Assembly: GCA_021286765.1 (NCBI GenBank) | Contig: JAJTBS010000003.1 | Location: 124,001 to 188,000 of the forward strand | Reading direction: 5' to 3' | Length of the DNA: 64,000 bases | From: Holophagaceae bacterium | GTDB taxonomy: Bacteria > Acidobacteriota > Holophagae > Holophagales > Holophagaceae | Shown here: positions 1 to 64,000 of the stretch, piece after piece | Layout: each line of letters starts with the position of its first letter | Numbering within the stretch: the first letter of the stretch is position 1 | The notes under the pieces: model-generated | Told to the model about the DNA's origin: nothing | The model's input: the letters and a program-made list of their open reading frames with translations, nothing else | The model's database searches: none | Position numbers and translations under genes: made by a program

Positions 1-67
1 TGTCCTGGGCTGTGATTTTCAATTCGTTTCTTTGAAATGCAGGGGCTTTCACCCGATCCTGGTGGGG

Positions 68-1531
68 ATGGCCCTCGATCCCACCCTCGACCCTGGCGCG
101 TCCAGCCCCCTCTACCTGCAGCTGCAGAGGAAACTCCGCGGCCTGATCCAGCAGGGGGAGTGGCGGCCGGGTTCGCGCCTGCCGGCGGTGCCGGAGCTGG
201 CCCAGCGCTGGGGCGTGCACCGCCTCACGGTGCTGAAGGCCATCGCCGGGCTGAAGCGCACGGGCTGGATCCAGACCGTGCAGGGCCGGGGCAGCTTCGT
301 GGCGCCCCGCCTGCCGGAGGCTCCGGGCCTGCGGGCCAGCAGCGAGTTCCCCTTCGAGGGCTCGCCTCTGCTGGTGCATGACGGCGAGCTGGGTTCCTGG
401 CTGGGCGAGACCCTGGAACGGGCCCAGGACACACACCTGGTGAGCTTCTCCGCCGGCTTCATCCCCTCCGACCTGCTGCCCGGCGAGCAGCTGCGGCGCC
501 TCACGGCCCAGGTGCTCAAGGACCTCGGCTCCGAAGCCTGGGTCTACTCGGCGCCGGCGGGCTATGCGCCCTACCTGGAGGCCGTGGGCCGCTGGCTGGA
601 GTCCGAGGGCGAGCCCATCGACGAAGGCTGGGGCATCCGCTCCATTCCCGGGGCCCAGTCGGGCCTGGCCCTGGCGCTGGAGTCGTTCACCGTGCCCGGC
701 GACCGGGTGCTGGTGGAGAGCCCCTGCTACGTGGGCATCCTGGCCCTCATCCGCGCCCTGGGCCGTGAGGCGGTGCCCGTGCCCGTGGACCGCCAGGGCC
801 TGGACCCCGAGCGCCTGGCCTCGGCCCTGCAGCGCAGTGAAGCCAAGATGCTCTTCACGGTGCCGAGCTTCCACAATCCCACGGGCATGACCCAGTCCAA
901 GGCCCGCCGGGAGCGCGTGCTGGCGCTCACCCGCGCCCACGGCGTGATCCTGGTGACGGATTCGGCCTACGGCGACCTGCGCTTCTCCGGCAACTCCCTC
1001 CCGCCCTTCCGCCGACTGGACGGCGCCGACCACGTCATCCACCTGGGCAGCTTCTCCAAGTCCCTGGCGGCGGGCCTGCGCATGGGCTACCTCATCGCCC
1101 GGCACGACCTGCTGCGGCGCATGGCCCCCATCCAGGAAGTGCAGACCATCGCCCAGCCGCCCCTCATGCAGGCCGTGGTGGCGCGCTTCCTCGACAACGG
1201 CGGCTTCCGCCGCCACCTGGCCCGCCTGCGCCGCGCCCTCAAAGAGCGCCGGGACGCCATGGTGGAGGCCCTGGCCGAGCACTTCCCACCCGGCACCCAG
1301 GTCTCCGAGCCCAAGGGCGGCATGCACCTCTGGGTGGTGATGCCCGAGGAGTTCTCCGCGCTGGACCTGCACCGGGACGCCCTGCAACACGGCCTGGGCT
1401 TCGCGCCGGGCCCTCTCTTCTTCGCCGATGGGCGTGGCACCAACTGCCTCCGCCTGAACTTCTCCACCCACGACCCTGAGACCACCCGGGAGGCCATCGC
1501 GCGCCTGGGGCACCTGGTCCACCGGGCCTGA
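68..1531 (+). CDS. MocR/PdxR-type GntR-family regulator with aminotransferase domain
   Basis: Two-domain protein. A GntR winged-helix N-terminus (about residues 10-80, with the SRLPAVPELAQRWGVHR helix-turn-helix and a GRGSFV end) is fused to a fold-type I aminotransferase domain. The PLP lysine lies in GSFSKSLAAGLRMGY near residue 331. Such proteins are usually PLP-dependent transcription regulators, sometimes true 2-aminoadipate-type aminotransferases. The open frame extends to a TTG at 32; I prefer the ATG at 68 because the GntR fold starts directly after it, but no strong ribosome binding site decides this. It lies 28 bases upstream of ilvE on the same strand, so it may regulate or be co-transcribed with branched-chain amino-acid metabolism. 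Confidence 0.82.
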   Translation: MALDPTLDPGASSPLYLQLQRKLRGLIQQGEWRPGSRLPAVPELAQRWGVHRLTVLKAIAGLKRTGWIQTVQGRGSFVAPRLPEAPGLRASSEFPFEGSPLLVHDGELGSWLGETLERAQDTHLVSFSAGFIPSDLLPGEQLRRLTAQVLKDLGSEAWVYSAPAGYAPYLEAVGRWLESEGEPIDEGWGIRSIPGAQSGLALALESFTVPGDRVLVESPCYVGILALIRALGREAVPVPVDRQGLDPERLASALQRSEAKMLFTVPSFHNPTGMTQSKARRERVLALTRAHGVILVTDSAYGDLRFSGNSLPPFRRLDGADHVIHLGSFSKSLAAGLRMGYLIARHDLLRRMAPIQEVQTIAQPPLMQAVVARFLDNGGFRRHLARLRRALKERRDAMVEALAEHFPPGTQVSEPKGGMHLWVVMPEEFSALDLHRDALQHGLGFAPGPLFFADGRGTNCLRLNFSTHDPETTREAIARLGHLVHRA

Positions 1532-1559
1532 TCCGATCCCCCTCCACCAAGGAGTTCCT

Positions 1560-2672
1560 GTGAGCCACGCCATGACCGACGCCACGATCGAGATCCGTCC
1601 TTCCGCCCACCCCGCCACCCCTGAGGAGCGGGCCGTGCGCATGACGAACCCAGGCTTCGGCCGCATCTTCACCGATCACATGGTGGTGGTGCCCTACAAG
1701 GAGGGCGAGGGCTGGGGCAAGGGCGTGCTGAAAGCCTATGGCCCCCTGGAGATGGATCCCGCCGCCTCTGTGCTGCACTACGGCCAGGCCATCTTCGAGG
1801 GCTTCAAGGCCTACAAGCAGCCCGACGGCAGCATCGCCTCCTTCCGCCCTGAGGCCAATTCCCGGCGCTTCAACGCCTCCGCCGCCCGCCTCGCCATGCC
1901 CGAGCTGCCGGAGGCCATCTTCATCGGCGCGGCCAAGGCCCTCATCACGCAGGACCAGGCCTGGGTGCCCGGCAACCTGGGCGAGAGCCTCTACATGCGC
2001 CCCCTCATGATCGCCACGGAAGCCGCCCTGGGCGTGCGCCCCAGCAACGAGTACCTCTTCGTGCTGCTGGCCAGCCCCAGCGGCGCCTATTTCCCCGCGG
2101 GCGTGAAGCCCGTCACGGTGTGGATCTCCGATGACTTCGTCCGGGCCGCGCCCGGCGGCACCGGCTTCGCGAAGTGCGCGGGCAACTACGCCGCCAGCCT
2201 CGTGGCCCAGCGCCAGGCCAAGGAGGAGGGCTGCGACCAGGTGGTGTGGCTCGACGCCATCGAGCGCAACTACATCGAGGAGATGGGCGGCATGAACATC
2301 TTCTTCGTCTACCAGGAGAAGGGCGAGACCGTCGTCGTCACGCCCGAGCTCACCGGCACCCTGCTGCCCGGCATCACCCGCGACAGCCTGCTGCAGCTGG
2401 CCCGGGAGCAGGGCTTCCGGGCCGAGGAGCGCAAGATCACCGTGGACGAGTGGAGGAACGCCATCGCCGAGGGCCGCATGACCGAGGCCTTCGCCTGCGG
2501 CACCGCCGCCGTCATCACCCCCGTGGGCCACGTGAAGTCGCGCCGCGGCAACTGGGACATCAACGGCGGGCAGACCGGCCCCGTGGCCGCGCGGCTCCGC
2601 GAAGTCCTGCTGGACCTCCAGCATGGCCGCGTGCCCGATACCCACGGCTGGATGAAGAAGATCGTCGGCTAG
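1560..2672 (+). CDS. ilvE: branched-chain amino-acid aminotransferase
   Basis: PLP fold-type IV aminotransferase of 370 aa, the usual length for the longer BCAT form. It interconverts leucine, isoleucine and valine with their 2-oxo acids using 2-oxoglutarate. Visible signatures are YGQAIFEGFKAY near residue 80, the PLP-lysine region FAKCAGNYAAS near residue 205 and the EEMGGMNIFFV segment. GTG at 1560 is chosen because AAGGAG at 1549-1554 sits five bases upstream; an in-frame ATG at 1572 is the alternative. It follows the MocR-type regulator closely and ends before a strong hairpin, so the two genes form a short transcription unit. Confidence 0.93.
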   Translation: MSHAMTDATIEIRPSAHPATPEERAVRMTNPGFGRIFTDHMVVVPYKEGEGWGKGVLKAYGPLEMDPAASVLHYGQAIFEGFKAYKQPDGSIASFRPEANSRRFNASAARLAMPELPEAIFIGAAKALITQDQAWVPGNLGESLYMRPLMIATEAALGVRPSNEYLFVLLASPSGAYFPAGVKPVTVWISDDFVRAAPGGTGFAKCAGNYAASLVAQRQAKEEGCDQVVWLDAIERNYIEEMGGMNIFFVYQEKGETVVVTPELTGTLLPGITRDSLLQLAREQGFRAEERKITVDEWRNAIAEGRMTEAFACGTAAVITPVGHVKSRRGNWDINGGQTGPVAARLREVLLDLQHGRVPDTHGWMKKIVG

Positions 2673-2691
2673 AGGTCCGCAACCTCACAGC

Positions 2692-2718
2692 ACAAGGCCC
2701 GCCATCGGCGGGCCTTGT
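2692..2718 (+). terminator. hairpin terminator after ilvE
   Basis: Perfect 12-bp inverted repeat (ACAAGGCCCGCC / GGCGGGCCTTGT) with a 3-base loop, placed between the stop of ilvE and the stop of the convergent hydrolase. It lacks a clear T-run on the plus strand, so it may be a bidirectional or factor-assisted terminator. Confidence 0.65.
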
Positions 2719-2740
2719 CGTGTCGGATGAATGATCAGGG

Positions 2741-3676
2741 TTAGGCCGTCCTGGCCTCGGCTGAAGGCGCCTCTCCGAGCGCTCGCCGCAATGCGGCCAG
2801 GAAGCGCTCCGGCGCCTCCTGCTGGGGGACGTGCCCGCAGCGCTCCAGGGCGATGAGCTCCACGTCGGGCAGGGCCGCCCGCATGCGCTCAGCGTAGGCC
2901 AAGGGCATGAACCCGTCGGAGAGGCCCCAGATCAGGCGCACGGGGGTCTGGAGGGTCTCGAGCTGGGCCTCCGTGAGCGCCCAGTCCCCCATGGTGGGCG
3001 TGGTGGCCACGAAGCGGGCGAAGGGGCCGCTGCGGGACCGGCGCACCAGATCATCCAGGACATGGTCGGGGATGGCGGGGCTGCTGGCATCCCGCAGCCG
3101 GGCCATGGTGTCGCGGGCCTCCTCGCGGGTGGCAGGCAGCATGCGCACACTTGCATCGGCGCCTGCCAGGGGGCCGCCGTTGACAGCGACGATGCGTGCC
3201 ACCCACTCCGGGTGCCGCGTGGCCAGCAGCATCGCCATCCAACCGCCCAGCGAGTTGCCGATGAGCGTGACCGGACGGCCCTGGGCCTGGCTGATGAGGA
3301 CGGCTTCGAGGCCCGCGACGATGTCGGCGGCCTGGATGGGACCCGTGCGGGGCGCGCTCTCGCCGTGCCCCGCCAGGTCCGGGATCACCAGGGTGTAGCG
3401 GCCAGCCAGGGCCCGGGCGGACTGCAGCCAGGTTCCCGCCTGGTGTCCCGCGCCGTGGAGGAACACCAGCACGGGGCCCGTGCCGCCCACGAAGACGGTC
3501 TGGGGACCGGCGGGCGAGGGGACCAAGCGCTTCTCCAGGCCCGCCCGGACCAGGGCCCGCCGCGTGCCCCAGTCCCAGAGTTCCAGGGGGCGCTTGAGCA
3601 TCAGCCAGGCGGAGGCGAGAACGGTGACGAGGAGGGCGCCCAGCAGCAGGGCACCCAGGATCCATCCCAAAGACAT
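2741..3676 (-). CDS. membrane-anchored alpha/beta hydrolase
   Basis: 311-aa alpha/beta-hydrolase. An N-terminal hydrophobic segment (residues about 5-27) suggests a membrane anchor. The catalytic residues are visible: oxyanion region FLHGAGHQAG near residue 72, nucleophile S142 in GNSLGGW, D253 in GLSDGF and H281 in CGHVPQQ. It is the last gene of the long minus-strand catabolic operon, nine bases after a KAS III-like gene. The likely role is hydrolysis of an ester, thioester or C-C bond of the pathway intermediate; the substrate cannot be read from sequence. Confidence 0.8.
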   Translation of the reverse strand: MSLGWILGALLLGALLVTVLASAWLMLKRPLELWDWGTRRALVRAGLEKRLVPSPAGPQTVFVGGTGPVLVFLHGAGHQAGTWLQSARALAGRYTLVIPDLAGHGESAPRTGPIQAADIVAGLEAVLISQAQGRPVTLIGNSLGGWMAMLLATRHPEWVARIVAVNGGPLAGADASVRMLPATREEARDTMARLRDASSPAIPDHVLDDLVRRSRSGPFARFVATTPTMGDWALTEAQLETLQTPVRLIWGLSDGFMPLAYAERMRAALPDVELIALERCGHVPQQEAPERFLAALRRALGEAPSAEARTA

Positions 3677-3685
3677 GCGAACTCC

Positions 3686-4699
3686 CTATTCGGAATACGG
3701 GCCCCACTGGAGGGTGGTGGCGGCCCAGACGAACCCGAGCCCGGCGCCGACAAACACGATGCGGGAGCCGTCATGGATCTTCCCGTCCCGGAGGCCCAAC
3801 TCCAGGGAGAGCACCTGGTCGTTCTGGCCCAGATGGCCGTACTCATCGAGGTAGGTGCTCTGCTCGGGTTTCAGGCCAAGCTCCGCCAGCACGGCATCAT
3901 GGGCGCTGCGCTTGAAGTGGAGGATGGCCAGGTAGTCGAGGTCCTGCTCTGAGAAGCCAGACAACCGCAGCGAATCCCGGATCACGGCGTAGAAGTTGGG
4001 CATGGTCACCTCACCCAGCTTGGCCTTGAAGGCCGGCTCGTCGGGCACCACGAAGTGCGCGCGCTCGGCATCCCCGGGGGCCGGGGGCCAGGCCTTGGAG
4101 CCCAGGGCGGGCACGATGCACATCTCGGAGAGGGAGCCATCGCCCCGGAAGGCCGACGCCAGGATGGCGTTGCGGCCGGCGTTCTTCTTCAGCACCAGGG
4201 CGGAGCCGCCCGAGCCGATGTCGAGCATGAACCGGGTCTCGGGCACGGCCGGGTCGATGAGGTCGTTGTTGCGGTAGCCGGAGACGAGGAGGACGGTTTC
4301 CAGCTCGGGGTGGGTGGTCATGAGCGCCTTGGCCACGTCCAGGGCGGCCATCATGGAGCCGCACATGGCCTCCATGTCGAAACTCCAGGCCTGCTTCGCG
4401 CCGAGCTGGTTGGCCACGTAGAGGCCGGCCAGCCAGCAGGGGTAGTCCTTGTGCTGGGCGCCGCACCAGATCACCAGATCCACCGCGCCACCCTCGATTC
4501 CCGCCTGGTCCAGGGCCTTGCGGGCCGCGGCCAGGCCCATGAAGGCCGTGGTCTCGCCGGGCCCGGCGACGGGCTTGCCCTTCACGCCGAATTTCAGGGC
4601 GATGATGTCCTCGGGAATGCCCGTGGCGGCAGCCAGGTCCGCCGCCGTCACGCGCGTGGACGGGACCCAATTCCCGTATCCGATGATGCCTACATGCAT
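3686..4699 (-). CDS. KAS III-like (FabH-family) protein, noncanonical active site
   Basis: 337-aa thiolase-fold protein of the 3-oxoacyl-ACP synthase III/HMG-CoA synthase type. The nucleophile is C113 (SFDMEAMCGSM) and a histidine is kept at H261 (LHFKRS), but the third FabH catalytic residue, Asn, is replaced by H289 (YGHLGQ). This makes a fatty-acid-initiation role unlikely. It more probably condenses or cleaves an acyl-CoA in the surrounding catabolic pathway. The start at 4699 (MHVGIIGYGN) is preferred: translation upstream of it is low-complexity and overlaps the CoA-transferase gene. Confidence 0.82.
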   Translation of the reverse strand: MHVGIIGYGNWVPSTRVTAADLAAATGIPEDIIALKFGVKGKPVAGPGETTAFMGLAAARKALDQAGIEGGAVDLVIWCGAQHKDYPCWLAGLYVANQLGAKQAWSFDMEAMCGSMMAALDVAKALMTTHPELETVLLVSGYRNNDLIDPAVPETRFMLDIGSGGSALVLKKNAGRNAILASAFRGDGSLSEMCIVPALGSKAWPPAPGDAERAHFVVPDEPAFKAKLGEVTMPNFYAVIRDSLRLSGFSEQDLDYLAILHFKRSAHDAVLAELGLKPEQSTYLDEYGHLGQNDQVLSLELGLRDGKIHDGSRIVFVGAGLGFVWAATTLQWGPYSE

Positions 4700-4742
4700 G
4701 GCACACACTCCATGGAAGTTCGTGTTGAAAGGTCCAGCCTGA

Positions 4743-6050
4743 TCACAGGTAGCCGAGCGCCCGCGCCTGTTCGGTGAGGTCGGCACGGAAGTCCGGGTGG
4801 GCGATGGCGATGAGCTCCCGCGTCCGCTCGCGCACGGTGCGGCCCCGCAGGCGGGCGACGCCATGCTCGGTGACCACGTGGTCCACGTGCGAGCGGTGCA
4901 GGGTCACGGCGGAGCCCGGGGGCAGCGTCGGCGTGATGGTGGAGACGGTGCCGTTCTTGGCGGTGCTGTAGCAGGCGATGATGCTCTTGCCCAGGTCGTC
5001 GAAGCCGGCCACCGCGCCCTGCGCCGTGTCGGACTGGCCGCCGGTGCCCGAGTACTGCTGGGCGCCGATGGACTCGCTGGCCACCTGGCCGGTGAAGTCC
5101 ACGGAGATGCAGGTGTTCACGGAGACCATGCGCGAGTTCTGCGCGACGATGGCGGGGTTGTTCACCCAGCTGCCGCGCTGGAACTCCACGGCCACGTTGT
5201 CGTCCAGCCAGTCGTAGAACTTCCGTGAGCCCATGGCGAAGGTGGTGAGGAACTTGCCCGGCTTCAGGGCCTTCCGGCCGTTGGTGATGACGCCCATCTG
5301 GTAGAGCTCCATCATGGAATCCACGAGCATCTCCGTGTGGACGCCCAGGTCCTTCTTGTCCTTGAGGGCGAGGGCGGCGGCATTGGGGATGCCGCCGATG
5401 CCCAGCTGCAGCGTCGAGCCGTCCTCCACGAGGTCCGCGATGTAGGCGCCGATCCGGAGGTCGGTCTCGTTGGGAACGGGCGCCGGCAGGGAAGGCACTT
5501 CCTGGTCGTGCTCCACGAAGTAGTCCACCTCGGACACGTGGACCTGGGTGTCGCCGAAGGTGCGCGGGAGGCGGGGGTTCACCTCCAGGACGACGAGCCG
5601 GGCGTGGTCCATGATGTCCTTCTCGTAGGTGATGCCCAGCGAAAGGGAGACGAAGCCGTGCTTGTCGGGCGGCGTGCAGGTCCCGAAGAAGATGTCGGGC
5701 CGGCGCGCGTGGATCCGGTCCGTGGCCGCGCGGTGGAGCATGTTCGGCACGTAGGTGACGGTGCCTGTTCCCGCCTTGAGGGCCGCGCGGGAGCCCGGGG
5801 CGTGGAACCAGGAGGCCAGCTCAAAGCGGCCCTGCATTTCCTTCTTCATGTAGAAGTCGTATTCCTTGAGGGTGAGCACGGAGAACACTCGGACGTTCTG
5901 CACGCGGTCCCCCACGATGTGGAAGCGCGACATGCAGCCCTGGGGCTCCGAGGCGCACTGCGCGACGATCACGTCCTGGTCGCTCTGGATATGCGCGACC
6001 GCCTCATCAATGGCGATCCGCTTGCTGCGGTAGAGGTCCTGGACATTCAT
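4743..6050 (-). CDS. acetyl-CoA hydrolase/CoA-transferase family protein
   Basis: 435-aa protein of the acetyl-CoA hydrolase/4-hydroxybutyrate (or succinate) CoA-transferase family. These enzymes move CoA between carboxylic acids via a glutamyl-CoA thioester. The glycine-rich QLGIGGIPNAAALAL segment and the C-terminal VARLRGRTVRERTRELIAIA region are typical, and the length fits. The start at 6050 gives MNVQDLYRSKRIAIDEAV. It lies between an alpha/beta hydrolase and a KAS III-like gene, so it is the obvious candidate for activating the imported acid with CoA without spending ATP. Confidence 0.87.
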   Translation of the reverse strand: MNVQDLYRSKRIAIDEAVAHIQSDQDVIVAQCASEPQGCMSRFHIVGDRVQNVRVFSVLTLKEYDFYMKKEMQGRFELASWFHAPGSRAALKAGTGTVTYVPNMLHRAATDRIHARRPDIFFGTCTPPDKHGFVSLSLGITYEKDIMDHARLVVLEVNPRLPRTFGDTQVHVSEVDYFVEHDQEVPSLPAPVPNETDLRIGAYIADLVEDGSTLQLGIGGIPNAAALALKDKKDLGVHTEMLVDSMMELYQMGVITNGRKALKPGKFLTTFAMGSRKFYDWLDDNVAVEFQRGSWVNNPAIVAQNSRMVSVNTCISVDFTGQVASESIGAQQYSGTGGQSDTAQGAVAGFDDLGKSIIACYSTAKNGTVSTITPTLPPGSAVTLHRSHVDHVVTEHGVARLRGRTVRERTRELIAIAHPDFRADLTEQARALGYL

Positions 6051-6088
6051 GGCAACTCCTGAAAGGAACCTGGGGCTTTCCGACGCGC

Positions 6089-6886
6089 TCACGCGCCGTG
6101 CTTGGCCAGGAATCCGAGAATGAGGGTGTTGACCTCCGCCGCCCGCTCCACGACGACGACATGGCCGGCCCCTGCGATGAGGTGGAATTCGGCGCCGGGG
6201 ATGGCCCGGTGCATGAACTCCCCGTACTTCCGCGGCTTGAGGAGGTCGAGCTCCGCCGAGAGGATGCAGGTGGGCACCTGGATGCGGTGCAGGTCGGCGC
6301 GGACATCGAACCTCTGGAAGCTCTCGATGAGGCGCACGGCGGCGGGCAGGTCGAGGGTGGCGTAGCGGGCCTCGGCCAGGGGAATCAGGTCCGGGCGCTC
6401 CGCCAGGAAGGCCTCGGAATAGACATCGGCATAGATGAGCCGGAAGAAGGCCTGCCCGTCGCCGAGCTGGGCCGCCAGCCGCCAGCGTTCCACCATGGCC
6501 GCGCACAGGGCCTCGCTGTGGGAGACCGAGGCGATGATCACCAAGCTGCGGCAGCGCTCCGGATGCCGGAGGCCCATGAGCAGGTTCAGCTCGCCGCCGT
6601 ACGAGGTGCCAACCATGTGGGCCGGGCCCAGATGCAGGGCATCCATGAGCGCCGCCAGGTCCTCGGCGTGCAGGTCCAGGGAGTACTCGCCCTCGGGATG
6701 CCCGCTCCGGCCTTGGCCCCGCATGTCGTAGGCCAACACCCGGTACCGCCGGGCCAGCTCGGGCAGCTGGAAGCCCCAGGCGGCCGTGCTCATGAAGATG
6801 CCGTTGTTGAGCACCAGCAGCTCACCACCTTCAGGGCCGTGGAACTCATAGTAAAGATCGACGTGGTTCACGTGCAGGTGCGGCAT
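6089..6886 (-). CDS. alpha/beta hydrolase (3-oxoadipate enol-lactonase-like)
   Basis: 265-aa soluble alpha/beta hydrolase with YDMRGQGRSGHPEGEYSL, nucleophile S95 in VGTSYGGE, an acidic residue in SAELDLLKP and H in GAGHVVVVE. The pattern is that of enol-lactonases and C-C or ester hydrolases such as PcaD-like proteins. It sits 36 bases downstream of livM and 38 upstream of the CoA-transferase gene, inside the catabolic operon. Ring-fission-product or lactone hydrolysis is plausible but the substrate is unknown. Confidence 0.82.
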   Translation of the reverse strand: MPHLHVNHVDLYYEFHGPEGGELLVLNNGIFMSTAAWGFQLPELARRYRVLAYDMRGQGRSGHPEGEYSLDLHAEDLAALMDALHLGPAHMVGTSYGGELNLLMGLRHPERCRSLVIIASVSHSEALCAAMVERWRLAAQLGDGQAFFRLIYADVYSEAFLAERPDLIPLAEARYATLDLPAAVRLIESFQRFDVRADLHRIQVPTCILSAELDLLKPRKYGEFMHRAIPGAEFHLIAGAGHVVVVERAAEVNTLILGFLAKHGA

Positions 6887-6922
6887 GGTGGATCACCTCC
6901 CGGAGATCCGGAATCGTGGAGA

Positions 6923-7996
6923 TCAGGCCTTGGCGCGGGACTTGGCCCGGAGCTTGCCGACGATGCCCGTGGGGAAGCGGTAGACGCTCAGGACGAAGAG
7001 GATGCCCAGCCAGAGCAGCCAACGGTCGGGATGCAGCAGGTCCCGCACCAGGGGCACCTTCGCCATCCCCTCGCTGGCCAGCTTCATCAGGTCCTGCAGG
7101 TAGTTCTGCACGAGGATGAACAGCGTGGCGCCCACCACCGAGCCGTAGAGGGTCCCCATGCCGCCGATCACCACCATGAGCAGGATGTCGATCATGATCT
7201 CGAAGGAGAGCGAGGTGTCGGGGCCGTTGTAGCGCAGCCACAGGGCCAGCAGGGCACCCGCCAGGGTGGCGAAGCCCGCCGAGAGGACATTGGAATAGGT
7301 GCGGTACACCACGGTCCGGTAGCCCAGAGCCTCGGCCCGGAAGGCGTTCTCGCGGATGGCCTGCAGCACGCGGCCGAAGGGCGAGTTGACGATGCGCAGC
7401 ATGAGCAGGAAAAGCACCAGGGTGGTGGCCACCAGCAGGTAGAAGGCGATCAGGCGGCCATCCAGGGACACGCCCAGGAAGGGGTGCTCCGAGAGGGAGA
7501 AGCCCGGCGAGAGCAGCTCCGGCACCTTGAAGGTCAGGCCATCCTCGCCGCCGGTGAACTCCGACAGCTGGGAGGCGAAGGTCTGGAAGGCCGTGGCCAC
7601 GGCCAGGGTGATCATGGCGTAGAACATGGCCTTCACCCGCAGGCTGAACAGGCCGATCACCAGGGACAGCGCCAGGGAGAGGAGCAGGGCGGAACCCGCG
7701 CCCACGGCCACGGCGGTCCAGGTGGGACCCATGCGGTTCAGGGCGATGGCCACGCCGTAGGCGCCGATGCCGAAGAACATGGTGTGGGCGAAGGACACGA
7801 TGCCGGTGTAGCCCAGCAGGAGGTCGAAGCTGGACACCAGCACGATGAACACGCAGACCTTGGCCGCCACGTTCAGGGCCTTGGCCCCCGGAAAAGCGAA
7901 CGGGGTGAGCAGGAGCCCCGCCAGGATGGCCAGCAGGATCAGCGCGAGCACGCGGCTGCGAGGCAGGTCGCCGGAAAGCAGGCGGCGGAGGATCAT
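6923..7996 (-). CDS. livM: branched-chain-type ABC transporter permease LivM
   Basis: 357-aa inner-membrane permease with about nine or ten hydrophobic segments and the LivM/LivH family pattern (GYTGIVSFAHTMFFGIGAYG near the N-terminal third, AIRENAFRAEALG cytoplasmic loop). It pairs with LivH and the ATPases LivG and LivF to import branched-chain amino acids or, in catabolic clusters, other carboxylates. The ATG at 7996 overlaps the livH stop (ATGA), indicating translational coupling. Confidence 0.9.
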   Translation of the reverse strand: MILRRLLSGDLPRSRVLALILLAILAGLLLTPFAFPGAKALNVAAKVCVFIVLVSSFDLLLGYTGIVSFAHTMFFGIGAYGVAIALNRMGPTWTAVAVGAGSALLLSLALSLVIGLFSLRVKAMFYAMITLAVATAFQTFASQLSEFTGGEDGLTFKVPELLSPGFSLSEHPFLGVSLDGRLIAFYLLVATTLVLFLLMLRIVNSPFGRVLQAIRENAFRAEALGYRTVVYRTYSNVLSAGFATLAGALLALWLRYNGPDTSLSFEIMIDILLMVVIGGMGTLYGSVVGATLFILVQNYLQDLMKLASEGMAKVPLVRDLLHPDRWLLWLGILFVLSVYRFPTGIVGKLRAKSRAKA

Positions 7997-9015
7997 CGCT
8001 TCCCCACGGGATAGAGCCCTTCGGGCCGCCACATCAGGACGATCACCATCAGGAGGATGTTGGAGAAGAGGGCCACCTTGGGGGCCAGGAAGCCGGCATA
8101 GTTCGCCACCAGGCCCACCAGCAGGGAACCGATGAAGCAGCCGCCCACGGAGCCCATGCCGCCGATGATGATGACGATGAAGAGCAGCACGTTGATCTGG
8201 CCCCCCATCTCGGGCGTGACCGTCTGCTGGTAGAGGCCCCACATGACGCCGCCCAGGCCCGCCAGGGCGGAGCCGGCCACGAAGACGCCGATGAACAGCC
8301 GGCCGATGCGGTAGCCCAGGCTCTCCACCATTTCGCGGTCCTGGACACCGGCCCGGATCAGCAGGCCCAGCTTGGTCCGGCTCAGCACCCAGAACATGGC
8401 GGCGAACACCGCGAGGCCCACGACGACGGAGACGAGCCGGTACTTCTCCACGGCCGCCTCGCCGAACAGCAGGGAACCGCGGAAGGCCACCGGCAGCGGG
8501 AGGGGGATGGCCTGGGCCCCCCAGATGACCTTGATCAGCTCGACGCCGACGATCATCCCGCCCATGGTGATCATGATCTGCTTCAGGGGCTGGCCGTAGA
8601 CCGGGCGGATGATCAGGCGCTCGAAGGCGAGGCCCACGCCCCCGGCCACCAGCATGGCTGCGGCCATGGCCGGAAGCACGGCCAGCAGGTTGCGGGCCAG
8701 GGATTCGCTTTCGGTCCAGCCCGCCATGCGGCCCAGCACCGAGGTGGCGAGGAAGGCGCCGAGGGTGATGAACACCCCGTGGCCGAAGTTGAGCACATCC
8801 ATGAGGCCGAAGACCAGGGTGAGGCCCGAGGCGATGATGAAGATGATCATGCCCATGGCCAGGCCGGCGAAGGTGAGGGTCACCCAGGTGGAGAAGGACC
8901 CGACGAGCGGGATGGCCGCCAGGGCCAGCACGGGTAGCAGCAGCAGGGGGATCCGGTCCGGACGCACGGTCGGCAAGGCGTCCAGGGCCGGGGTTGAGGT
9001 GGTGGCAGCGTTCAT
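7993..9015 (-). CDS. livH: branched-chain-type ABC transporter permease LivH
   Basis: 340-aa permease with the LivH signature GLTLVFGLMDVLNFGHGVF and the cytoplasmic loop QDREMVESLGYRIGR, followed by GGMGSVGGCFIGS. The start at 9015 gives MNAATTSTPALDALPTV, a short cytoplasmic tail before the first membrane segment. It is embedded between livF and livM in the operon. Confidence 0.9.
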   Translation of the reverse strand: MNAATTSTPALDALPTVRPDRIPLLLLPVLALAAIPLVGSFSTWVTLTFAGLAMGMIIFIIASGLTLVFGLMDVLNFGHGVFITLGAFLATSVLGRMAGWTESESLARNLLAVLPAMAAAMLVAGGVGLAFERLIIRPVYGQPLKQIMITMGGMIVGVELIKVIWGAQAIPLPLPVAFRGSLLFGEAAVEKYRLVSVVVGLAVFAAMFWVLSRTKLGLLIRAGVQDREMVESLGYRIGRLFIGVFVAGSALAGLGGVMWGLYQQTVTPEMGGQINVLLFIVIIIGGMGSVGGCFIGSLLVGLVANYAGFLAPKVALFSNILLMVIVLMWRPEGLYPVGKR

Positions 9016-9028
9016 CGGCGGTTCCTCA

Positions 9029-9766
9029 TCACTGATGGGCCGCGAGGGAGAGGCCCAGCAGGCGCTGCTGCAGGCCCTCATCCCCGGCGAGGTCGGCCAT
9101 GGCGCCGGCATGCACGATGCGGCCGCCATCCATCACGGCCACCTTGTCCCCAAGCTGGCGGGCGAAGTTGAAATTCTGCTCCACGAGCAGGATGGTGGTG
9201 TCGGTCTGCTTGAGCTCGCGGAAGGCCGCGATCATGTTCTGGATGATGGCCGGCGCCAAGCCCTTGCTGGGCTCGTCGATGAGCAGGAGTTGGCGCGGCT
9301 CGATGATGGCCCTGGCCACCGCCAGCATCTGCTTCTGGCCGCCGGAGAGCAGCCCGGCAGGATGCTGCCAGAAGCGCTTCAGGGCCGGGAACAGGCCGAA
9401 GACCCAGTCCAGGCGGGCGGCGTCGATGTCCTCGACGCGCTTGGCGCCGCGGGCCGCGAGCAGCATGTTCTCTCGCACGGTGAGGTCGCCGAAGATCCCC
9501 ATGTTCTCGGGGACATAGGCGATGCCGCGATGGGCGATCTCCGGCGTGCTGAGGGCGCCGATTTCGCCGCCATCGAAACGGATGGCGCCGGAGGAGGCGG
9601 GCCAGAGGCCCATGATGGTGCGCAGGGTGGTGGTCTTGCCCGCGCCGTTGCGGCCCAGGAGGACCGTGAGTTCCCCGCGGGCGACCTGGAGGTCGACGCC
9701 ATGGAGGATGTGGTAGGCGCCGATGTGGGTGTGGACCCCGTCGAGCTGCAGGAGGGGTGCGCTCAT
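9029..9766 (-). CDS. livF: ABC transporter ATP-binding protein LivF
   Basis: 245-aa ATPase. Walker A GRNGAGKTT near residue 38, signature LLSGGQKQMLAVARAI, Walker B LLLIDEPSKGL and the switch histidine region VEQN are all visible. Its short C-terminus and QN after Walker B match LivF rather than LivG. Its start codon overlaps the livG stop (ATGA at 9766-9763). Confidence 0.9.
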   Translation of the reverse strand: MSAPLLQLDGVHTHIGAYHILHGVDLQVARGELTVLLGRNGAGKTTTLRTIMGLWPASSGAIRFDGGEIGALSTPEIAHRGIAYVPENMGIFGDLTVRENMLLAARGAKRVEDIDAARLDWVFGLFPALKRFWQHPAGLLSGGQKQMLAVARAIIEPRQLLLIDEPSKGLAPAIIQNMIAAFRELKQTDTTILLVEQNFNFARQLGDKVAVMDGGRIVHAGAMADLAGDEGLQQRLLGLSLAAHQ

Positions 9767-10521
9767 TTCGCCACCTCGATCCCCAGGTAGGCTTCCTGCA
9801 CGATGGGCGAGGCGATCACCGCGGCGGGCTCGCCATCAGCCACCAGGGCCCCGTTGTGCAGCACGATGATGCGGTCCGCCAGCTCCCGCACCACGTCCAT
9901 CTTGTGCTCGACCAGCAGGATGGTCTTGTCGCGCCGGGCCTTGAGCGAACGGATCAGGTCCAGGATCACCGGCACCTCGTCCACGCTCATGCCCGCGGTG
10001 GGTTCGTCGAACATGAAGACATCGGGCTCGAGGGCCATGAGGATGGCCACCTCCAGCTTGCGCTGGTCGCCGTGGGGCAGGGCCGCGGCGGCCAGATCCC
10101 GTTTGGCCGTGAGGGCCACGGTTTCCAGCACTTCTTCGGCGCGGCCGGTGAGCTCTCGGTGGTTGCTCCAGACGCTCCAGAGGTTGAGGCCCACGCCCGC
10201 CCGGGATTGCACGGCGAGGCGGATGTTCTCCAGGACGGTGAGGTTCGGGAAGAGGTTGGTCAGTTGGAAGGCCCGGCCGATGCCCCGGCGGCTGCGCTGC
10301 GGAGCGGAGCAGCCGCTGATGTCCTCCCCGTGGAGGAGCACGCGGCCCGCGGTGGCCCGGAGCTGCCCGGAAATCAGGTTGAAGTAGGTGGTCTTGCCCG
10401 CGCCGTTGGGTCCAACGATGGCGGTCAGCGTGCCGGGCGCGAAGGCGCAGGACACGGCGTCGACGGCCACGTGGCCGCCGAAGCGGATGGTGAGGTCTTG
10501 CGTTTCCAGGGCGGACGTCAT
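9763..10521 (-). CDS. livG: ABC transporter ATP-binding protein LivG
   Basis: 252-aa ATPase with Walker A GPNGAGKTT, the LivG-type insertion RAFQLTNLFPNLTVLENI, Walker B VFMFDEPTAGM and VEHKMDVV. The signature loop is ALPHGDQRKLEVAILMA, with SxG replaced by PHGDQ as is common in LivG. The start at 10521 (MTSALETQDLTIRFGG) is preferred over the longer frame. It energises the LivHM importer together with LivF. Confidence 0.9.
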   Translation of the reverse strand: MTSALETQDLTIRFGGHVAVDAVSCAFAPGTLTAIVGPNGAGKTTYFNLISGQLRATAGRVLLHGEDISGCSAPQRSRRGIGRAFQLTNLFPNLTVLENIRLAVQSRAGVGLNLWSVWSNHRELTGRAEEVLETVALTAKRDLAAAALPHGDQRKLEVAILMALEPDVFMFDEPTAGMSVDEVPVILDLIRSLKARRDKTILLVEHKMDVVRELADRIIVLHNGALVADGEPAAVIASPIVQEAYLGIEVAK

Positions 10522-10607
10522 GGTCACTCGAAAGGGGGCGGAGATCCGGGGGAAGGCCACCGGGCCCAGCCGCGCCCAGGAAGGACACGGCCGGGCCCGG
10601 AAGGGCT

Positions 10608-11789
10608 TCAGCGCTTGTTGGTGATCGGGATGTGCATGTCCTCAGCCTTGATCTCACGGATCAGCTCAGGCACGGCCCAGGCGACCTTGGGGTCGACCTT
10701 GATCTTGAAGTGGTACATGGTCTGCATGGCCTGGTGGTCCTCCTTGCGGAAGGTCATCTTGCCCTTGGGAGTCTCGAAGGACATGCCCTCCATGGCGGCG
10801 ATGAGCTTCTCGGTGCCGGCGTCGCCCTTGGTCTTCTTGAGGGCTTCCACCACCGCGAGGCCGGCCGACATGCCGCCGGCCGTGAAGAAGTCCGGCGGCG
10901 CGTTGAAGCGCTTGAAGTGCTCCTTCACCAGCCAGTCGTTGATCTTGTTCTTGGGGATCTCGTAGTAGTAGTAGGCCGACCCCTCCAGGCCCGGGAAGGC
11001 CTTGTAGGCGGCCAGGGCCGGCAGGATGTTGCCGCCGGTGGCGATCTCGATGCCGTAGCGCTTGGGATCCAGGTCGGCGATCTTGAACGGGTTGCCGCCG
11101 CCGGCCCAGTTGATGAAGATGATCTTGCGGCCAGGCAGGTTCTTCAGCTTGTCGAAGAGCCGCTGAGCCCCGGCGGTGAAGTCGGTGGTGGTGGCGGGCA
11201 GGTATTCCTCGTGCACGAGCTTGGCCTGCTTGAGGGCGCCCCGGAAGGCCTTCACGAAGTCCTTGCCGAAGGCGTAGTCCTGGGCCAGGGTGGCGATGTT
11301 GACGCCGGCCTTGTCCAGGGCCACCGCATTGGAGATGGCGTCCTGGGAGGAATTGCGGCCCGTGCGGAAGATGAAGCGGTTCCATTTGTCGCCGGTGATG
11401 GAATCGGCCACGGCCGGCTCCACCAGCAGGATCCGCTTGTATTCCTCGGCCACGGGCAGCATCGCCAGGGCCGCGCCTGAGCTGGTGGGGCCCACGGCCA
11501 GGGCGACCTTGTCATCGGCATAGGCCGAGGCCAGCTGGGACTTGGCCACGTCCGGCTTGCCCTGGGTGTCCTTCTCGACCACCACCAGCTTGTGGCCATT
11601 GACCATCATCGTGCCGCCGGTGGCGTATTCCAGGCCCATCAGCAGGCCCGCCTGGGTCTGCTTGGCGTAGGCCTCCAGCACGCCCGTCTTGTCGTAGACG
11701 TGGGCGATCTTGATGTCCTGGGCCATGGCCATGGCGGTGCTGAGCAGCGCAAAGGCCAGCCCCGTCATGAAGGTTCGTCTGAGTTGCAT
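10608..11789 (-). CDS. Liv-type periplasmic substrate-binding protein
   Basis: 393-aa type 1 periplasmic binding protein with a cleavable signal peptide (MQLRRTFMTGLAFALLSTAMAMAQ) followed by DIKIAHVYDKTGVLEAYAKQ, the typical start of LivJ/LivK-like ligand-binding domains. Clusters of this type with CoA-dependent catabolic genes often bind aromatic or aliphatic acids instead of amino acids. It lies directly upstream of livG and downstream of the porin gene, so the operon encodes both outer- and inner-membrane uptake. Confidence 0.87.
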   Translation of the reverse strand: MQLRRTFMTGLAFALLSTAMAMAQDIKIAHVYDKTGVLEAYAKQTQAGLLMGLEYATGGTMMVNGHKLVVVEKDTQGKPDVAKSQLASAYADDKVALAVGPTSSGAALAMLPVAEEYKRILLVEPAVADSITGDKWNRFIFRTGRNSSQDAISNAVALDKAGVNIATLAQDYAFGKDFVKAFRGALKQAKLVHEEYLPATTTDFTAGAQRLFDKLKNLPGRKIIFINWAGGGNPFKIADLDPKRYGIEIATGGNILPALAAYKAFPGLEGSAYYYYEIPKNKINDWLVKEHFKRFNAPPDFFTAGGMSAGLAVVEALKKTKGDAGTEKLIAAMEGMSFETPKGKMTFRKEDHQAMQTMYHFKIKVDPKVAWAVPELIREIKAEDMHIPITNKR

Positions 11790-11906
11790 GGTGCCTCCTG
11801 ATGTGATCGGTGAATTGGGACGCCAGCCCCCCCCGGAGCTGGCGTCCCTGCATCCAGCCTGGAATGGTGGGACGCCCGGAGAAAGCCCGGGTCACCCTCC
11901 CCCAGG

Positions 11907-13292
11907 CTAGAACCAGAACTGCACGTTGATGCCGAGCTGGGACCAGTTCTCGCCGTTGAACGAGTTGGTCGGCGTGGCGGTGGCGGAGATCGGGTTCGGG
12001 GCGGAGGGGCCGAAGTTCGAACCCGCCAGGAACGGCGCGTAGTGGCCGTTGCGGTCGTTCTTCAGGTTGGTGTAGACCAGGCCCACGAAGGTCTTCTTGG
12101 TCAGGGCGTAGTCCCAGATGAGGTTGATCTGGTTCGCGCCGGAGGCGTTGACGGAGGAGACGTTGCCGGCCTTGCCGTAGGTGGCGTGGAACATGTGGTC
12201 GCCGAGGGCATAGGAGGCGGCCACCTCGAAGGCGTCGCGCTTGGCGTCGCCCAGAGCGATGCTGCCGGGGGCCATGACGACCGTGGCGGCGGCGCCGGTC
12301 TTGGCGACGGGATCCCAGGCGGTGCTGGCCGAGATGCCGGTCCCGGAGATGCCATTCGCCAGCTCGGTGTGGTCATAGACCAGGCCGACCTTCAGGCCGA
12401 AGGGGAACTTGTAGCCGCCGCCCAGGCGGTAGGCCTTGGTGTCCAGGGCGCCGGTGTAGAGCAGCGCGTTGTAGGTGCCGCCCATGATCTTCTGATCCAG
12501 GTAGCTGGCGTGGAGGACGATGCCGTCCTTGTTGTAGCGGGCCCGGAAGTAGGTGGTCAGGCCCTCGTTGTAGGCGCGGGAATAGGCCTTGGTGGTGTCG
12601 GGGGTGTCGTAGCCGGGGTACTTCAGCTCATCACCCACGGGATTCTTGGACATGGCCAGGGCGAAGTCGAAGCCGCTGAAGTTCGGGGAGTCGTAGCGGA
12701 GCACGTTGCGGGAGCGAGTGATGCCCAGCACGTAGCTGTTCACGAGGATGTTGGTCTTGGTGATGGTCGGGGTCTGGTTGAGGATGTTGAAGGTGGTCAG
12801 GCCGTTGGCATCCCAGACGCGGGGGCACTCGCCGGGGGCGTCGAGGGCCGCCGCCAGGTGGGGCAGGCCGATGGTGTCGGACCAGTAGAAGGAGTTCTTG
12901 CCGAAGATGATGCGGCCATAGGGGGTGGCCACGCCCGCCCAGGTGTCGTCGTCCGCCCAGCCGGTGATCTGGCCGGCGGAGATGCTCCCGACGCCGCTGT
13001 CCGTGGGCCGCACGTCCGTGGTGAAGCGGCTGCCGACCTGGAAGATCACGTTGTAGCCGTCGGCGATCTTGGAGGTCCCCGAGAAGAAGATGCGGGAGGT
13101 GTTGTCATCGAGCCGCAGTTCGTCCTTCACGCCAGCCCGGACGGTGTTGCTGAGGCTGGACTGCTTGAGGCCCACGCCGAAGAAGCCGGAGATGGCGAAG
13201 GTGGTGCCGGCCCCGACCTGGAGATCGGCGCCCCAGCTGGGCAAGGCGGCGAGGGCCGCGGTGGCGGCGACGACAGCGAAGCGGATGTTCAT
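11907..13292 (-). CDS. outer-membrane porin
   Basis: 461-aa beta-barrel protein with signal peptide MNIRFAVVAATAALAALPSWGA, alternating amphipathic strands throughout and a C-terminal strand QLGINVQFWF ending in phenylalanine, the signal read by the BAM complex. It resembles Gram-negative general porins. The start at 13292 gives a compact signal peptide. Its place inside the catabolic operon, next to the binding protein, suggests dedicated outer-membrane entry for the pathway substrate. Confidence 0.85.
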   Translation of the reverse strand: MNIRFAVVAATAALAALPSWGADLQVGAGTTFAISGFFGVGLKQSSLSNTVRAGVKDELRLDDNTSRIFFSGTSKIADGYNVIFQVGSRFTTDVRPTDSGVGSISAGQITGWADDDTWAGVATPYGRIIFGKNSFYWSDTIGLPHLAAALDAPGECPRVWDANGLTTFNILNQTPTITKTNILVNSYVLGITRSRNVLRYDSPNFSGFDFALAMSKNPVGDELKYPGYDTPDTTKAYSRAYNEGLTTYFRARYNKDGIVLHASYLDQKIMGGTYNALLYTGALDTKAYRLGGGYKFPFGLKVGLVYDHTELANGISGTGISASTAWDPVAKTGAAATVVMAPGSIALGDAKRDAFEVAASYALGDHMFHATYGKAGNVSSVNASGANQINLIWDYALTKKTFVGLVYTNLKNDRNGHYAPFLAGSNFGPSAPNPISATATPTNSFNGENWSQLGINVQFWF

Positions 13293-13406
13293 GACCTGTC
13301 CTTTTCGTGAGGTTGGTCGGGGCGCTTGGCCGCGATCCAAGGGGTTTGGGAGGGAACATGGAACTGCAGAGGGTGGAGCTGGAAAGGCTGGTGGTGGCGG
13401 CGGGCC

Positions 13407-14201
13407 CTACTTGGCGATGCCCTTGGGGTAGCAGAGGCCGCCGGTGATCTCGATGGTGGTGGCGTTCAGGGCCTGGTTCTCAACGCAGTGGCCGATGAGG
13501 GAGGCGATCTCCTCGGGGGCCACCAGGCGGCCCAGGTGAACGTCCTCCAGGATGGCCTTCAGGGCGTCCTGGTTCATGCCCGTGAGCATGGGCGTGGCGG
13601 TGTAGCCGGGGGCGATGGCCACGCAGCGGATGTTGCGGATGCCGCGCATGAGGAACTCGCCCACGATGATCTTGGGCATCAGGGCGTCGGCCACCTTGGC
13701 GGAGGAGTAGTTGAGCTGGCCGACCTGGCCCGCCTTGTTCACGGAGGAGATCGGCACCAGCAGGCCCTCCCAGCCGCCGTTCACCATGGCCTCGGCCGCG
13801 TCCCGCATGGTGAGGAAGGTGCCCGTGAGGTTGGTGTCGATGACGGCCTGCCACTTGGCGAGGTCCAGCTTCTTGGAGACCTGGCCGGTCTCCTTGTCCA
13901 GGCTCAGCATCGTCCCGTCCCGGATGATGCCGGCGCAGGACACGGCGATGTTGAGCTTCCCGAAGGCTTCGACGGTGCCCTTGATGTAGCGGGCCGTGTC
14001 GGCCTCGCTGGTCACGTTGGCCTGGATGCCGATGGCCTCGCCGCCCATCTCCTTGATGTCCTTGACCACGCGGTCGATGTTCTTCTGGGCCATGTCGACC
14101 ACAGCGACCTTGGCGCCCTGCCGGGCGAGGTGCTTCACCACCGCCTCGCCGATGCCGTTGCCGCCGCCCGTCACGAGGGCCACGCTGCCTTTGATGTCCA
14201 T
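13407..14201 (-). CDS. short-chain dehydrogenase/reductase
   Basis: 264-aa SDR with NAD(P)-binding motif TGGGNGIGEA at residues 11-20, D36 after the second strand (VVDMA, suggesting NAD preference), NLTGTF and the catalytic S-Y-K set (ISSVNKAG... NYSSAKVADA). In this operon it most likely oxidises a 3-hydroxyacyl-CoA to the 3-oxoacyl-CoA that the thiolase would cleave. Exact substrate unknown. Confidence 0.85.
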   Translation of the reverse strand: MDIKGSVALVTGGGNGIGEAVVKHLARQGAKVAVVDMAQKNIDRVVKDIKEMGGEAIGIQANVTSEADTARYIKGTVEAFGKLNIAVSCAGIIRDGTMLSLDKETGQVSKKLDLAKWQAVIDTNLTGTFLTMRDAAEAMVNGGWEGLLVPISSVNKAGQVGQLNYSSAKVADALMPKIIVGEFLMRGIRNIRCVAIAPGYTATPMLTGMNQDALKAILEDVHLGRLVAPEEIASLIGHCVENQALNATTIEITGGLCYPKGIAK

Positions 14202-14236
14202 GTGAATCGTCCTTTGAATGGGAGGGTGATGCCGGA

Positions 14237-14554
14237 TCAGAGCTGCTTGGGGCAGGACACGCTGTCCTTGTTCCAGTAGATGAAGTTCGGGTGGGTGACG
14301 TCGGGGCCGACGATCTTCAGGTCCCCGATGGTGTTCGGGTGCGCCACGTCGGGGCCCACTGACTTGATTCCCACCGGGAAGATGGTCTTGACCAGGGCCA
14401 GGGCCCGGGCGGTGGCCTCGGCTTCGGCCAGGCCCGCGAAGAGGCCCGCTCCTGCGAGGGCGCTGGCGCCATTGGGCAGGGCGTAGCTGAGGTCCCAGCG
14501 GTCGCCGCTGGACGCGACCGTGAAGGTGATGTCGTTGTAGGTGAAGGTGGGCAT
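14237..14554 (-). CDS. unknown 105-aa protein with duplicated VGPDVxHPN motif
   Basis: I do not recognise this family. The first 60 residues look like a small alpha/beta unit (MPTFTYNDITFTVASS..., then an AEAEATARALALV helix). The C-terminal third repeats VGPDVAHPN and VGPDVTHPN 16 residues apart. There is no signal peptide, no cysteine pair and no zinc ribbon; a single late cysteine occurs in SCPKQL. It sits 15 bases downstream of the thiolase gene and 35 upstream of the SDR, the position where a small DUF35 partner is found in KAS III-thiolase complexes such as PhlACB or archaeal HMG-CoA synthase, but it shows no DUF35 features. A real gene is supported by spacing, codon use and operon position. 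Confidence 0.75.
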   Translation of the reverse strand: MPTFTYNDITFTVASSGDRWDLSYALPNGASALAGAGLFAGLAEAEATARALALVKTIFPVGIKSVGPDVAHPNTIGDLKIVGPDVTHPNFIYWNKDSVSCPKQL

Positions 14555-14569
14555 GGTCGGCCTCCGCCC

Positions 14570-15811
14570 CTACAGCTTCTTCAGGACGGTGACGCAGTTG
14601 GTGACGGCCGATCCGCCGACGTTGAAGGCCACGCCGATGTCGGCCTTCTTCGCCTTCACGCCGATGGGTTCGCCGATGAGCTGCTTGTAGATCAGGGCGT
14701 GCATGGAGGCCCCGGTGGCACCGACGGGATGCCCCTTGGACTTCAGTCCGCCGGAGAGGTTGATGGCCACCCGGTCATCCCGCGTGAAGCGGCCGTCCAG
14801 GTAGTCGTAGCCGCCGCGGCCGTCCGCGGAGAGGCCGAGCGCTTCGGTGGAGAGGATCTGGTTGATGGTGAAGCAGTCATGCACTTCGGCCAGGTCGATG
14901 TCGGCGGCGGTGATGTTGGCCTCTCTGTAGGCCTTGGCCACGGCATCCTTGCCGGCCATCAGCTCGTGCATGTTGGGGCGCACATGCTCCGGCAGGCGCT
15001 CGGCCGAGTGGCCGATGCCGGCGATCTCCACGGCGCGGGCCTTGTGGGTGACATGGGCCGTCTGGGTGAGGACCAGGGCGGCGGCGCCATCGGTCACCAG
15101 CGAGCAGTCGTGCAGGCGCAGGGGCGCGGCGATCATCATGTTCTTGCACTTGCCCTTCGCGTCCAGCTCGTTGAGCTTCATGATGGCCTCCACGCTCGCG
15201 GGGCCGTTCTGGACGTGGGCCAGCGGGTTCTCAGCGCCGTTCTTGTAGCAGAGCGCCCCGGCGGTCCAGAGCATCTTCTCCAGCTCCTCGTGGGGGATGT
15301 TGTAGTGCGCCTGGTAGCCCTTGGCGTACTCGGCGAAGAGCATGGGGAAGGACATGCCGCGGGAGCCTTCGCTGGGCCAGTGGGAGGAGCAGGCCAGCAC
15401 ATGGGTCATCTGCGGCGTCGGGAGCAGGTTCATCTTCTCCACGCCGATGACCAGCACGTGCTTGGCGCGTCCCGCCTCGATGGCATAGACCGCGTCATAG
15501 AGCGCCACGGAGCTGGAGGCGCAGGCACACTCGCAGCGGGTCATGGGCTTGAAGCGCAGGGCCGGATCGATTTCGGCGGCCAGCGGGGCCACATGCTCCT
15601 GGTTGATGAAGGAGCCCGGCGAGCAGGAGCCCACGTAGATGGCGTCGATGTCCTTGGGGTCCAGCCCGGCATCGGCGATGGCGCCCCGGCCGGCCTCGAT
15701 CAGCAGGTCATAGTAGGTCTTGGTGTCGGTGACCAGGCCGGTGGCCTTGTCCTTCTTGATGAAGGCGCCGAACTGGGTGTTGTAGGCGCCGATGATGCTG
15801 GCTCTGCTCAT
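14570..15811 (-). CDS. SCP-x-type thiolase (acetyl-CoA acetyltransferase family)
   Basis: 413-aa thiolase-fold enzyme. The nucleophilic cysteine is in RCECACASSSVAL (about C97); the histidines are in EVHDCFT and GGLKSKGHPVGATGAS. This pattern is that of SCP-x/PhlC-like thiolases rather than classical FadA. ATG at 15811 is used because AAAGGA lies eight bases upstream, whereas the GTG at 15817 would be too close. It is flanked by a KAS III-like gene and a small unknown gene, so it may act as part of a multi-subunit acyl-transfer complex or perform thiolysis in the pathway. Confidence 0.87.
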   Translation of the reverse strand: MSRASIIGAYNTQFGAFIKKDKATGLVTDTKTYYDLLIEAGRGAIADAGLDPKDIDAIYVGSCSPGSFINQEHVAPLAAEIDPALRFKPMTRCECACASSSVALYDAVYAIEAGRAKHVLVIGVEKMNLLPTPQMTHVLACSSHWPSEGSRGMSFPMLFAEYAKGYQAHYNIPHEELEKMLWTAGALCYKNGAENPLAHVQNGPASVEAIMKLNELDAKGKCKNMMIAAPLRLHDCSLVTDGAAALVLTQTAHVTHKARAVEIAGIGHSAERLPEHVRPNMHELMAGKDAVAKAYREANITAADIDLAEVHDCFTINQILSTEALGLSADGRGGYDYLDGRFTRDDRVAINLSGGLKSKGHPVGATGASMHALIYKQLIGEPIGVKAKKADIGVAFNVGGSAVTNCVTVLKKL

Positions 15812-15865
15812 GACCACTGTCCTTTCATGCTTGGAATGATTGGCCCGGCTTCCCGCGTGGGGGAA

Positions 15866-16858
15866 TCAGGACATGGTGAAAGCCACGGCCGCCTGGTTGT
15901 AGCCCACGCCCGAGCCGACCAGCACGAGCCGGTCGCCCGAGCGCAGCTTCTGCTTGGCGAGCGCGTCGTCGAGGGCCATCGGGAGGCAGGCGGAGCCGGT
16001 GTAGCCCCAGGCCTCCATGATGGTGTGGGTCTTCTCCATGGGCAGGCCGAGGTCGGCCATCACGAGGTCGATGGAGGGCTTGCGGACCTGGGTGAAGAGG
16101 ATGAAGTCGATGTCGGAGACGGCGAACCCCGCGCCGGCGGCCAGCTTGCGCACGACCCGGGGCCAGCCCTCGTGGTTGATCTCGGGAGGGTAGCGCTCGA
16201 GCATCTTCACCGTGGTGCGGCCCGCGGCCACGGATTCCTGCGTCGCCGGCTCATAGGTGCCGCCCGAGAAGATGCCCCAGTGCTTGTGGTAGGCACCGCC
16301 CGCCTGGGTTGCCGCGCCCAGAAAGCCGGGACGATCCGAGGCCACCAGCACCACGGCCCCGGCCCCGTCCCCGTAGAAGAAGCTCATGGGGTCGGCCGGG
16401 GAGGCCAGTTTGTGCATCAGGTAGGCGCCCACCACCAGCACGACCTTGATCGCCGGGTTGGTGGCGATCCAGCCGGCGCCCGAGGCCAGGGCGGTGGGGA
16501 AGGAGGCGCAGGCGCAGCCCACGTCGAAGGTGCCCGCGTTCACGGCGCCGAGCTTGTGCTGCAGGACCACGGAGGTGGCGGGGGTGATGTAGTCCGGCGA
16601 GTCGGTGCCGAGGATGATCAGGTCGACGTCCTCGGGGCGCAGGCCCGCGCGCTCCAGGGCCAGCTTCGCGGCCGGCAGGGCCAGGTCCGAGGTCGCCCAG
16701 TTCTCCGGGGCATGCCAGCGGCTGCGGATCCCCGAGGAAGCCTCCATCAGATCCACAAAGTCGGGAATGTGGGCGAAGCGCTGGCGGAGTTCGTCATTGC
16801 TGACCTCGATCTCGGGCAGATAGCAGCTTGTGGATGCAATCATCGCGAATCGGTTCAT
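15866..16858 (-). CDS. KAS III-like protein lacking catalytic His and Asn
   Basis: 330-aa FabH-family thiolase fold. The cysteine is kept (C117 in DVGCACASF). The His of the FabH HQAN region is absent (FILFTQVRKPSID, residues 252-264) and the Asn of GNTSAAS is replaced by Tyr286 (WGYTGSA). It therefore cannot use the normal decarboxylating-condensation triad. It may be an acyl-carrier subunit for the neighbouring thiolase. It is the first gene after the candidate TetR operator, so it leads the operon. The start at 16858 (MNRFAMIAST) is preferred over an upstream extension. Confidence 0.82.
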   Translation of the reverse strand: MNRFAMIASTSCYLPEIEVSNDELRQRFAHIPDFVDLMEASSGIRSRWHAPENWATSDLALPAAKLALERAGLRPEDVDLIILGTDSPDYITPATSVVLQHKLGAVNAGTFDVGCACASFPTALASGAGWIATNPAIKVVLVVGAYLMHKLASPADPMSFFYGDGAGAVVLVASDRPGFLGAATQAGGAYHKHWGIFSGGTYEPATQESVAAGRTTVKMLERYPPEINHEGWPRVVRKLAAGAGFAVSDIDFILFTQVRKPSIDLVMADLGLPMEKTHTIMEAWGYTGSACLPMALDDALAKQKLRSGDRLVLVGSGVGYNQAAVAFTMS

Positions 16859-16922
16859 GGATCCTCTCGGGGCCGGGCGGGCAGTCGGGGGCAGGCAGCA
16901 CAAGGCAGTTGGAGTTTAAAAA

Positions 16923-16939
16923 ACGAACAGTCGGTCGGT
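16923..16939. promoter_or_regulatory. candidate TetR-family operator
   Basis: ACGAACAGTCGGTCGGT is an imperfect dyad (ACnnACnG.CnGTnnGT) of the kind bound by TetR/FadR-type regulators of acyl-CoA metabolism. It lies 65 bases upstream of the first catabolic gene, in the gap after the tetR gene, on a locally AT-rich background. Position and symmetry support the call; binding is inferred. Confidence 0.45.
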
Positions 16940-17115
16940 TTTTGAGAAGATTCCTCTCCGGCCGTACCGGTGTCAACGGGAAACATGAATTTGTGTCCAG
17001 CGTGTGACGCAGGTCTCATTCCGGGGCTCGCCCTGGAGCGCCAAACTCAAGAAAAAAGGGAGTTTGGGCCAGGTGTGGACCGGCCAATGATTCCGATGTG
17101 GGCCTTGAATGCCGG

Positions 17116-17751
17116 TTATTTCCCGGAATCAGGCGGCCTCAGAAAGCCGCGGCGAAGGATCTTGGAGATCTCCTTCAGGGCCGCGGGGGTCTCCTGGCCC
17201 AGCTGGTCAGGAACCCCGAACAGGACCTCCACCGCGAAGTACTGGAGGAAGACGCGGCTCGCCAGCATCAGGGCCGTGGTGGGATCCAGTCCCGGCGCCA
17301 GCTGATCCTTCAGCTGGCCATCGGGGAAGCGGCGGCTCAGGAAGGTCTCGAAGCGGCCGGCCATGCCGGAGTAGAACTTCCGGATGTGGGTGCCATCGAA
17401 CTCGACCACATCCACGTAGATCAGGGCCACGTGCTGGCGGTAGGCGGTGACGCTCTCCCGGGCGGCCTCGGCCAAGGCCTCGAGGTCATCCGGGAAGGCC
17501 CCCGCAGCCAGGGCCTTGTTGAAAGGGAACTCCGGGGTGTCGATGGCCTCCCAGTACTGGTCGAGGAGGGTCCTGAACAGGGCCTCCTTGTCCGGGAAGT
17601 GGTGATAGACATTGCCCGTGGACAGCCCCGCCGCCTCGGCGATCTCCCGGATGCTCGTGCCCCGGTAGCCCTGCTTGGAGAAGAGCTGGAGGGCCGCCTC
17701 CAGGATCAAGCCGCGGCTTCGTTCGGACTTCTCCCCCTGGGTCAATTTCAA
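17116..17751 (-). CDS. TetR/AcrR-family transcriptional regulator
   Basis: 211-aa regulator with an N-terminal TetR helix-turn-helix (residues about 10-60: ILEAALQLFSKQGYRGTS, then TGNVYHHFPDKEALF) and a helical ligand-binding C-terminus. It is transcribed in the same direction as the operon that begins 257 bases downstream and is its probable repressor, released by an acyl-CoA or acid intermediate. The gap between them holds a TetR-like dyad. Confidence 0.88.
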   Translation of the reverse strand: MKLTQGEKSERSRGLILEAALQLFSKQGYRGTSIREIAEAAGLSTGNVYHHFPDKEALFRTLLDQYWEAIDTPEFPFNKALAAGAFPDDLEALAEAARESVTAYRQHVALIYVDVVEFDGTHIRKFYSGMAGRFETFLSRRFPDGQLKDQLAPGLDPTTALMLASRVFLQYFAVEVLFGVPDQLGQETPAALKEISKILRRGFLRPPDSGK

Positions 17752-17887
17752 CGGATCGCTCCCTGGGGGGAGATTACGAGCAGGGGCGAGCCGGGGTCAA
17801 GGTCGCCCAAGGCCTGCAGGGGCGAGCCTGCCAGGGGAAAACCAGGGACCGGCTGGATCGAGGCGATTTCCATCAGGAGACCGGAAT

Positions 17888-17940
17888 CCCAAAAAAGAAG
17901 CTGCCTGGCGGCGGCTGCACTGGCGGAGAGAGGGGGATTC
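17888..17940 (-). repeat. decayed copy of tRNA-Ser 3' end plus terminator
   Basis: This 53-base stretch matches 18081-18133 at 48 positions. The last 23 bases, covering the 3' end of tRNA-Ser(GCU) with its CCA, are identical. The copied terminator stem carries substitutions and pairs less well. The 140 bases between the two copies hold no gene that I can see. It looks like an att-site duplicate or the remnant of a tandem tRNA gene. Confidence 0.75.
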
Positions 17941-18089
17941 CCTCCGGGGCCACCGAGATGCGGCGTCCCCTCCGGCCGCACGAATCACGGGCACGCCGCT
18001 TACGGCTCCGCCAGCCCCTGGGCTGCCGAAGCCTGCGGCTACCTGCCAGTGATTCAGTGATTTCGAATCCCCCTGGATGCGCCAAAAAG

Positions 18090-18111
18090 GAAGCCGCCTC
18101 GCGGCGGCTTC
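18090..18111 (-). terminator. Rho-independent terminator of tRNA-Ser(GCU)
   Basis: Perfect 9-bp stem (GAAGCCGCC / GGCGGCTTC, 4-base loop) followed on the minus strand by a run of five T. It begins three bases after the CCA end of the tRNA gene. Confidence 0.85.
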
Positions 18112-18113
18112 AC

Positions 18114-18206
<93 letters not shown>

Positions 18207-18289
18207 AAGGCCTCCCAGATTACCGTTCCGGCCGGACTGGCACAAGGGTTCTTGCCCCGAGCCGCACCCACGCTCCAAGATGGAGGCAC

Positions 18290-18377
18290 GGAGAGTTGGC
18301 CGAGTGGTTGATGGCGTCAGTCTTGAAAACTGAAGACGTGAAAGCGTTCGGGGGTTCGAATCCCTCACTCTCCGCCA
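18290..18377 (+). tRNA. tRNA-Ser (anticodon UGA)
   Basis: Class II tRNA with acceptor stem GGAGAGT/ACTCTCC, discriminator G and encoded CCA. The anticodon loop CTTGAAA gives UGA (codon UCA). The variable arm and the GTTCGAATC T-loop are present. It diverges from tRNA-Ser(GCU), 83 bases away. Confidence 0.96.
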
Positions 18378-18378
18378 G

Positions 18379-18408
18379 ACCAGCGCCCCGCGAATGCGGG
18401 GCGCTGGT
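18379..18408 (+). terminator. terminator hairpin of tRNA-Ser(UGA)
   Basis: Perfect 13-bp stem (ACCAGCGCCCCGC / GCGGGGCGCTGGT) with a GAAT loop, starting one base after the CCA. There is only a weak T-containing tail. It may also end transcription of radC from the other side. Confidence 0.75.
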
Positions 18409-18438
18409 GTCATGAAGGTGGGGTGAGGATGATCCTGC

Positions 18439-19119
18439 CTATGACCTCCCGTCCCATCCCTCTGCGGCCCGGAAGCTGTGGTACCGATCGTTTCCCAGGA
18501 TGAGGTGATCGGCGAGGGGGACGCCCAGGGACTCGCCGGCGGCCTGGAGGCGGCGGGTGAGTTGGGTGTCCTCCCGGCTGGGGGTGGGATCGCCGCTGGG
18601 GTGGTTGTGGTAGGCCAGGGCCGTGGTGGCTCCGTACCGCAGGGCTTCGCGGAAGAATTCTCGCGGGCTGATGAGGGTGGCGGTGGCCGTGCCCTGGCTG
18701 AGGATGCGCTCGGCCAGCAGGTCACCCTTGGCGTTCAGGGCCAGCAGGCCGAAGCGCTCCTCGGTCCAGCCCTGGCAGCGGGGCAGCAGGTAGGCACCAG
18801 CCGCTCGGGGGCTGGTGATCCGGGGACGCTCGGCGCTGCGCTGCCCGCGCCGGGCCAGCTCCATGGCAGCCCAGAGTTGGCCCGCCTTGGCGGGGCCCAG
18901 TCCCGGATGCTCCAGCCAGTCGGTGAGACCGAGGCCCAGCAGTCCGGCGATGCCGCCGGTCCGGCTCAGGACCGACTGCGCCAGCTCCACCGCACTCTGG
19001 CCGCGGCGGCCCGTGCCCCAGAGCAGGGCCAGGAGTTCGGCATCGGACAGACCTTCGCCGTGGCCCGCCAGCAGGCGCTCGCGGGGGCGCTGATCCGGAG
19101 AGAGATCCAGGATTCGCAT
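18439..19119 (-). CDS. radC: RadC family JAMM-domain protein
   Basis: 226-aa RadC/UPF0758 protein. The N-terminal helix-hairpin region (RPRERLLAGHGEGLSDAEL) is followed by a JAMM metalloprotease-like domain with HNHPSGDPTPSRED. The biochemical role is unsettled; many RadC homologs are tied to DNA uptake, mobile elements or recombination. The start at 19119 is preferred over a 102-codon upstream extension that is only a shadow. It follows comEA and two pseudopilin genes in the same direction, consistent with a DNA-uptake context. Confidence 0.9.
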   Translation of the reverse strand: MRILDLSPDQRPRERLLAGHGEGLSDAELLALLWGTGRRGQSAVELAQSVLSRTGGIAGLLGLGLTDWLEHPGLGPAKAGQLWAAMELARRGQRSAERPRITSPRAAGAYLLPRCQGWTEERFGLLALNAKGDLLAERILSQGTATATLISPREFFREALRYGATTALAYHNHPSGDPTPSREDTQLTRRLQAAGESLGVPLADHLILGNDRYHSFRAAEGWDGRS

Positions 19120-19129
19120 GGGGCTTCCT

Positions 19130-19576
19130 TCAGCAGGCCGTCCAGGCGCGGAGGAGGGGGCGGTAGCGCAGCAGCTCCACGGAACCGGAGAGATCGAGGC
19201 GGAGGCAGAGCGCCTGGCGGCCGTGGTGGAGGAACCAGACGTTGGCCGAGGCCCGGCGCTGGGGCATGACGGTGATGGGCTGCGGATGGCCGTTGCGCCA
19301 GCCGCTGTCGGCGAGGCTCGGCGGCAGGGGAACCGCCGAAGGGCGGCCCCAGCACACCCCCTCCGGCAGGCGCACGGACAGGCGTCCTTCGCTGGCGGGA
19401 CGGCTGGGCTCCAGCACCACGGCACGCCCGTGGGTGGTGGCCAGGCGGAAGGCGAGGTGGAGGCTGCGGCGCAGCTCCGATTGCGCGGCCCGGAGGGGCG
19501 GGCAGAGGGGGGCGGGCAGGAGGGCGGCGGCGCTGCGGCCCAGGCGCTGGAGGAGGCGGTTCGTGGACTCGCGCAT
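19130..19576 (-). CDS. headless pseudopilin paralog
   Basis: 148-aa protein whose residues from about 28 onward align with the globular part of the upstream pseudopilin (shared patterns: QSELRRSL..AF.LA, PLPP, NVWFLHHGRQALCLRL against SVWFLHDGREALCMRL). It lacks the prepilin leader and hydrophobic helix; the N-terminus is instead MRESTNRLLQRLGRSAAALL. The ATG overlaps the upstream stop (TGATG at 19578-19574), so the two are translationally coupled. Probably a soluble or loosely attached partner of the pseudopilin; no known family assigned. Confidence 0.75.
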   Translation of the reverse strand: MRESTNRLLQRLGRSAAALLPAPLCPPLRAAQSELRRSLHLAFRLATTHGRAVVLEPSRPASEGRLSVRLPEGVCWGRPSAVPLPPSLADSGWRNGHPQPITVMPQRRASANVWFLHHGRQALCLRLDLSGSVELLRYRPLLRAWTAC

Positions 19577-20079
19577 CACACCCTCGTCCACTTCAGGAGG
19601 TCCCGGCGCCATCGCAGCACTTGGAGCTGGCCGTGCCCAGACAGTCGCATGCACAGGGCTTCTCGACCGTCGTGCAGGAACCAGACGCTGGCCAGGGCCG
19701 TGTGCCGAGGCGTCACCGTGAGGACCGGATGGGCTTCGCCAGTGGTGGCCGCCACGGCGGGCTTCTCCATGTCCGGTGGCAGCGGGATGGTGGCAGGCTT
19801 GCCCCACTTGATCCTGCGGCTGAGCTGCACCGGCAGGTGCTCGCCCTCACCGCTGGCTTTGCCAAGGGCCACGGTCACGTTGGTGCCCCGGGCCCGGGCC
19901 AGGGTGAAGGCCTGCTCCAGGCTGCCGCGGATTTCCTGATGCGCGGCGGAGAGCTCCGTGGCGCCTGTGTCCCAGAAGGAGGAACCCACGACCGCGAGGA
20001 TGGCGATCACGGTCATCACCACAGTGAGTTCCAGCTGCGAGGTGCCCCGCTGGGCGGATCGTCGGCAGCCTGGACGCAT
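19576..20079 (-). CDS. GspH/FimT-like pseudopilin
   Basis: 167-aa type IV pilin-like protein. The prepilin peptidase site is RG/TSQLELTVVMTVIAILAVVGS with E5 and a hydrophobic helix, followed by a GspH/FimT-like globular domain. Such minor pseudopilins prime type II secretion or transformation pili. It is nine bases downstream of comEA and coupled to a paralog lacking the pilin helix, suggesting a role in a DNA-uptake pilus. Confidence 0.82.
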   Translation of the reverse strand: MRPGCRRSAQRGTSQLELTVVMTVIAILAVVGSSFWDTGATELSAAHQEIRGSLEQAFTLARARGTNVTVALGKASGEGEHLPVQLSRRIKWGKPATIPLPPDMEKPAVAATTGEAHPVLTVTPRHTALASVWFLHDGREALCMRLSGHGQLQVLRWRRDLLKWTRV

Positions 20080-20088
20080 CGCAGCCTC

Positions 20089-20403
20089 CTACTTCTTGGT
20101 GGCCGCAGGACGCGGCGCAGGGGTGGCGGCCAGGTACGGCTTCAGCTTGGCGAAGGACTTCTCGCCGATGCCTTTGACGTTCATCAGCTCCTCGGGGCGC
20201 TGGAAGCCGCCGTGCTGCTTGCGGAAGCTGACGATCCGCTCGGCCGTCTTCTGGCCCACGCGGGGCAGCTGCATCAGCTCGGTGACCGTGGCGGTGTTGA
20301 GGTTCACCGGGCGTTGGGGAGCCCGTGCGGCGCGGTCGGGGGCCGCGGAGAGGGGAAGGGCCAAGGCGAGTGCCAAAGCCAGGGTGGTGAAGGGGTTGGA
20401 CAT
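20089..20403 (-). CDS. comEA: ComEA-like helix-hairpin-helix DNA-binding protein
   Basis: 104 aa with a signal peptide (MSNPFTTLALALALALPLSAA) and a tandem helix-hairpin-helix domain (VNLNTATVTELMQLPRVGQKTAERIVSFR..., GIGEKSFAKLKPYL). ComEA-type proteins bind incoming double-stranded DNA in the periplasm during natural transformation. First gene of the comEA-pseudopilin-paralog-radC group; transcription probably starts in the AT-rich island upstream. Confidence 0.88.
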   Translation of the reverse strand: MSNPFTTLALALALALPLSAAPDRAARAPQRPVNLNTATVTELMQLPRVGQKTAERIVSFRKQHGGFQRPEELMNVKGIGEKSFAKLKPYLAATPAPRPAATKK

Positions 20404-20449
20404 GGTTGCCTCCTTTCAGGCAGGCCATATCCATCGAGGTTTGTGCCAA

Positions 20450-20610
20450 TTCATAAGTTGTTTATTATCTTTATAAAAAATCACATATAAAAAAATTTAG
20501 TCATTTAATAATGACAAAATAATATTAATTTTTAATAAATTGTTTTATTTAAATAATTAATTTTTGTAATTTAATTAAGAATATTTTTTAAAACATGACA
20601 TCTATTTTGC
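20450..20610. other. AT-rich island between comEA and ahcY
   Basis: About 160 bases of nearly pure A/T (long runs of A, T and TAAT) inside an otherwise GC-rich chromosome. There is no open reading frame. It lies between two divergent units and can hold UP elements and -10 boxes for both, but its length and purity exceed a normal promoter. Possible roles are nucleoid-protein binding or an easily melted region. Confidence 0.7.
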
Positions 20611-20663
20611 TCTGACGGATTCCTCGAATCCGATTCCTGTCAGAACGGATTATCCTGAGAGAG

Positions 20664-20748
20664 TCCGAGGAGCGCTGCAGGACCCGGCCGCTTGGTGGCG
20701 AGGGATCTCAGGCTCGGATGCTTCCCCTCAGGAACGGCGCTCACCTCA
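20664..20748 (+). ncRNA. S-adenosylhomocysteine (SAH) riboswitch
   Basis: The conserved SAH-riboswitch blocks are present in order: CCGAGGAGCGCTGC (20665-20678), CTCAGGCTCGG (20708-20718) and AACGGCGCTCACC (20733-20745). CCGAG pairs with CTCGG, and GAGCGC with GGCGCTC. It precedes ahcY, the gene most often controlled by this aptamer. A downstream stem, CACCTCA (20742-20748) with TGAGGTG (20766-20772), shares bases with the aptamer and could be the switching helix. Known family behaviour: SAH binding turns ahcY on. Confidence 0.92.
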
Positions 20749-20806
20749 ACCCTGCACTGGGTCGATGAGGTGGCTCCCCGCCCGTCGCCCGTTCCGAGGA
20801 GGTCCC

Positions 20807-22204
<1,398 letters not shown>

Positions 22205-22223
22205 TTACCCTGGGTTTTGCATT

Positions 22224-22275
22224 CCAGCTGAATCGCTGCGCGATTCAGCTGGCACGGCGCCGTGAGGCGCCGTGC
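22224..22275 (+). terminator. double hairpin terminator after ahcY
   Basis: Two adjacent perfect stems: CCAGCTGAATCG/CGATTCAGCTGG (22224-22252, 5-base loop), and GCACGGCGCC/GGCGCCGTGC (22252-22275, GTGA loop), the second followed by TTGTTTATT. Confidence 0.88.
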
Positions 22276-22330
22276 TTGTTTATTGCCAACCGCTTGGTCA
22301 GGATGAAGCCACTCACCTTTGGGAGCACTC

Positions 22331-23494
22331 ATGCGCTCGTGGACCCAGGGCCTTCTCCTCCTCGTGGCCGTGGCGCTGGCAGGGGCGGGTGGGGCCGCAG
22401 CCGTGCTGTGGTACCAGGGGCGGAAACCTGCCGTGGTGGCGCCGGCCCCCGCTTCTGAGCCGCCGCCCATGGCTCCCGCCCCACTGGCTGTGCCGGAGGC
22501 GCCCCCAGCCCCGGCGCCTTCCACCGAGGACATCGTGGCCAAGGCCATGCCCGCCGTGGTGGTGGTGGAGACCTCCTCGGGTCGGGGCAGCGCCTTCTTC
22601 GTGGACCGCGACCGGCTCATCACGAACCACCATGTGGTGGTCGGCCAGAGCTACGTCAAGGTGCGCATGGCTGATAACAGCACCCTCGACGCCCGCATCT
22701 TGACCACGGCCCCCGACTACGACTTGGCCCTGCTGCGGCTCATGCAGCCCGGGCCCGACCGGCCCTTCCTGGCCTTGGGCAGCATCAAGGATGTGCGCCA
22801 GGGCCAGGAAGTGCTGGCCATCGGCACGCCCCATGGCGTCTTTCAGAACACGGTGACGCGGGGGATCGTCAGCAGCCTCCGCCAGTTGGAAAAGGTGGTG
22901 GTACTCCAGACGGACACGGCCCTGAACCCCGGCAACAGCGGCGGCCCCCTCATCGACCACGCGGGCCGCGTGGTGGGCATCAACACCATGGGCTTCCGTG
23001 GCAGCCAGGGCCTGAACTTTGCCGTGGCCATCGACCATGCCCGGGCCCTCATGGAGGGACGGTCCCTCCAACTCGCCTTCACCCCGCCGACGGTGGATGG
23101 CGGCATCAGAGGCCTCCTTCCAGGCGGCGGCGCCAGCGAGTCCGACCAGATCCGCGAGGAGGGCACCAAGCGCTACGCCGCGCAGTTGGCTGGGGTGGCC
23201 CGCGCCGCAGACCAGATGGAATCGGCCTTCGCCTCTTTCCTCGCCTACCACTGGGATGGGCGGGTCGTGGGCACCTTCGAGCGGAACTTCTACGCCCTGT
23301 GGGAGCGGGGCGCCCTGCAGGGGAAGCCCGTGAAGGGCTACGAAGCCAAGCTCGCTGAGCTGACCCAGGCGGCCGACAAGCTGCGCGAACTCTCCCGCCA
23401 GGCCGAGGACCAGGCCCGCCGGGCCGATGTGTTCCCCGGCACCCGCCGCGACCTGCGGCAGCGGTACCGGCTGGACCATCGGGGCTGGGACTGA
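22331..23494 (+). CDS. membrane-anchored trypsin-like serine protease
   Basis: 387-aa S1C/HtrA-like protease. An N-terminal membrane or signal segment (LLLLVAVALAGAGGAAAVLW) and an Ala/Pro-rich linker precede the trypsin fold with the catalytic triad H (ITNHHVVVG), D (DYDLALLRL) and S (NPGNSGGPLI). No PDZ domain follows; the C-terminal 130 residues are helical and of unknown role. It probably acts in periplasmic protein quality control. ATG at 22331 is used because GGGAG lies six bases upstream. Confidence 0.85.
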   Translation: MRSWTQGLLLLVAVALAGAGGAAAVLWYQGRKPAVVAPAPASEPPPMAPAPLAVPEAPPAPAPSTEDIVAKAMPAVVVVETSSGRGSAFFVDRDRLITNHHVVVGQSYVKVRMADNSTLDARILTTAPDYDLALLRLMQPGPDRPFLALGSIKDVRQGQEVLAIGTPHGVFQNTVTRGIVSSLRQLEKVVVLQTDTALNPGNSGGPLIDHAGRVVGINTMGFRGSQGLNFAVAIDHARALMEGRSLQLAFTPPTVDGGIRGLLPGGGASESDQIREEGTKRYAAQLAGVARAADQMESAFASFLAYHWDGRVVGTFERNFYALWERGALQGKPVKGYEAKLAELTQAADKLRELSRQAEDQARRADVFPGTRRDLRQRYRLDHRGWD

Positions 23495-23565
23495 CGAACT
23501 GTGACCGAGGTCCGGGCATCGTGCCGGTGAAGCCGTCAGGATGATCCGATCCTCCGGAGGTGCCC

Positions 23566-24948
23566 ATGAGGGCCTGGCTGTTGGGAATCCTCATGGTCAT
23601 CGGCGGGGTGGCGCTGGTCCTCGGCCTCTGGCTGCTGGGCTACCACCTCAGCGGCAAGTGGGCCTTCCAGCGCTGGCAGGCCCAGCGCATCGCCGTGGGC
23701 GACCGCTTCGGCTGGCAGGCGCTGGCGCCGCCGCGTGTTCCCGCGGACCAGAACTTCGCCGAGGCGCCGCTGGTGAAGGGCTCCATCGCTCCGGATGGCG
23801 TGGTGGATGCGCGTTTCGCGGCGCTCACCCTGCCCAACGGGGCCCAGAATCGCCTGGCCAACTGGATGGAGGGGCAGCGTGACGACCTGAACACCATTGC
23901 GCGGGCCTGCGGAACGGCGGACCTCCAGACCGTGTTCAAGCCTCTGGAGCCGATCTTCCGCGAACTGGACCAGGCGACCCGGCGCAACGGCTGCTGCTTC
24001 CCGGACTCCTGCCAGAACGGGGGAATTCCTGCGCTCCTCGGCTTTCGGGCGGCCATGCGAACCCTGCGGGTGCGGGCCATCGCCAGCCTGCGCGCAGGCC
24101 AGGCTGATCAGGCCTTCGCGGACCTGCAGACCGGCCTGCGGCTGGCCGACCACCTGAAGGCCGAACCCCACCTCATCAGCGCCCTCCTCCGGGTGGCCAT
24201 CCTGAACATCACCCTGCAAGTGGCCTGGGAGGGGCTGGAGGATCACCGCTGGAGCGCCTCGCAGCTGGCCACCCTCCAGGCGGACCTGGCCCGCATCGAT
24301 CTGCTGCCCAACCTGAAGCTGGCCTGGCAGGCCGAGCGCGAGTTTGGCATCACTGCGCTCACGGCCCTGGCCGAGAACCGGTCGACGCCCTCCTTCGAAC
24401 TCGAGGGCCGGAGCGCCAAAGCTTGGCCAGGTCCCCTCGGCCGCGGGTGGGCCTACCGCAACCTGCTGATGTACTGCCGCTACATGACGACCTTGATGGA
24501 GGCCCAAGACCCTCAGACCCACCGCGTTCATCCCGACCGGATCATCAGCGGCGCAGCCTGGGACCGGTCACTCCGGTACCGGTTCGACCTCAGTCTTGCC
24601 CGGATCGGCATTCCCGCCCTCTCGGATCAGGTCCAGCGCTTTGCGCGGCTCCAGGCCTTCATTGATGAGGGGGTGGTGGTCTGCGCCCTGGAGCGGCATC
24701 GCCTGGAGAAGGGCCAGTACCCGGAGCGCCTGGAGGCCCTGGCGCCGGCCTACCTCCAGGCCCTGCCCCATGACCTGGTGACGGGCGGATCGCTGCCGTA
24801 CACCCGCAAGGGCGAGAGCTTCGCGCTGTACCAGGTGGGCTGGGACGGGCAGGACAACGACGGGATCATGGCCTGGACGGGCGAGGGCAGGGAACGCAAA
24901 CTCGATCCCACCCGGGGCGACTGGATCTGGCCCCACGCCAGCCGCTGA
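23566..24948 (+). CDS. membrane-anchored protein of unknown function
   Basis: 460-aa protein that I cannot assign. One N-terminal transmembrane helix (residues about 3-25) is followed by a large, mostly helical soluble domain. A central helical repeat reads LRVRAIASLRAGQADQAFADLQTGLRLADHL-like, and a cysteine-rich CCFPDSC patch precedes it. The C-terminal region (ERHRLEKGQYPERLEALAP..., PDLVTGG-like) resembles domains seen in large-genome soil bacteria. ATG at 23566 has GGAGG five bases upstream. Confidence 0.7.
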   Translation: MRAWLLGILMVIGGVALVLGLWLLGYHLSGKWAFQRWQAQRIAVGDRFGWQALAPPRVPADQNFAEAPLVKGSIAPDGVVDARFAALTLPNGAQNRLANWMEGQRDDLNTIARACGTADLQTVFKPLEPIFRELDQATRRNGCCFPDSCQNGGIPALLGFRAAMRTLRVRAIASLRAGQADQAFADLQTGLRLADHLKAEPHLISALLRVAILNITLQVAWEGLEDHRWSASQLATLQADLARIDLLPNLKLAWQAEREFGITALTALAENRSTPSFELEGRSAKAWPGPLGRGWAYRNLLMYCRYMTTLMEAQDPQTHRVHPDRIISGAAWDRSLRYRFDLSLARIGIPALSDQVQRFARLQAFIDEGVVVCALERHRLEKGQYPERLEALAPAYLQALPHDLVTGGSLPYTRKGESFALYQVGWDGQDNDGIMAWTGEGRERKLDPTRGDWIWPHASR

Positions 24949-25056
24949 TCGCAACGGTCCCTGTTCCTTCTCCGGCTGAAACGTTGCGCATTCCAGATAA
25001 CTGGGCGCTGCACGGTGCCCAGCCATTTGTATGATCAAGGATTCCCCGGAGCCCCC

Positions 25057-25587
25057 ATGGCCGACGAGAAGAAGGAACCCTGGCTGAACCTGCTGGCGCT
25101 CACCACCGTGATCCTGGCGGTCTGCGCGACGCTGGCCACCTTCAAGGGTGGGGGCTATTCCACCAAGACGGTGCTGAACCAGGCCATGGCCTCGGACCAG
25201 TGGGCCTACTACCAGGCCAAGGGGATCAAGGGAAACCTCTACGAGGTCGAGGCCCTGCGCCTCCGCCGGGAGATCGAGCTGGCGCCGAAGGCCTCCGTGG
25301 CCATCCTGGAGAAGAGCCTGGCCGACGTGGAGAAGAAGGTCGCCAAGTACGAGGGCGAGAAGACGGACATCTTCAAGAAGGCCACGGCCTTCGAGGAGGC
25401 CAAGGCCGACGCCCAGCGGCACGGCGCCCCCTTCGGGCTGGCCGTGATCTTCCTGCAGATCGCCATCCTGCTCTCCTCCATCGCCGCCCTCATGAAGAAG
25501 CAGCCCGTGTACTGGGCGGGCCTGGCGGTGGGCATCGTGGGTCTCGTGTACTTCATCAACGGCTTCTACCTGTTCTTCCCCGTCTGA
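25057..25587 (+). CDS. DUF4337-like membrane protein
   Basis: 176-aa protein with an N-terminal membrane helix (LNLLALTTVILAVCATLATF), a coiled-coil central region (about residues 55-115, rich in E/K) and two C-terminal membrane helices ending in INGFYLFFPV. This layout is that of DUF4337 proteins, function unknown. The stop overlaps the start of the Nudix gene (TGATG), so the two are coupled. Confidence 0.75.
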   Translation: MADEKKEPWLNLLALTTVILAVCATLATFKGGGYSTKTVLNQAMASDQWAYYQAKGIKGNLYEVEALRLRREIELAPKASVAILEKSLADVEKKVAKYEGEKTDIFKKATAFEEAKADAQRHGAPFGLAVIFLQIAILLSSIAALMKKQPVYWAGLAVGIVGLVYFINGFYLFFPV

Positions 25588-26030
25588 TGTGGGCGCTCAC
25601 CGTTGCGGCGGTCGTCGAGCGGGGGGGGCGCTTCCTCTTTGTAGAAGAGCCGGACAAGGTGACGGGCCTGCCCGTGATCAATCAGCCCGCAGGGCATGTG
25701 GAACCCGGTGAGTCGGTGCTGGATGCCGTGCGGCGCGAGGTGCGCGAGGAGACGGGGCTCAACTTCACGCCCGAGGCCATCGTGGGCCTCTATCCCCTGA
25801 AGGCCGCCAACGGACAGGACTACTTCCGCGTCTGCTTCACGGGCTCGGTGCCGGAGGGCGCCGTGGCCGCCCCGGAGGATCCCGACATCCTTCGCTGCCA
25901 CTGGCTCAGTCGGTCTGAGTTGGAGGCCGCTCGCTTGCGCTCGGGCTGGGTGCTGCGCTGTCTGGAGGATGCCCTGGCGGGCCGGCGCCACCCGCTGGAC
26001 CTGGTGGCGGAGATCCGCGTCGAGCGTTAG
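25587..26030 (+). CDS. Nudix hydrolase (NudJ-like)
   Basis: 147-aa Nudix protein with the motif GHVEPGESVLDAVRREVREETGL-type box (G-x5-E-x7-REVREE), starting near residue 36. Such proteins hydrolyse nucleoside diphosphates linked to X; NudJ-like members act on thiamine- or nucleoside-pyrophosphates. The start overlaps the stop of the preceding DUF4337 gene. Convergent with the next gene, 13 bases away. Confidence 0.85.
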   Translation: MWALTVAAVVERGGRFLFVEEPDKVTGLPVINQPAGHVEPGESVLDAVRREVREETGLNFTPEAIVGLYPLKAANGQDYFRVCFTGSVPEGAVAAPEDPDILRCHWLSRSELEAARLRSGWVLRCLEDALAGRRHPLDLVAEIRVER

Positions 26031-26043
26031 CGACTGCGACGGC

Positions 26044-26520
26044 TTACGGCTTCCGCAGCCAGTACGCGGCCACCACGGAGGTGAGAAAACCGGTCACCAC
26101 GGTGCCGATGGCGCCTGCCATGGCGCTGGCCCTGGGCGTCTGCATGTGGGCCTGGGCCTTCACGGCGGCCTCGATCTGCGCGGCGCTCATCCCCTTGGCG
26201 GCCATCATCTGGCGTCCCAGGGCCTCCAGGTCCTGGAAGTAGTGGGGGAATTGCACGGCAGTCAGGTAGTAGCTGTTGGCGAAGATGAGCATGGAGCCCA
26301 GCAGGGAGATGCTGACGCCGGTCCACACCTGGCGGCCATAGCCCGTGGTGGACGCGGATTTCCGCAGGAAGGCGACCAGGATCCCGATCTGGATGGGGAT
26401 GACCAGCCAGAAGAGATACAGCAGCGTCGGGTGCTTGTACATCCCCGACTTGGCCATGACCAGGGTCCAGGCGGCCACGGAGGCGCCCAGCAGGAAACCG
26501 CCGCGGATGGTTGGGTGCAT
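26044..26520 (-). CDS. DUF4199-like membrane protein
   Basis: 158 aa with four predicted membrane helices (GGFLLGASVAAWTLVM, LLYLFWLVIPIQIGILVAF, ISLLGSMLIFANSYYL and a C-terminal AIGTVVTGFLTSVVAAYWL) and an amphipathic loop QMMAAKGMSAAQIEAAVK. Matches the DUF4199 pattern; function unknown. The start at 26520 is preferred over a longer frame with poor composition. Confidence 0.72.
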   Translation of the reverse strand: MHPTIRGGFLLGASVAAWTLVMAKSGMYKHPTLLYLFWLVIPIQIGILVAFLRKSASTTGYGRQVWTGVSISLLGSMLIFANSYYLTAVQFPHYFQDLEALGRQMMAAKGMSAAQIEAAVKAQAHMQTPRASAMAGAIGTVVTGFLTSVVAAYWLRKP

Positions 26521-26607
26521 GACGACCTCGAAGGATATTCCAGTGTGGTGCCCGAGGCTGGCTCGACGCAATCCGTGCACTGAACGGGATGTTGGAGCGG
26601 GTCCGCT

Positions 26608-27351
26608 TCAGAAGATGTAGCTGCCGCCGTTGACGGGCAGGGTGGCGCCCGTGACGAAGCCGGTCTGCACCAGGCCTGCCACGGCCTCGGCCACGTCCTG
26701 GGCCAGGCCGTTGCGGCGAAGGGGCGTGTGGGCGGCGGCCGCGGCCTTGTGCGGCTCGGGCAGCTGGGCGGTGGCGTCCGTGAGGGTGAGGCCCGGCGCC
26801 ACGGCATTCACGCGGATGCCCAGGGGACCCAGCTCGTAGGCCAGGGCCCGCACCAGGCCCTCCAGCCCGGCCTTGGCGGCGCTGTGGGCGCAGAAACCCT
26901 GGCCCGGGTTCCGGGCCAGGCCGCTGGTGATGGCCACGATGGAGCCGCCGCCCCGCTCGCGCATCTGGGGCAGCACGGCCCGGCAGCCATGGAAGGCCGC
27001 GCCCAGCTCACCCAGCACCTTGGCCTCGAAGGCCTCCCAGGGATAGTCGGCGAAGCCGGTCATGGGAAAGCCGATGGAGGCGTTCAGCACCAGGATGCCG
27101 ATGGGCCCCAGCTCCGCCTTCACGGTGGTGGCCATGGCCTCCAGCTGGGTGCGGTCCCGGGCATCCGCCTTCACGGCCAGGGCCCGGCCCCCCGCCGCCC
27201 GGATCTCCGCCACCACACCCTGGGCGGCGGCCTCCGAGCCGAAGTAGTTCACGGCCACGGCCGCGCCCTGGGCCGCCAGGGCCTGGGCGATGGCCGCGCC
27301 GATGCCGCGGCTGGCCCCGGTGACGAGGGCGACTTGACCCGTGAGTGCCAT
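26608..27351 (-). CDS. short-chain dehydrogenase with His at the catalytic Tyr position
   Basis: 247-aa FabG-like SDR with TGASRGIGAAIAQ and the NASIG region. The usual Y-x3-K catalytic pair reads HSAAK (FCAHSAAKAGL), so tyrosine is replaced by histidine, while the serine (ITSG) and lysine remain. It may have altered chemistry or serve as a binding protein. The start at 27351 follows GGAGGATCC. Confidence 0.83.
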   Translation of the reverse strand: MALTGQVALVTGASRGIGAAIAQALAAQGAAVAVNYFGSEAAAQGVVAEIRAAGGRALAVKADARDRTQLEAMATTVKAELGPIGILVLNASIGFPMTGFADYPWEAFEAKVLGELGAAFHGCRAVLPQMRERGGGSIVAITSGLARNPGQGFCAHSAAKAGLEGLVRALAYELGPLGIRVNAVAPGLTLTDATAQLPEPHKAAAAAHTPLRRNGLAQDVAEAVAGLVQTGFVTGATLPVNGGSYIF

Positions 27352-27388
27352 GGATCCTCCTGGATGGCCGAGCATCGATCCGTCGAGG

Positions 27389-27895
27389 TTAGCCCATCAG
27401 CTCGGCGATGCCCATGCCGCCGGTGGCGCCGGCCTCGCCCGTGAGGGCCCGGCGCAGGTAGCCGGCCTGGCCCAGGTGGAAGGCCAGGTGGGTGGCCAGG
27501 TGCACCAGGAAGCGCGCGGTGGCCGGCCGGTGACCCAGCAGCTCCTGGGGATAGGGCTGGTCGAGGGTTTCGGCGCGCAGGGATTCCAATCCGGCTTCCA
27601 CCTCGGCCGCGGCGGCCTCCAGCAGGGCGGCCACCTCGGCCCGGGTAACGGAGCGCCGGGCGAACTCCGCGTCGCGCTGGCGCAGGTAGCCCGAGCCGCC
27701 CAGCACCGCGCCCACGAAGTGGCGCAGGTTGCCCGCCACGTGCAGGGCCAGGTTCCCCGCGCTGTTGGTGATGCCCGGCACCGTCTGCCAGAGCGCGGCA
27801 TCATCGGGGAAGGCCTCGACCTCGCGGATGAAGCAGCGGAGGTCGCGGCGCAGGACGACGAGGAGGTCGGCGGCGAGGGGCGTCATGGCGACCAT
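27389..27895 (-). CDS. DinB-like four-helix-bundle protein
   Basis: 168-aa DinB/YfiT-type helical bundle with the three-histidine metal site in LALHVAGNLRHFVG and HLATHLAFHLGQAGYLRR. Members are metal-dependent thiol-transferases or stress proteins. Start may be 27895 or the ATG at 27886. It diverges from the glutaminase gene with about 26 bases between them, so their promoters overlap. Confidence 0.78.
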   Translation of the reverse strand: MVAMTPLAADLLVVLRRDLRCFIREVEAFPDDAALWQTVPGITNSAGNLALHVAGNLRHFVGAVLGGSGYLRQRDAEFARRSVTRAEVAALLEAAAAEVEAGLESLRAETLDQPYPQELLGHRPATARFLVHLATHLAFHLGQAGYLRRALTGEAGATGGMGIAELMG

Positions 27896-27921
27896 CCTAA
27901 GGCCTGTGGGATGCTGGAGCC

Positions 27922-28833
27922 ATGGACCTTCAAGCCCTCCTCGACGACCTGGCCCGCGAAGCCGCGCCCTATGCGGCGCAGGGCAAGGTGGCGGACTACA
28001 TCCCGGCCCTGGCGGCGGTTGATCCCTCGCATTTCGGCCTCGCCCTGGCCACCGTGGACGGGCAGCTCCACGGCAGCGGCGACTGGCGGACCCCCTTCTC
28101 CATCCAGAGCGTGTCCAAGGCCTTCTCCCTGGCCCTGGTGCTGGCCCGCGATGGCGAGGCGCTGTGGCGGCGGGTGGGCCGCGAGCCCTCGGGCAACCCC
28201 TTCAACTCGCTGGTGCAGCTGGAATACGAGAAGGGCATCCCCCGCAACCCCTTCATCAACGCCGGGGCGCTCATTCTCATCGATCGCCTGCTCTCGCTCA
28301 CGGGCGACTCCTGGGGCACCCTGCGGGACTTCCTCCGCGCCGAGAGCGGCAACGCGGCCCTGGACCTTGATGCGGAAGTCGCCGCCTCCGAGGCCAGCCA
28401 CGGCCACCGCAACGCCGCGCTGGCCCACTTCATGGCGAGCTGCGGCAACCTGGAGAACCCGGTGGAGCAGGTGCTCGACCACTACTTCCGCCAGTGCGCG
28501 CTCACCATGAGCTGCGCCGACCTCGCGAAGGCCGGGCTCTTCCTGGCCAACCACGGCCTGCGCGCCGATGGCTCCCGCCTGCTGAGCCGCAGCGAGGCCA
28601 AGCGCATCAACGCGATCATGCTCACCTGCGGCACCTACGACGCGGCGGGCGACTTCGCCTACCGCGTGGGCCTGCCGGGCAAGAGCGGCGTGGGTGGCGG
28701 CATCCTCGCCGTGCTGCCCGGCCGCGGGGTGCTCTGCGCCTGGAGCCCCGCCCTGGATCTCCATGGCAACAGCGTGGCGGGCGTGGAGGCGCTGGACCGC
28801 TTCACCACGCGGACTGGCTGGTCCGTCTTCTGA
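27922..28833 (+). CDS. glsA: glutaminase A
   Basis: 303-aa serine-dependent glutaminase converting L-glutamine to glutamate and ammonia. The beta-lactamase-like active site SVSK is in PFSIQSVSKAFSLAL near residue 63, with NPFNSLVQLEYEKGIPRNPFINAGA and GIKSGVGGGI-type (LPGKSGVGGGILAVLPG) segments typical of GlsA. Usual family length. Confidence 0.95.
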   Translation: MDLQALLDDLAREAAPYAAQGKVADYIPALAAVDPSHFGLALATVDGQLHGSGDWRTPFSIQSVSKAFSLALVLARDGEALWRRVGREPSGNPFNSLVQLEYEKGIPRNPFINAGALILIDRLLSLTGDSWGTLRDFLRAESGNAALDLDAEVAASEASHGHRNAALAHFMASCGNLENPVEQVLDHYFRQCALTMSCADLAKAGLFLANHGLRADGSRLLSRSEAKRINAIMLTCGTYDAAGDFAYRVGLPGKSGVGGGILAVLPGRGVLCAWSPALDLHGNSVAGVEALDRFTTRTGWSVF

Positions 28834-28839
28834 GCCTGG

Positions 28840-29271
28840 CTAGAGGATCGTCAGCTTGGCCAGGGCGGCGCCCTGGAAGTGGGTGGTGTGGCCGTGATGC
28901 GCCCGGGTGGTGTGGATGGAGAGGGCGAAGAGGTATTCGCCGGACAGCCAGACCGCGGCCGGGTTGTCGAGGTAGGGGACGATCCGGATGTCGTAGAGGC
29001 CGCCGCCCTGGTTGAGGAACTCCGTCACCGTGACCAGGGCGCCGCCCGGGCGCACATTGAAGCCGTCGACCAGGGTCCACCCGGCGGGCAGGGTGGCGGC
29101 GCTGTTCTGGTCGCCGACGTTGGCCCCCAGGTCGTCCACCGGCACCCCGTCATGGGTGACCAGGACGCTGATCATGGCTGAAGCCATCACGTTGGCGCCG
29201 GAGCCGCCAGCGGTGGCGTTGCCCCGGTTGATCTGCATCTGGACGAGCAGCTCTTTCGTGGCCGTGGACAT
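28840..29271 (-). CDS. unknown 143-aa protein
   Basis: Not recognised. A beta-rich, cytoplasmic-looking protein without signal peptide: an N-terminal strand pattern (KELLVQMQINRGNATAGG), then VTHDGVPVDDLGANVGDQ, and a His-rich HTTRAHHGHTTHFQGAAL patch near the C-terminus that could bind metal. Single gene between convergent glsA and an AT-richer upstream gap with a probable promoter. Confidence 0.65.
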   Translation of the reverse strand: MSTATKELLVQMQINRGNATAGGSGANVMASAMISVLVTHDGVPVDDLGANVGDQNSAATLPAGWTLVDGFNVRPGGALVTVTEFLNQGGGLYDIRIVPYLDNPAAVWLSGEYLFALSIHTTRAHHGHTTHFQGAALAKLTIL

Positions 29272-29384
29272 GGGTCACCTCGGGAGGTTGGGTGCCCGAA
29301 GCATGACCCCATTTCTTTCAGAATTCCAAATCTTTGCGCCTATTTTACCAATTAATTTGAATCGCCACATGCCCTGTGCGAGGG

Positions 29385-29738
29385 TCATGGCTGGCTTTCA
29401 TCCCCTGTCCGCACCTCGGGACGAGGCGTCCGCAGCAGCCAGGCGGCCCAGGCCGTGAACAGCGCCACGCCGCCGAAGATCAGGACCAGGCGTGCCCAGG
29501 GCAGGCCCGCGGCCATGCGCTCGCCCACCCGCAGCCAGGCCATGCCCGCCCAGGCCAGGCAGCCGCCCCAGAGCACGGCGCCGAGGGCGGTCTGCAGCAC
29601 CGGCTTCGGGATGAACAGCACCACGACCAGGGCCAGCGCCAGAGGCACCGCCAGCAGGAAGGCCAGGCCCAGGCGCAGGGACAGGGCGCCCAGCAGCAGC
29701 AGGGCGAAGCAGGCGGGCAGGCGGCGCAGCACGAACAT
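29385..29738 (-). CDS. small membrane protein, unknown function
   Basis: 117 aa with four hydrophobic segments (FALLLLGALSLRLGLAFLLA, VPLALALVVVLFI, ALGAVLWGGCLAWAGMAWL, LVLIFGGVALFTAWAAWLL). ATG at 29738 is preferred because GAGGA lies five bases upstream; the frame extends to a TTG at 29753. No family assigned. Downstream of rlmF in the same direction. Confidence 0.65.
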   Translation of the reverse strand: MFVLRRLPACFALLLLGALSLRLGLAFLLAVPLALALVVVLFIPKPVLQTALGAVLWGGCLAWAGMAWLRVGERMAAGLPWARLVLIFGGVALFTAWAAWLLRTPRPEVRTGDESQP

Positions 29739-29786
29739 GGGCGTCCTCGACAACGCTTCAAGGTAGCCGATCGCCGGACGGCGGCG

Positions 29787-30728
29787 TCAGGGGGTCTCGG
29801 GAACCTGGAAGGACCAGGCGACGAAGCGGCTTTGCTTCTGGCCCTGGGCCATGGCCACGGTGCGGATGTCCCGGGCCCCGAGCTGGCGGAGCAGGCGGTG
29901 CAGGCCGGGCAGCGTCGCGGAGCTGGACACCAGGCTGGTGAACCAGCGCACCTGTGGGCCCAGGGCCAGGCTCTCTTCGGCCATGCGCCGGAGGAAGCCC
30001 GCCTCGCCACCTTCGCACCACAGCTCCGCGCCCTGGCCGCCGAAGTTCCGGGCCGCCCCCGCCGCGCCGCGGCCCAGCTTGCGCCACTTGGCCTGGGAGG
30101 CGGCGCGCACCGCCTGCGCGGAACCGTGGAAGGGCGGGTTGCACAGCGTGAGGTCGAAGCGCTCGCCGGGCTGGACCACGCCCGTGAAAATGGCGTTCCG
30201 GTCCCGCTGGCGGCGCAGCTCGATGGCCCGCTCCAGGCCCGGGTTCGCCGCCAGGATGCGTGCCGCCGAGGCCAGGGCCGCCGCGTCCAGCTCCGAGCCC
30301 ACGAAGGACCAGCCGTACTCCCGGTGGCCGAGGAGCGGGTAGATGGCGTTGGCGCCCACGCCGATGTCCAGCACGCGCACCACCGCGCCCCGGGGGATCG
30401 TGCCGCCGCTCCCGCTGGCCAGCAGGTCCGCCAGGTGGTGCAGGTAGTCCGCGCGGCCGGGGATGGGCGGGCAGAGATACCCGGGCGGGATGTCCCAGCC
30501 TCGGATGCCGTAGGCTTCCGCCAGCAGGGCCCGGTTCAGCGCCACCACGGCCGCCGGGTCCGCGAAGTCGATGGAGGCGCCGCCGTGCCTGGCCCGCAGG
30601 ACGAAGGGCCCCAGCTCTGGACTGGCCGCCACCAGCCGCGCGAAGTCATAGCCCCCCGCATGCCGGTTGCGCGGGTGCAGGCCAGGCTTGGCAGGCGGCG
30701 GTTTCGGACCTCCGGTGGGTGGCGTCAT
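29787..30728 (-). CDS. rlmF: 23S rRNA (adenine-N6)-methyltransferase RlmF
   Basis: 313-aa SAM methyltransferase that modifies a 23S rRNA adenine (A1618 in E. coli). Signatures: [16 protein letters not shown] near the N-terminus, SAM-binding [21 protein letters not shown] and the catalytic NPPFHGSAQ. Length and motif order match RlmF. Confidence 0.92.
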
Positions 30729-30819
30729 GGCACCAGTGTCGGATGAATGGTGGCCGCGAGGCCAGGAAGGAGCGAGCCGAACCGGGGAACGGCGGAAGAC
30801 TTGACCCCGATGAAGGGCA

Positions 30820-31368
30820 TCAGAGTCCGGCGCAGAGCTCCTCCACGGCCATCACCTGGGCGAAGGTGCCATGCAACGCCGCGAGAAAGGCGGCCTGCAC
30901 CTGGGCGGCGGGAACGGTGGCGCCGCTGAGCGCCAGGTCCCGGGTGGCGCAGGCATCCCCGGCCAGGCGGCAGGTGAAGCCCAGGTCGAAGGCCGCCCGC
31001 ACCGTGGTGTCGATGCACATGTGGGTCATCATCCCCGCCACCACCAGCTCCGTGACGCCGAGCCTTCGCAAGTGCTCCCGCAGCGGCGTCTCCCGGAAGC
31101 TGTTGGGGAAGTGCTTCTGGAACACCGGCTCGCCCGGGAGCGGCGCGACGCCCGAATGGATCTCCGCGCCCGGCGTGCCCGGCAGGAAGAAGGTGGCGCC
31201 GGGCCGCAGGGCCACGTGCTGGACGTGGACCACGGGCAGGGCCTGGGCCCGGAAGGCCGCCAGCAGGCGGCCGGCCTGGCGGCCCGCCCCGGGGCTGCCC
31301 ACCAGCTCCATGGCCCCGCCGGGGAAGTAGTCGTTCTGGAGGTCGACGAGCAGCAGGGCCCGGGTCAT
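30820..31368 (-). CDS. isochorismatase-family cysteine hydrolase
   Basis: 182-aa cysteine hydrolase with the D-K-C triad: D9 in [12 protein letters not shown] in FQKHFPNSF and C in [14 protein letters not shown], with the conserved cis-peptide region just before the Cys. The family includes nicotinamidases and isochorismatases; the substrate is not evident. Monocistronic-looking, same strand as its neighbours. Confidence 0.88.
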
Positions 31369-31387
31369 GGGTGGCTCCTTCCTGAAA

Positions 31388-31981
31388 TCACTCAGACCGC
31401 TGCTTGGCCCCGCCCTGGTGAGGCTCCAGGTCCCGGGCCCGCCGCGTGGCGAGACGCCAGAAGCCGCCCGCGGCCAGGACCGTCAGGCAGGCCACGGTGG
31501 TGGCCAGGTTGCGGCCCTGCCAGCGGTCGTTCCACCAGCCCATGAACTCCGTGGCGAGCACGTTCACCTTGCCGCCGTAGAGCTCCAGGTCGCGTAGGTA
31601 CTTCTTGGTGTTCATGGGCTCGTAGCCCAGGGGGTTCGGGGCCTGGGGCGCGGCGGCCAGGTAGATGGCCAGGGCCGCGCCCAGGCCCGCGGCCAGCAGC
31701 AGCGCCGTGAGCCGGCGGATGCGGGCCAGGCGGGCGCTGAGGCTGTCGCCGAGCCCCGCCACGAAGCCGCCGCGCAGGTGCGCTTCGACCGTGGCCTCGC
31801 GCTGGGCGAGGCCCTGCCGGATCCGCGTCTGCTCTTCCTCCGCCAGGGGCAGGCCCCGCCGCTCCAGCTCCGCCAGGGCGGCCTCCACGGCCTCGGTGCG
31901 GTACCCCTCGAAGTGCGCGAGGACCCGCCGCAACTCGGCCTCGGAAAGGGCGGGGATCCGCGTCTGGTAGGTGTCCGTCAT
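31388..31981 (-). CDS. two-helix membrane protein of unknown function
   Basis: 197 aa with a soluble helical N-terminus (YRTEAVEAALAELERRG, resembling the short repeats found in many membrane anchor proteins) and two transmembrane helices (LTALLLAAGLGAALAIYLA and TTVACLTVLAAGGFWRLA) around a NTKKYLRDLELYGGK loop. No family assigned. Start at 31981, four bases after the stop of the upstream P-loop gene. Confidence 0.68.
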   Translation of the reverse strand: MTDTYQTRIPALSEAELRRVLAHFEGYRTEAVEAALAELERRGLPLAEEEQTRIRQGLAQREATVEAHLRGGFVAGLGDSLSARLARIRRLTALLLAAGLGAALAIYLAAAPQAPNPLGYEPMNTKKYLRDLELYGGKVNVLATEFMGWWNDRWQGRNLATTVACLTVLAAGGFWRLATRRARDLEPHQGGAKQRSE

Positions 31982-31985
31982 GGGC

Positions 31986-32498
31986 TCAGCCCGCGTCCAG
32001 GAGGGCCACGACACAGGCCTCGTCCGGTGGCGCCGTGAGCCTCCGCTTGGGGCCGGCGTAGGCCTCGAAGAGCGCCCGGTGGGCCGCCAGCGACAGGTCG
32101 TCCTCCCGGGTGTCGTAGGCCCGAACCCAGTCCAGCAGGAAGGCCAGCTTGGCGTCCTGGTCGGCCTTCGAGGCGTATTTGTGGGGCTCCCAGGGGCGGG
32201 CGCGACAGTGGGCCAGGCAGGTCTCCACGCCGGGCTCCAGGAACACCAGGCAGGGGCGGTGCGCGAGGGTGGCGCGGATCAGCGCCGCATAGCAGCCCTC
32301 GATGATCCAGTCCCCGTTCGCCGCGCAGAAGGCCGCCACGTCGGCAGCGGCCAGGGCCGGATCCCGCGGCACCGCCACCTGGCCCGGCTCCCAGGCGAAG
32401 GTGTCCAGATCCAGGGCTGGCGCGCCGCTGCGCGCGGCGAGGCGCCGGGCCAGTGTGGACTTGCCCGAGCCCGAGTTGCCGAGGATGGCGATGCGCAT
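31986..32498 (-). CDS. P-loop NTPase, adenylate/shikimate-kinase-like
   Basis: 170 aa beginning with MRIAILGNSGSGKSTLARRLA (Walker A) and DLDTFAWEPG, then an EGCY segment and YASKADQDAKLAFLLDWV. This is the pattern of small DNA topology modulation/FlaR-like or shikimate-kinase-like nucleotide kinases. Substrate unknown. The start at 32498 is the only one directly before the P-loop. Confidence 0.8.
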   Translation of the reverse strand: MRIAILGNSGSGKSTLARRLAARSGAPALDLDTFAWEPGQVAVPRDPALAAADVAAFCAANGDWIIEGCYAALIRATLAHRPCLVFLEPGVETCLAHCRARPWEPHKYASKADQDAKLAFLLDWVRAYDTREDDLSLAAHRALFEAYAGPKRRLTAPPDEACVVALLDAG

Positions 32499-32613
32499 GG
32501 GGTCCTTTGCCGATCGCTGTCCAGAGTACCGCACAGGGGACAAAGGACATGAAGTGATCGGGTATGCTGGCCCGATCCGAGGCCTGCTCCGGGCCGGTGG
32601 ATGGCGAGGCCCC

Positions 32614-33309
32614 ATGCGACGATTCCGCCTGTATCCCCTCCTGTTCGGCCTGCTTCTGGCCGCGGCGGGGTGCGGGCCCCACGTCGACTGTGGCTGCACG
32701 CCGCCGCCCTCCGGCCAGGTGCAGGGCCGCGTGGTGGATGCCCAGGGGCAGCCCGTGGCCGAGGCCGAGGTGTGCGTGGTCACCCTGAGCGCGTACGACC
32801 CCGCGCATGCGGCCATCTCCGTGGAGGCGAAGGGCCGCTCCCGTGCCGATGGCTCCTTCGATCTCCCGGCAGGGGTGGGCCGCCACCGGATCCTGGTCCG
32901 CGCCCAGGTGGGCGGCACCGTCTTCCTGCCCAGCCTGGGCCCCGAGTTCGAGCTGAAGGCCCCAGGCATGGTGGTGGCAGGCCCGGATCTGGCACTCACG
33001 GCCACGGTGCCCGCCACCCTGACCGTGACCATCACCCCCGCCCACGGTGCCCAGCAAGAGGACGCCCTGCTGCTGGAACAGCGCCTGCAGGTGGACGGGC
33101 TCGAATACGCCATGACCATCGCCAGCCTCAAGCCCGCCGTGGTGATGGGGGCCGAGACCGTGGCCTTTGCCAACCAGCCGCCGGGCACCTACACCCTCTC
33201 CGTCTGGCGCAGCGAGACCACCGGCACCCACCCCAATGTGGGCTCGGCCAAGGCCACCCTCACCCTGGCGGCCGGCGCCGCCCTGGAGCTGCCCCTGCCG
33301 GTGCAGTGA
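32614..33309 (+). CDS. lipoprotein with carboxypeptidase-regulatory-like domain
   Basis: 231 aa. Signal sequence with lipobox LLAAAGC (Cys at residue 20) and then a CnaB/carboxypeptidase-regulatory-like beta fold (GRVVDAQGQPVAEAEVCVV). The rest is beta-rich, ending with PPGTYTLSVWRS... LTLAAGAALELPL. Outer-membrane or surface lipoprotein of unknown role. Ends two bases before the stop of a convergent gene encoding a related domain. Confidence 0.78.
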   Translation: MRRFRLYPLLFGLLLAAAGCGPHVDCGCTPPPSGQVQGRVVDAQGQPVAEAEVCVVTLSAYDPAHAAISVEAKGRSRADGSFDLPAGVGRHRILVRAQVGGTVFLPSLGPEFELKAPGMVVAGPDLALTATVPATLTVTITPAHGAQQEDALLLEQRLQVDGLEYAMTIASLKPAVVMGAETVAFANQPPGTYTLSVWRSETTGTHPNVGSAKATLTLAAGAALELPLPVQ

Positions 33310-33311
33310 CC

Positions 33312-33755
33312 CTAGTGCATGGGGATCTTCCCCGGCTCCCGGCGCAGGGGGACGATGGCCGTCCCCGGGGCATCTTCATACGCGGGCGGGCCCGCCAGGC
33401 GCAGGCGCGGTCCCCGCAGCTCCGGCAGGGGCGGCGCGCCCAGCAGCCAGGCGTTGGCCCGGATCAGCAGCCGCGGGTACACCGCGCTGGGAAGGCCCTC
33501 CTTGCGCAGCTCCACCCGGTACTCGCCCGGCGGCAGGCCCCCGGCCTGGCACTGCCCCTGGGCGTTCGTGGTGGCCGCCCAGGTGCGGCCATCGGCCTGC
33601 CGCAGCAGGATCCTGACTCCCGGCACTGGTGCGCCCTGGTGATCCCGCACCTCCGCCTTCAGGCCGCCCTCCGTGCTGGAGACCACGGGACGGACGGGCA
33701 GGGGCGCCGGCGCGGACTGGAGCAGGAGGGAGAAGGACAGCAGGATGGCGGGCAT
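33312..33755 (-). CDS. secreted carboxypeptidase-regulatory-like domain protein
   Basis: 147 aa with a short signal-like N-terminus (MPAILLSFSLLLQSAPA) and one regulatory-like beta domain (LKAEVRDHQGAPVPGVRILLRQ... GLPPGEYRVELRKEG). The same fold as in the convergent lipoprotein gene, so the pair may be functionally linked. No catalytic residues seen. Confidence 0.7.
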   Translation of the reverse strand: MPAILLSFSLLLQSAPAPLPVRPVVSSTEGGLKAEVRDHQGAPVPGVRILLRQADGRTWAATTNAQGQCQAGGLPPGEYRVELRKEGLPSAVYPRLLIRANAWLLGAPPLPELRGPRLRLAGPPAYEDAPGTAIVPLRREPGKIPMH

Positions 33756-33845
33756 GGATCACCTGAACCTGAGAGTCCGCGAAGGGAGCCGGCGTGACGG
33801 TCCCACGCTGGCCCTACGCTGGCGCCGCGCTGGCCCCGCGCCGAC

Positions 33846-34061
33846 TCAGCGGCGGGTGAAGGCCGAGCGCAGGGCGCGGATCCCCCAGGCCAGGGCGGTT
33901 CCCAGGCCCCGCCGCCGCCGCTCCTGGCGTCGGCGCTCCGCGGGGTGCGGCAGGTCCTGCTGCCGCCGCTCTGTCTTCCGCTGCTCCTCCTTGCGGATGC
34001 AGTAGAGCAGGCAGCCGAAGAAGGCCACCACCACCAGCAGCAGGCCGTCGTTGATGCTCAT
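33846..34061 (-). CDS. small membrane protein with basic tail
   Basis: 71 aa: one N-terminal helix (LLLVVVAFFGCLLYCI) and a strongly basic Arg-rich tail (RRRQERRRRG). The ATG overlaps the upstream DinB-like gene stop (ATGA at 34061-34058). Function unknown; coding is supported by coupling. Confidence 0.6.
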   Translation of the reverse strand: MSINDGLLLVVVAFFGCLLYCIRKEEQRKTERRQQDLPHPAERRRQERRRRGLGTALAWGIRALRSAFTRR

Positions 34062-34582
34062 GCAGAACTCCCCTGCTGGCGTTCGCGGATCTGCCGCGCG
34101 TGGGTCTCCAGGTGCAGGCGGCCCAGGCGCAGGGCCTGGGCCAGCGTGAGGGGCCCGCAGACCGGATGGGCGAAGACAGCCCGCCGGGCCCCCTCCGGCG
34201 GCAGGCTCTCCGTGTAGGCGCGCAGCCAGTGGGCGGTGGCCTCCCAGCGGTCGCGCAGCTCGGCCAGGGAGGCGCCCCCCGTGGGCAGCATGCGCCGCGA
34301 GGGGACCTTCACCGGAATGCGCAGGCGGAGGATGAGCACGACCAGCGGGTAGAGGCAGCGCTGCCTCAGGCTGCGGGGCCGGTGCACCAGGGTGGCCGGG
34401 TCGGGCAGCCCCTGCAGGATCACCTGCTCGGCGGTCACCAGGTGCTCGACGATCTCCAGAATGGACCAGGCGTGGGCCGCGGGCCGGGCCTGCAGCGCCT
34501 CGGGGCTCAGGCCCGCCACCGCCTCGAGCAGGGCCCGGCGCTGGTCGTCCATGGCCTGGAGGAGGGCGCTGGCTGGGCTCAT
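34058..34582 (-). CDS. DinB-family protein
   Basis: 174-aa DinB_2-like four-helix bundle: WSILEIVEHLVTAEQ near residue 39 and LGRLHLETHARQI at the C-terminus provide candidate histidine ligands. The family comprises metal-binding stress-response or thiol-transfer proteins. Coupled to a downstream small membrane protein. Confidence 0.75.
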   Translation of the reverse strand: MSPASALLQAMDDQRRALLEAVAGLSPEALQARPAAHAWSILEIVEHLVTAEQVILQGLPDPATLVHRPRSLRQRCLYPLVVLILRLRIPVKVPSRRMLPTGGASLAELRDRWEATAHWLRAYTESLPPEGARRAVFAHPVCGPLTLAQALRLGRLHLETHARQIRERQQGSSA

Positions 34583-34645
34583 GGGCGCTCCTCATGGTTG
34601 TGTGGACAGGCTTGGGGGACCTCCACCCTACCAGCACCAGACGCC

Positions 34646-34686
34646 GGATCAGTCGGGCCGGATCAGTCGGGCTGATCAGTCGGGTC
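34646..34686. repeat. three tandem copies of GATCAGTCGGG
   Basis: A 13-14-base unit with core GATCAGTCGGG occurs three times, ending over the stop codon of the minus-strand SnoaL-like gene. Short repeat, possible slippage product. Confidence 0.6.
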
Positions 34687-35143
34687 GGTTTTGCGGAGCG
34701 GGGCGCCGCTGGTTCGCGTTGTCCATGTCGGCGGCGATGAGCCAGCGTCCCCCGGCGCCGCGCCGCAGGACCAGCACGAACTTGCCGTGATCCGGCTGGC
34801 CGGGCGCCGGGGCGAAGCCGCCGATGATGTAGGCGAGATCCCCCGAGGTGGCATAGGCCAGGGCCCGCAGCGACAGGGGTGAACCGGCACCCTGGGCGTA
34901 GGCCTGGCGGATGGCCGCGGGGCCCGGGGCGGGCGGCTGCCCGCTGGGCAGCGCCATTCCCTCCGGCGTGAACAGCCGGGCCAGGGCTTCAGGGTCTTTG
35001 GCGATCCACGCGCGCTCATAGTCGCGGAGCACCCGGTCGAGCTCCGGCGGCAGGGTCACGGAGGGCAGGGGCTGGGCCACGAGGCCGCTGGCCAGTACCA
35101 GACTGAGGGGGAGGCTGAGGAGGAGGCTGCGGAAGGGTGTCAT
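34676..35143 (-). CDS. secreted SnoaL/DUF4440-like protein
   Basis: 155 aa with a signal peptide (MTPFRSLLLSLPLSLVLASGLVAQ) and an NTF2-like domain (LRDYERAWIAKDPEALARLFTPEG... WLIAADMDNAN). Such domains are small-molecule-binding or accessory modules. The start at 35143 gives the cleaner signal peptide. Confidence 0.75.
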   Translation of the reverse strand: MTPFRSLLLSLPLSLVLASGLVAQPLPSVTLPPELDRVLRDYERAWIAKDPEALARLFTPEGMALPSGQPPAPGPAAIRQAYAQGAGSPLSLRALAYATSGDLAYIIGGFAPAPGQPDHGKFVLVLRRGAGGRWLIAADMDNANQRRPAPQNRPD

Positions 35144-35235
35144 GGTTGGCTCCTGGGCGACAGGCATGTAGCTGAGCGGACCCCGGGGCCGGTGCCAGGC
35201 CGGTGTCAGGCCAGTGCGAGGACAGGTCCGCGCGG

Positions 35236-35694
35236 TCAGGACCGGCGGTTCGCCGCGCGGGCCTCGCAGAGCGCCTTGAGCAGGGACAGGGCCTTGGGCC
35301 AGGTCCCGGCCATGTAATCCTCGAAGGACTCAGCCATGTCCATGTCCACCACCAGCTCTGTGCCATCGCCGGCCGGCGTGAAGGTGTAGTTCTCAAAGCA
35401 GGGGGTCCAGCTGCGGACGGCTTCGCTCTCCGTGTCCTCCACCCCGTTCTTGATCTCGCCCAGGTGGCGGATCGACAGGAAGGCCTGGGGCCGCAGCTCG
35501 GCGATCTCCGACACCAGGCCGTTGCCGCCGGGCGCCAGGAACCGCATGCGCTCGCCCTGGGCCCAGGTGCCCTCGAAGTGCGAGCCTTCCGTGAAGGCGG
35601 TGGTCCAGATCCGGTAGGTGACCTGCCCCAGCATCGTCTCCCAGACCTGGGCCGGGGTTGCCTGGATGACCGTGGTGAACTGCAGCCGCTTCAT
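35236..35694 (-). CDS. SRPBCC/AHSA1-like protein
   Basis: 152-aa START-like helix-grip protein (FTTVIQATPAQVWETMLG at the start, helix FEDYMAGTWPKALSLLKALCEA at the end). Binds a hydrophobic ligand or acts as a stress accessory; no specific function is readable. A second member of the family is encoded at 37003-37449. Confidence 0.78.
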   Translation of the reverse strand: MKRLQFTTVIQATPAQVWETMLGQVTYRIWTTAFTEGSHFEGTWAQGERMRFLAPGGNGLVSEIAELRPQAFLSIRHLGEIKNGVEDTESEAVRSWTPCFENYTFTPAGDGTELVVDMDMAESFEDYMAGTWPKALSLLKALCEARAANRRS

Positions 35695-35770
35695 GGAGCC
35701 TCCTGCCGCGCGGGATTCGATGCCCCCACAGTGACAGAAGGGCGGCCTGGAGGAACCGCCGGATGCGGTC

Positions 35771-36187
35771 TCAGCGGCTGGCGCGGAGCACCAGGAACAC
35801 GCCCACGGCCAGTCCCAGGCAGAGCGGCGCGTAGAGGCGCGAATCCCAGGTGGAGAAGCGGGTGCCCCGCTCGCGCTTGAAGAAGCCCACCCACCGGAAG
35901 TCGCCGATGGCCCGGGCCAGGAATGCCAGGGCCAGGCTGCCGCCGAGGACGACCCGCAGGCTGCGCGGCAGGGGCAGCGCCAGCCAGCCCGCCAGGTCCG
36001 CGACCAGGACTGCGGCTCCGGTCAGGGCCGCGGCCACCAGGGCCGTGGCCTGCGCGGACGGCGTGAAGCGGGGTCGGCCCTCCCGCTCCGGAACCGCCGC
36101 GGCCAGGCCGGCGCGGCCGCCTCCCAGCCAGTAGAGGTGGAGCAGCGCCAGCAGCAGGAGGGTGGCGACGAGAAGGATCGGGAGCAT
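35771..36187 (-). CDS. DUF3995-like membrane protein
   Basis: 138 aa with four hydrophobic segments, including LLLVATLLLLALLHLYWLGGG and a C-terminal LYAPLCLGLAVGVFLVLRASR, and the loop RAIGDFRWVGFFKRERGTRFSTWDSRLY typical of DUF3995. Function unknown. Start at 36187. Confidence 0.8.
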   Translation of the reverse strand: MLPILLVATLLLLALLHLYWLGGGRAGLAAAVPEREGRPRFTPSAQATALVAAALTGAAVLVADLAGWLALPLPRSLRVVLGGSLALAFLARAIGDFRWVGFFKRERGTRFSTWDSRLYAPLCLGLAVGVFLVLRASR

Positions 36188-36197
36188 GGCGGGCGAT

Positions 36198-36626
36198 TCA
36201 GCCGCCGCCCGTGCCGTAGCGGTCCTTCGCGCTGGCGGCGGACCGGGCCACCAACTGCTCCAGCACCGCCAGGTCCACATCGCCGAGCCTGCGGATGTAG
36301 AGGCAGGCCTTCGCCACCTTGTGCCGCCCGAGCTTGGCCAGGAGCGCCTCGCGCTCAGGGAAGCTGCCCATCAGATACACGCTGATGTCGCCCTTGCGGG
36401 AGGCGAAGCCCACGAGGCAGGAGTCGCCCTCGCGGCCGCTCTCGTACCGGTAGTGGTAGCTGCCGAAGCCGACGATGCTGGGCCCCCACATCCTGGGCGG
36501 CTCGTGGGTGGCCCGGGCCATCAGCTGGGCCAGGGCCTCGCAGTCCTTGCGTCTCGTCTCGTCGGCGATGGCGGCCAGATGCGCCGCCACGCTGGCGGCG
36601 GTGGCCTTCGTCTTGTTCTCCGCCAT
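36198..36626 (-). CDS. DUF1801 protein
   Basis: 142 aa with a DUF1801/YdhG-like fold: MWGPSIVGFGSYHYRYESGREGDS and the C-terminal CLYIRRLGDVDLAVLEQLV. Function unknown. A distant relative is encoded at 38797-39225 beside the integron. Confidence 0.8.
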   Translation of the reverse strand: MAENKTKATAASVAAHLAAIADETRRKDCEALAQLMARATHEPPRMWGPSIVGFGSYHYRYESGREGDSCLVGFASRKGDISVYLMGSFPEREALLAKLGRHKVAKACLYIRRLGDVDLAVLEQLVARSAASAKDRYGTGGG

Positions 36627-36692
36627 GGCGCCTCCCTCGGGATCTGCTGGCTTGCGGGTCCCCTACGATACCCGGATCCAACAGAGCCGAGA

Positions 36693-36962
36693 TCAGACGT
36701 GGCCGGAATCAGGCGGGCCGGAGCCCGGATCGGGGGCTTCCCGCTTCGCATCCTGCTTCGCCTCGATCACGTGGGTCGCCTTGCCGGATTCGAAGATCTT
36801 CTGCAGTTCCAGGGTGACGGCGCCGAGGGCGTTCCCGCTCGGCCGGGTCTTCCGCCAGTAGATCCAGCCGCGCCGCTCGGCCCAGAGCCCCGCCCGGTCC
36901 AGCAGCCAGAGGGTCAGCAGCAGGCCCAGGAAGGCGAGGGTGGCTGTCAGGATTGGGGTCAC
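36693..36962 (-). CDS. small membrane protein (DUF6191-like)
   Basis: 89 aa starting at a GTG with GAGG five bases upstream: one membrane helix (ILTATLAFLGLLLTLWLLDRAG) followed by WIYWRKTRPSGNALGAVTLELQKIF, a DUF6191-like tail. The longer frame upstream is a shadow of the neighbouring SRPBCC gene region. Confidence 0.6.
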   Translation of the reverse strand: MTPILTATLAFLGLLLTLWLLDRAGLWAERRGWIYWRKTRPSGNALGAVTLELQKIFESGKATHVIEAKQDAKREAPDPGSGPPDSGHV

Positions 36963-37002
36963 GGGCACCTCAACCGGGGCGGCGCATCCCTGTGCCGGGG
37001 GC

Positions 37003-37449
37003 TCAGGAGCTGCCCTGATGGGAGCCTGGCGGGGCGCTGATCTCCCGCGCCAGCCGGTCCAGGTTCTGCTCATTGGCAGCCTCGAGGAACGGGCGCATGT
37101 TCTCGGCGAATTCGCGGTTTTCAAACACGCCGACCCAGGTCAGCAGGGTGCCGGTCGCGCTGGGTTCGAGGGAGATGGACAGCTCGAAGCGCGGCAGGTT
37201 CACATGCTGGACCCGGATCCGCGAGGCAGGGATGATCTCCAGGAACTCGGACTGGTTCGGGTAGTCCGTCCCGTCGGGTCCGTGCATGGTGAACAGCCAG
37301 GCGCCCCCCGCGCGGAACTCGAAGGTGTGGAAGGTGTTCGTGAAGCCGTCGGGGCCCCACCAGCGGGCCAGGCGCACCGGATCCTGGAGGGCGGCGAAGA
37401 CGGCTTCGGGGGTGGCGGGGAGGTCGCGGGTGTGGCGGAAGGTGGACAT
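37003..37449 (-). CDS. SRPBCC/AHSA1-like protein
   Basis: 148-aa helix-grip protein of the activator-of-Hsp90-ATPase-like type (FRHTRDLPATPEAVFAALQDPVRLARWWGPDGFTN region). Unlike the paralog at 35236-35694 it carries the typical RWWGP and FRPGG-like (FEFRAGGAW) patterns. Ligand unknown. Confidence 0.82.
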   Translation of the reverse strand: MSTFRHTRDLPATPEAVFAALQDPVRLARWWGPDGFTNTFHTFEFRAGGAWLFTMHGPDGTDYPNQSEFLEIIPASRIRVQHVNLPRFELSISLEPSATGTLLTWVGVFENREFAENMRPFLEAANEQNLDRLAREISAPPGSHQGSS

Positions 37450-37572
37450 CGTAGCCTCCGGAAGGCGGGAGCTTCTGACGGGAGCATGGCCCCAGATGGA
37501 AGGAGGATGACACGGCGGGAGCCGCCGTGAGCCGAGGTTCGGAAGGCGCGGCCACGGGCCCGGGATGGGGGA

Positions 37573-38154
37573 CTAGCCCTGCTTCAAGGACCCGACGGCC
37601 TGGTAGGTGGTGAAGAGGATGCCGGACGGGAAGGCCTTCGTGGCGGTCAGCTCGAAGGCGCGCGGCGGGGTCCCCTCCGCGAAGAGGCGCTTCCCCGTGC
37701 CCAGCAGCACCGGGTAGACCGCCAGCAGGAGCTCCTCCGCCAGCCCGTGTTCGAGCAACACGGAGGTCAGCGTGGAGCTGCCCGAGAGGACCAGGTCTGG
37801 GCCCTCCTGCGCCTTGAGCCGGCGGAGGCCATCGACGAGATCCGGTCCGAGGGCTTCGCAGGGGCCCCACTCCAGGCTTTCCGGACGGTGCGTGACCACG
37901 TATTTGGTGGCCGCGTTGAGGCCATCGGCCATGGGGCCGCCCGGCGCCTTCGGCCAGAAACCCGACCAGATGTCGTAGGTGCGCCGGCCCAGCAGCAGGT
38001 CGAAGCCCGCGCCATAGGCCGCGAGCATGGCCTCCCGACCCGCGGGCGTCCGGTAGGGCGCGGTCCAGTCGCTGCAGGGGAAACCGTCCCCATCGTCGGA
38101 GTGCTGGATCACTCCATCCAGCGAGATGTGTTCGATGATCCTGAGCTTCCTCAT
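37573..38154 (-). CDS. dihydrofolate-reductase-like (RibD C-terminal) protein
   Basis: 193-aa protein of the DHFR/RibD-C superfamily (MRKLRIIEHISLDGVIQH, LLGRRTYDIWSGFWP, TKYVVTHRPESLEW, DLVLSGSSTLTSVLLEHGLAEELLLAVYPVLLGTGKRLF). It probably reduces an unknown substrate with NADPH. The start at 38154 removes a poor N-terminal extension. Confidence 0.85.
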   Translation of the reverse strand: MRKLRIIEHISLDGVIQHSDDGDGFPCSDWTAPYRTPAGREAMLAAYGAGFDLLLGRRTYDIWSGFWPKAPGGPMADGLNAATKYVVTHRPESLEWGPCEALGPDLVDGLRRLKAQEGPDLVLSGSSTLTSVLLEHGLAEELLLAVYPVLLGTGKRLFAEGTPPRAFELTATKAFPSGILFTTYQAVGSLKQG

Positions 38155-38280
38155 CCGGGCCTCCCCAGGTTGGTGTGGCGACCCTGAGGATACCTTCACC
38201 TCTCCCGGGCCGATGGATGCCCCGCGCACGCCTGGTACGGGAACGAAAGCGGATGGGAAGGGGATGACGGGCCCGGGGGC

Positions 38281-38616
38281 TCAGGCTGGTGCTGCAAGGG
38301 GCCTGGGTGTGTCGCATTGCCAGCAGGCCGTGAACTGCGATTCATGCACTTCAGCGCAGGTGGGACATTGCCAGGTGGCTGGCGGGGTGGAGGTCTCGCC
38401 CTCCTTGAAAAACCGCCCAATCACGTCCTCCGCCAGGGAGGCCTGCGCGTCCTCGATCACCCAGACCGTGGGGAGCATGGCTGGCACATAGGTCCCGCCA
38501 TCGACGGTTCCGTACAGATCCTCGCCCCGGACCTCCGCGCGGATTCCGTGGGCTTCGAGCAGCCCTTCGATCATGCGGGCCTCGATGGGGTGCCTTGCCG
38601 TAAGAACCTTCAACAT
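38281..38616 (-). CDS. DUF2007-domain protein with C-terminal zinc ribbon
   Basis: 111 aa. The N-terminal DUF2007 signal-transducing-like domain (MLKVLTARHPIEARMIEGLLEAHGI) is followed by a CPTC...CWQC zinc-ribbon-like tail. Function unknown. Confidence 0.75.
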   Translation of the reverse strand: MLKVLTARHPIEARMIEGLLEAHGIRAEVRGEDLYGTVDGGTYVPAMLPTVWVIEDAQASLAEDVIGRFFKEGETSTPPATWQCPTCAEVHESQFTACWQCDTPRPLAAPA

Positions 38617-38796
38617 GGTGTCCTCCAGGAAACGTGCCTCACGGTGAACACGGAGCGGCCAGGTCGCTGCCTGCGCCCAGACGGGAAGCGAGGTGCCGTA
38701 AAAGGATGGCAGGCCATGGGGGCAGCGCCTGCGTGGCGCCTCTTGAGGGCTTGGACCGCAGGTCGGCGAGCAGCGACCCTCCGGTGGGAATCAAGG

Positions 38797-39225
38797 TCAG
38801 GCGCTGGTCTGTTCAATGCCATCTCGAATGGCCGAGGTGAGTACCTGGAGGTCGACCTCCTTCAGGGATTTGAAGTGGATGCAATAACCGCTGATCCTGG
38901 CCCGGCCGAGCGCCTTGCCGTAGGTCCGGGCCAGATGGGTCTTATCTTTCAGCCCGAGAACATAGACGGAAATTCCGGTGGTGTTCGCGCTGATGCCGAT
39001 CTGGTAGAAGTCCCGACGGCTGCCCTTGCCCTGCCCGAGGACCTGGAATCCGTATCCAATATTTGGATTGGAAATGACCTTCCCCGTCTCGTCCTTGCCA
39101 TCAAGGAACCACAACCTGCAGTCCGGCATCAACTCAAGCATGAGGCCATGCAGCGCCTGCATATCCCTGCGCTTCGCCTCCGGCTGGAGGGCCAAGTAGG
39201 CGTGAATCTGGTCCTGGATGGTCAT
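38797..39225 (-). CDS. DUF1801 protein, possible fixed integron cassette
   Basis: 142-aa DUF1801 protein (MQALHGLMLELMPDCRLWFLDGKDETG, YCIHFKSLKEVDLQVL). It starts about ten bases beyond a truncated attC on the cassette side of the integron, and its composition is less GC-rich than the chromosome. I see no attC downstream of it, so it may be a cassette that lost its recombination site, or a resident gene at the array end. Confidence 0.75.
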   Translation of the reverse strand: MTIQDQIHAYLALQPEAKRRDMQALHGLMLELMPDCRLWFLDGKDETGKVISNPNIGYGFQVLGQGKGSRRDFYQIGISANTTGISVYVLGLKDKTHLARTYGKALGRARISGYCIHFKSLKEVDLQVLTSAIRDGIEQTSA

Positions 39226-39235
39226 GTCAATCCGC

Positions 39236-39335
39236 AGCGCCTATACCGAGGCAATGAGTGGAGCCGGAGAAGTGAGAAGGTGAGCGAGAACGGAAGGCGA
39301 GGCAGGCGGGGTCCGACTTGAGCGGAGGGTTAGGC
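39236..39335 (-). repeat. truncated attC site (attC4)
   Basis: Aligns with the inner part and the GCCTAAC end of the three complete attC sites (GTTAGGC on the plus strand at 39329-39335), but the opposite end with the recombining GTTAGGC on the cassette strand is missing. It should be inactive for integration and marks the distal, frozen end of the array. Confidence 0.8.
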
Positions 39336-39347
39336 CGTAAGTGTCGA

Positions 39348-39863
39348 TCACTTGAGTGGGATACTACTTAAATCTTCGGGCCTGTAAACGTAAGTGTTTG
39401 GCTCCGGGTTTTGATCTGTAGCTAACATTCCAACAACAACGACAACAGGTTGGCCACCCGGTCCCTTTTTCCCTGCTTGGTTAGCAGGATTGCAGGCTGC
39501 AGTGTGCTGATGAGGAGCGGCCTTTGGTTTGGAGCACGAATTATTGGAAAGCGCTATAGCCAGAATGGCGGCCGTTGTTGCGGCGGAATGAATCAGTCGC
39601 CTGGATACAACTCTTCTGCCCTCTAGGCTGCAGTCTGAAGTGATGATCCTGCCATCAGTGCGCTGCCAAAAGCGTACACACAATCTCCCTTCTCTATTTT
39701 GAACGAGCTTAAGTGCTTCCTGGCTCGTCATGCCAGAGAGGTTGTAGACATTCATCTGGCAGTGTTCGCAGTACCGGACGAGTTCATCACCGGCCATTGA
39801 CTCCCAGCTCTTTGGACATGGAGCTTCAATTCTCAGAAAATCGAGCCCCATTGTCTTCGGCAT
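39348..39863 (-). CDS. integron cassette protein, Cys-rich N-terminal domain and lipoprotein-like segment
   Basis: 171 aa encoded by cassette 4. The N-terminal domain (CPKSWESMAGDELVRYCEHCQMNVYNLSGMT..., EGRLCVRFWQRTDGRIITSDC) is a conserved cysteine-containing module known from several large-genome phyla, function unknown. A hydrophobic helix (AATTAAILAIALSNNSCS) and a proline-rich tail follow. Base composition is clearly lower in GC than the chromosome. Confidence 0.78.
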   Translation of the reverse strand: MPKTMGLDFLRIEAPCPKSWESMAGDELVRYCEHCQMNVYNLSGMTSQEALKLVQNREGRLCVRFWQRTDGRIITSDCSLEGRRVVSRRLIHSAATTAAILAIALSNNSCSKPKAAPHQHTAACNPANQAGKKGPGGQPVVVVVGMLATDQNPEPNTYVYRPEDLSSIPLK

Positions 39864-39888
39864 TTAGACTCTCCTCTTGGATGCTGAG

Positions 39889-40012
39889 GCCTAACGAAAG
39901 AAGCTAAGCGGCCACGCCTGCACCGAGGCGATGAACGGAGCCGGGATAGCGAAATGTTGAGAGAGAGCGAGAGGCAATGCAGGCGGGGTCCGACTTGAGC
40001 GGAGGGTTAGGT
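39889..40012 (-). repeat. attC3, complete 124-bp integron recombination site
   Basis: Begins and ends with inverse core sequences (GCCTAAC at 39889-39895; GTTAGGT at 40006-40012) and is almost identical to attC1 and attC2. It lies immediately 3' of the L,D-transpeptidase cassette gene. Confidence 0.9.
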
Positions 40013-40021
40013 GTGCTGGGC

Positions 40022-40540
40022 TCATGGCTTGATTTGAACCCGTGTTCCGTTTGGAGCGATCCGCCACAATTCTTCGATTTCTGGGTTGGTGACCGCGATA
40101 CAGCCGCGAGTCCAATCGGACTTGGTGTGCAAGCTGCCGAGCCAACCGAAGCCATTCTTAATTCCGTGAATCATGATTGCCCCACCTGGTTGGTAACCGC
40201 CAGCCTTGGCTCTTGCGATATCTGAGGGCCTTGGATAGGAGATGTGGAGGGCACGATGGTAGCCACTCTTTTCGAGGCGGCTATCGATGATGAAATCGCC
40301 TTCAGGAGTGCGATTGTCACCTTCGCGTTCTTTTGCCCCGACGGGAGAGCGGCCAAGCGCGACTTGATAGGTACGGAGGATTTTGCCGTTGGAAAAGGCG
40401 GTGAGAACCCTATTCGCCTTCTCGACTACGAGTAAATCCGCTCTTGTGCCTGCGGGAAGCGGTGAAGAGGCAAAGGCATTCAATCCAGAGGCCAGGAGCA
40501 AGGCCACAGCGAGAAGGATTGACCCCTGTTGATTTCTCAT
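40022..40540 (-). CDS. L,D-transpeptidase (YkuD) cassette gene
   Basis: 172 aa encoded by cassette 3. Signal peptide (SILLAVALLLASGLNAFAS) and a YkuD catalytic domain with HGIKNG and the cysteine motif TRGCIAV (Ser of the usual SxGCxR replaced by Thr-Arg). It forms or exchanges meso-diaminopimelate-type cross-links or attaches proteins to peptidoglycan in the periplasm. ATG at 40540 is preferred over the GTG at 40552 that touches attC2. Confidence 0.88.
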   Translation of the reverse strand: MRNQQGSILLAVALLLASGLNAFASSPLPAGTRADLLVVEKANRVLTAFSNGKILRTYQVALGRSPVGAKEREGDNRTPEGDFIIDSRLEKSGYHRALHISYPRPSDIARAKAGGYQPGGAIMIHGIKNGFGWLGSLHTKSDWTRGCIAVTNPEIEELWRIAPNGTRVQIKP

Positions 40541-40552
40541 GATGGGTAGCAC

Positions 40553-40676
40553 ACCTAACGAATGAAGCTAAGCGGCCACGCCTGCACCGAGACGATGAGC
40601 GGAGCCGAGGTGGCGAAATAATGAGAGAGAGCGGAACGCAATGCAGGCGGGGTCCGACTTGAGCGAGAGGTTAGGC
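40553..40676 (-). repeat. attC2, complete 124-bp integron recombination site
   Basis: Core ends ACCTAAC (40553-40559) and GTTAGGC (40670-40676) with the same internal sequence as attC1 and attC3. 3' of the cassette-2 gene. Confidence 0.9.
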
Positions 40677-40686
40677 ATGAGAGCGG

Positions 40687-41178
40687 TCATTTGTCTGGTG
40701 AACTTGGAGGGGGCTCGTATCGATTGATAGCAACTTCCCCTTTGACTGGAAATCGAAGATCAAGACGCCCAAGAAGCTTTGGCTCGTTGGGTGCCGATGG
40801 CAAAAGTGTATTGGGAATGAACTCGAAGTCATATTCACCTGGCTTGAGGCCAGTTAGGACGTAATTAATTGTGAAGAAACAATTACAACCAGCGTACCCA
40901 GTGAGCAGCGGTTCCTCGCGGATAGTGACCTTGTTGCCAGTGGCTTCAACCTTGAATGTGTACCCTGTCGTAGCGCAGTTCGAGTAGAGATTCTGCCTTT
41001 CAATTTGGAGAGATCGGCCATCGAAGGAATAGCGCATTGTCTCCCGTGGAGAGGTTGGGCGCTCTGTACAAGGGGTCATATTCAGAAAATTGCACAGGAT
41101 TTTCGAATCTGCTGAAAAGGCGGGCATTCCTGGAATCAAACAAAGCACCAATCCACTTGTTTTGAAGTAGGAATACAT
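40687..41178 (-). CDS. secreted cassette protein of unknown function
   Basis: 163 aa encoded by cassette 2. Signal peptide (MYSYFKTSGLVLCLIPGMPAFSA), then a beta-rich domain with several cysteines (FLNMTPCTER, SNCATTGYTF, GYAGCNCFF) that could form disulfides in the periplasm, and GLKPGEYDFEFIPN. No family recognised. Confidence 0.72.
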   Translation of the reverse strand: MYSYFKTSGLVLCLIPGMPAFSADSKILCNFLNMTPCTERPTSPRETMRYSFDGRSLQIERQNLYSNCATTGYTFKVEATGNKVTIREEPLLTGYAGCNCFFTINYVLTGLKPGEYDFEFIPNTLLPSAPNEPKLLGRLDLRFPVKGEVAINRYEPPPSSPDK

Positions 41179-41203
41179 GAATGTTCCTTCTCTGGTGGGC
41201 AAT

Positions 41204-41327
41204 GCCTAACGAATGAAGCTAAGCGGCCACGCCTGCACCGAGACGATGAGCGGAGCCGAGATAGCGAAATGCTGAGAGGGATTGGAAGGCAATGCAGGCG
41301 GGGTCCGACTTGAGCGGAGGGTTAGGC
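41204..41327 (-). repeat. attC1, complete 124-bp integron recombination site
   Basis: Core ends GCCTAAC (41204-41210) and GTTAGGC (41321-41327). Partial internal complementarity typical of attC folding. 3' of the first cassette gene. Confidence 0.9.
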
Positions 41328-41336
41328 AAGCCATGA

Positions 41337-41783
41337 TCAATGCTTGAGGTTTATTGGACGGAACAACACGATGACAGCTTTGGATCGCCAACTACGGGTT
41401 AGATAACTGGTGCCAACATGGACTGCTTGGCCATTTGTACTGGCAATGTTCCAGTCTTGGCTGCCCCCGGCAGAAATCGAGTAATCAATCATTTTCGGAG
41501 TATTGGGTATCTGGAATGACATCTTTGTCCGAATGTCGAGCCGGAATTTCGGTGATGAGAACGACACGCTGCATTTCTCGAGTGATTCGAGCCATCCGTG
41601 TACTTCGCTGAGGTCTTCGAGTTCAGAGGAAGGCAAAGCATTCAAGCCGTCTTCGGATTTCGCTGAAGCAGGAAGTCGTTCTGATTTGATTACGAAGTAC
41701 TCGAATGCGAGCTGATCCGCCCAGGCCGATGGAGAGGCCATGAGTATGAGAGCAAGGAGGGCTGGACGAGGTGATCTGCTCAT
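41337..41783 (-). CDS. secreted cassette protein, first cassette
   Basis: 148 aa with signal peptide MSRSPRPALLALILMASPSAWA and a mature part of mixed alpha/beta character (FEYFVIKSERLPASAKSED..., KMSFQIPNTPKMIDYSI). Not recognised. The ATG lies six bases inside the attI-side core, so it would be the first gene expressed from a cassette promoter. Confidence 0.7.
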   Translation of the reverse strand: MSRSPRPALLALILMASPSAWADQLAFEYFVIKSERLPASAKSEDGLNALPSSELEDLSEVHGWLESLEKCSVSFSSPKFRLDIRTKMSFQIPNTPKMIDYSISAGGSQDWNIASTNGQAVHVGTSYLTRSWRSKAVIVLFRPINLKH

Positions 41784-41788
41784 TGGTT

Positions 41789-41795
41789 GCCTAAC
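41789..41795 (-). promoter_or_regulatory. attI-side recombination core
   Basis: GTTAGGC on the minus strand (GCCTAAC on plus) exactly at the junction between the first cassette and the intI leader. This matches the G/TTRRRY crossover site; the attI region should extend to about 41860. Confidence 0.75.
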
Positions 41796-41810
41796 TAGTA
41801 ATTGGACGAC

Positions 41811-41830
41811 GGGGTGGGGGTGGGGTGGGG
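41811..41830 (+). other. G-quadruplex motif in the attI region
   Basis: Four uninterrupted G-runs (4, 5, 4 and 4 G) separated by single T loops on the plus strand. Further G-runs follow up to 41881. Single-nucleotide loops predict a very stable parallel quadruplex. It lies 16 bases from the recombination core, on the template strand for cassette transcription. Confidence 0.85.
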
Positions 41831-41904
41831 TTCGTCTATTCGGGGGAGCGGGGGTATGTGGTTGGGTTCGGTTGGTGGGGGGATAGGCGAACGGTGGATG
41901 GGGG

Positions 41905-41932
41905 TTGACAGGCGAAAAAAAAGCGATAGATT
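41905..41932 (+). promoter_or_regulatory. candidate promoter of the integrase gene
   Basis: TTGACA (41905-41910), 16 bases, then TAGATT (41927-41932), on an A-rich background, pointing towards intI. Good -35 match; the -10 is moderate. Confidence 0.5.
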
Positions 41933-42015
41933 GTTGTATCCCGGAGAGATAAAGATGGCTGGGGGCGTCCTGAGTTTACTGCAATGGGCGAACTGCTTGG
42001 GTGGGGCGACGGGAC

Positions 42016-43029
42016 ATGCTGAACCTGAATAGGCAGACCGGTGACGGGCGGACGGAAGGGGCTCCATCGACCCCGCCCCGGTTGTTCGACCTGGTGCGGG
42101 AGGCCATCCGGATCCGGCACTACAGCCTGCGGACCGAGGATGCCTACGTGGACTGGGCGCGCCGTTTCATCCTCTTCCACGGGAAGCGACACCCGCGGGA
42201 GCTGGGCGCGCCGGAGGTGCAGGCCTTCCTCTCCCACCTGGCCGTGGACCGGCAGGTGGCGGCCTCCACTCAGAACCAGGCGAAGGCCGCCCTGATCTTC
42301 CTCTACAAGGAGGTGCTGGCCGTGGACCTGCCCTGGCTGGCGGAGGTGGTGCACGCCAAGCGGCAGCCGCGGCTGCCGGTGGTGCTGACGCCCGCGGAGG
42401 TGCGCGTGCTCCTGGATCAGATGGAGGGCGTGATGGGCCTGGTGGCGCGGCTGCTCTACGGCACGGGCATGCGGCTGATGGAGGTGCTCCGGCTGCGGGT
42501 GAAGGATCTGGATTTCGCGGGGCGGGAGCTGGTGGTCCGCGAGGGGAAGGGGGGCAAGGACCGGATGACGGTGCTGCCCGCCAGCCTGGTGGCCCCGCTG
42601 CGCGTGCACCTGGAGCAGGTGCGCGCCCTGCACGCTGCGGACCTGGCCGAGGGCTTCGGCGAGGTGATGCTGCCCGATGCCCTGGCCTCGAAGTATCCGG
42701 GCGCCGCGCGGCAGTGGGGGTGGCAGTGGGTCTTTCCGTCGACCCTGCGCTCGGTGGATCCGCGCTCGGGGGCGGTCCGTCGGCACCACCTGCACGCGGA
42801 GAGCGTGCAGAAGGCCGTACGGCTGGCCGCCCGCGCCGGCGAGCTGGCCAAGCCGGTGACGCCGCACGTGCTGCGGCACAGCTTCGCCACGCACCTGCTG
42901 GGGGCGGGGCATGACATCCGCACCGTGCAGGAGCTGCTGGGGCACGCGGATGTGGAGACGACCATGATCTACACCCATGTGCTGAACCGGGGAGGCCGGG
43001 GCGTGCTGAGCCCCCTCGACGGGCTGTGA
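42016..43029 (+). CDS. intI: integron integrase IntI
   Basis: 337-aa tyrosine recombinase. N-terminal SAM-like domain ([26 protein letters not shown]), catalytic domain with [49 protein letters not shown]. The extra [20 protein letters not shown] segment between catalytic patches is the IntI-specific insertion that separates it from XerC/XerD. It diverges from the cassette array, as in all integrons. The ATG at 42016 is chosen; a GTG at 42001 is possible. Confidence 0.95.
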
Positions 43030-43041
43030 GGGAACCGCCCG

Positions 43042-43079
43042 CCCGCCCGCCGGGCGGGATGGGGGCCGCGGCGGCCCCC
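43042..43079 (+). terminator. paired GC-rich hairpins after intI
   Basis: Two adjacent inverted repeats (CCCGCCCG/CGGGCGGG at 43042-43058 and GGGGGCCG/CGGCCCCC at 43061-43079) directly downstream of the integrase stop, without a T-run. Confidence 0.5.
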
Positions 43080-43122
43080 TGACAGGTCGGCCCCAGGTCC
43101 AGATCCTCACGGACCGCGAGGG

Positions 43123-43269
43123 GTCATCGACCTCCCGGACGCAGGCCCGGGCTTCCCCGAGGAGGACGAGGCGCCTTCGAGTGGTTCCGGCACCGCTCCG
43201 CCCGGCTTACCGCCGGGGAGGGCGGCACGGGCCTGGGGCGCGCCACCGTCCGCATCCACCTGGGGTGGG
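43123..43269 (+). pseudogene. frameshifted histidine-kinase ATPase (HATPase_c) remnant
   Basis: One frame reads VIDLPDAGPGFPEEDEA. After a +1 shift near 43173 the next reads AFEWFRHRSARLTAGEGGTG then LGRATVRIHL. Together they match the G1 box (DxGPGxPEED), the F box and the G2 box (GGTGLGLA) of sensor kinases. No start, no upstream domains; a decayed fragment of about 50 codons in the gap after intI. Confidence 0.5.
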
Positions 43270-43341
43270 GTTGAGGGCGGGCCTACACGGTGGAGCGTCC
43301 GGCTGCGTAATGGAACCAGTCCCGCTGCCGAGAGGAACCCC

Positions 43342-44682
43342 ATGACGATCCGCCGCCGCCTGCTCGGTGCCTGCCTCCTGCTGGGGTTGGCCGCGCTCCC
43401 CGGGAGGGCCGAGGCGGTGGCGCCACCCGCGCCGGCACCCGCCGTGCTGGTCGTCCCCCCGGAGGCCCAGCCCGGCCCCGCCTTCAGCGTGGAGGCCGCG
43501 ACCCAGGCCTACCTGGCGCAGATTCCGCCGACGGCGCGGGCCCGGTCCGACGCCTATTTCGAGGGGGGCTACTGGCTGATCCTCTGGGATTTCCTCGTCG
43601 GGGCGGCCATCTCGGTGCTGCTGCTGACGCGGGGCTGGTCGGCGAAGCTGCGCGACCGGGCCGAGCGCCTCACCCGCTTCCGCTTCCTGCAGACGATGCT
43701 CTACTGGGCCCAGTACCTGGTCCTCACCTACGTGCTGGCCTTCCCGCTGGCCGCCTTCGAGGGCTTCTTCCGCGAGCACCGGTACGGCCTGGCCACCCAG
43801 TCCTTCGCCGCCTGGCTGGGGGACGAGGCCAAGGGGCTGGCGGTCGCCATCGTGCTGGGCGGGCTGGCGGTGGCCTGGCTCTTCGCCATCGCGCGGCGCC
43901 TGGCGCGGACCTGGTGGATCTGGGGCGCCCTCGCCTCCCTGGTGGTGGTCGTCATCGGCGTCCTCATCGCCCCGGTCTTCCTGCAGCCCCTCTTCAACAC
44001 GCCGAAGAAGCTGAGCGATCCCCGCCTCACCGCGCCCATCCTCAGCCTGGCGCGCGCCAACGGCATCCCGGTGCAGGATGTCTACGAGATCGACGCCTCG
44101 AAGCAGACCAACCGCATGAGCGCCAACGTGAGCGGCTTCGCGGGCACCATGCGGATCACCCTCAACGACAACCTGATCCGGCGGGGCGCCCCGGAGGAGA
44201 TCCAGGCGGTGATGGGGCACGAGATGGGCCACTACGTGCTGAACCACATCGCCAAGCTGCTCCTCTTCATGCTGGTGGTGATCGTCTCGATGTTCGCCCT
44301 CCTGCGGTGGGCCCTGGACCGGGCGCTGGCCCGCTGGGGCGGGGCCTGGGGAATCCGCGGCGTGGCCGATCCCGCGGTGCTGCCCCTGGTGGTGCTGGTG
44401 GCCTCGTCCTTCTTCTTCGTGCTGACGCCGGTGATGAACACCTACATCCGCGTGCAGGAGCATGAGGCGGACCTCTACGGCGTCGCCGCCAGCCGGCAGC
44501 CGGACGGCTTCGCCCTGGCCGCCATCCACCTGGCCGAGTACCGCAAGATGAGCCCGACGCCCCTGGAGGAGTTCCTCTTCTACGACCACCCCAGCGGGTA
44601 CAACCGCATCCACCGGGCCATGGAATGGAAAGCCGAGAACCAGCAGCTGTTCGCCCGGCCGGTCCCCGCGCCGAAGGAGTAG
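43342..44682 (+). CDS. M48-family (Ste24-like) zinc metallopeptidase
   Basis: 446 aa with a signal peptide (LLGACLLLGLAALPGRAEA), several membrane segments and the zinc motif VMGHEMGHYVLNHI near residue 291, plus a downstream EHEADLYG glutamate region. The architecture corresponds to the CAAX-protease-like M48 group, which cleaves membrane or misfolded periplasmic proteins in bacteria. Confidence 0.9.
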   Translation: MTIRRRLLGACLLLGLAALPGRAEAVAPPAPAPAVLVVPPEAQPGPAFSVEAATQAYLAQIPPTARARSDAYFEGGYWLILWDFLVGAAISVLLLTRGWSAKLRDRAERLTRFRFLQTMLYWAQYLVLTYVLAFPLAAFEGFFREHRYGLATQSFAAWLGDEAKGLAVAIVLGGLAVAWLFAIARRLARTWWIWGALASLVVVVIGVLIAPVFLQPLFNTPKKLSDPRLTAPILSLARANGIPVQDVYEIDASKQTNRMSANVSGFAGTMRITLNDNLIRRGAPEEIQAVMGHEMGHYVLNHIAKLLLFMLVVIVSMFALLRWALDRALARWGGAWGIRGVADPAVLPLVVLVASSFFFVLTPVMNTYIRVQEHEADLYGVAASRQPDGFALAAIHLAEYRKMSPTPLEEFLFYDHPSGYNRIHRAMEWKAENQQLFARPVPAPKE

Positions 44683-44691
44683 TCTCGTTCC

Positions 44692-45063
44692 ATGCACCGG
44701 TCCGACCGCGCCTTCCGCCGGCTGGTGGACGAGGCCCTGACCCTCGTCCCGGAGGAGTTCCGCCCCTACCTGGCGGGCGTGCCGGTGATCATCGAGGACT
44801 GGGCGCCCGATGACCTGCTGGACGACCTGGGCATCCCGGAGGACGACACGCTCTACGGCCTGTACTCGGGCCGCGCGCTGACCGAGGGCCCGCCTGAGCC
44901 CGGCGACCTGCCGCCGCACATCACCCTCTACCGGGGGCCGCTGCTGGAGGACTGCGAGGACGAGGCGGACCTGCGCGAGGAGATCGCCACCACGGTGATC
45001 CATGAGCTCGCCCACCACTTCGGCATCGACGAGGCGCGGCTGGAGGAGCTGGGCTGGGGGTGA
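44692..45063 (+). CDS. minimal MMP-like (zincin_1/DUF1025) metallopeptidase
   Basis: 123 aa. It ends with the extended zinc motif TVIHELAHHFGIDEARLEELGW (HExxHxxGxxxxxLExxG) typical of the small acidic zincin_1 family. The N-terminal LVDEALTLVPEEF is also characteristic. Natural substrate unknown. Ten bases downstream of the M48 gene and likely co-transcribed. Confidence 0.9.
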   Translation: MHRSDRAFRRLVDEALTLVPEEFRPYLAGVPVIIEDWAPDDLLDDLGIPEDDTLYGLYSGRALTEGPPEPGDLPPHITLYRGPLLEDCEDEADLREEIATTVIHELAHHFGIDEARLEELGWG

Positions 45064-45072
45064 GCGGGGCGG

Positions 45073-45903
45073 CTACAGTTCCTTCAGGATGGCCTCGCGC
45101 TTGGCCTGGTACTCCCCTTCGCTGATGAGGTTCTCGTCACGCAGCTTCTTGAGGGCGCGCAGGCGCTGGGCCTGGGCTTCGTAGAAGGCCTCGTCCCGGG
45201 GGGCTGGCGCGGGGGCGGGTGCAGGGGCGGGCGCCACAGCGGGCTTGGGAGCGGCGGCGGGCGCGACGGTGGTGGCGACGGCGGGCGCGGGGGCCGATGC
45301 TGGGACTGCCGCCGGGGCCGGAGCCAGGGGGAAGCTCAGCCAGTCGGCGCGGCGGCGCGTGGCCAGGGGGGCGGTGAGGCTCGCGCCGGAGGCGGCGGCG
45401 CGGGAGCCGTAGACGAAGGTGGGCAGGGTGCGGTCCGCCGAGTAGCGGTCCATGAAGTTCAGCCGGGCCTCGTGGACGATGAGGTTCAGGGCGCCGTCGG
45501 CCACGAAGAGCCGCGCGGTGAGGCCCACGGGCGTTTCCATGAAGCCGCCGCCGCGCTTGTAGGTGCTGAGCAGGATCAGGTCCTCGCCCGGCCCGGCCAG
45601 GGCCAGGGCCTCGCGCAGGGGCCGGGCCAGCCCCTTCAGCTCGTCCTTGGCGAAGAGGGGGACGCTCTGGCCCTCCACCGTGGCCTGGACGGGGCCCAGG
45701 GCCGCCACCAGGGCCTCGTCGCTGAGGACGGCGGGATGGGCGTTGGCGGGGGCGCCGGCCTCGGCGGGCACCCGCTTCAGCCAGGTGAAGTTGGTGAGCC
45801 GCCACTGGGTCTGGCCCGGCTCCGAGGCCGGAGCGGTGGCGAGCGCTGCGACCGGGGCCAGGGCCGCCAGCGTGGTTCCGAGCAGCCATCCCCTGTGTCG
45901 CAT
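45073..45903 (-). CDS. secreted protein with Ala/Pro linker and SHOCT-like tail
   Basis: 276 aa: signal peptide (GWLLGTTLAALAPVAALATA), a beta-rich domain of unknown family (residues about 30-185), a long Ala-Pro repeat linker and a C-terminal short helical domain (RLRALKKLRDENLISEGEYQAKREAIL) of the SHOCT type, often used for oligomerisation. Start at 45903. Confidence 0.75.
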   Translation of the reverse strand: MRHRGWLLGTTLAALAPVAALATAPASEPGQTQWRLTNFTWLKRVPAEAGAPANAHPAVLSDEALVAALGPVQATVEGQSVPLFAKDELKGLARPLREALALAGPGEDLILLSTYKRGGGFMETPVGLTARLFVADGALNLIVHEARLNFMDRYSADRTLPTFVYGSRAAASGASLTAPLATRRRADWLSFPLAPAPAAVPASAPAPAVATTVAPAAAPKPAVAPAPAPAPAPAPRDEAFYEAQAQRLRALKKLRDENLISEGEYQAKREAILKEL

Positions 45904-46022
45904 GCGGGTTCTCCGAAGTCGTGCTCCAGCATAGCGGCAACGGGCGGCAAGGAATTCCCGGGGAAGCCGGGCCCGGCCCCTGGCTATGCTGGTCGCTCCA
46001 GCAGGAACGGGAGGTGGCAGGG

Positions 46023-46913
46023 ATGGTCCAGCGGCTCTGGTCGACACTCAAGGGCAGCTTCGCCAGCCTGGTGCTGGCCACCAACGCCATCGCCATCTTC
46101 TCCTGCATGATCCCCTTCGCCCTGGTGAAGCTGGCGCTGCCCTTCGCGGCCGTGCGGCGGATCGTGGACCGCGCGCTCATGGCTCTGGCCCAGGGCTGGG
46201 TGGCGGCGAACGGCGGCTGGATGGCCCTGGTGCAGCGCATCCGGTGGGATGTGCAGGGCCTCGACGGCCTGCGACGCCGGGGCTGGTATCTGGTGAGCAG
46301 CAACCACCAGAGCTGGGTGGACATCCTCGTGCTGCAGAAGGTCCTGCACCGGCGTGTGCCGTTCCTGAAGTTCTTCCTCAAGCGCCAGCTGCTCTACGTG
46401 CCGGTCATGGGCCTGGCCTGGTGGGCCCTGGATTTCCCCTTCATGAAGCGCCGCAGCGGCAGCCGCTCGGCGGACCTGGCCACGGCCCGCAAGGCCTGCG
46501 AGAAGTTCCGCCTGGTCCCCACCTCCGTGATGAACTTCCTGGAGGGCACCCGCTTCAGCCGCGCCAAGCACGGCGTGCAGCAGTCGCCCTACCGGCACCT
46601 GCTGAAGCCGAAGGTGGGCGGGCTGGCCACGGCGCTCAGTGCCATGGGCGAGCGCTTCGACGCCCTGCTGGATGTCACCATCGTCTACCCCGGCGGGGTG
46701 CCCACGTTCTGGGACCTGCTTTCGGGCAAGGTGCGGCAGGTGGTGGTGCGGGTGCGGGAGTTGGAGATCCCCCGGGACCTGCTGGGCGGCGACTACGAGG
46801 GCGATCCCGCCTTCCGGGCCCGCATGCAGGCCTGGGTGCAGGCCATGTGGGCCGACAAGGACGCCCACATCGAGGAGTTGATGGCGGTGCAGCCGCAGCC
46901 CGCCGAGGCCTGA
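46023..46913 (+). CDS. lysophosphatidic-acid-type acyltransferase (YihG-like)
   Basis: 296-aa membrane acyltransferase with NHQSWVD (NHx4D) near residue 92, the second-block region FLKRQLLYVPVMG, and NFLEGTRFS (EGTR). It acylates lysophospholipids or a related glycerolipid at the inner membrane. The stop TGA directly abuts the stop of the next, convergent gene (TGATCA at 46911-46916). Confidence 0.88.
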   Translation: MVQRLWSTLKGSFASLVLATNAIAIFSCMIPFALVKLALPFAAVRRIVDRALMALAQGWVAANGGWMALVQRIRWDVQGLDGLRRRGWYLVSSNHQSWVDILVLQKVLHRRVPFLKFFLKRQLLYVPVMGLAWWALDFPFMKRRSGSRSADLATARKACEKFRLVPTSVMNFLEGTRFSRAKHGVQQSPYRHLLKPKVGGLATALSAMGERFDALLDVTIVYPGGVPTFWDLLSGKVRQVVVRVRELEIPRDLLGGDYEGDPAFRARMQAWVQAMWADKDAHIEELMAVQPQPAEA

Positions 46914-48611
46914 TCAGTTCAGCATCAGGGTGCCGAAGGGGCTGCCCAGGAGCGGGGGCAGGCCGGCGGCCTTGGCCTCGTAGAGCCCCGCCATGCCGGC
47001 ATCGGGGTGGCGCTTGGCGTCCCCGGGGAGGGCCAGGTCCTGGAAGCAGACGCGGGCGGCGAGGTTGGCGATGAGGGTGGCCTCGTCTTCCGCCAGGGCC
47101 TGCTCGGTGCGGAAGGCCCGGGCCACGACCTTGTGGTGGCGGAGGCGCTTGCGCAGGCGGGCGAGCAGGCCGGCGTAGGCTTCCACGGACACGGGCGTGC
47201 CGAGGCGCTCCAGGCGGTCCAGGGTGGCGAAGGCGTGCAACTGGGCCTGGAGGGGCGGGGGCGGGCCGTGGCGCTCGCCCTCCAGGTGGTCGTGGAGGCG
47301 GCGGAAGGCGCCGAGGGCGGCCCCCAGGCGGGGCTTGGCGAAGCCTGCGGCATGGGCGAGGTGGGCGCCGAAGAGCAGGCGGGTGCCCCGGTCGCCCAGC
47401 TGGTAGGGGGCTTCCTGGGCGGCCTCGAGGAGGGCTGCGTAGGCCCGGCGGAGGAAGCGCTCCATGAGCAGGCCCGGCGTGAACTGGCGGACCCGGGCCG
47501 CGTGCGTGAGGGTGAGGGCCAGGCGCACGAACTGGCCGTCGGCGATGCGCGTGTCCTGCAGAAGCTCCGACTGGACCCGCTGGACGGCCGCGAACAGATG
47601 GGTGCGCCCCTCGGCCTGGCCTTCCTCCCCGGCCAGACCGCCATCGGCGAGGAAGAGGTCCACGGCATAGGGCAGGTGCCATCCAGAGGCCGCCACGGAA
47701 CTGGGCACCAGGGGACGCAGGCGGGCCACCAGGGCGTTCAGGCGGTCGCGGCTGCACCAGAGGTAGGCCCGCTTGGGTTCCTCCCGCGCGGCGCGCAGCA
47801 GCCGCACCAGGAACGCGATCTTCGCGCGGAGGGAGCGCAGGTCGGCAAAGACGGAGACCCGGTCGAAGGCCTCCAGCAGGCGCTCGTAGTCCGAGACCAG
47901 GGCCGAGGGCCGCCCGCCCTGGGCCATGCCCTCCAGGAGGTAGGCCAGCAGGCTGGCGGGGTCTTCGCGGAAGTGGGAGGCGCTGGCGCTGCGGTGGGTG
48001 AGGGGCCCGAAGGCCGTCTGGAGGGCGGCTTCGAAGGCCTCCAGCACGGGGGCCTCAGGCAGCGCCGCCTCTCCGGCGGCCGTGAGGGTGAAGAAGCCGC
48101 CGGGTTCCACGTGGGTCCCCGGCGGGACCTGCTTCTGGACCGCATCGATCTCGCGGTCCGTGTCGGCCAGGCGGTCCAGGCACTCGCGGCCCTCGACCTG
48201 GATGTAGTCATGGATGCGGTCCAGGTGGGCGGGGACCTGGTCCAGGTCCTTCACGCCCCGGACCTGGATCTTCAGGCGCTCCAGGAGGTCCAGGAGGCGG
48301 ACCACGTCGGGATCGTCGGGCCCCGGGGGCGGCGGGGTCCCCACGCCCAGGAGGCCCGCAAAGCGCGAGCGGGGAGCCAGGCGGCGCTGGAGGCGCTCGG
48401 CGCAGCCCCGGGCCTCCAGGATGTGGCGGTGCGTCTCCTGCAGGGCCTCGTACCGGGCTTCCAGGCTGACCTGCTTGGGCCGCTCGTCCTTCTGGATGAG
48501 GCCCCGGGCCAGCAGCTCGTCCAGGGCCTCGCCGCCGATGGCCTCCAGGCGCACCGTCTCGGCGGCGGCCAGGGTCTGCAGGTGGTGGAGCCAGAGCGGG
48601 GGGGTGTCCAT
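46914..48611 (-). CDS. unknown 565-aa helical protein
   Basis: Not recognised. Almost entirely helical; residues about 15-60 resemble a winged-helix-like segment (ETVRLEAIGGEALDELLARGLIQKD). A long Leu/Arg/Ala-rich helical body follows, without membrane segments, P-loop or metal sites that I can see. The start at 48611 (MDTPPLWLHHLQTL) is used. It is not part of the serine operon, from which it is separated by a hairpin. Confidence 0.7.
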   Translation of the reverse strand: MDTPPLWLHHLQTLAAAETVRLEAIGGEALDELLARGLIQKDERPKQVSLEARYEALQETHRHILEARGCAERLQRRLAPRSRFAGLLGVGTPPPPGPDDPDVVRLLDLLERLKIQVRGVKDLDQVPAHLDRIHDYIQVEGRECLDRLADTDREIDAVQKQVPPGTHVEPGGFFTLTAAGEAALPEAPVLEAFEAALQTAFGPLTHRSASASHFREDPASLLAYLLEGMAQGGRPSALVSDYERLLEAFDRVSVFADLRSLRAKIAFLVRLLRAAREEPKRAYLWCSRDRLNALVARLRPLVPSSVAASGWHLPYAVDLFLADGGLAGEEGQAEGRTHLFAAVQRVQSELLQDTRIADGQFVRLALTLTHAARVRQFTPGLLMERFLRRAYAALLEAAQEAPYQLGDRGTRLLFGAHLAHAAGFAKPRLGAALGAFRRLHDHLEGERHGPPPPLQAQLHAFATLDRLERLGTPVSVEAYAGLLARLRKRLRHHKVVARAFRTEQALAEDEATLIANLAARVCFQDLALPGDAKRHPDAGMAGLYEAKAAGLPPLLGSPFGTLMLN

Positions 48612-48720
48612 GGAGGCAGGTCGGGTCCAGGCGGCGCGAGGGCGCTGGCATGGCATCGGCCGGATGCGCCAGGATCCCAAGAATGGACGGGGTTCGGGCG
48701 GCCGAAAGCTGTCCAGACGC

Positions 48721-48750
48721 GGAGATGGGCACCCGGGGGTGCCCATCTCC
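48721..48750. terminator. hairpin downstream of serC
   Basis: Perfect 13-bp inverted repeat (GGAGATGGGCACC/GGTGCCCATCTCC, loop CGGG) about 20 bases after the serC stop on the minus strand. Symmetric, no clear T-run after it; a short CCGGGATTTTTCCGG stem precedes it. Confidence 0.7.
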
Positions 48751-48771
48751 GCGCCGGAAAAATCCCGGTGG

Positions 48772-49872
48772 CTAGCCGTTGGTCTTGACGAACTGCTCCA
48801 TGAAGTCCACGAGGGTCTTCACGTGGTCCACGGTGACGGCGTTGTAGGTGCTGACGCGGATGCCGCCGATGTCGCGGTAGCCCTTGAGGCCCACCATGCC
48901 GGCCTTCTTGGCCTCCTTCACGAACTGGTCGTCCAGTTCGGGGGTGGGGAGGAAGAAGTCCACGTTCATGAGGCTGCGGTGGCTCTTCTCGGTGACGAAG
49001 CCCTTGTAGAAGCCCGCGTGCTTGTCGATGCAGCCGTAGAGCAGCTCGCCCTTCGCGCGGTTGGCGGCCTCGATGGCCTTCAGGCCGCCCAGGCTCTTGT
49101 TGTAGGCCAGCACGTTGCGCAGGATGTAGATGCCAAACGTCGGCGGGGTGTTGTAGAGCGAGTTCTTCTCGGCGTGCAGCTTGAAGCGCAGGTAGCTGGG
49201 CAGGTCCTGGGCTTCGCACATCTCGAGGAAGTCCTCGCGGATGATGGTGAGCGTGACGCCGGAGGGGCCGAGGTTCTTCTGGGCGCCGCCGTAGATGAGG
49301 CCGAAGGGGCTGACGTCAAAGGGACGCCACATGAAGTCGGAGCTCATGTCGCAGACGTAGGGCACGTTGCCCACCTGCGGGAACTCGTGCCACTGGGTGC
49401 CTTCCACGGTGTTGTTCGAGGTGAAGTGCACGAAGGAGCTGTCGGCGCCGACCTTGATCTCGCTTTCGAAGGGCAGGCGGCTGAACTTCTGCTCCTTGGT
49501 GCTGGCGGCGATGCGGACGCTGTCGCCGGCGACCAGCTTGGCTTCCTTGGTGGCCTTCTCCGCCCAGTTGCCCGTGACGATGTAGTCGGCCTTGCGGCCG
49601 CCGCGCAGCAGGTTGAGGGGGATCATGCCGAAGCTGAGGTGCGCGCCGCCCTGCAGCATGAGCACCTTGTAGTTGTCGGGGATGCCCATCAGCTCCTTGG
49701 TGAGGGCGATGGCCTCCTCGTGCACCGCGTCGTATTCCTTCGAGCGGTGGCTGATCTCCATGACGGACATGCCGGTGCCGGCGAAGTCCAGCAGCTCTTC
49801 CTTGGCGCGCTCGAGGGCGGGCAGGGGCAGGCCGGCGGGGCCGGCGTAGAAGTTGATCGCGCGATGGGTCAT
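48772..49872 (-). CDS. serC: phosphoserine aminotransferase
   Basis: 366-aa PLP enzyme converting 3-phosphohydroxypyruvate to phosphoserine. Signatures: INFYAGPAGLPLPALERAKEELLDFAGTGMSVMEISHRS, the PLP lysine in YGGAQKNLGPSG, and the C-terminal YRDIGGIRVSTYNAVTVDHVKTL. Third gene of the DUF1015-serA-serC operon, 12 bases after serA. Confidence 0.96.
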   Translation of the reverse strand: MTHRAINFYAGPAGLPLPALERAKEELLDFAGTGMSVMEISHRSKEYDAVHEEAIALTKELMGIPDNYKVLMLQGGAHLSFGMIPLNLLRGGRKADYIVTGNWAEKATKEAKLVAGDSVRIAASTKEQKFSRLPFESEIKVGADSSFVHFTSNNTVEGTQWHEFPQVGNVPYVCDMSSDFMWRPFDVSPFGLIYGGAQKNLGPSGVTLTIIREDFLEMCEAQDLPSYLRFKLHAEKNSLYNTPPTFGIYILRNVLAYNKSLGGLKAIEAANRAKGELLYGCIDKHAGFYKGFVTEKSHRSLMNVDFFLPTPELDDQFVKEAKKAGMVGLKGYRDIGGIRVSTYNAVTVDHVKTLVDFMEQFVKTNG

Positions 49873-49884
49873 GGGGGGCTCCTG

Positions 49885-50757
49885 TTAGGCCTTGAAGTCC
49901 TGGAGGATGAGAACCACCTCGTCGCCGATGCGGCCGAGGTTCTCCTTGGAGCTGGCGCCGATGTGCGGGGCCATGAAGACGTTGGGGGCGGTGAGGAGGG
50001 GGCAGTCCGCCGGGGGCGGATCGCTGGGCCACACGTCCGTGCCGTAGGCGCGGAGCTTGCCGCTGGCGAGGGCGGCGGCCACGTCCGCATCCACGATGCA
50101 CTTGCCCCGGCCGGTGTTGACGAGGATGAGGCCGTCCTTGGCCTTGGCCAGGAAGGCCGCGTTGATCATGCCGCGGGTCTCGTCCGTGAGGGGCAGGTGC
50201 ATGCTGATGACATCGGCCTTGGCGGCCAGCTCGTCGAGGCCCACCAGCTTCGCGATGGGGTGCTCCTTCAGGTAGGGATCGTAGGCGATCACCTCCATGC
50301 CGAAGGCCTGGGCGCGCTTGGCCACTTCGGTGGCGATGTTACCGGCGCCGATGAGGCCCAGGGTCTTCTTGAAGAGCTCGGTGCGCTTCAGCTCGCTCTT
50401 GAGGAACTTGCCCTCCTTCATGGAGGTGTGGGCCTCGATGAGGCGGGCGGGGATGGCCACCATGAAGGCCATGGCCATCTCGGCCACGGCCACGCTGCTG
50501 GCGCGGGGGGTGTTGACGGCCTTGATGCCCTTGTCGGCGCAGAGCTTCTTGTCCACGTTGTCCATGCCCACGCCGCCCCGGATGACGAGCTTGAGGTTGG
50601 GGGCCTTGGCCACGAGGTCGGCATCGACCTTGGTCTTGGAGCGGACGAGGAGGACACTAGCGGTGCCGAGGGTGGTCATGTCGGAGCTGACGGTGCCGAA
50701 GGCGGCCAGGCGTTCCGGCAGCTTGGCGTCAAAGGCATCGGCGATGAGGATGTGCAT
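49885..50757 (-). CDS. serA: D-3-phosphoglycerate dehydrogenase, short form
   Basis: 290 aa, the short type without ACT or ASB domains. NAD-binding GLIGAGNIATEVAKRAQAFG, catalytic R in VNTGRGKCIVD, and the E/H pair region (GTDVWPSDPP; APHIGASSKE). First step of serine synthesis. The start at 50757 removes a 237-codon extension that belongs to the neighbouring gene in another frame. The lack of an ACT domain suggests no serine feedback through that route. Confidence 0.93.
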   Translation of the reverse strand: MHILIADAFDAKLPERLAAFGTVSSDMTTLGTASVLLVRSKTKVDADLVAKAPNLKLVIRGGVGMDNVDKKLCADKGIKAVNTPRASSVAVAEMAMAFMVAIPARLIEAHTSMKEGKFLKSELKRTELFKKTLGLIGAGNIATEVAKRAQAFGMEVIAYDPYLKEHPIAKLVGLDELAAKADVISMHLPLTDETRGMINAAFLAKAKDGLILVNTGRGKCIVDADVAAALASGKLRAYGTDVWPSDPPPADCPLLTAPNVFMAPHIGASSKENLGRIGDEVVLILQDFKA

Positions 50758-50768
50758 GGGGTTGCTCC

Positions 50769-52019
50769 TTAGCCTTCGTACATCCGGACCAGCAGTCCGG
50801 AGCGCAGCTTGGGTTCGAACCAGGTGGACTTGGGCGGCATGACCTCGCCGGCGTCGGCCACGGACATGAGCTGGGTGAGCGAGGTGGGGTACACCGAGAA
50901 GGCCACGGCGCAGCCCTCCTTCACGCGGCGCTCCAGCTCGTCCATGCCGCGGATGCCACCCACGAAGTCGATGCGGGTATTGGTGCGGGGATCGTCGATG
51001 CCGAGGATGGGATTGAGCAGGTTCTCCTGGAGGATGCTCACGTCCAGCCCGCGCACGGGATCGCTGGCGGGGAAGGAGCCGGGCTTGGCCTTCAGCTCGT
51101 ACCAGGTGCCGTCGAGATACATGCCGAAGGTCGTGGGCGCCTGGGACTCGCGGTGGGTGGACACGGCCACGTCGAACTTCTCGCTGACCGCGGCCAGGAA
51201 GGCCTCTTTCGTCAGTCCGTTGAGGTCCTTCACCACGCGGTTGTAGTCCATGATCTTCAGCTGGTCGTGGGGGAAGACCACGGCCATGAAGCTCTCCCAG
51301 GGCTCGTCGCCGTCCAGGGCCTCGCCCTTGAGCTGGGCCTCGGCGCGGCAGTACTGGCCGTAGCGGATGGCGGCGGCGGTGCGGTGGTGGCCATCGGCGA
51401 TGTAGAGGGCCTCCACGCCGTTGAACAGGTGCACCAGCTCGTAGACCACGGTCTCGCCCGACACGACCCACACGGTGTGGCCGATGCCGTCCGGCGTGAC
51501 CACGTCATAGACGGGGACCTGCTTGCGGATGTCGTTCACGATGTGGTCGATGTAGGGGACGGCCTTGTAGGTGAGGAAGACCGGCTCAGCGTTGGCGGCC
51601 TGCTCGGTGACGTGCCGGGTGCGGTCGTCCTCCTTGTCCTTGCGGGTGAATTCGTGGCGCTTGATGAGGCCCGTTTCGTATTCCTCCACGGAGCAGAGGC
51701 CCACGAGGCCGGCCTGCACGTGGTCGCCCATCTTCTGCTGGTAGACGTAGAGGCAGGGCGTGTTCTCGTGGAACAGGGTGCCGCTCTCGATGAGGCCGCG
51801 CAGGTTGGCCACGCCCTTGGCGTAGACCTCGTCGGCGTGGACATCGATGCCTGCGGGCAGGTCGATCTCGGGGCGGCCCACGTGGAGGAAGGAGTGGGGG
51901 TTCCCCTTGGCCAGCTCGGCGGCCTCCTGGGTGTTCACCACGTCGTAGGGAACGGCGGCGACCTGGGCGGCCAGGTCGGGCCGGGGACGGTACGCGCGGA
52001 AGGGCTTCAGCTGGGACAT
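50769..52019 (-). CDS. DUF1015 family protein (serine-operon partner)
   Basis: 416 aa. Typical DUF1015 features are FRAYRPRPDLAAQVAAVPYDVV at the start and LYIADGHHRTAAA near residue 205, a motif resembling ParB-like serine kinases. It is 11 bases upstream of serA. Members are frequently encoded with serA/serC and may phosphorylate serine or regulate its pathway; the function is not settled. Confidence 0.88.
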   Translation of the reverse strand: MSQLKPFRAYRPRPDLAAQVAAVPYDVVNTQEAAELAKGNPHSFLHVGRPEIDLPAGIDVHADEVYAKGVANLRGLIESGTLFHENTPCLYVYQQKMGDHVQAGLVGLCSVEEYETGLIKRHEFTRKDKEDDRTRHVTEQAANAEPVFLTYKAVPYIDHIVNDIRKQVPVYDVVTPDGIGHTVWVVSGETVVYELVHLFNGVEALYIADGHHRTAAAIRYGQYCRAEAQLKGEALDGDEPWESFMAVVFPHDQLKIMDYNRVVKDLNGLTKEAFLAAVSEKFDVAVSTHRESQAPTTFGMYLDGTWYELKAKPGSFPASDPVRGLDVSILQENLLNPILGIDDPRTNTRIDFVGGIRGMDELERRVKEGCAVAFSVYPTSLTQLMSVADAGEVMPPKSTWFEPKLRSGLLVRMYEG

Positions 52020-52118
52020 GGACACCTGCCTGGGAAGGGGCCCCCGCGGGGCCGCACAGGCGCCATTATTCCCCCATGGGTGCCCATTGGGGCGCCCCAT
52101 TGCCAGACCCCGGTTGGG

Positions 52119-52168
52119 TTTTGACGAAAGTCCCAATCCAGGGCCCTTTTCAGGGCGAACCGTCAAAA
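52119..52168. repeat. nested inverted repeats upstream of the serine operon
   Basis: TTTTGACG (52119-52126) and CGTCAAAA (52161-52168) enclose a smaller GCCCT/AGGGC stem. Located between the response-regulator stop and the DUF1015 start; could be a terminator for the former or an operator/leader element for the latter. Confidence 0.5.
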
Positions 52169-52179
52169 TCGCAGCCCCG

Positions 52180-52911
52180 TCAGGCTTCGCCGAACTCCGG
52201 GTTCCGGTGGTCGGAGATCATGGCGGCGTTCATGAGCAGCTCGGTGAGGGGGAGGTCGATGCTGGGCTCCACCCGGCAGGTCTCCACGAACTCGATGTCG
52301 GGCTTGTCCCAGCAGAGGATCTCGTAGGCGGCGGGCAGGCCCTCGTCGGCGCGGTAGGCCGCATGCACCACCTCGCCGGCCTTGAGGTAGAGCAGCCCCA
52401 TGCCGGCCTCGGATTTCACCGTGAGGGTGCAGGACTTCTTCTCCCAGTTCAGCAGCTGGAGGATGCTGTTCAGGCCGATGCCCCGGACCATGCCCGCGGG
52501 CTCGAACTGGGCGGCGGCGCGGATGGCATCCATGAGCAGGGTGAGGCGGGGCGGCTTGGTGAGGATGCGGATGGCGCCCAGCTGGAGGGGCGTGTTCAGG
52601 TGCTGGCTCTCGTCCAGGCCCGTCATCACGATGATGGGCACCTGGGGGTAGAGGCGGCTCACCTTGGCGATGAGGTTGAAGCCGTCCATGACGGGCATGT
52701 TCAGGTCGGTCACCAGGACCTGTACCGGCTCGTGGCGCAGCATCTCCAGGGCCTGGCCGCCGTTCTCGGCCATGATGATCTTGAAGCCCTGCAGGCCCTT
52801 GAGCCCGGCCCGGTAGAGGCTCAGGGTGGCGCGGTCATCCTCCACCACCAGCAGGGTCTTGGTGGGGACTTCCGGCAGGGGCAAGGGGCGGGGGCGGGTC
52901 GGCAGGTTCAT
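52180..52911 (-). CDS. response regulator with REC and DUF4388 domains
   Basis: 243 aa. REC domain residues about 18-135 with acidic pair VVEDD, phospho-acceptor D in VLVTDLNMPVMDG and K in ILTKPPR; then DUF4388 (GMVRGIGLNSILQLLNWEKKSCTLTVKSE... GLLYLKAGEVVHAAY), a module common in Gram-negative gliding or motility regulators. No DNA-binding output domain. The start at 52911 is the ATG; a GTG lies at 52917. No kinase gene is adjacent. Confidence 0.87.
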   Translation of the reverse strand: MNLPTRPRPLPLPEVPTKTLLVVEDDRATLSLYRAGLKGLQGFKIIMAENGGQALEMLRHEPVQVLVTDLNMPVMDGFNLIAKVSRLYPQVPIIVMTGLDESQHLNTPLQLGAIRILTKPPRLTLLMDAIRAAAQFEPAGMVRGIGLNSILQLLNWEKKSCTLTVKSEAGMGLLYLKAGEVVHAAYRADEGLPAAYEILCWDKPDIEFVETCRVEPSIDLPLTELLMNAAMISDHRNPEFGEA

Positions 52912-52942
52912 GGGCACCGGTCAGCATACCTTCGGCAGAAGG

Positions 52943-54202
52943 TCAGCGCTCCTCGCCTTTTGGAATCCGGCGGGCCGGGGCGGGCTCCTGGGCCAGGATG
53001 GCCCGGGCCTCGGCGGCATCGGCGGGGTGCCGCGCCTCCCAGTCCAGCACCCAGGGGGGCAGCTCGGCGTCCTCGTAGTCCCGCAGCTTGCGGTGCCAGC
53101 TCACCAGGGACTGGACCACGGCCTCGCGGATGTTCTCGGCCTTGGGCGGCAGGTGCCGGTCCCAGATGGGCTCGCGGAAGTACTTCCGCAGGGTGGCCTC
53201 GGCAGGCTTGCCCCACACGGCGTAGGTGCGGTCCGTGGGGCCGCCCACGGGCTTCTGGTTCAGGTTCTCGCCATAGAGGTAGTAGAACACTGCGTCGCCA
53301 TCGCTCCAGTGCCGCAGGACGCCGAAGGAGCCCTTGAGCAGCAGGTCCTGCAGGGCCAGGTCCAGGGGCTTGTCGGTGCGGAAGTCCCAGGGCCCCACGT
53401 GGGCGTGGGCCACGGAGGGGTAGCCCACCTCGGTGATCATGACGGGCTTCTCGAACCGGGCCGTGAGGGTGCGGGCCTTGTAGACGATCCACCACCAGGC
53501 GTCGCGGATCTGCTCCGGCGTGGGGTAGTCGTCGTACTTGGCGATGGGGTCGTAGGTGTTGATGCCGATCACGTCGAGGCAGTCGCCGAAGGTGAAGCTG
53601 TCGTGGCTGTCGAAGTTGACGCTGTAGACGAGCTTGCCCTTGAAGACCCGCCGCACCTCGGCGGCCAGGCGCCGCCACTGGTCCGGGAAGGGGTGGGTGG
53701 AGGCCATCTCCGTGCCGAGGCTGTACCACTCCACGCCGCCCTCCTGGGCCAGGGTGGCCAGGCGCACGTTGAAGGCCGTGTAGTTCCGCCACCAGAGGTC
53801 CCAGTCGTCGGGTGCGATGTTGCCCCGCCACCAGTCGGCGTTCTCGGCTTCGTCCCGCATGTTGATCGTGGGGAAGAACATCATGCGGAGGCCGCGCACC
53901 CGGGCCTGCTCAAAGGTGCGGCGCAGGGCCGCTTCGGTGGGGCTGGAGGTGGGGTGGCGGCGGATCTCCACGCTGTGGCCCGTGTCCATGCGGTAGATGG
54001 CCTGCAGGCTCACGCAGGTGGCCCCGGTGGCCGCGATGCGGTCCAGTTCCTCGGCGTAGTCGTAGTCCGGCACGCCGGCATAGAGGCCGAGGACGAAGCC
54101 CCGGGGCTGGGGCACCAGGGCCCGGCGCTGCATGCGCCGCACGGAGAGCAGGGTGGCGGGCAGGGCCAGCAGGGCGATGAGGATAAGGAGGCGGCGGGTC
54201 AT
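52943..54202 (-). CDS. glycoside hydrolase family 113-like protein
   Basis: 419 aa with an N-terminal signal anchor (RLLILIALLALPATLLSV) and a TIM-barrel like GH113: strands ending in YSLGTEMAS (acid/base Glu) and MITEVGYPS (nucleophile Glu), plus IGINTYDPI. GH113 members act on mannan-type glycans. The product is probably periplasmic or membrane-attached. It is followed within 31 bases by the response-regulator gene. Confidence 0.83.
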   Translation of the reverse strand: MTRRLLILIALLALPATLLSVRRMQRRALVPQPRGFVLGLYAGVPDYDYAEELDRIAATGATCVSLQAIYRMDTGHSVEIRRHPTSSPTEAALRRTFEQARVRGLRMMFFPTINMRDEAENADWWRGNIAPDDWDLWWRNYTAFNVRLATLAQEGGVEWYSLGTEMASTHPFPDQWRRLAAEVRRVFKGKLVYSVNFDSHDSFTFGDCLDVIGINTYDPIAKYDDYPTPEQIRDAWWWIVYKARTLTARFEKPVMITEVGYPSVAHAHVGPWDFRTDKPLDLALQDLLLKGSFGVLRHWSDGDAVFYYLYGENLNQKPVGGPTDRTYAVWGKPAEATLRKYFREPIWDRHLPPKAENIREAVVQSLVSWHRKLRDYEDAELPPWVLDWEARHPADAAEARAILAQEPAPARRIPKGEER

Positions 54203-54292
54203 GCGGAGGGCTCCAGGCTCCAGCCTAGCGGCTGCGGATTGGAGTTAGGAAACGCTTTGCCCCGTCTCGCCGGTTCCAGCGGCGCTGGCCCT

Positions 54293-54922
54293 TCAGGCCG
54301 CCGGTCTGGATCGGGGGATACCAGCGCGCCGCATCAAGAGGAAGAATGCCGCCGCTGCCAGGACGCAGACGATCAGGCTGATGGGGCCGATGCGGATGGC
54401 GCTAGGGGTGGCAGCCAGGAAGAAGATGGCGCAGCCGCGAAGGTTGCGCTGCTGGGCAGCCCGGATTTCGGCCTCTGGGACGTCGGGGTCCACGCAGCCC
54501 CGGTGCAGGGCCAGGGCGAAGTTGGCAGCCTGGGTGGTCAGAATCAGTCCCATGGTGGGCAGGTAGATCATCAAGGCCACGGGGTTGGTGGGATACCGTC
54601 CCATGAGGGCTGCGGCGAAGGGGAAGAAGCTGACCAGGGCGAGAAACAGCAGGGTCAGGGCGAAGACCGGGACATCGACGCGGAGGATCTTCGCCATGAG
54701 GCGATGGTGCCAGTACCAGAACAAGCCCAGCAGGAAGAAACTGAGGAGGTAGGCGGCGAGGGTGGGCCAAGCGTGATGGAGCTTGTCCAGGAGCTCGGCG
54801 GTGGAACGGCGATCGAGCAGGTCAGGCACCTTGATCTCAAGGACGAGGATGGTCATGGCGATGGCGAAGACGCCATCGACGAGGGCCTCTAGCCGGTGTT
54901 TCGCGATGGGGTTCTGGGGCAT
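54293..54922 (-). CDS. TMEM175-like potassium channel protein
   Basis: 209 aa with five to six membrane helices. The first, RLEALVDGVFAIAMTILVLEI, is the TMEM175/DUF1211 selectivity helix, in which the usual FSDG appears as LVDG. Bacterial members form K+-permeable channels. 19 bases downstream of the CorC-like gene. Confidence 0.85.
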   Translation of the reverse strand: MPQNPIAKHRLEALVDGVFAIAMTILVLEIKVPDLLDRRSTAELLDKLHHAWPTLAAYLLSFFLLGLFWYWHHRLMAKILRVDVPVFALTLLFLALVSFFPFAAALMGRYPTNPVALMIYLPTMGLILTTQAANFALALHRGCVDPDVPEAEIRAAQQRNLRGCAIFFLAATPSAIRIGPISLIVCVLAAAAFFLLMRRAGIPRSRPAA

Positions 54923-54941
54923 GGGATCCTCTCGGAAGCCT

Positions 54942-56189
54942 TCAGGTCTTCTCCACCTTCACCTGCACGATCCGCGTGCCCTCCATGCGCAGCACGGTCA
55001 GGCGGGCGCCTTCAACCTCGACGGATTCCTGGGGCCTGGGGACATGGCCGAGGCGGGCCATGACGAGGCCCGCCAGCGTGTCGAAGCCGTCGCGCTCCCA
55101 GGCAAAGTTCAGGGCCTCGGCCACATCCTCCACGTGGGAATGGCCGGCCACCAGCCACACGCCGGGGGCCTGCTCGAGCAGCCCTGCGGGGGCCTCGTGC
55201 TCGTCCTGGATCTCACCGAAGACCTCCTCCAGCAGGTCCTCCATGGTGACCAGCCCCGACACGCCGCCGAACTCATCCACCACCAGGGCCAGCTGGGTGC
55301 GGGCGCGCTGGAGGTCGCGCAGCAGCTCGGCCACGGGCTTGCTCTCGGGCACGAAGTGGGCGGGCTTGAGCAGGGTGGCCAGGGGCGGCGTGGCGCCCTC
55401 GGCCAGCTGCATGAGGTCCTTGAGCAGCAGCACGCCGCGCACCTGCTCGATGCTGCCCTCGAAGACGGGCAGGCGCGAGTGGCGGCTTTCGGTGAAGGCG
55501 CTCCAGGCCTGCTGGATGGTGGCCTCGATGGGGAGTGCCACGATGCGGGTGCGGGGGGTCATGACCTCGCGCACCACGGTGTCGCCGAAGGTGACCACGT
55601 TGCGGATGAGCTCCCGGTCCTCGGCTTCGAGGATGCCTTCCGCCTCGCCCTCCTCCAGGAGCGCGGTGACGGCCTCCTCGGTGGTCTCCTCATCATCGTC
55701 GTCCTTGGCCCGCTCCTCCGCATGGCGGCGGTCGATCATCCGCGCCAGGGGGTCGACCAGGGGGCCGAGGAGGACCAGGGCGGGGGCGTAGAGGGGATAG
55801 AGCTGCACCAGCCAGAGGGCGGGATCGCGGGACGCGAGCAGGGCCGGCAGGAGCAGGTCCAGCAGCCAGAGGCCCGCCAGCACCAGGGCGCCCAGGGTCC
55901 ACGCCCCGCCGGGAAGGGCGTGGTGGACCGGCCAGAGCAGGGCCACCAGGACCAGCAGGAGCAGCTGGTTCCAGAATTCCAGGCCCATGCCGAGGCCGCG
56001 GGGCCGTTCGAGCAGCCCGGCCAGCCTGGGGTCGCTGATGGTCTGCTCCTCCAGCAGTCGGCGCCGCTGGAGGGAGGGCAGGGCATGGAAGGCCGACAGC
56101 AGGATGGCCATGGCGCAGCGATAGAGCCCCACCGCCAGGGCGGCGAAGAGGAACCAGGTTGGGGTGGCGCTGCCGCCGGATTCAGCCAT
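54942..56189 (-). CDS. HlyC/CorC (CNNM-like) membrane protein
   Basis: 415 aa: N-terminal DUF21 membrane domain with four helices, two CBS domains (VREVMTPRTRIVALPIEA; SRLPVFEGSIEQVRGVLLLKDLM) and a C-terminal CorC_HlyC transporter-associated domain (LAGLVMARLGHVPRPQESVEV). Probably a Mg2+ or Co2+ efflux or homeostasis protein. Confidence 0.9.
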   Translation of the reverse strand: MAESGGSATPTWFLFAALAVGLYRCAMAILLSAFHALPSLQRRRLLEEQTISDPRLAGLLERPRGLGMGLEFWNQLLLLVLVALLWPVHHALPGGAWTLGALVLAGLWLLDLLLPALLASRDPALWLVQLYPLYAPALVLLGPLVDPLARMIDRRHAEERAKDDDDEETTEEAVTALLEEGEAEGILEAEDRELIRNVVTFGDTVVREVMTPRTRIVALPIEATIQQAWSAFTESRHSRLPVFEGSIEQVRGVLLLKDLMQLAEGATPPLATLLKPAHFVPESKPVAELLRDLQRARTQLALVVDEFGGVSGLVTMEDLLEEVFGEIQDEHEAPAGLLEQAPGVWLVAGHSHVEDVAEALNFAWERDGFDTLAGLVMARLGHVPRPQESVEVEGARLTVLRMEGTRIVQVKVEKT

Positions 56190-56202
56190 GATCCAAAGGA
56201 TT

Positions 56203-57666
56203 CTAGCGTGTTTCCCGGCGGGACTCGATGAGGCGGGCGGCCTCGGCGCGCGCGCTTTCGCCCAGAGGCAGCTTCAGGCGCGCCGCCTCGCGGAAGTACT
56301 CCTCCGGATCGCGGCAGAGGCCGTCGGGCGTGGGCGGCAGGCCCTTGCGGACCCGGGCGGCATTGAGGAAGCGGTAGGGCTCCTTGGCCAACTCAGGGCT
56401 CTGCAGGAAGTGGCGGAAGGTCCACCAGCCGCCCAGCACGAACCAGACGCCCAGCGCGGCCACGGCCTTGTGCTGAAGCCAGCGCATCCGCTCGGGCGTC
56501 TGCCGCACCTGCTGCCAGGCCACGCCGGCCCAGAGGTTCAGGCCGATGATCAGGGCGGTCATCAGCAGGGTGCCCATCCAGCCCAGGCTGCCCCAGCCCC
56601 AGCCCGTGAGGCCGATGACGGCGGGCGCCAGCAGCACGCTGAAGATCATGTTGAGGTGCAGCATGTAGAGCAGCAGCGACTCGGCGCTGGCGGCCTTGAT
56701 GGGATTCGGGCCCTTCCACTTGGGGCGCAGCAGCTCCACGGCGCCCATGAGGGAGCCGCCCAGGAGGATGAAGCCCAGGCGTCCCGCCACGCTGGGGAGC
56801 GTGGCATTGGCGATGCCGCCGAGCTCGCTGTAGGTGAAGGCGCCGGATTTGCTGTGCAGCAGCCAGATGCCGTTGGTCTGGACCCACTGGCCGCCCCAGA
56901 GCCAGGCGTGCTGGGCGGAGGAGCCCCAGGCCAGGAGACCCGCCCCGAGGACCGCCAGGGCCGCGAGGAACCGGGGTTCGCTCCAGCGGGCCTTCCCGGC
57001 GACGGGCTCCACCCGGAAGTGCCGGTAGAGGCCCCCCAGGAAGGCGCCGAAGGCCGGGAAGGCGATCCAGGGGAAGAGGGGGAAGAGGGCCTGCACCCCG
57101 CGGTCGGGATTGCCGTTGAAGAGGCCGCGGATGGGCAGCCAGAGGCCGTCCGCCACGCCGGTGGCCCAGAGCGAGGGCGAGATCAGGGGCACGAAGATGG
57201 CGAGGAGGAGGGCCAGGGCGGTGAAGACCCGCGGGTTGCGGACCAGGCGCGCCAGGAGTTGCAGGATCAGCAAGGAGAAGACGATGCACTGGAGCACGTC
57301 GATCTTGAACAGCTCGCGGGCCTTCTGCGCGGTGTTCAGCACCGTCCAGTCCGCGGCGGTGATGCCGGGGGCGTGCAGGGCGTAGGCGCAGAGGAGGATG
57401 AAGCCCAGGCGGCGTGCCGTGTCCGGCCAGAAGGGGCGCAGCGTGCCGTCGGTCTTGAAGGTGGAGATGACCAGGCTGTAGCCGGCCGCCATGGTGAAGC
57501 TGGGCGCCACCAGGCCGTTCAGGTAGTTCAGCCAATCGGGGCGCAGGCCGGCTTGGAGGTACACGTTGACCACGTGCACTTCGATCATCACGATGACGGC
57601 CCAGCCCCGTAGCTGGTCGATCCAGTCGCAGCGCTTCGAGGGGGTGAGGTCATTCCAGAGGGACAT
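56203..57666 (-). CDS. DUF5009/HGSNAT-like multi-pass membrane protein
   Basis: 487 aa with about ten membrane helices. The start WIDQLRGWAVIVMIEVHVVN resembles acyltransferase-3/DUF1624/DUF5009 membrane acyltransferases (D-x-LRG motif, His in EVH). The C-terminal 80 residues are soluble and lie beyond the family core. It may transfer acyl groups to a surface glycan or lipid; unproven. Confidence 0.78.
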   Translation of the reverse strand: MSLWNDLTPSKRCDWIDQLRGWAVIVMIEVHVVNVYLQAGLRPDWLNYLNGLVAPSFTMAAGYSLVISTFKTDGTLRPFWPDTARRLGFILLCAYALHAPGITAADWTVLNTAQKARELFKIDVLQCIVFSLLILQLLARLVRNPRVFTALALLLAIFVPLISPSLWATGVADGLWLPIRGLFNGNPDRGVQALFPLFPWIAFPAFGAFLGGLYRHFRVEPVAGKARWSEPRFLAALAVLGAGLLAWGSSAQHAWLWGGQWVQTNGIWLLHSKSGAFTYSELGGIANATLPSVAGRLGFILLGGSLMGAVELLRPKWKGPNPIKAASAESLLLYMLHLNMIFSVLLAPAVIGLTGWGWGSLGWMGTLLMTALIIGLNLWAGVAWQQVRQTPERMRWLQHKAVAALGVWFVLGGWWTFRHFLQSPELAKEPYRFLNAARVRKGLPPTPDGLCRDPEEYFREAARLKLPLGESARAEAARLIESRRETR

Positions 57667-57688
57667 GGCGATTCCTCGCAGAGGGCAC

Positions 57689-59245
57689 CTAGTGGGCGGC
57701 GTTTCGGGTCTCGATGAACGCCACGATGTCGTTGGACAGGGCCTCGGCCGAGGGACGGTGCAGGTACATCATGTGGCCTCCGGGATAGTCACGGAGCGTG
57801 ATCCGGTCGGCGTCGATGCCACTGTGCTGGAGCATGTATTTCATGGCGAAGTACGAGGTGATGAGGTCGTTGTAGCCAGCGGCGGCGAAGATCCGGAAGG
57901 CCTCGTTGTCCTTGGTGCCCTGGGCCAGGGACCCGGTCACATCCACGAAGCCCGAGAAGGCGTTCTTGCCGTTGGCGGGTCGCTTCCACTTGCCGCCCGC
58001 CTCGTCGCTGGCGGGGATGTAGCGTTTGTCGAAGTCGACGCCCAGCTCGTTGCGGAGGTAGCTCTGGAAGCTGGACACATAGACCGGGCCGGTCTTGGCG
58101 TCGAAGGGATCCCGGTTGGGCATGTCGGAGATGTTGTCGAGTTCCTTCTGGGTGTAGCGGCCATCCAGGAGGCCCAGGGTCCGGCCCTGGGCCCGCAGCA
58201 GTTCCTTGGCGAAGCGGAAGGCCGTGACGCGGAGGTTGGCCCGCAGCAGATAGTCCTTGGACAGGCCTGTGTAGCGGCTCAGGGTTCCCGCGATGCGCTC
58301 CTTTTCAGCCGCCTCGAGGGCGCTGCCCCGGAAGAGGGCCTTGAGGTAATCACCGCCCGCGAAGGCCTCCACCTCGCGCAGGAGGGAGCCCAGGTCCTTC
58401 CAGCCATCGCCCAGCCGGTGGTGGTAGTAGGCTGTGGCTGCAAGGGCAGGCAGGGTGGTGGCGTAGGTTTGGTCGTTGCCATCCACGACGAAGGGCAGGG
58501 TTGCCAGGTTCAGGGCTGGCGAGATCAGGATGGCGCCGTTGAGCCCCACGCCCAGGTTGCCCTGGAGGCGTGGGATGAGGAGGGAGGCCCGGACGCCGCC
58601 GTAGCTCTCGCCCATGATGTACTTCGGTGAATTCCACCGGTTGTGTTGGGTGATGAAGGTGCGGATGAATTCGGCCACCGAATCGGCGTCTTCGTCGTAG
58701 CCCCAGAAATCCTCGTTCTTCTTTTCGCCGGCCGCGCGGCTGTAGCCGGTGCCGATGGGGTCGACGAAGACCAAGTCGGTGGCGCGGAAGATGGTCGCCG
58801 GGTTGTCCCTCAGTTTATAGGGCGGCGCGCCGGGGTCCTGGGCGTCGCTGGGAATGTCCACGAGCCTTGGGCCCACCAGGCCGAAGTGGAGCCAGATCGA
58901 GGCTGAGCCCGGGCCCCCATTGAAGATGAACGTGATGGGCCGGGCCTCGGGGTTGGCCACGCCGTCCCTGGTGTAGGCGATGGTGAAGAAGCGCGCCGTG
59001 GGCTTGCCTTCGGCATCCTTGAGGAGGATCTCCTCGCTGGTGGTCGTGTAGCTCAGATCCACGCCGCCGGCTTTGAGGCGGTGCTGGCGGATGAACCTGG
59101 CGGGGGGCTCCACCGGCTTGTCCTTCTCGGCGGCGGGTTTGTCCCCCGGGGCCTTCTCGCCGGGTTTGGGGCCCTCATGGGCCAGGAGCCCGCCAGCGAT
59201 GAGCGCCAGTTGAGGGATGAGGGTCGCGAGGCGTCTCCAGCTCAT
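57689..59245 (-). CDS. S10-family serine carboxypeptidase
   Basis: 518 aa with signal peptide (ATLIPQLALIAGGLLA) and an alpha/beta-hydrolase peptidase fold: FIFNGGPGSASIWLH oxyanion region, nucleophile S in MGESYGGVR, D in the AAGYNDLITSYFA region and H in DYPGGHMMYLHRPS. Likely a periplasmic carboxypeptidase that processes peptides. Confidence 0.9.
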   Translation of the reverse strand: MSWRRLATLIPQLALIAGGLLAHEGPKPGEKAPGDKPAAEKDKPVEPPARFIRQHRLKAGGVDLSYTTTSEEILLKDAEGKPTARFFTIAYTRDGVANPEARPITFIFNGGPGSASIWLHFGLVGPRLVDIPSDAQDPGAPPYKLRDNPATIFRATDLVFVDPIGTGYSRAAGEKKNEDFWGYDEDADSVAEFIRTFITQHNRWNSPKYIMGESYGGVRASLLIPRLQGNLGVGLNGAILISPALNLATLPFVVDGNDQTYATTLPALAATAYYHHRLGDGWKDLGSLLREVEAFAGGDYLKALFRGSALEAAEKERIAGTLSRYTGLSKDYLLRANLRVTAFRFAKELLRAQGRTLGLLDGRYTQKELDNISDMPNRDPFDAKTGPVYVSSFQSYLRNELGVDFDKRYIPASDEAGGKWKRPANGKNAFSGFVDVTGSLAQGTKDNEAFRIFAAAGYNDLITSYFAMKYMLQHSGIDADRITLRDYPGGHMMYLHRPSAEALSNDIVAFIETRNAAH

Positions 59246-59350
59246 GGGGGCTCCAGGGCGGAAGGAGGGATGAGCGGCGCAGGGTTCGCCACGGGGTCCT
59301 GTGGTGGCTGGCCCTCGGGGGATCCCGGCGGATGGGCTTGGTGGCTTTGC

Positions 59351-60859
59351 CTAGGAGGCGTTGTGCCGCATCACGCTGTGCTTCTTCCCGTAGGCGAAGT
59401 AGATGATGAAGCCCAGGGCCAGCCAGGCGATGAGCCGCCACCAGTTGGCCACGGGCAGGGAGAACATGAGCATGAGGCAGGTGAGCACGCCCATGATGGG
59501 TACGAAGGGCACCCAGGGGCAGCGGAAGGGGCGCTCGGCCTCGGGGTGTTTCTTGCGCATGATGAGCACGGCGGCGCAGACGATGACAAAGGCCAGCAGG
59601 GTGCCGATGTTGGCCAGGTGCAGCAGGGCGTCGATGGGCAGGAAGCCCGCCAGGGCGCCCACGAAGAGGCCCACGAGGATGGTGGACTTCCAGGGGGTTC
59701 GGAATGTGGGGTGCACGTCGCCGAAGGTGGCCTTGGGAAGCAGGCCGTCCCGGGCCATGGCGAGGAACACGCGGGGGCCGCTGAGCATCATCACCAGCAG
59801 CACGGAGGTGATGCCGCTGACGCCGGCGGTGGCGATGAGGCCCTCGGCCCAGCCGATGCCCTTCTGCTTGAAGGCGGTGGACACCGGCGCGTTGATGTCG
59901 AGCTGGTCGAACTTCACCATGCCCGTGAGCACGGCCACCACGGCGATGTAGAGCACCGTGCAGACCAGCAGGGAGACGATGATGCCGATGGGCACGTCCC
60001 GCTGGGGGTTCTTGGCCTCCTCCGCGTGGGTGGAGACCGAGTCGAAGCCGATGTAGGCGAAGAAGATGATGGCCGCGCCGGCCATGGTGCCGATGGGCGC
60101 GCCGCCGCCGTCCACCATGCCCGCCACCCGGTGGCCGAAGAAGCTGATGCCGGTCCAGCCGAAGGGGGCGAAGGGGTGCCAGTTGGTGGTGTTGATGAAG
60201 AAGGCGCCCACGCCGATGACGAACAGCACGGCGGCGACCTTGATGGCCACCATGAGGCCGTTGAAGGTGGCGCTCTCCTTGATGCCCTTCACCAGGATCG
60301 CGGTGATGATGGCCACGATGATGAGGGCCGGCAGGTTCATCACGGCGCCGGTGCTGGCGAAGTGGCCCGTGGCGGGGTCGTATTTCCAGGGCGATTCGCT
60401 CAGGGCCTTGGGGATGTGGATGCCGATCTTGCCGACGGCGCTCTGGAAGTAGGCGGACCAGCCCGTGGCGACTGCGGCGCTGGAGACGCCGTATTCCAGG
60501 ATGAGGTCCCACCCGATGATCCAGGCGAACAGCTCGCCCAGGGTGGCGTAGGCGTAGGTGTAGGCCGAGCCCGCCACGGGCACCATGGCGGCGAATTCCG
60601 CGTAGCAGAGGGCCGCGAAGATGCAGGTGATGCCGGCGATGACGTAGGACACCATCAGCGAGGGGCCCGCGATGTTGTGGGCCGCGGCGCCGGTGGCCAC
60701 GAAGATGCCCGCGCCGATGATGGCGCCGATGCCCAGGGCCGTGAGCTGGACGGGACCGAGGACGCGGCGGAGCCGGTTCTCGCCCTTGGCCTCTTCCAGG
60801 AGGAGGGCCAGGGGCTTGCGGGCGAACATCTGGGACTCGGGGCGCGGTTCGTTCGACAT
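59351..60859 (-). CDS. APC-superfamily amino-acid permease
   Basis: 502-aa, 12-helix permease. GIGAIIGAGIFVATG in helix 1, GSAYTYAYATLGELFAWIIGWDLILEYGVSS-type helix 3 and AYIGFDSVSTHAEEAKNPQRDVP mark the cationic/neutral amino-acid (CAT-like) branch. The start at 60859 replaces a long upstream frame overlapping comF. Divergent from comF with about 100 bases between them. Confidence 0.92.
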   Translation of the reverse strand: MSNEPRPESQMFARKPLALLLEEAKGENRLRRVLGPVQLTALGIGAIIGAGIFVATGAAAHNIAGPSLMVSYVIAGITCIFAALCYAEFAAMVPVAGSAYTYAYATLGELFAWIIGWDLILEYGVSSAAVATGWSAYFQSAVGKIGIHIPKALSESPWKYDPATGHFASTGAVMNLPALIIVAIITAILVKGIKESATFNGLMVAIKVAAVLFVIGVGAFFINTTNWHPFAPFGWTGISFFGHRVAGMVDGGGAPIGTMAGAAIIFFAYIGFDSVSTHAEEAKNPQRDVPIGIIVSLLVCTVLYIAVVAVLTGMVKFDQLDINAPVSTAFKQKGIGWAEGLIATAGVSGITSVLLVMMLSGPRVFLAMARDGLLPKATFGDVHPTFRTPWKSTILVGLFVGALAGFLPIDALLHLANIGTLLAFVIVCAAVLIMRKKHPEAERPFRCPWVPFVPIMGVLTCLMLMFSLPVANWWRLIAWLALGFIIYFAYGKKHSVMRHNAS

Positions 60860-60961
60860 GAACAAGACTCCATGCGATCCGGTAGGTGGGGACCCGGAAG
60901 GGGGTTCCAGGAGGGGGTTGCCAAGTGGGGCTTCCGGCGATGCTAGCAGATATGATGCCCC

Positions 60962-61624
60962 ATGCTTTCCGACGTCCTGAGGTCGCGCCTCGCCCTGGCG
61001 CGGGGTGCCCTGCTCCCCTGCCGGGGCTGCCTGGGACCCGTGGGCGAAGGCGCGGAGGCGGGCCTGTGCGTCCGCTGCTGGGGCGGCCTGCGGCCGCTTC
61101 CCGAGGGGCGCTGTCCCCGCTGCGCCCTGGTGCATGCCGAGGCGGACTGCCCCGAGGCCACGGCCTGGGACCATGGTGACGCCCTGTGGGACTACCACGG
61201 TGGCCGCCCGCCGCTGGGGGCCCTGCTGCTGCCGGGCATCAAGCAGGGTGAGACCGGCTGGCGGAGGGCGCTGCTGGGGCGCTTGGCGGAGGCGCCCCTG
61301 CCGGACTGGGCGGCGCAGGTGGACCGCGTGACCGCGGCGCCCAGCGCCTGGCCCCAGCGCCTGCTTCGCGGCTTCGATCTCAGCGCCGAGGCGGCCGAAC
61401 TGATCGCCAGGCGCCTCGACCGTCCCTTCGAACCCCTGCTCGCCAAGGGCTGGCTTCGCGGGCGTCAGGCCTCGCGCACGGAGTCCCAGCGCCGCCGGTT
61501 GCCGAAGGGGGCCATGGCCCTGCGGCGCGGGGCCGCGCCCCGGGGCCTCATCCTCCTGGTGGACGATGTCTGGACCACGGGTTCCTTGACCCGGATGAGT
61601 ATTCATATTTCCGGAGATTTCTGA
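60962..61624 (+). pseudogene. comF: comF, 3' end truncated by a mobile element
   Basis: ComF-type phosphoribosyltransferase with an N-terminal zinc ribbon (CRGC ... CVRC ... CPRC) and the PRPP loop LLVDDVWTTG. From about 61586 the reading frame passes into foreign, lower-GC DNA and ends after TGSLTRMSIHISGDF, so the last 30 or so residues of the normal family are missing. ComF is needed for DNA uptake in transformable species. Other explanations, such as a frameshift, fit less well because composition changes at the same point. Confidence 0.82.
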
Positions 61625-62016
61625 CTCCAGGACTACTCGTTTAGCCGTTTTTCATGCAGCAAGGCGAGAAAACATCTGCTCCCCTCCTGGAGGGGTGAAC
61701 CTCATATTTCATACTTATGGCCAGTTGATGAGGCTCGGTAGATTTGTGCATTTTCAAGTGATGAAGTCAATCTAGGACGAACAATAATCTTTCGCATTGA
61801 ACTGGATTCTGATTCAATCAAGGAAGGTCAGGAACCCTGTGCAAATCCAATGATGGGTCTGCTCTCTACCTGGCGATGAGGAGCCACTAGGAATTCCGAG
61901 TAGGGCTGACAAACAGACCTTCTTCCTAGTTTGGCGCCGGCGTTTCACCGGACACCTTAATCGCAGTGGACGAGAATGACTCAGAACACTCTGATTTGGG
62001 TTCTGGTGGAGGCTGC
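61625..62016. other. non-coding left arm of the island
   Basis: No convincing gene. Contains a short CCCCTC/GAGGGG hairpin (61681-61695) and AT-richer DNA, expected to include the recombinase recognition end and the promoter of the first recombinase gene. Confidence 0.6.
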
Positions 62017-63399
62017 ATGTTTGTGAGCCTACGCTGCCGCGTGTTCTTCGATGAGACTGGTGTCTTCACTGAGATCCAGGTGATTTACACGCCCACAGGG
62101 TGGCTGATGCCATTGGTGGAATATTTACTCGCCCACAGCCACACGCGGAGCCGGAACTGGATGGTCAAGGTGTGCCACGCCATGAGGCTGTTCCTGGAAT
62201 ACATGGTTGCCAACCCCAACGAGAAGCGAACCTATCAGCTTTTCCAGAATTTTGCCCAGCGACTCTACACCGGCACGTTCAATCGGCAAACCGGCCTCGA
62301 CCCTTCTTGGCTCTGCTGGAAACCCAGATCCCCTTCCGAGGCCGGCAGGATCATCTGCAACCTAACGAACTTCTGGAGGTGGTGGAATGCCCTGCATCCG
62401 GCCGCAGCTGAAGTGAATCCTCTGTATGCGGGCAGTGGCTACGACCAGTTAGTCTCCGAGGCGGCCTACCAGTACCGGCGAGATCGGGCCTTCCTCGGCC
62501 ACACGTGGAAGCCGCACTTGGATCCATCAGATTCGACCAGTTCCACGGGAGGTCATTTAGTCCAGGCTCGCAGAAAGAATAGGGTAGGGACCTCCAACCC
62601 TCCGGCCTTCCCGGACGAAAGATTCATGGAGTTATTGACAGAGGGTTTCGTCGTCGGTGGCCGTCCAAATTTTCGGGACATGCTCATTACGTTGCTGCTC
62701 CACGGGGCTGGTTTTCGTTACTCGGAACCATTCCATCTCTACTTAACCGATGTACTAATTAATCCGAAGAATCCCAAACAACTACTGGAAGTCCGAATTC
62801 ATCAGCCCTCGGATGGGGACGCGCCGGAGGACCCGACATGGCTGGATGAGCGCGGCAACCTCAGGAGAGGCAATCGAACGACGTATCTCGCGGAGCGTTT
62901 TGGCTTGGCTCCGCGGAACCTATTGTTGGACGGCCGCCGTGCCGGTTGGAAGGGCAGCCTTCTCGATGAAAACTCATATATGCGGGCCTATTGGTTCATT
63001 CCGAAGTTCGGTGAGGTATTTCTAACTCTTTGGTACCGCTACATGGAGCAGCTCGCGCAACTGGATCGTTCCCATCCCTTTGCCTGGGTCAACTTCACCC
63101 AGGAGCCTAAGGGCGGAATGTACACCATGGGGCAATATCGGCGGGCACATACCCGCGCCTGTCAGCGGATCGGGCTGGTGATCGGGAAGGAGGTCGGGAC
63201 GACGCCTCATGGGCATCGCCACGCCTATGGTCGTCGCCTGGTGGCAGGTGATTTTCAGCCCTCCGAAATCAAGATGTTCATGCACCACCATTTGCTGGAA
63301 TCGCAGGGTGTTTACACCACACCCACCCCAAAGCAGGTCATGGATGCCCTCGCGGAGGGGGCCGAACGACTCCATCAGATGTACAGGAGAGACCTGTGA
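62017..63399 (+). CDS. GmtY-like tyrosine recombinase
   Basis: 460-aa recombinase with a full tyrosine-recombinase set: R in LLLHGAGFRYSEPFHLYLTDV, HxxR in TPHGHRHAYGRRL, H in MFMHHHLLESQ and nucleophile Y in GVYTTP. The TTPHGHRHAYG block and the overall length match what I recall of GmtY from Gamma-Mobile-Trio elements. ATG at 62017 has GGAGG upstream, whereas the frame-opening GTG at 61966 has none. The stop overlaps the next start (GTGA at 63396-63399). Confidence 0.8.
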   Translation: MFVSLRCRVFFDETGVFTEIQVIYTPTGWLMPLVEYLLAHSHTRSRNWMVKVCHAMRLFLEYMVANPNEKRTYQLFQNFAQRLYTGTFNRQTGLDPSWLCWKPRSPSEAGRIICNLTNFWRWWNALHPAAAEVNPLYAGSGYDQLVSEAAYQYRRDRAFLGHTWKPHLDPSDSTSSTGGHLVQARRKNRVGTSNPPAFPDERFMELLTEGFVVGGRPNFRDMLITLLLHGAGFRYSEPFHLYLTDVLINPKNPKQLLEVRIHQPSDGDAPEDPTWLDERGNLRRGNRTTYLAERFGLAPRNLLLDGRRAGWKGSLLDENSYMRAYWFIPKFGEVFLTLWYRYMEQLAQLDRSHPFAWVNFTQEPKGGMYTMGQYRRAHTRACQRIGLVIGKEVGTTPHGHRHAYGRRLVAGDFQPSEIKMFMHHHLLESQGVYTTPTPKQVMDALAEGAERLHQMYRRDL

Positions 63400-64000
63400 A
63401 GAGGCCCACGAGAGTCTCACGGCTTCCCGAGTTCGAAGATTCCAAGACCCCTTGGCGCCAAAACGATCCAACCTTGGGCTGGATCCTCCGGGACTTTCCC
63501 CAGTTGGAGCCTTGGCGTGACTTGGCCATCAAGTGGTTCGCCACGCTAAAGGTGCTTTCACGGGACCCCCTTCAAGCCCTCTCCGTGTTTCTAGACCGTT
63601 TCATGGTCCAGCAGGGACTTCCGACAAACCCGGACATGATGTTGCGTAAGGAGACAACTATTCCAGATTTTTATGGAACGGCATGTCCTCGGAGCCGGCA
63701 TGGGGTTAAGTGGAACAACCACATTAGAGCTTTCTTGGAGTTCGTCCTTGCTGAGCGATACTCGCATCTCGATCCCATCACAGGCCTGAGGTCCCTCGAT
63801 ACTTCCTACTGGAACCCCGTACCCAAGCGAGACTTCAAGACCTTCGAGATCATCCCCGACCGGCCGAAGGGCCTCAATCGGACCACAGACCAGAATTTCG
63901 GCTGGGTCCAAGACAAGTACCCACAACTTGAACCTTGGAGGCTCCTATCGTCAGAATGGATCCAGGGACCGGGCGCGCAAAACGGAGGCATCGATAAGAA
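63396..64000 (+). CDS. GmtZ-like integrase partner, partial
   Basis: Frame stays open from GTG 63396 to the window end (201 codons, no stop). It contains two similar segments, LGWILRDFPQLEPWRDLA and FGWVQDKYPQLEPWRLLS, about 125 residues apart, with a DPxTGLRSLD segment between. The catalytic part would be downstream. Its coupled position after the tyrosine recombinase fits the second recombinase of a GmtYZX-type trio; alternatively a Tn554-like TnpB. Confidence 0.6.
   Translation, partial: MKRPTRVSRLPEFEDSKTPWRQNDPTLGWILRDFPQLEPWRDLAIKWFATLKVLSRDPLQALSVFLDRFMVQQGLPTNPDMMLRKETTIPDFYGTACPRSRHGVKWNNHIRAFLEFVLAERYSHLDPITGLRSLDTSYWNPVPKRDFKTFEIIPDRPKGLNRTTDQNFGWVQDKYPQLEPWRLLSSEWIQGPGAQNGGIDK

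Follow-up and report, generated by a model that had tools for sequence, protein, structure and literature searches.

Related attI regions share a G-rich spacer across the lineage, and the four G-runs beside the attI site of the integron studied here are best regarded as the form that it takes in one species. The best overall explanation, which we hold tentatively, is that they are the local form of a Holophagaceae-specific integron feature. Selection would act on base composition, a part of the explanation that we consider quite likely, and the quadruplex would here be a by-product. The chain of box-like motifs, the conserved composition, its restriction to one lineage and the absence of conservation specific to the G-quadruplex (G4) motif are all apparent from the sequences themselves.

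Organization of the integron

The window (the whole 64-kb stretch of DNA that was analysed) contains an integrase gene, an attI site, recognized as such in the sequence-only reading, and a cassette array (Table 1). The product of intI matched TIGR02249 with 467 bits (cut-off 265) and was assigned to the integron integrases. The attC array, left of attI, consists of four repeats of 144 nt that end in GCCTAAC...GTTAGGC and have ORFs between them. The attI core is the same as the attC repeat ends and is invariant across the aligned attI regions. A second integron integrase is encoded in the same genome (G000:C7:169433-170398; L010). It is 68 % identical and its upstream region is not G-rich.

Table 1 Features of the integron and its attI region (positions in the window)
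Feature	Position	Strand	Sequence and remarks
Fourth attC repeat	39212..39355 (repeat coordinates)	-	Repeat family D1, 68 % identical
Third attC repeat	39889..40032 (repeat coordinates)	-	Repeat family D1
attC, second cassette	40553..40676	-	Sequence and repeat family D1
attC, first cassette	41204..41327	-	Repeat family D1; ends read in sequence
First-cassette ORF	41337..41783	-	ORF list
attI core (R box)	41789..41795	-	GCCTAAC on +, GTTAGGC on -; cassette insertion point
L box	41802..41808	+	TTGGACG; kept 5-6 nt after core in relatives
G-rich spacer 1 (G4 motif)	41811..41830	+	GGGGTGGGGGTGGGGTGGGG, read directly as GGGG T GGGGG T GGGG T GGGG; four G-runs, single-T loops; the window's only four-tract short-loop G4
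DR1	41830..41838	-	GTTCGTCTA; putative integrase box, inverted; kept about 41 nt from core
G-rich spacer 2	41839..41881	+	Further G-runs; G-rich in relatives though hardly alignable
DR2	41883..41892	+	ATAGGCGAAC; putative integrase box, inverted partner of DR1; conserved
intI promoter	41905..41932	+	TTGACA-16-TAGATT with conserved GGCGAAAAAAAAGCGATA spacer; conserved in relatives
DR3	41983..41993	+	AATGGGCGAAC; conserved in relatives
DR4	42028..42041	+	AATAGGCAGACCGG; within intI start; also kept at sites without intI
Integron integrase intI	42016..43029	+	ATG start; ORF opens at GTG 42001; TIGR02249

Box-like repeats are conserved in the relatives; they are candidates for accessory integrase sites of the attI1 kind. 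DR1 and DR2 change jointly in several relatives (GTACGC/GCGTAC). DR4 is probably a DNA element, because it is kept where intI is missing. In sequence, the Holophagaceae attI is a string of motifs that look like integrase boxes (core, L and DR1 to DR4). The promoter near the G-runs is directed into intI; the cassette promoter that had been proposed beside them was not found at this place. Within the spacer of the intI promoter, an A-tract is flanked by the two halves of a conserved direct repeat (GCGA-N7-GCGA), which may be an operator. The motif was also considered as a genome-wide operator and a second copy was not found in the genome.

G-run motif and strand asymmetry

Four G-runs with single-T loops, followed by more G-runs, had been noted beside the attI core, and this was confirmed, with 15 nt between the core and the first run. 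The claim that they lie on the template strand for cassettes also holds, as the cassette ORFs and attC sites are on the - strand and the G-runs on the + strand. Four tracts of at least four G, joined by loops of a single nucleotide, are expected to be stably folded in K+. The motif is G4-capable by sequence and would probably form a quadruplex in vitro.

When the window was searched for four tracts of this kind with loops of 1-3 nt, one match was observed, whereas a first-order Markov model based on the window predicts 0.08. Looser G4 motifs are about as frequent as chance predicts for the GC-rich DNA of the window, both canonical G3+N1-7 motifs (21 seen, 24.5 ± 5 expected) and three-tract G4+ matches (8 seen, 9.75 expected). 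The strand asymmetry is the real outlier of the region and a stronger statement than the G4 count: within the 64 kb, an absolute G-C of at least 0.4 per 80 nt is reached only in stretches starting at 41796-41851.

The three-tract short-loop pattern was found at about 39 distinct places in the genome, two of which fall in attI sites, that of the window and an integrase-less one (G000:C4:635179). About 0.001 was expected, a value calculated with 43 places that changes little with 39. Other short-loop places (C4:887015, C6:628173 and C8:214809) were inspected as candidate attI sites; none was seen there, only gene-like sequence or a gene end. Rfam gave no match within 39000-43200. A coding origin of the G block was also rejected: the overlapping - strand ORF (41795-42067) was judged to be a chance ORF, because the indels of the relatives are, by inspection, not multiples of three.

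Conservation of the spacer among relatives

The attI-intI regions of the relatives' integrase loci were retrieved and aligned. The core, L box, DR1, DR2, intI promoter, DR3 and DR4 occur in conserved order and at roughly conserved spacing. Between the L box and the intI promoter, the spacers are hardly alignable, yet always G-rich and C-poor (G 0.44-0.63, C 0.05-0.21) in the 25 attI sites that are followed by the conserved intI promoter. Absence of the G-runs from orthologous attI regions, which the sequence-only reading had named as evidence against its proposal, was not seen; G-richness is conserved in the related regions.

In 29 loci of Holophagaceae, a few of them one locus from two collections, the maximal G-C per 80 nt was 0.38-0.57; outside the family, values above 0.25 were rare. 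Low values inside the family were obtained for L066 (0.28), L067 (0.24), L071 (0.26) and the second intI of the genome, L010 (0.07). Other loci, mostly of Proteobacteria, were nearly always below 0.3, with L161, L207 and L216 ignored because their match is at a contig end and the coordinates were mis-set. Since the Holophagaceae loci are high and the others nearly always low, we consider the G-rich spacer to be lineage-bound. The 58 other Acidobacteriota loci had a mean of 0.17 without strand preference. Among them, independent G-rich attI regions were looked for, and only L089 (G090:C73), from another Acidobacteriota family, was comparable. It has G-rich sequence and repeated GTTAGGCGGAA boxes, similar to those described here, before intI.

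In three genomes, a second attI-like element that is not G-rich was observed 214-215 nt array-side of the main attI (L023, at 1286 and 1500 on the - strand; L024; L025), two of them spaced alike in G046. It is possibly an ORF-less cassette-like unit.

Quadruplex or base composition

Under the quadruplex reading, the G-runs would stall RNA polymerase on the cassette template, leave the C-rich strand single-stranded or place the integrase. Such a functional DNA quadruplex on the + strand could draw on the predicted stability of the motif, its uniqueness in the window and the short-loop G-tracts in both attI-like sites of the genome. The relatives argue against it, and we regard it as improbable. 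In the nearest one (integrase 93 % identical), the corresponding sequence is GGGGTGGGGGTGGGGTGGAG and the fourth tract is broken (GGAG). Of the 25 relatives, just 5 have a four-tetrad motif, and in two of these the loops are 1-2 nt long.

Canonical G3+N1-7 motifs were found in 56 % of the 25 spacers, compared with 57 % of base shuffles and 76 % of dinucleotide shuffles. Tracts of four or more G were somewhat commoner than in base-shuffled spacers, a modest point in favour of the quadruplex (5.8 observed, 4.0 in base shuffles and 4.9 in dinucleotide shuffles). Substitution was compared in attI pairs of at least 74 % identity, which overlap and hence are not independent. G differed at 13.9 % inside runs and at 13.4 % outside them, so G in runs is under no extra constraint. 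A, C and T differed at 32-41 % in the same pairs; only the comparison of run with non-run G was used, because G-rich composition itself partly lowers the G rate.

Conservation of the G4 motif beyond composition was therefore not found: the broken fourth tract, the shuffle frequencies and the equal rates inside and outside runs indicate that G content is kept and not the arrangement of tracts. The quadruplex as a selected feature is thus weakened, and the G-rich strand may still form various quadruplexes.

attI-like sites without integrase

With a sequence model that covers the initial 53 nt of attI, matches were obtained in 27 of 47 Geothrix genomes. The 64 stronger matches comprised 26 near intI and 38 without a nearby intI (in 18 of the 47 genomes); the model was built partly from integrase-less sites and hence favours them, and some of the 38 are near contig ends, where intI could be missing. 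Almost no matches were obtained with the reversed pattern as control. Genomes of one or two contigs have four (G032), five (G044) and six (G002) sites, but each has just one intI of this integrase family.

At many integrase-less sites, attC follows directly on the array side. Several also have a second conserved module, GTAAGTGTTGA...ACCGTGG...AATAGGCAGACC (L002 at 1501; L072-L077), which was not seen at the aligned integrase-linked sites. Two pairs, L002/L074 and L076/L077, apparently share the same neighbouring gene in different species (judged by eye), which suggests inheritance in place. The integrase may act in trans on these sites.

The integrase-less sites of the same genomes, which also head arrays, are lower in G-C (mean 0.20, against 0.44 at integrase-linked sites). 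This bears on the reading of the spacer as a neutral relic without function, either G-rich sequence left from an ancestor or the product of mutational bias at this place. Its confinement to one family and its absence from the second intI of the genome would fit a relic. However, the composition persists though the spacers are barely alignable across species, the integrase-less sites of the same genomes are lower, and C-to-T deamination alone is insufficient for 55 % G. We therefore consider a relic to be improbable too.

Possible roles of the spacer

The spacers that separate L, DR1, DR2 and the intI promoter from one another keep about 55 % G and 12 % C on the strand that codes for intI. In the preferred explanation, based on this conserved composition, transcription in the cassette direction would give a leader of about 90 nt that is rich in C, poor in G and without structure, and its Rho-binding composition might gate or tune transcription into the first cassettes. 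Rho sites are described as RNA stretches of at least 70-80 nt with much C, little G and no structure (PMC6407284). Read as RNA in the cassette direction, the spacer (21 % A, 55 % C, 12 % G and 12 % U, with little predicted folding) agrees with them in composition, length and predicted folding. A leader that resembles a Rho utilization (rut) site is our leading mechanism, but only a possible one; in a plainer variant, the leader would merely be non-folding.

The start of the cassette transcript of V. cholerae lies 65 bp upstream of attI, overlapping the intI promoter (PMC3948777). A cassette promoter was not found here, which counts against the leader, and weak -10-like matches alone recur about 180 nt from the core; with the arrangement in other integrons, they may indicate a cassette promoter on the intI side. 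The lower G-richness of integrase-less sites that head arrays also counts against the leader, as a pure cassette-leader role would not predict it.

Alternatively, the spacers could serve as DNA in the integrase complex, where a linker rich in G and free of hairpins would separate the inverted boxes (L from DR1 and DR1 from DR2) and would keep attI double-stranded or bind a host factor. The spacers lie exactly between conserved boxes, L-to-DR1 spacing is nearly fixed, integrase-less sites keep the boxes, and the richest spacers are those of integrase-linked sites. On the other hand, some family members (L028, L036) have an extended hairpin-like spacer 1 instead, and binding of the boxes by the integrase is putative. 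This linker is likewise possible but rather unlikely, and carries almost as much weight as the leader mechanism.

Comparison with known systems

Class 1 attI1 likewise has a core, an L box and integrase-box-like repeats on the intI side (R/L boxes and direct repeats DR1 and DR2; PMC8946536, PMC4792948). In the sites studied here, four putative extra boxes, some inverted, are spread over about 250 nt that reach into intI and are separated by G-rich spacers. The attIA/Pc region of V. cholerae shares an intI divergent from the cassettes and an intI promoter adjoining attI; there Pc has been mapped and no G-rich spacer is described (PMC3948777), whereas the Geothrix-type site has one. The RNA that the spacer would give resembles rut sites (PMC6407284) in being C-rich, G-poor and poorly folding over about 80-90 nt, with composition kept and not sequence. 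The Geothrix genomes also contain integrase-less attC arrays comparable to CALIN, attC clusters without integrase (PMC12444791), and some of these arrays are apparently at conserved chromosomal places; many of them, however, are headed by an attI-like site.

The sequence-only reading knew of no integron with a quadruplex, and our search of a collection of papers on integrons with G-quadruplex, Rho or orphan attI agrees: it returned nothing relevant, including on the combination of attI and G-quadruplex, and no paper treating Geothrix integrons as such. A composition-conserved attI spacer in one family, together with repeated attI sites, seems to be new.

A broader and more doubtful proposal is a distributed, Geothrix-type system, in which one integrase would serve several chromosomal attI sites, many heading their own attC arrays. 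The G-rich spacer would be a new module that marks the integrase-linked attI, and cassette expression would be under its control, either by a rut-like effect of its composition or by a quadruplex. Control of cassette capture and expression by attI and its promoters is little studied in chromosomal integrons outside Proteobacteria, and these sites offer a handle on two questions: does the composition of the leader gate expression of the cassettes, and are several arrays fed by a single integrase?

Follow-up and report, generated by a model that had tools for sequence, protein, structure and literature searches.

The window, a stretch of 64,000 nucleotides (G000:C8:124001-188000) from a 3.15-Mb draft genome, closes on a comF gene whose reading frame is normal up to ILLVDDVWTTG, the PRPP-binding motif, and then passes into foreign DNA, with a stop at 61624. 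We read the continuation of the contig past the window end (locus L002, G000:C8:184001-204000; adding 60000 to its positions gives window positions) and delimited an island of 16,395 bp, from window position 61582 to the equivalent of 77976 (Table 1). The GC content falls at the left junction, from about 0.68-0.73 to 0.50-0.57, and recovers about 16.4 kb further on; it is 0.48-0.57 over the island and mostly 0.65-0.75 in the flanks. Past the far end, comF resumes with ACCACAGGCACCACCCTGCTGCGCTGG..., its 3' part. When the flanks are joined, the result is a ComF of 234 aa, which can be aligned gap-free to those of two relatives (L037 and L042) and is 78-79% identical to them. A long comF match was found in 36 of the 40 other genomes of the genus; 29 of these loci were read, and in all 29 comF is unbroken, in the DDVWTTGTTLLR...FRA frame. 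The two fragments are thus one gene split by the 16,395-bp insert. A simple frameshift of comF is ruled out, since its halves lie 16.4 kb apart and the gene is continuous in 29/29 same-genus loci. The gene downstream of comF showed no synteny match in the loci of the relatives, which are short. Insertion within the PRPP-binding motif should abolish the function of ComF.

Table 1. Features of the comF locus and of the island that interrupts it. Positions are those of the window unless preceded by L002.
Feature	Position	Strand	Remarks
comF 5' fragment	60962..61581	+	Interrupted in PRPP-binding motif; last 6 bases (61576-61581), CACGGG, are the left core
Element left end	61582..61612	+	TTCCTTGACCCGGATGAGT then ATTCATAT; ends aligned by eye
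Island, part within the window	61582..64000	+	Whole island L002:1582-17976
gmtY, tyrosine recombinase, 477 aa	61966..63399	+	NF040693, 469.6 bits (cut-off 340)
gmtZ, large tyrosine recombinase (Integrase_2), 1013 aa	63396 to equivalent 66437 (L002:3396-6437)	+	NF047926, 877.3 bits (cut-off 600)
gmtX, 224 aa	L002:6409-7083	+	NF040692, 198 bits (cut-off 40)
gajB	L002:7252-9156	-	PDLC00103, 760 bits, residues 7-631
gajA	L002:9159-11141	-	PDLC00090, 817 bits, residues 1-658
Type II-like DNA methyltransferase	L002:11495-12982	+	
GHKL ATPase/kinase, 805 aa	L002:12987-15404	+	N-terminal GHKL ATPase domain, C-terminal histidine-kinase ATPase domain
592-aa protein	L002:15391-17169	+	
Island right end	L002:17976		...CTATGGCGAAATGGGGTTAAGAC
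comF 3' fragment	L002:17977-18068 (window-equivalent 77977 to about 78068)		Starts CACAGGCACCACC...

GMT (Gamma-Mobile-Trio) islands, which carry anti-phage and toxin genes, have been described recently, reportedly by Mahata et al. 2024 (doi 10.1038/s41564-024-01840-5), a study cited in PMC12715929 and elsewhere. The three genes next to the left end of our island were assigned to gmtY, gmtZ and gmtX using the NCBI curated equivalog models with their cut-offs. They follow the canonical order Y-Z-X, with overlaps of 4 bases (gmtY/gmtZ) and 29 bases (gmtZ/gmtX), and both order and overlaps agree with those of plasmid copies annotated as gmtY/gmtX by NCBI. Most homologues of gmtY start at the position of its ATG at 62017, and gmtZ crosses the window end at 64000. 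A reading of the window made from the sequence alone (hereafter the sequence-only reading) had proposed a lower-GC element starting inside comF at 61586, four bases from the left end given here, with a tyrosine recombinase coupled to a second recombinase, the pair resembling gmtY-gmtZ. Both ORFs are real, the second extends to its full length past the window end, and the pair is what it was taken for. The same reading had suggested running HMMs for GmtY and GmtZ, and looking outside the window for a GmtX-like third gene, the comF 3' fragment at the far end and cargo; the HMMs match over their cut-offs, and all of the features sought are present. It had also named two outcomes that would speak against it—a second ORF unrelated to GmtZ with no third partner, or a comF continuing intact after a frameshift—and neither was found: the second ORF is GmtZ, the third partner follows it and comF is split, not simply frameshifted.

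Our alignments of GmtY and GmtZ included the annotated plasmid copies of Aeromonas, Cupriavidus, Pseudomonas, and Burkholderia. In these alignments, residues R251, H415, R418, H441, and Y450 of GmtY and R395, H602, R605, H629, and Y637/Y638 of GmtZ are invariant (roles assigned from the motif). Both recombinases thus look active. The trio proteins are about 44-61% identical to the aligned copies, GmtZ being at 45-48%. Most GmtZ have a single copy of an N-terminal repeat of ~130 aa; the two acidobacterial proteins (see below for the second) have two copies each, and that of Acetobacterium (L126) has five. GmtX had no match in Pfam, TnpC-like families included, and no match to a recombinase domain. 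Its AlphaFold model is mainly helical: a long helix occupies the centre, and we read the C-terminal part as winged-helix-like; a Foldseek search with this model gave no PDB fold match.

The cargo lies between gmtX and the right end. It starts with a Gabija system, the anti-phage cargo lying just beyond the window, in which GajA (AAA and TOPRIM) and GajB (UvrD-like helicase) are adjacent, match their profiles at full length and show nothing notable at the sequence level that would set them apart from known Gabija. Gabija is one of the GMT cargo systems listed in PMC12715929. The methyltransferase, the GHKL ATPase/kinase, and the 592-aa protein form a cassette that also occurs, with its three genes side by side, on one plasmid of Hymenobacter and one of Rhizobium etli, with methyltransferases 39-41% identical, i.e., in three phyla (L002:11495-17169, L164:4621-10377, and L165 from 4535). 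The last two genes had no PADLOC match, and the 592-aa protein had none in Pfam or NCBIfam either; in our sample of Acidobacteriota, it was found in one other genome only. On association alone, we consider the cassette a candidate defence system, likely the second one of the island and of an undescribed kind. No conjugation or phage genes were found among the cargo with Pfam, NCBIfam, and PADLOC profiles, and no credible match to a known RNA was found in the island.

The host is an acidobacterium; its size, GC, and family structure point to a Holophagae, probably Geothrix-like lineage. The 16S rRNA had no match in this draft genome, and we therefore tested its relatives with HoAc1402, a published Acidobacteria-specific probe (PMC6252331), which had exact matches in five genomes of the genus and in one of two tested genomes of the family. 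The gammaproteobacterial host implied by the name of the GMT, and not by its models, is thus not the one found here. GmtZ scored over the cut-off in two of the 396 genomes of the phylum: this one, in which we found a single copy of the island, and G390, from another genus of the same family. In G390, an element of 19.2 kb on a single contig (G390rc 9312-28468) interrupts a tRNA-Thr(TGT) gene within its T loop. The same tRNA gene is intact in G423 and G430, relatives of G390 from the same genus, which provide the empty site. The element has its own intact tRNA-Thr(TGT) (G390rc 28183-28257, within L065), about 210 bp inside its right end, which may replace the broken gene. In this element, two more genes (136 and 696 aa; G390rc 14482-16979) are directly coupled to gmtX and are followed by a cargo of its own.

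In a scan of 84,980 named genomes, we found 80 GmtZ loci, nearly all with the order Y-Z-X, mostly in Betaproteobacteria and otherwise in Gamma- and Alphaproteobacteria. Beyond Pseudomonadota, each trio protein tested passed its cut-off in Bacillota (Clostridium viride and isolates of Butyrivibrio and Acetobacterium), Verrucomicrobiota, Myxococcota, Thermodesulfobacteriota, Riflebacteria, and Bacteroidota; some of these contigs are cut, which reduced the number of trio members tested, and several are metagenome bins, possibly mis-binned. By these model scores, the trio is present in at least eight bacterial phyla instead of mainly in gammaproteobacteria, and 'gamma' understates its range, given the six further phyla. 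The sequence-only reading had seen the copy in this lineage as an extension of the known range; by itself it is not, because the trio is already annotated in Betaproteobacteria and passes the cut-offs in these further phyla. The two acidobacterial proteins branch deeply and separately in the GmtZ tree, next to a mainly betaproteobacterial group and away from the clade of marine gammaproteobacteria, on long branches that make their exact place unsure. On this placement, the acidobacterial trio is not a recent acquisition from a gammaproteobacterium. The trio of a Crocinitomicaceae metagenome bin labelled as Bacteroidota (L115) is nested among the marine gammaproteobacterial ones, and represents either a recent transfer or a mis-binned contig. 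A search of 2.9 million viral contigs, among which near-identical records may be hidden, gave no relatives; on this absence, we ruled out a phage origin.

The ends of the elements could be fixed in Paraburkholderia caffeinitolerans, where one contig carries two 100% identical elements of 5,409 bp (L090 and L091; 7995-13403) that contain the trio only. These identical bare copies indicate that the trio moves without cargo, and the bare element is, we judge from its sequence, a recently moved GMT transposon. From these ends we derived a motif made of TTATTCCCCCCAAC-n5-ATACATAG on the left and CTATGTAC-n-GTTAGGGTATAAGTC on the right, which are roughly inverted repeats. The motif is common to the betaproteobacterial copies, some of which are bare 5.4-kb trios, and it was used, rather than an empty site, to place the right ends of most other elements. 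The ends of the comF island have the layout of the motif with letters of their own, and the 19 bases between TTCCTTGACCCGGATGAGT and ATTCATAT are a spacing like that of other GMT left ends.

Next to these ends we observe short cores: CACGGG/CACAGG at the comF island and CGGTTC/CTGTTC in G390, each pair matching at 5/6 bases. We had taken a 9-bp direct repeat, GACCACnGG, for a duplication at comF, and replaced it by the 6-bp core CACRGG when the spacing of the ends was compared with that of other elements; 6 bp is the best reading of the core length. The cores agree at ≥5/6 bases in 5 out of 19 elements and in 3 out of 342 mispaired combinations. Allowing a one-base offset in L076 raises the five to six, and the remaining cores (13-14 of the 19) differ. 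Such differences would be expected if one side held the footprint of the previous site, a rule described for Tn554 and strand-biased elements (PMC10214605); the footprint model allows them, which does not prove it.

The target sites follow a pattern. In the 17 elements with both ends recognisable, the two flanks are complementary, with a mean stem score of 11.2 versus 6.1 for mispaired flanks; scores of at least 8 were found in 14 of these elements versus 18% of the mispaired flanks. Insertions at the centre of a dyad, mostly an intrinsic terminator, were identified in 12 loci (L072, L073, L074, L076, L079, L083, L085, L088, L099, L107, L133, and L138), as in L107, where the terminator halves are AAAAGCCCCG...|element|...CGGGGCTTTT. 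The tRNA T arm of G390 fits this dyad-target rule. The comF site differs in this from most betaproteobacterial targets, where such a dyad is seen: its stem score is 5, while the median of 17 other sites is 11.5, and we rejected a dyad or hairpin target there. Two related elements (L086 and L087) occupy the same gene in opposite orientations; their 6-bp flanks are reverse complements (ATGTTG/CAACAT; AACATG/CATGTT), not direct repeats.

Compared with known systems, the island is closest to the GMT: it has GmtY-GmtZ-GmtX in order and over the NCBI cut-offs, Gabija-type defence cargo, and the form of a discrete island with an empty site in relatives. It differs in its acidobacterial host, its comF target, the second N-terminal repeat of GmtZ, and the divergence of its proteins. 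Tn554-related transposons (TnpA, TnpB, TnpC) resemble it in organisation, with an ordinary and a large tyrosine recombinase and a small third protein, and possibly in the 6-bp core or footprint at the ends (a Tn554 feature according to PMC10214605; GMT cores agree at ≥5/6 bases in the 5/19 elements above). Hosts and targets differ from those of Tn554, and GmtZ is large (about 870-1000 aa); PF19776, a TnpC-like family, was found at one locus among 149 genomes. Strand-biased elements (SEs) and GInts (PMC10214605) resemble the GMT in their pair of catalytic tyrosine recombinases, in the imperfect inverted repeats at their ends, and probably in a 6-bp footprint, but also encode a fourth protein, Tfp/GinC, which has a core-binding domain and was not seen in the GMT island. 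RIT elements (PMC3414803) also group their three recombination genes in one tight operon. The products are all tyrosine recombinases of 315-410 aa (PMC10214605), whereas GmtX lacks a match to a recombinase domain and GmtZ has about 870-1000 aa.

We conclude, with a probability of about 0.88, that the feature in the window is the left end of a complete GMT island in an acidobacterium, presumably moved in a Tn554-like manner by GmtY, GmtZ, and GmtX. The trio is intact and next to one end, defence cargo follows it, the junctions with comF are clean and joining of the flanks restores the ComF frame. We infer the mechanism from this organisation and not from observed movement. GmtY and GmtZ would synapse the ends, acting with the accessory protein GmtX on the short end motifs, and would cut 6 bp apart at the element ends and in the target. 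Strand exchange through a circular intermediate, with a predicted junction ...GGGGTTAAGAC-CACRGG-TTCCTTGACCC..., would leave a 6-bp core on each side after integration, as in Tn554 and strand-biased elements. The cargo would pay for its carriage by blocking phage.

The island could instead be a degenerate or immobile GMT remnant, kept only for its defence cargo. The genome does hold one copy only, and one base distinguishes the left core from the right; however, the three trio genes are intact, over their cut-offs and with all catalytic residues, and neither an end nor a comF half is missing, making this unlikely. We regard as very improbable that this is an ordinary tyrosine-integrase island, of the ICE/IME or phage-satellite type, with an integrase that resembles GmtY by chance. 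A tyrosine recombinase at one end and a sister element (G390) in a tRNA gene, a usual target of integrases, are what such an island would show, but GmtZ and GmtX are both there in canonical order, and the island has no conjugation or phage genes in its cargo and no relatives in viral contigs. Least probable of all is the joining of a proteobacterial GMT contig to an acidobacterial one by contamination or misassembly: the genome is a draft whose contamination is estimated at 1.68%, yet the island lies between the two comF halves on a single contig of 366 kb, the halves fit together in frame, GmtZ is only 45-48% identical to the aligned copies and branches apart from the proteobacterial groups, and a second genome of the same family (G390) has another copy, on one contig.

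The complete GMT island retained here also fits a broader reading, to which we give even odds, in which the trio would be an ancient, pan-bacterial transposition engine of the Tn554 type, able to move as a bare 5.4-kb transposon. Its landing sites would be the centres of dyads (mostly intrinsic terminators), the T-arms of tRNAs, and a few sites in genes, and the defence islands would be copies that gained cargo between gmtX and the right end. With such landing sites, the host would pay little for most insertions.

As GMT biology the island is unremarkable, but its host is unexpected. More broadly, islands of this kind occur far more widely, and choose their targets more regularly, than one would expect from the name; part of this may already be in the original GMT paper. 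Since Acidobacteriota carry complete GMT islands, and trios that pass the same cut-offs occur in Bacillota, Verrucomicrobiota, and other phyla, the neighbourhood of gmtX can be searched for new defence systems far beyond Proteobacteria. An explicit rule for where an island starts and ends follows from its end motif, its core, and its preference for terminator dyads, and with this rule GMT cargo can be counted and the recombination tested.
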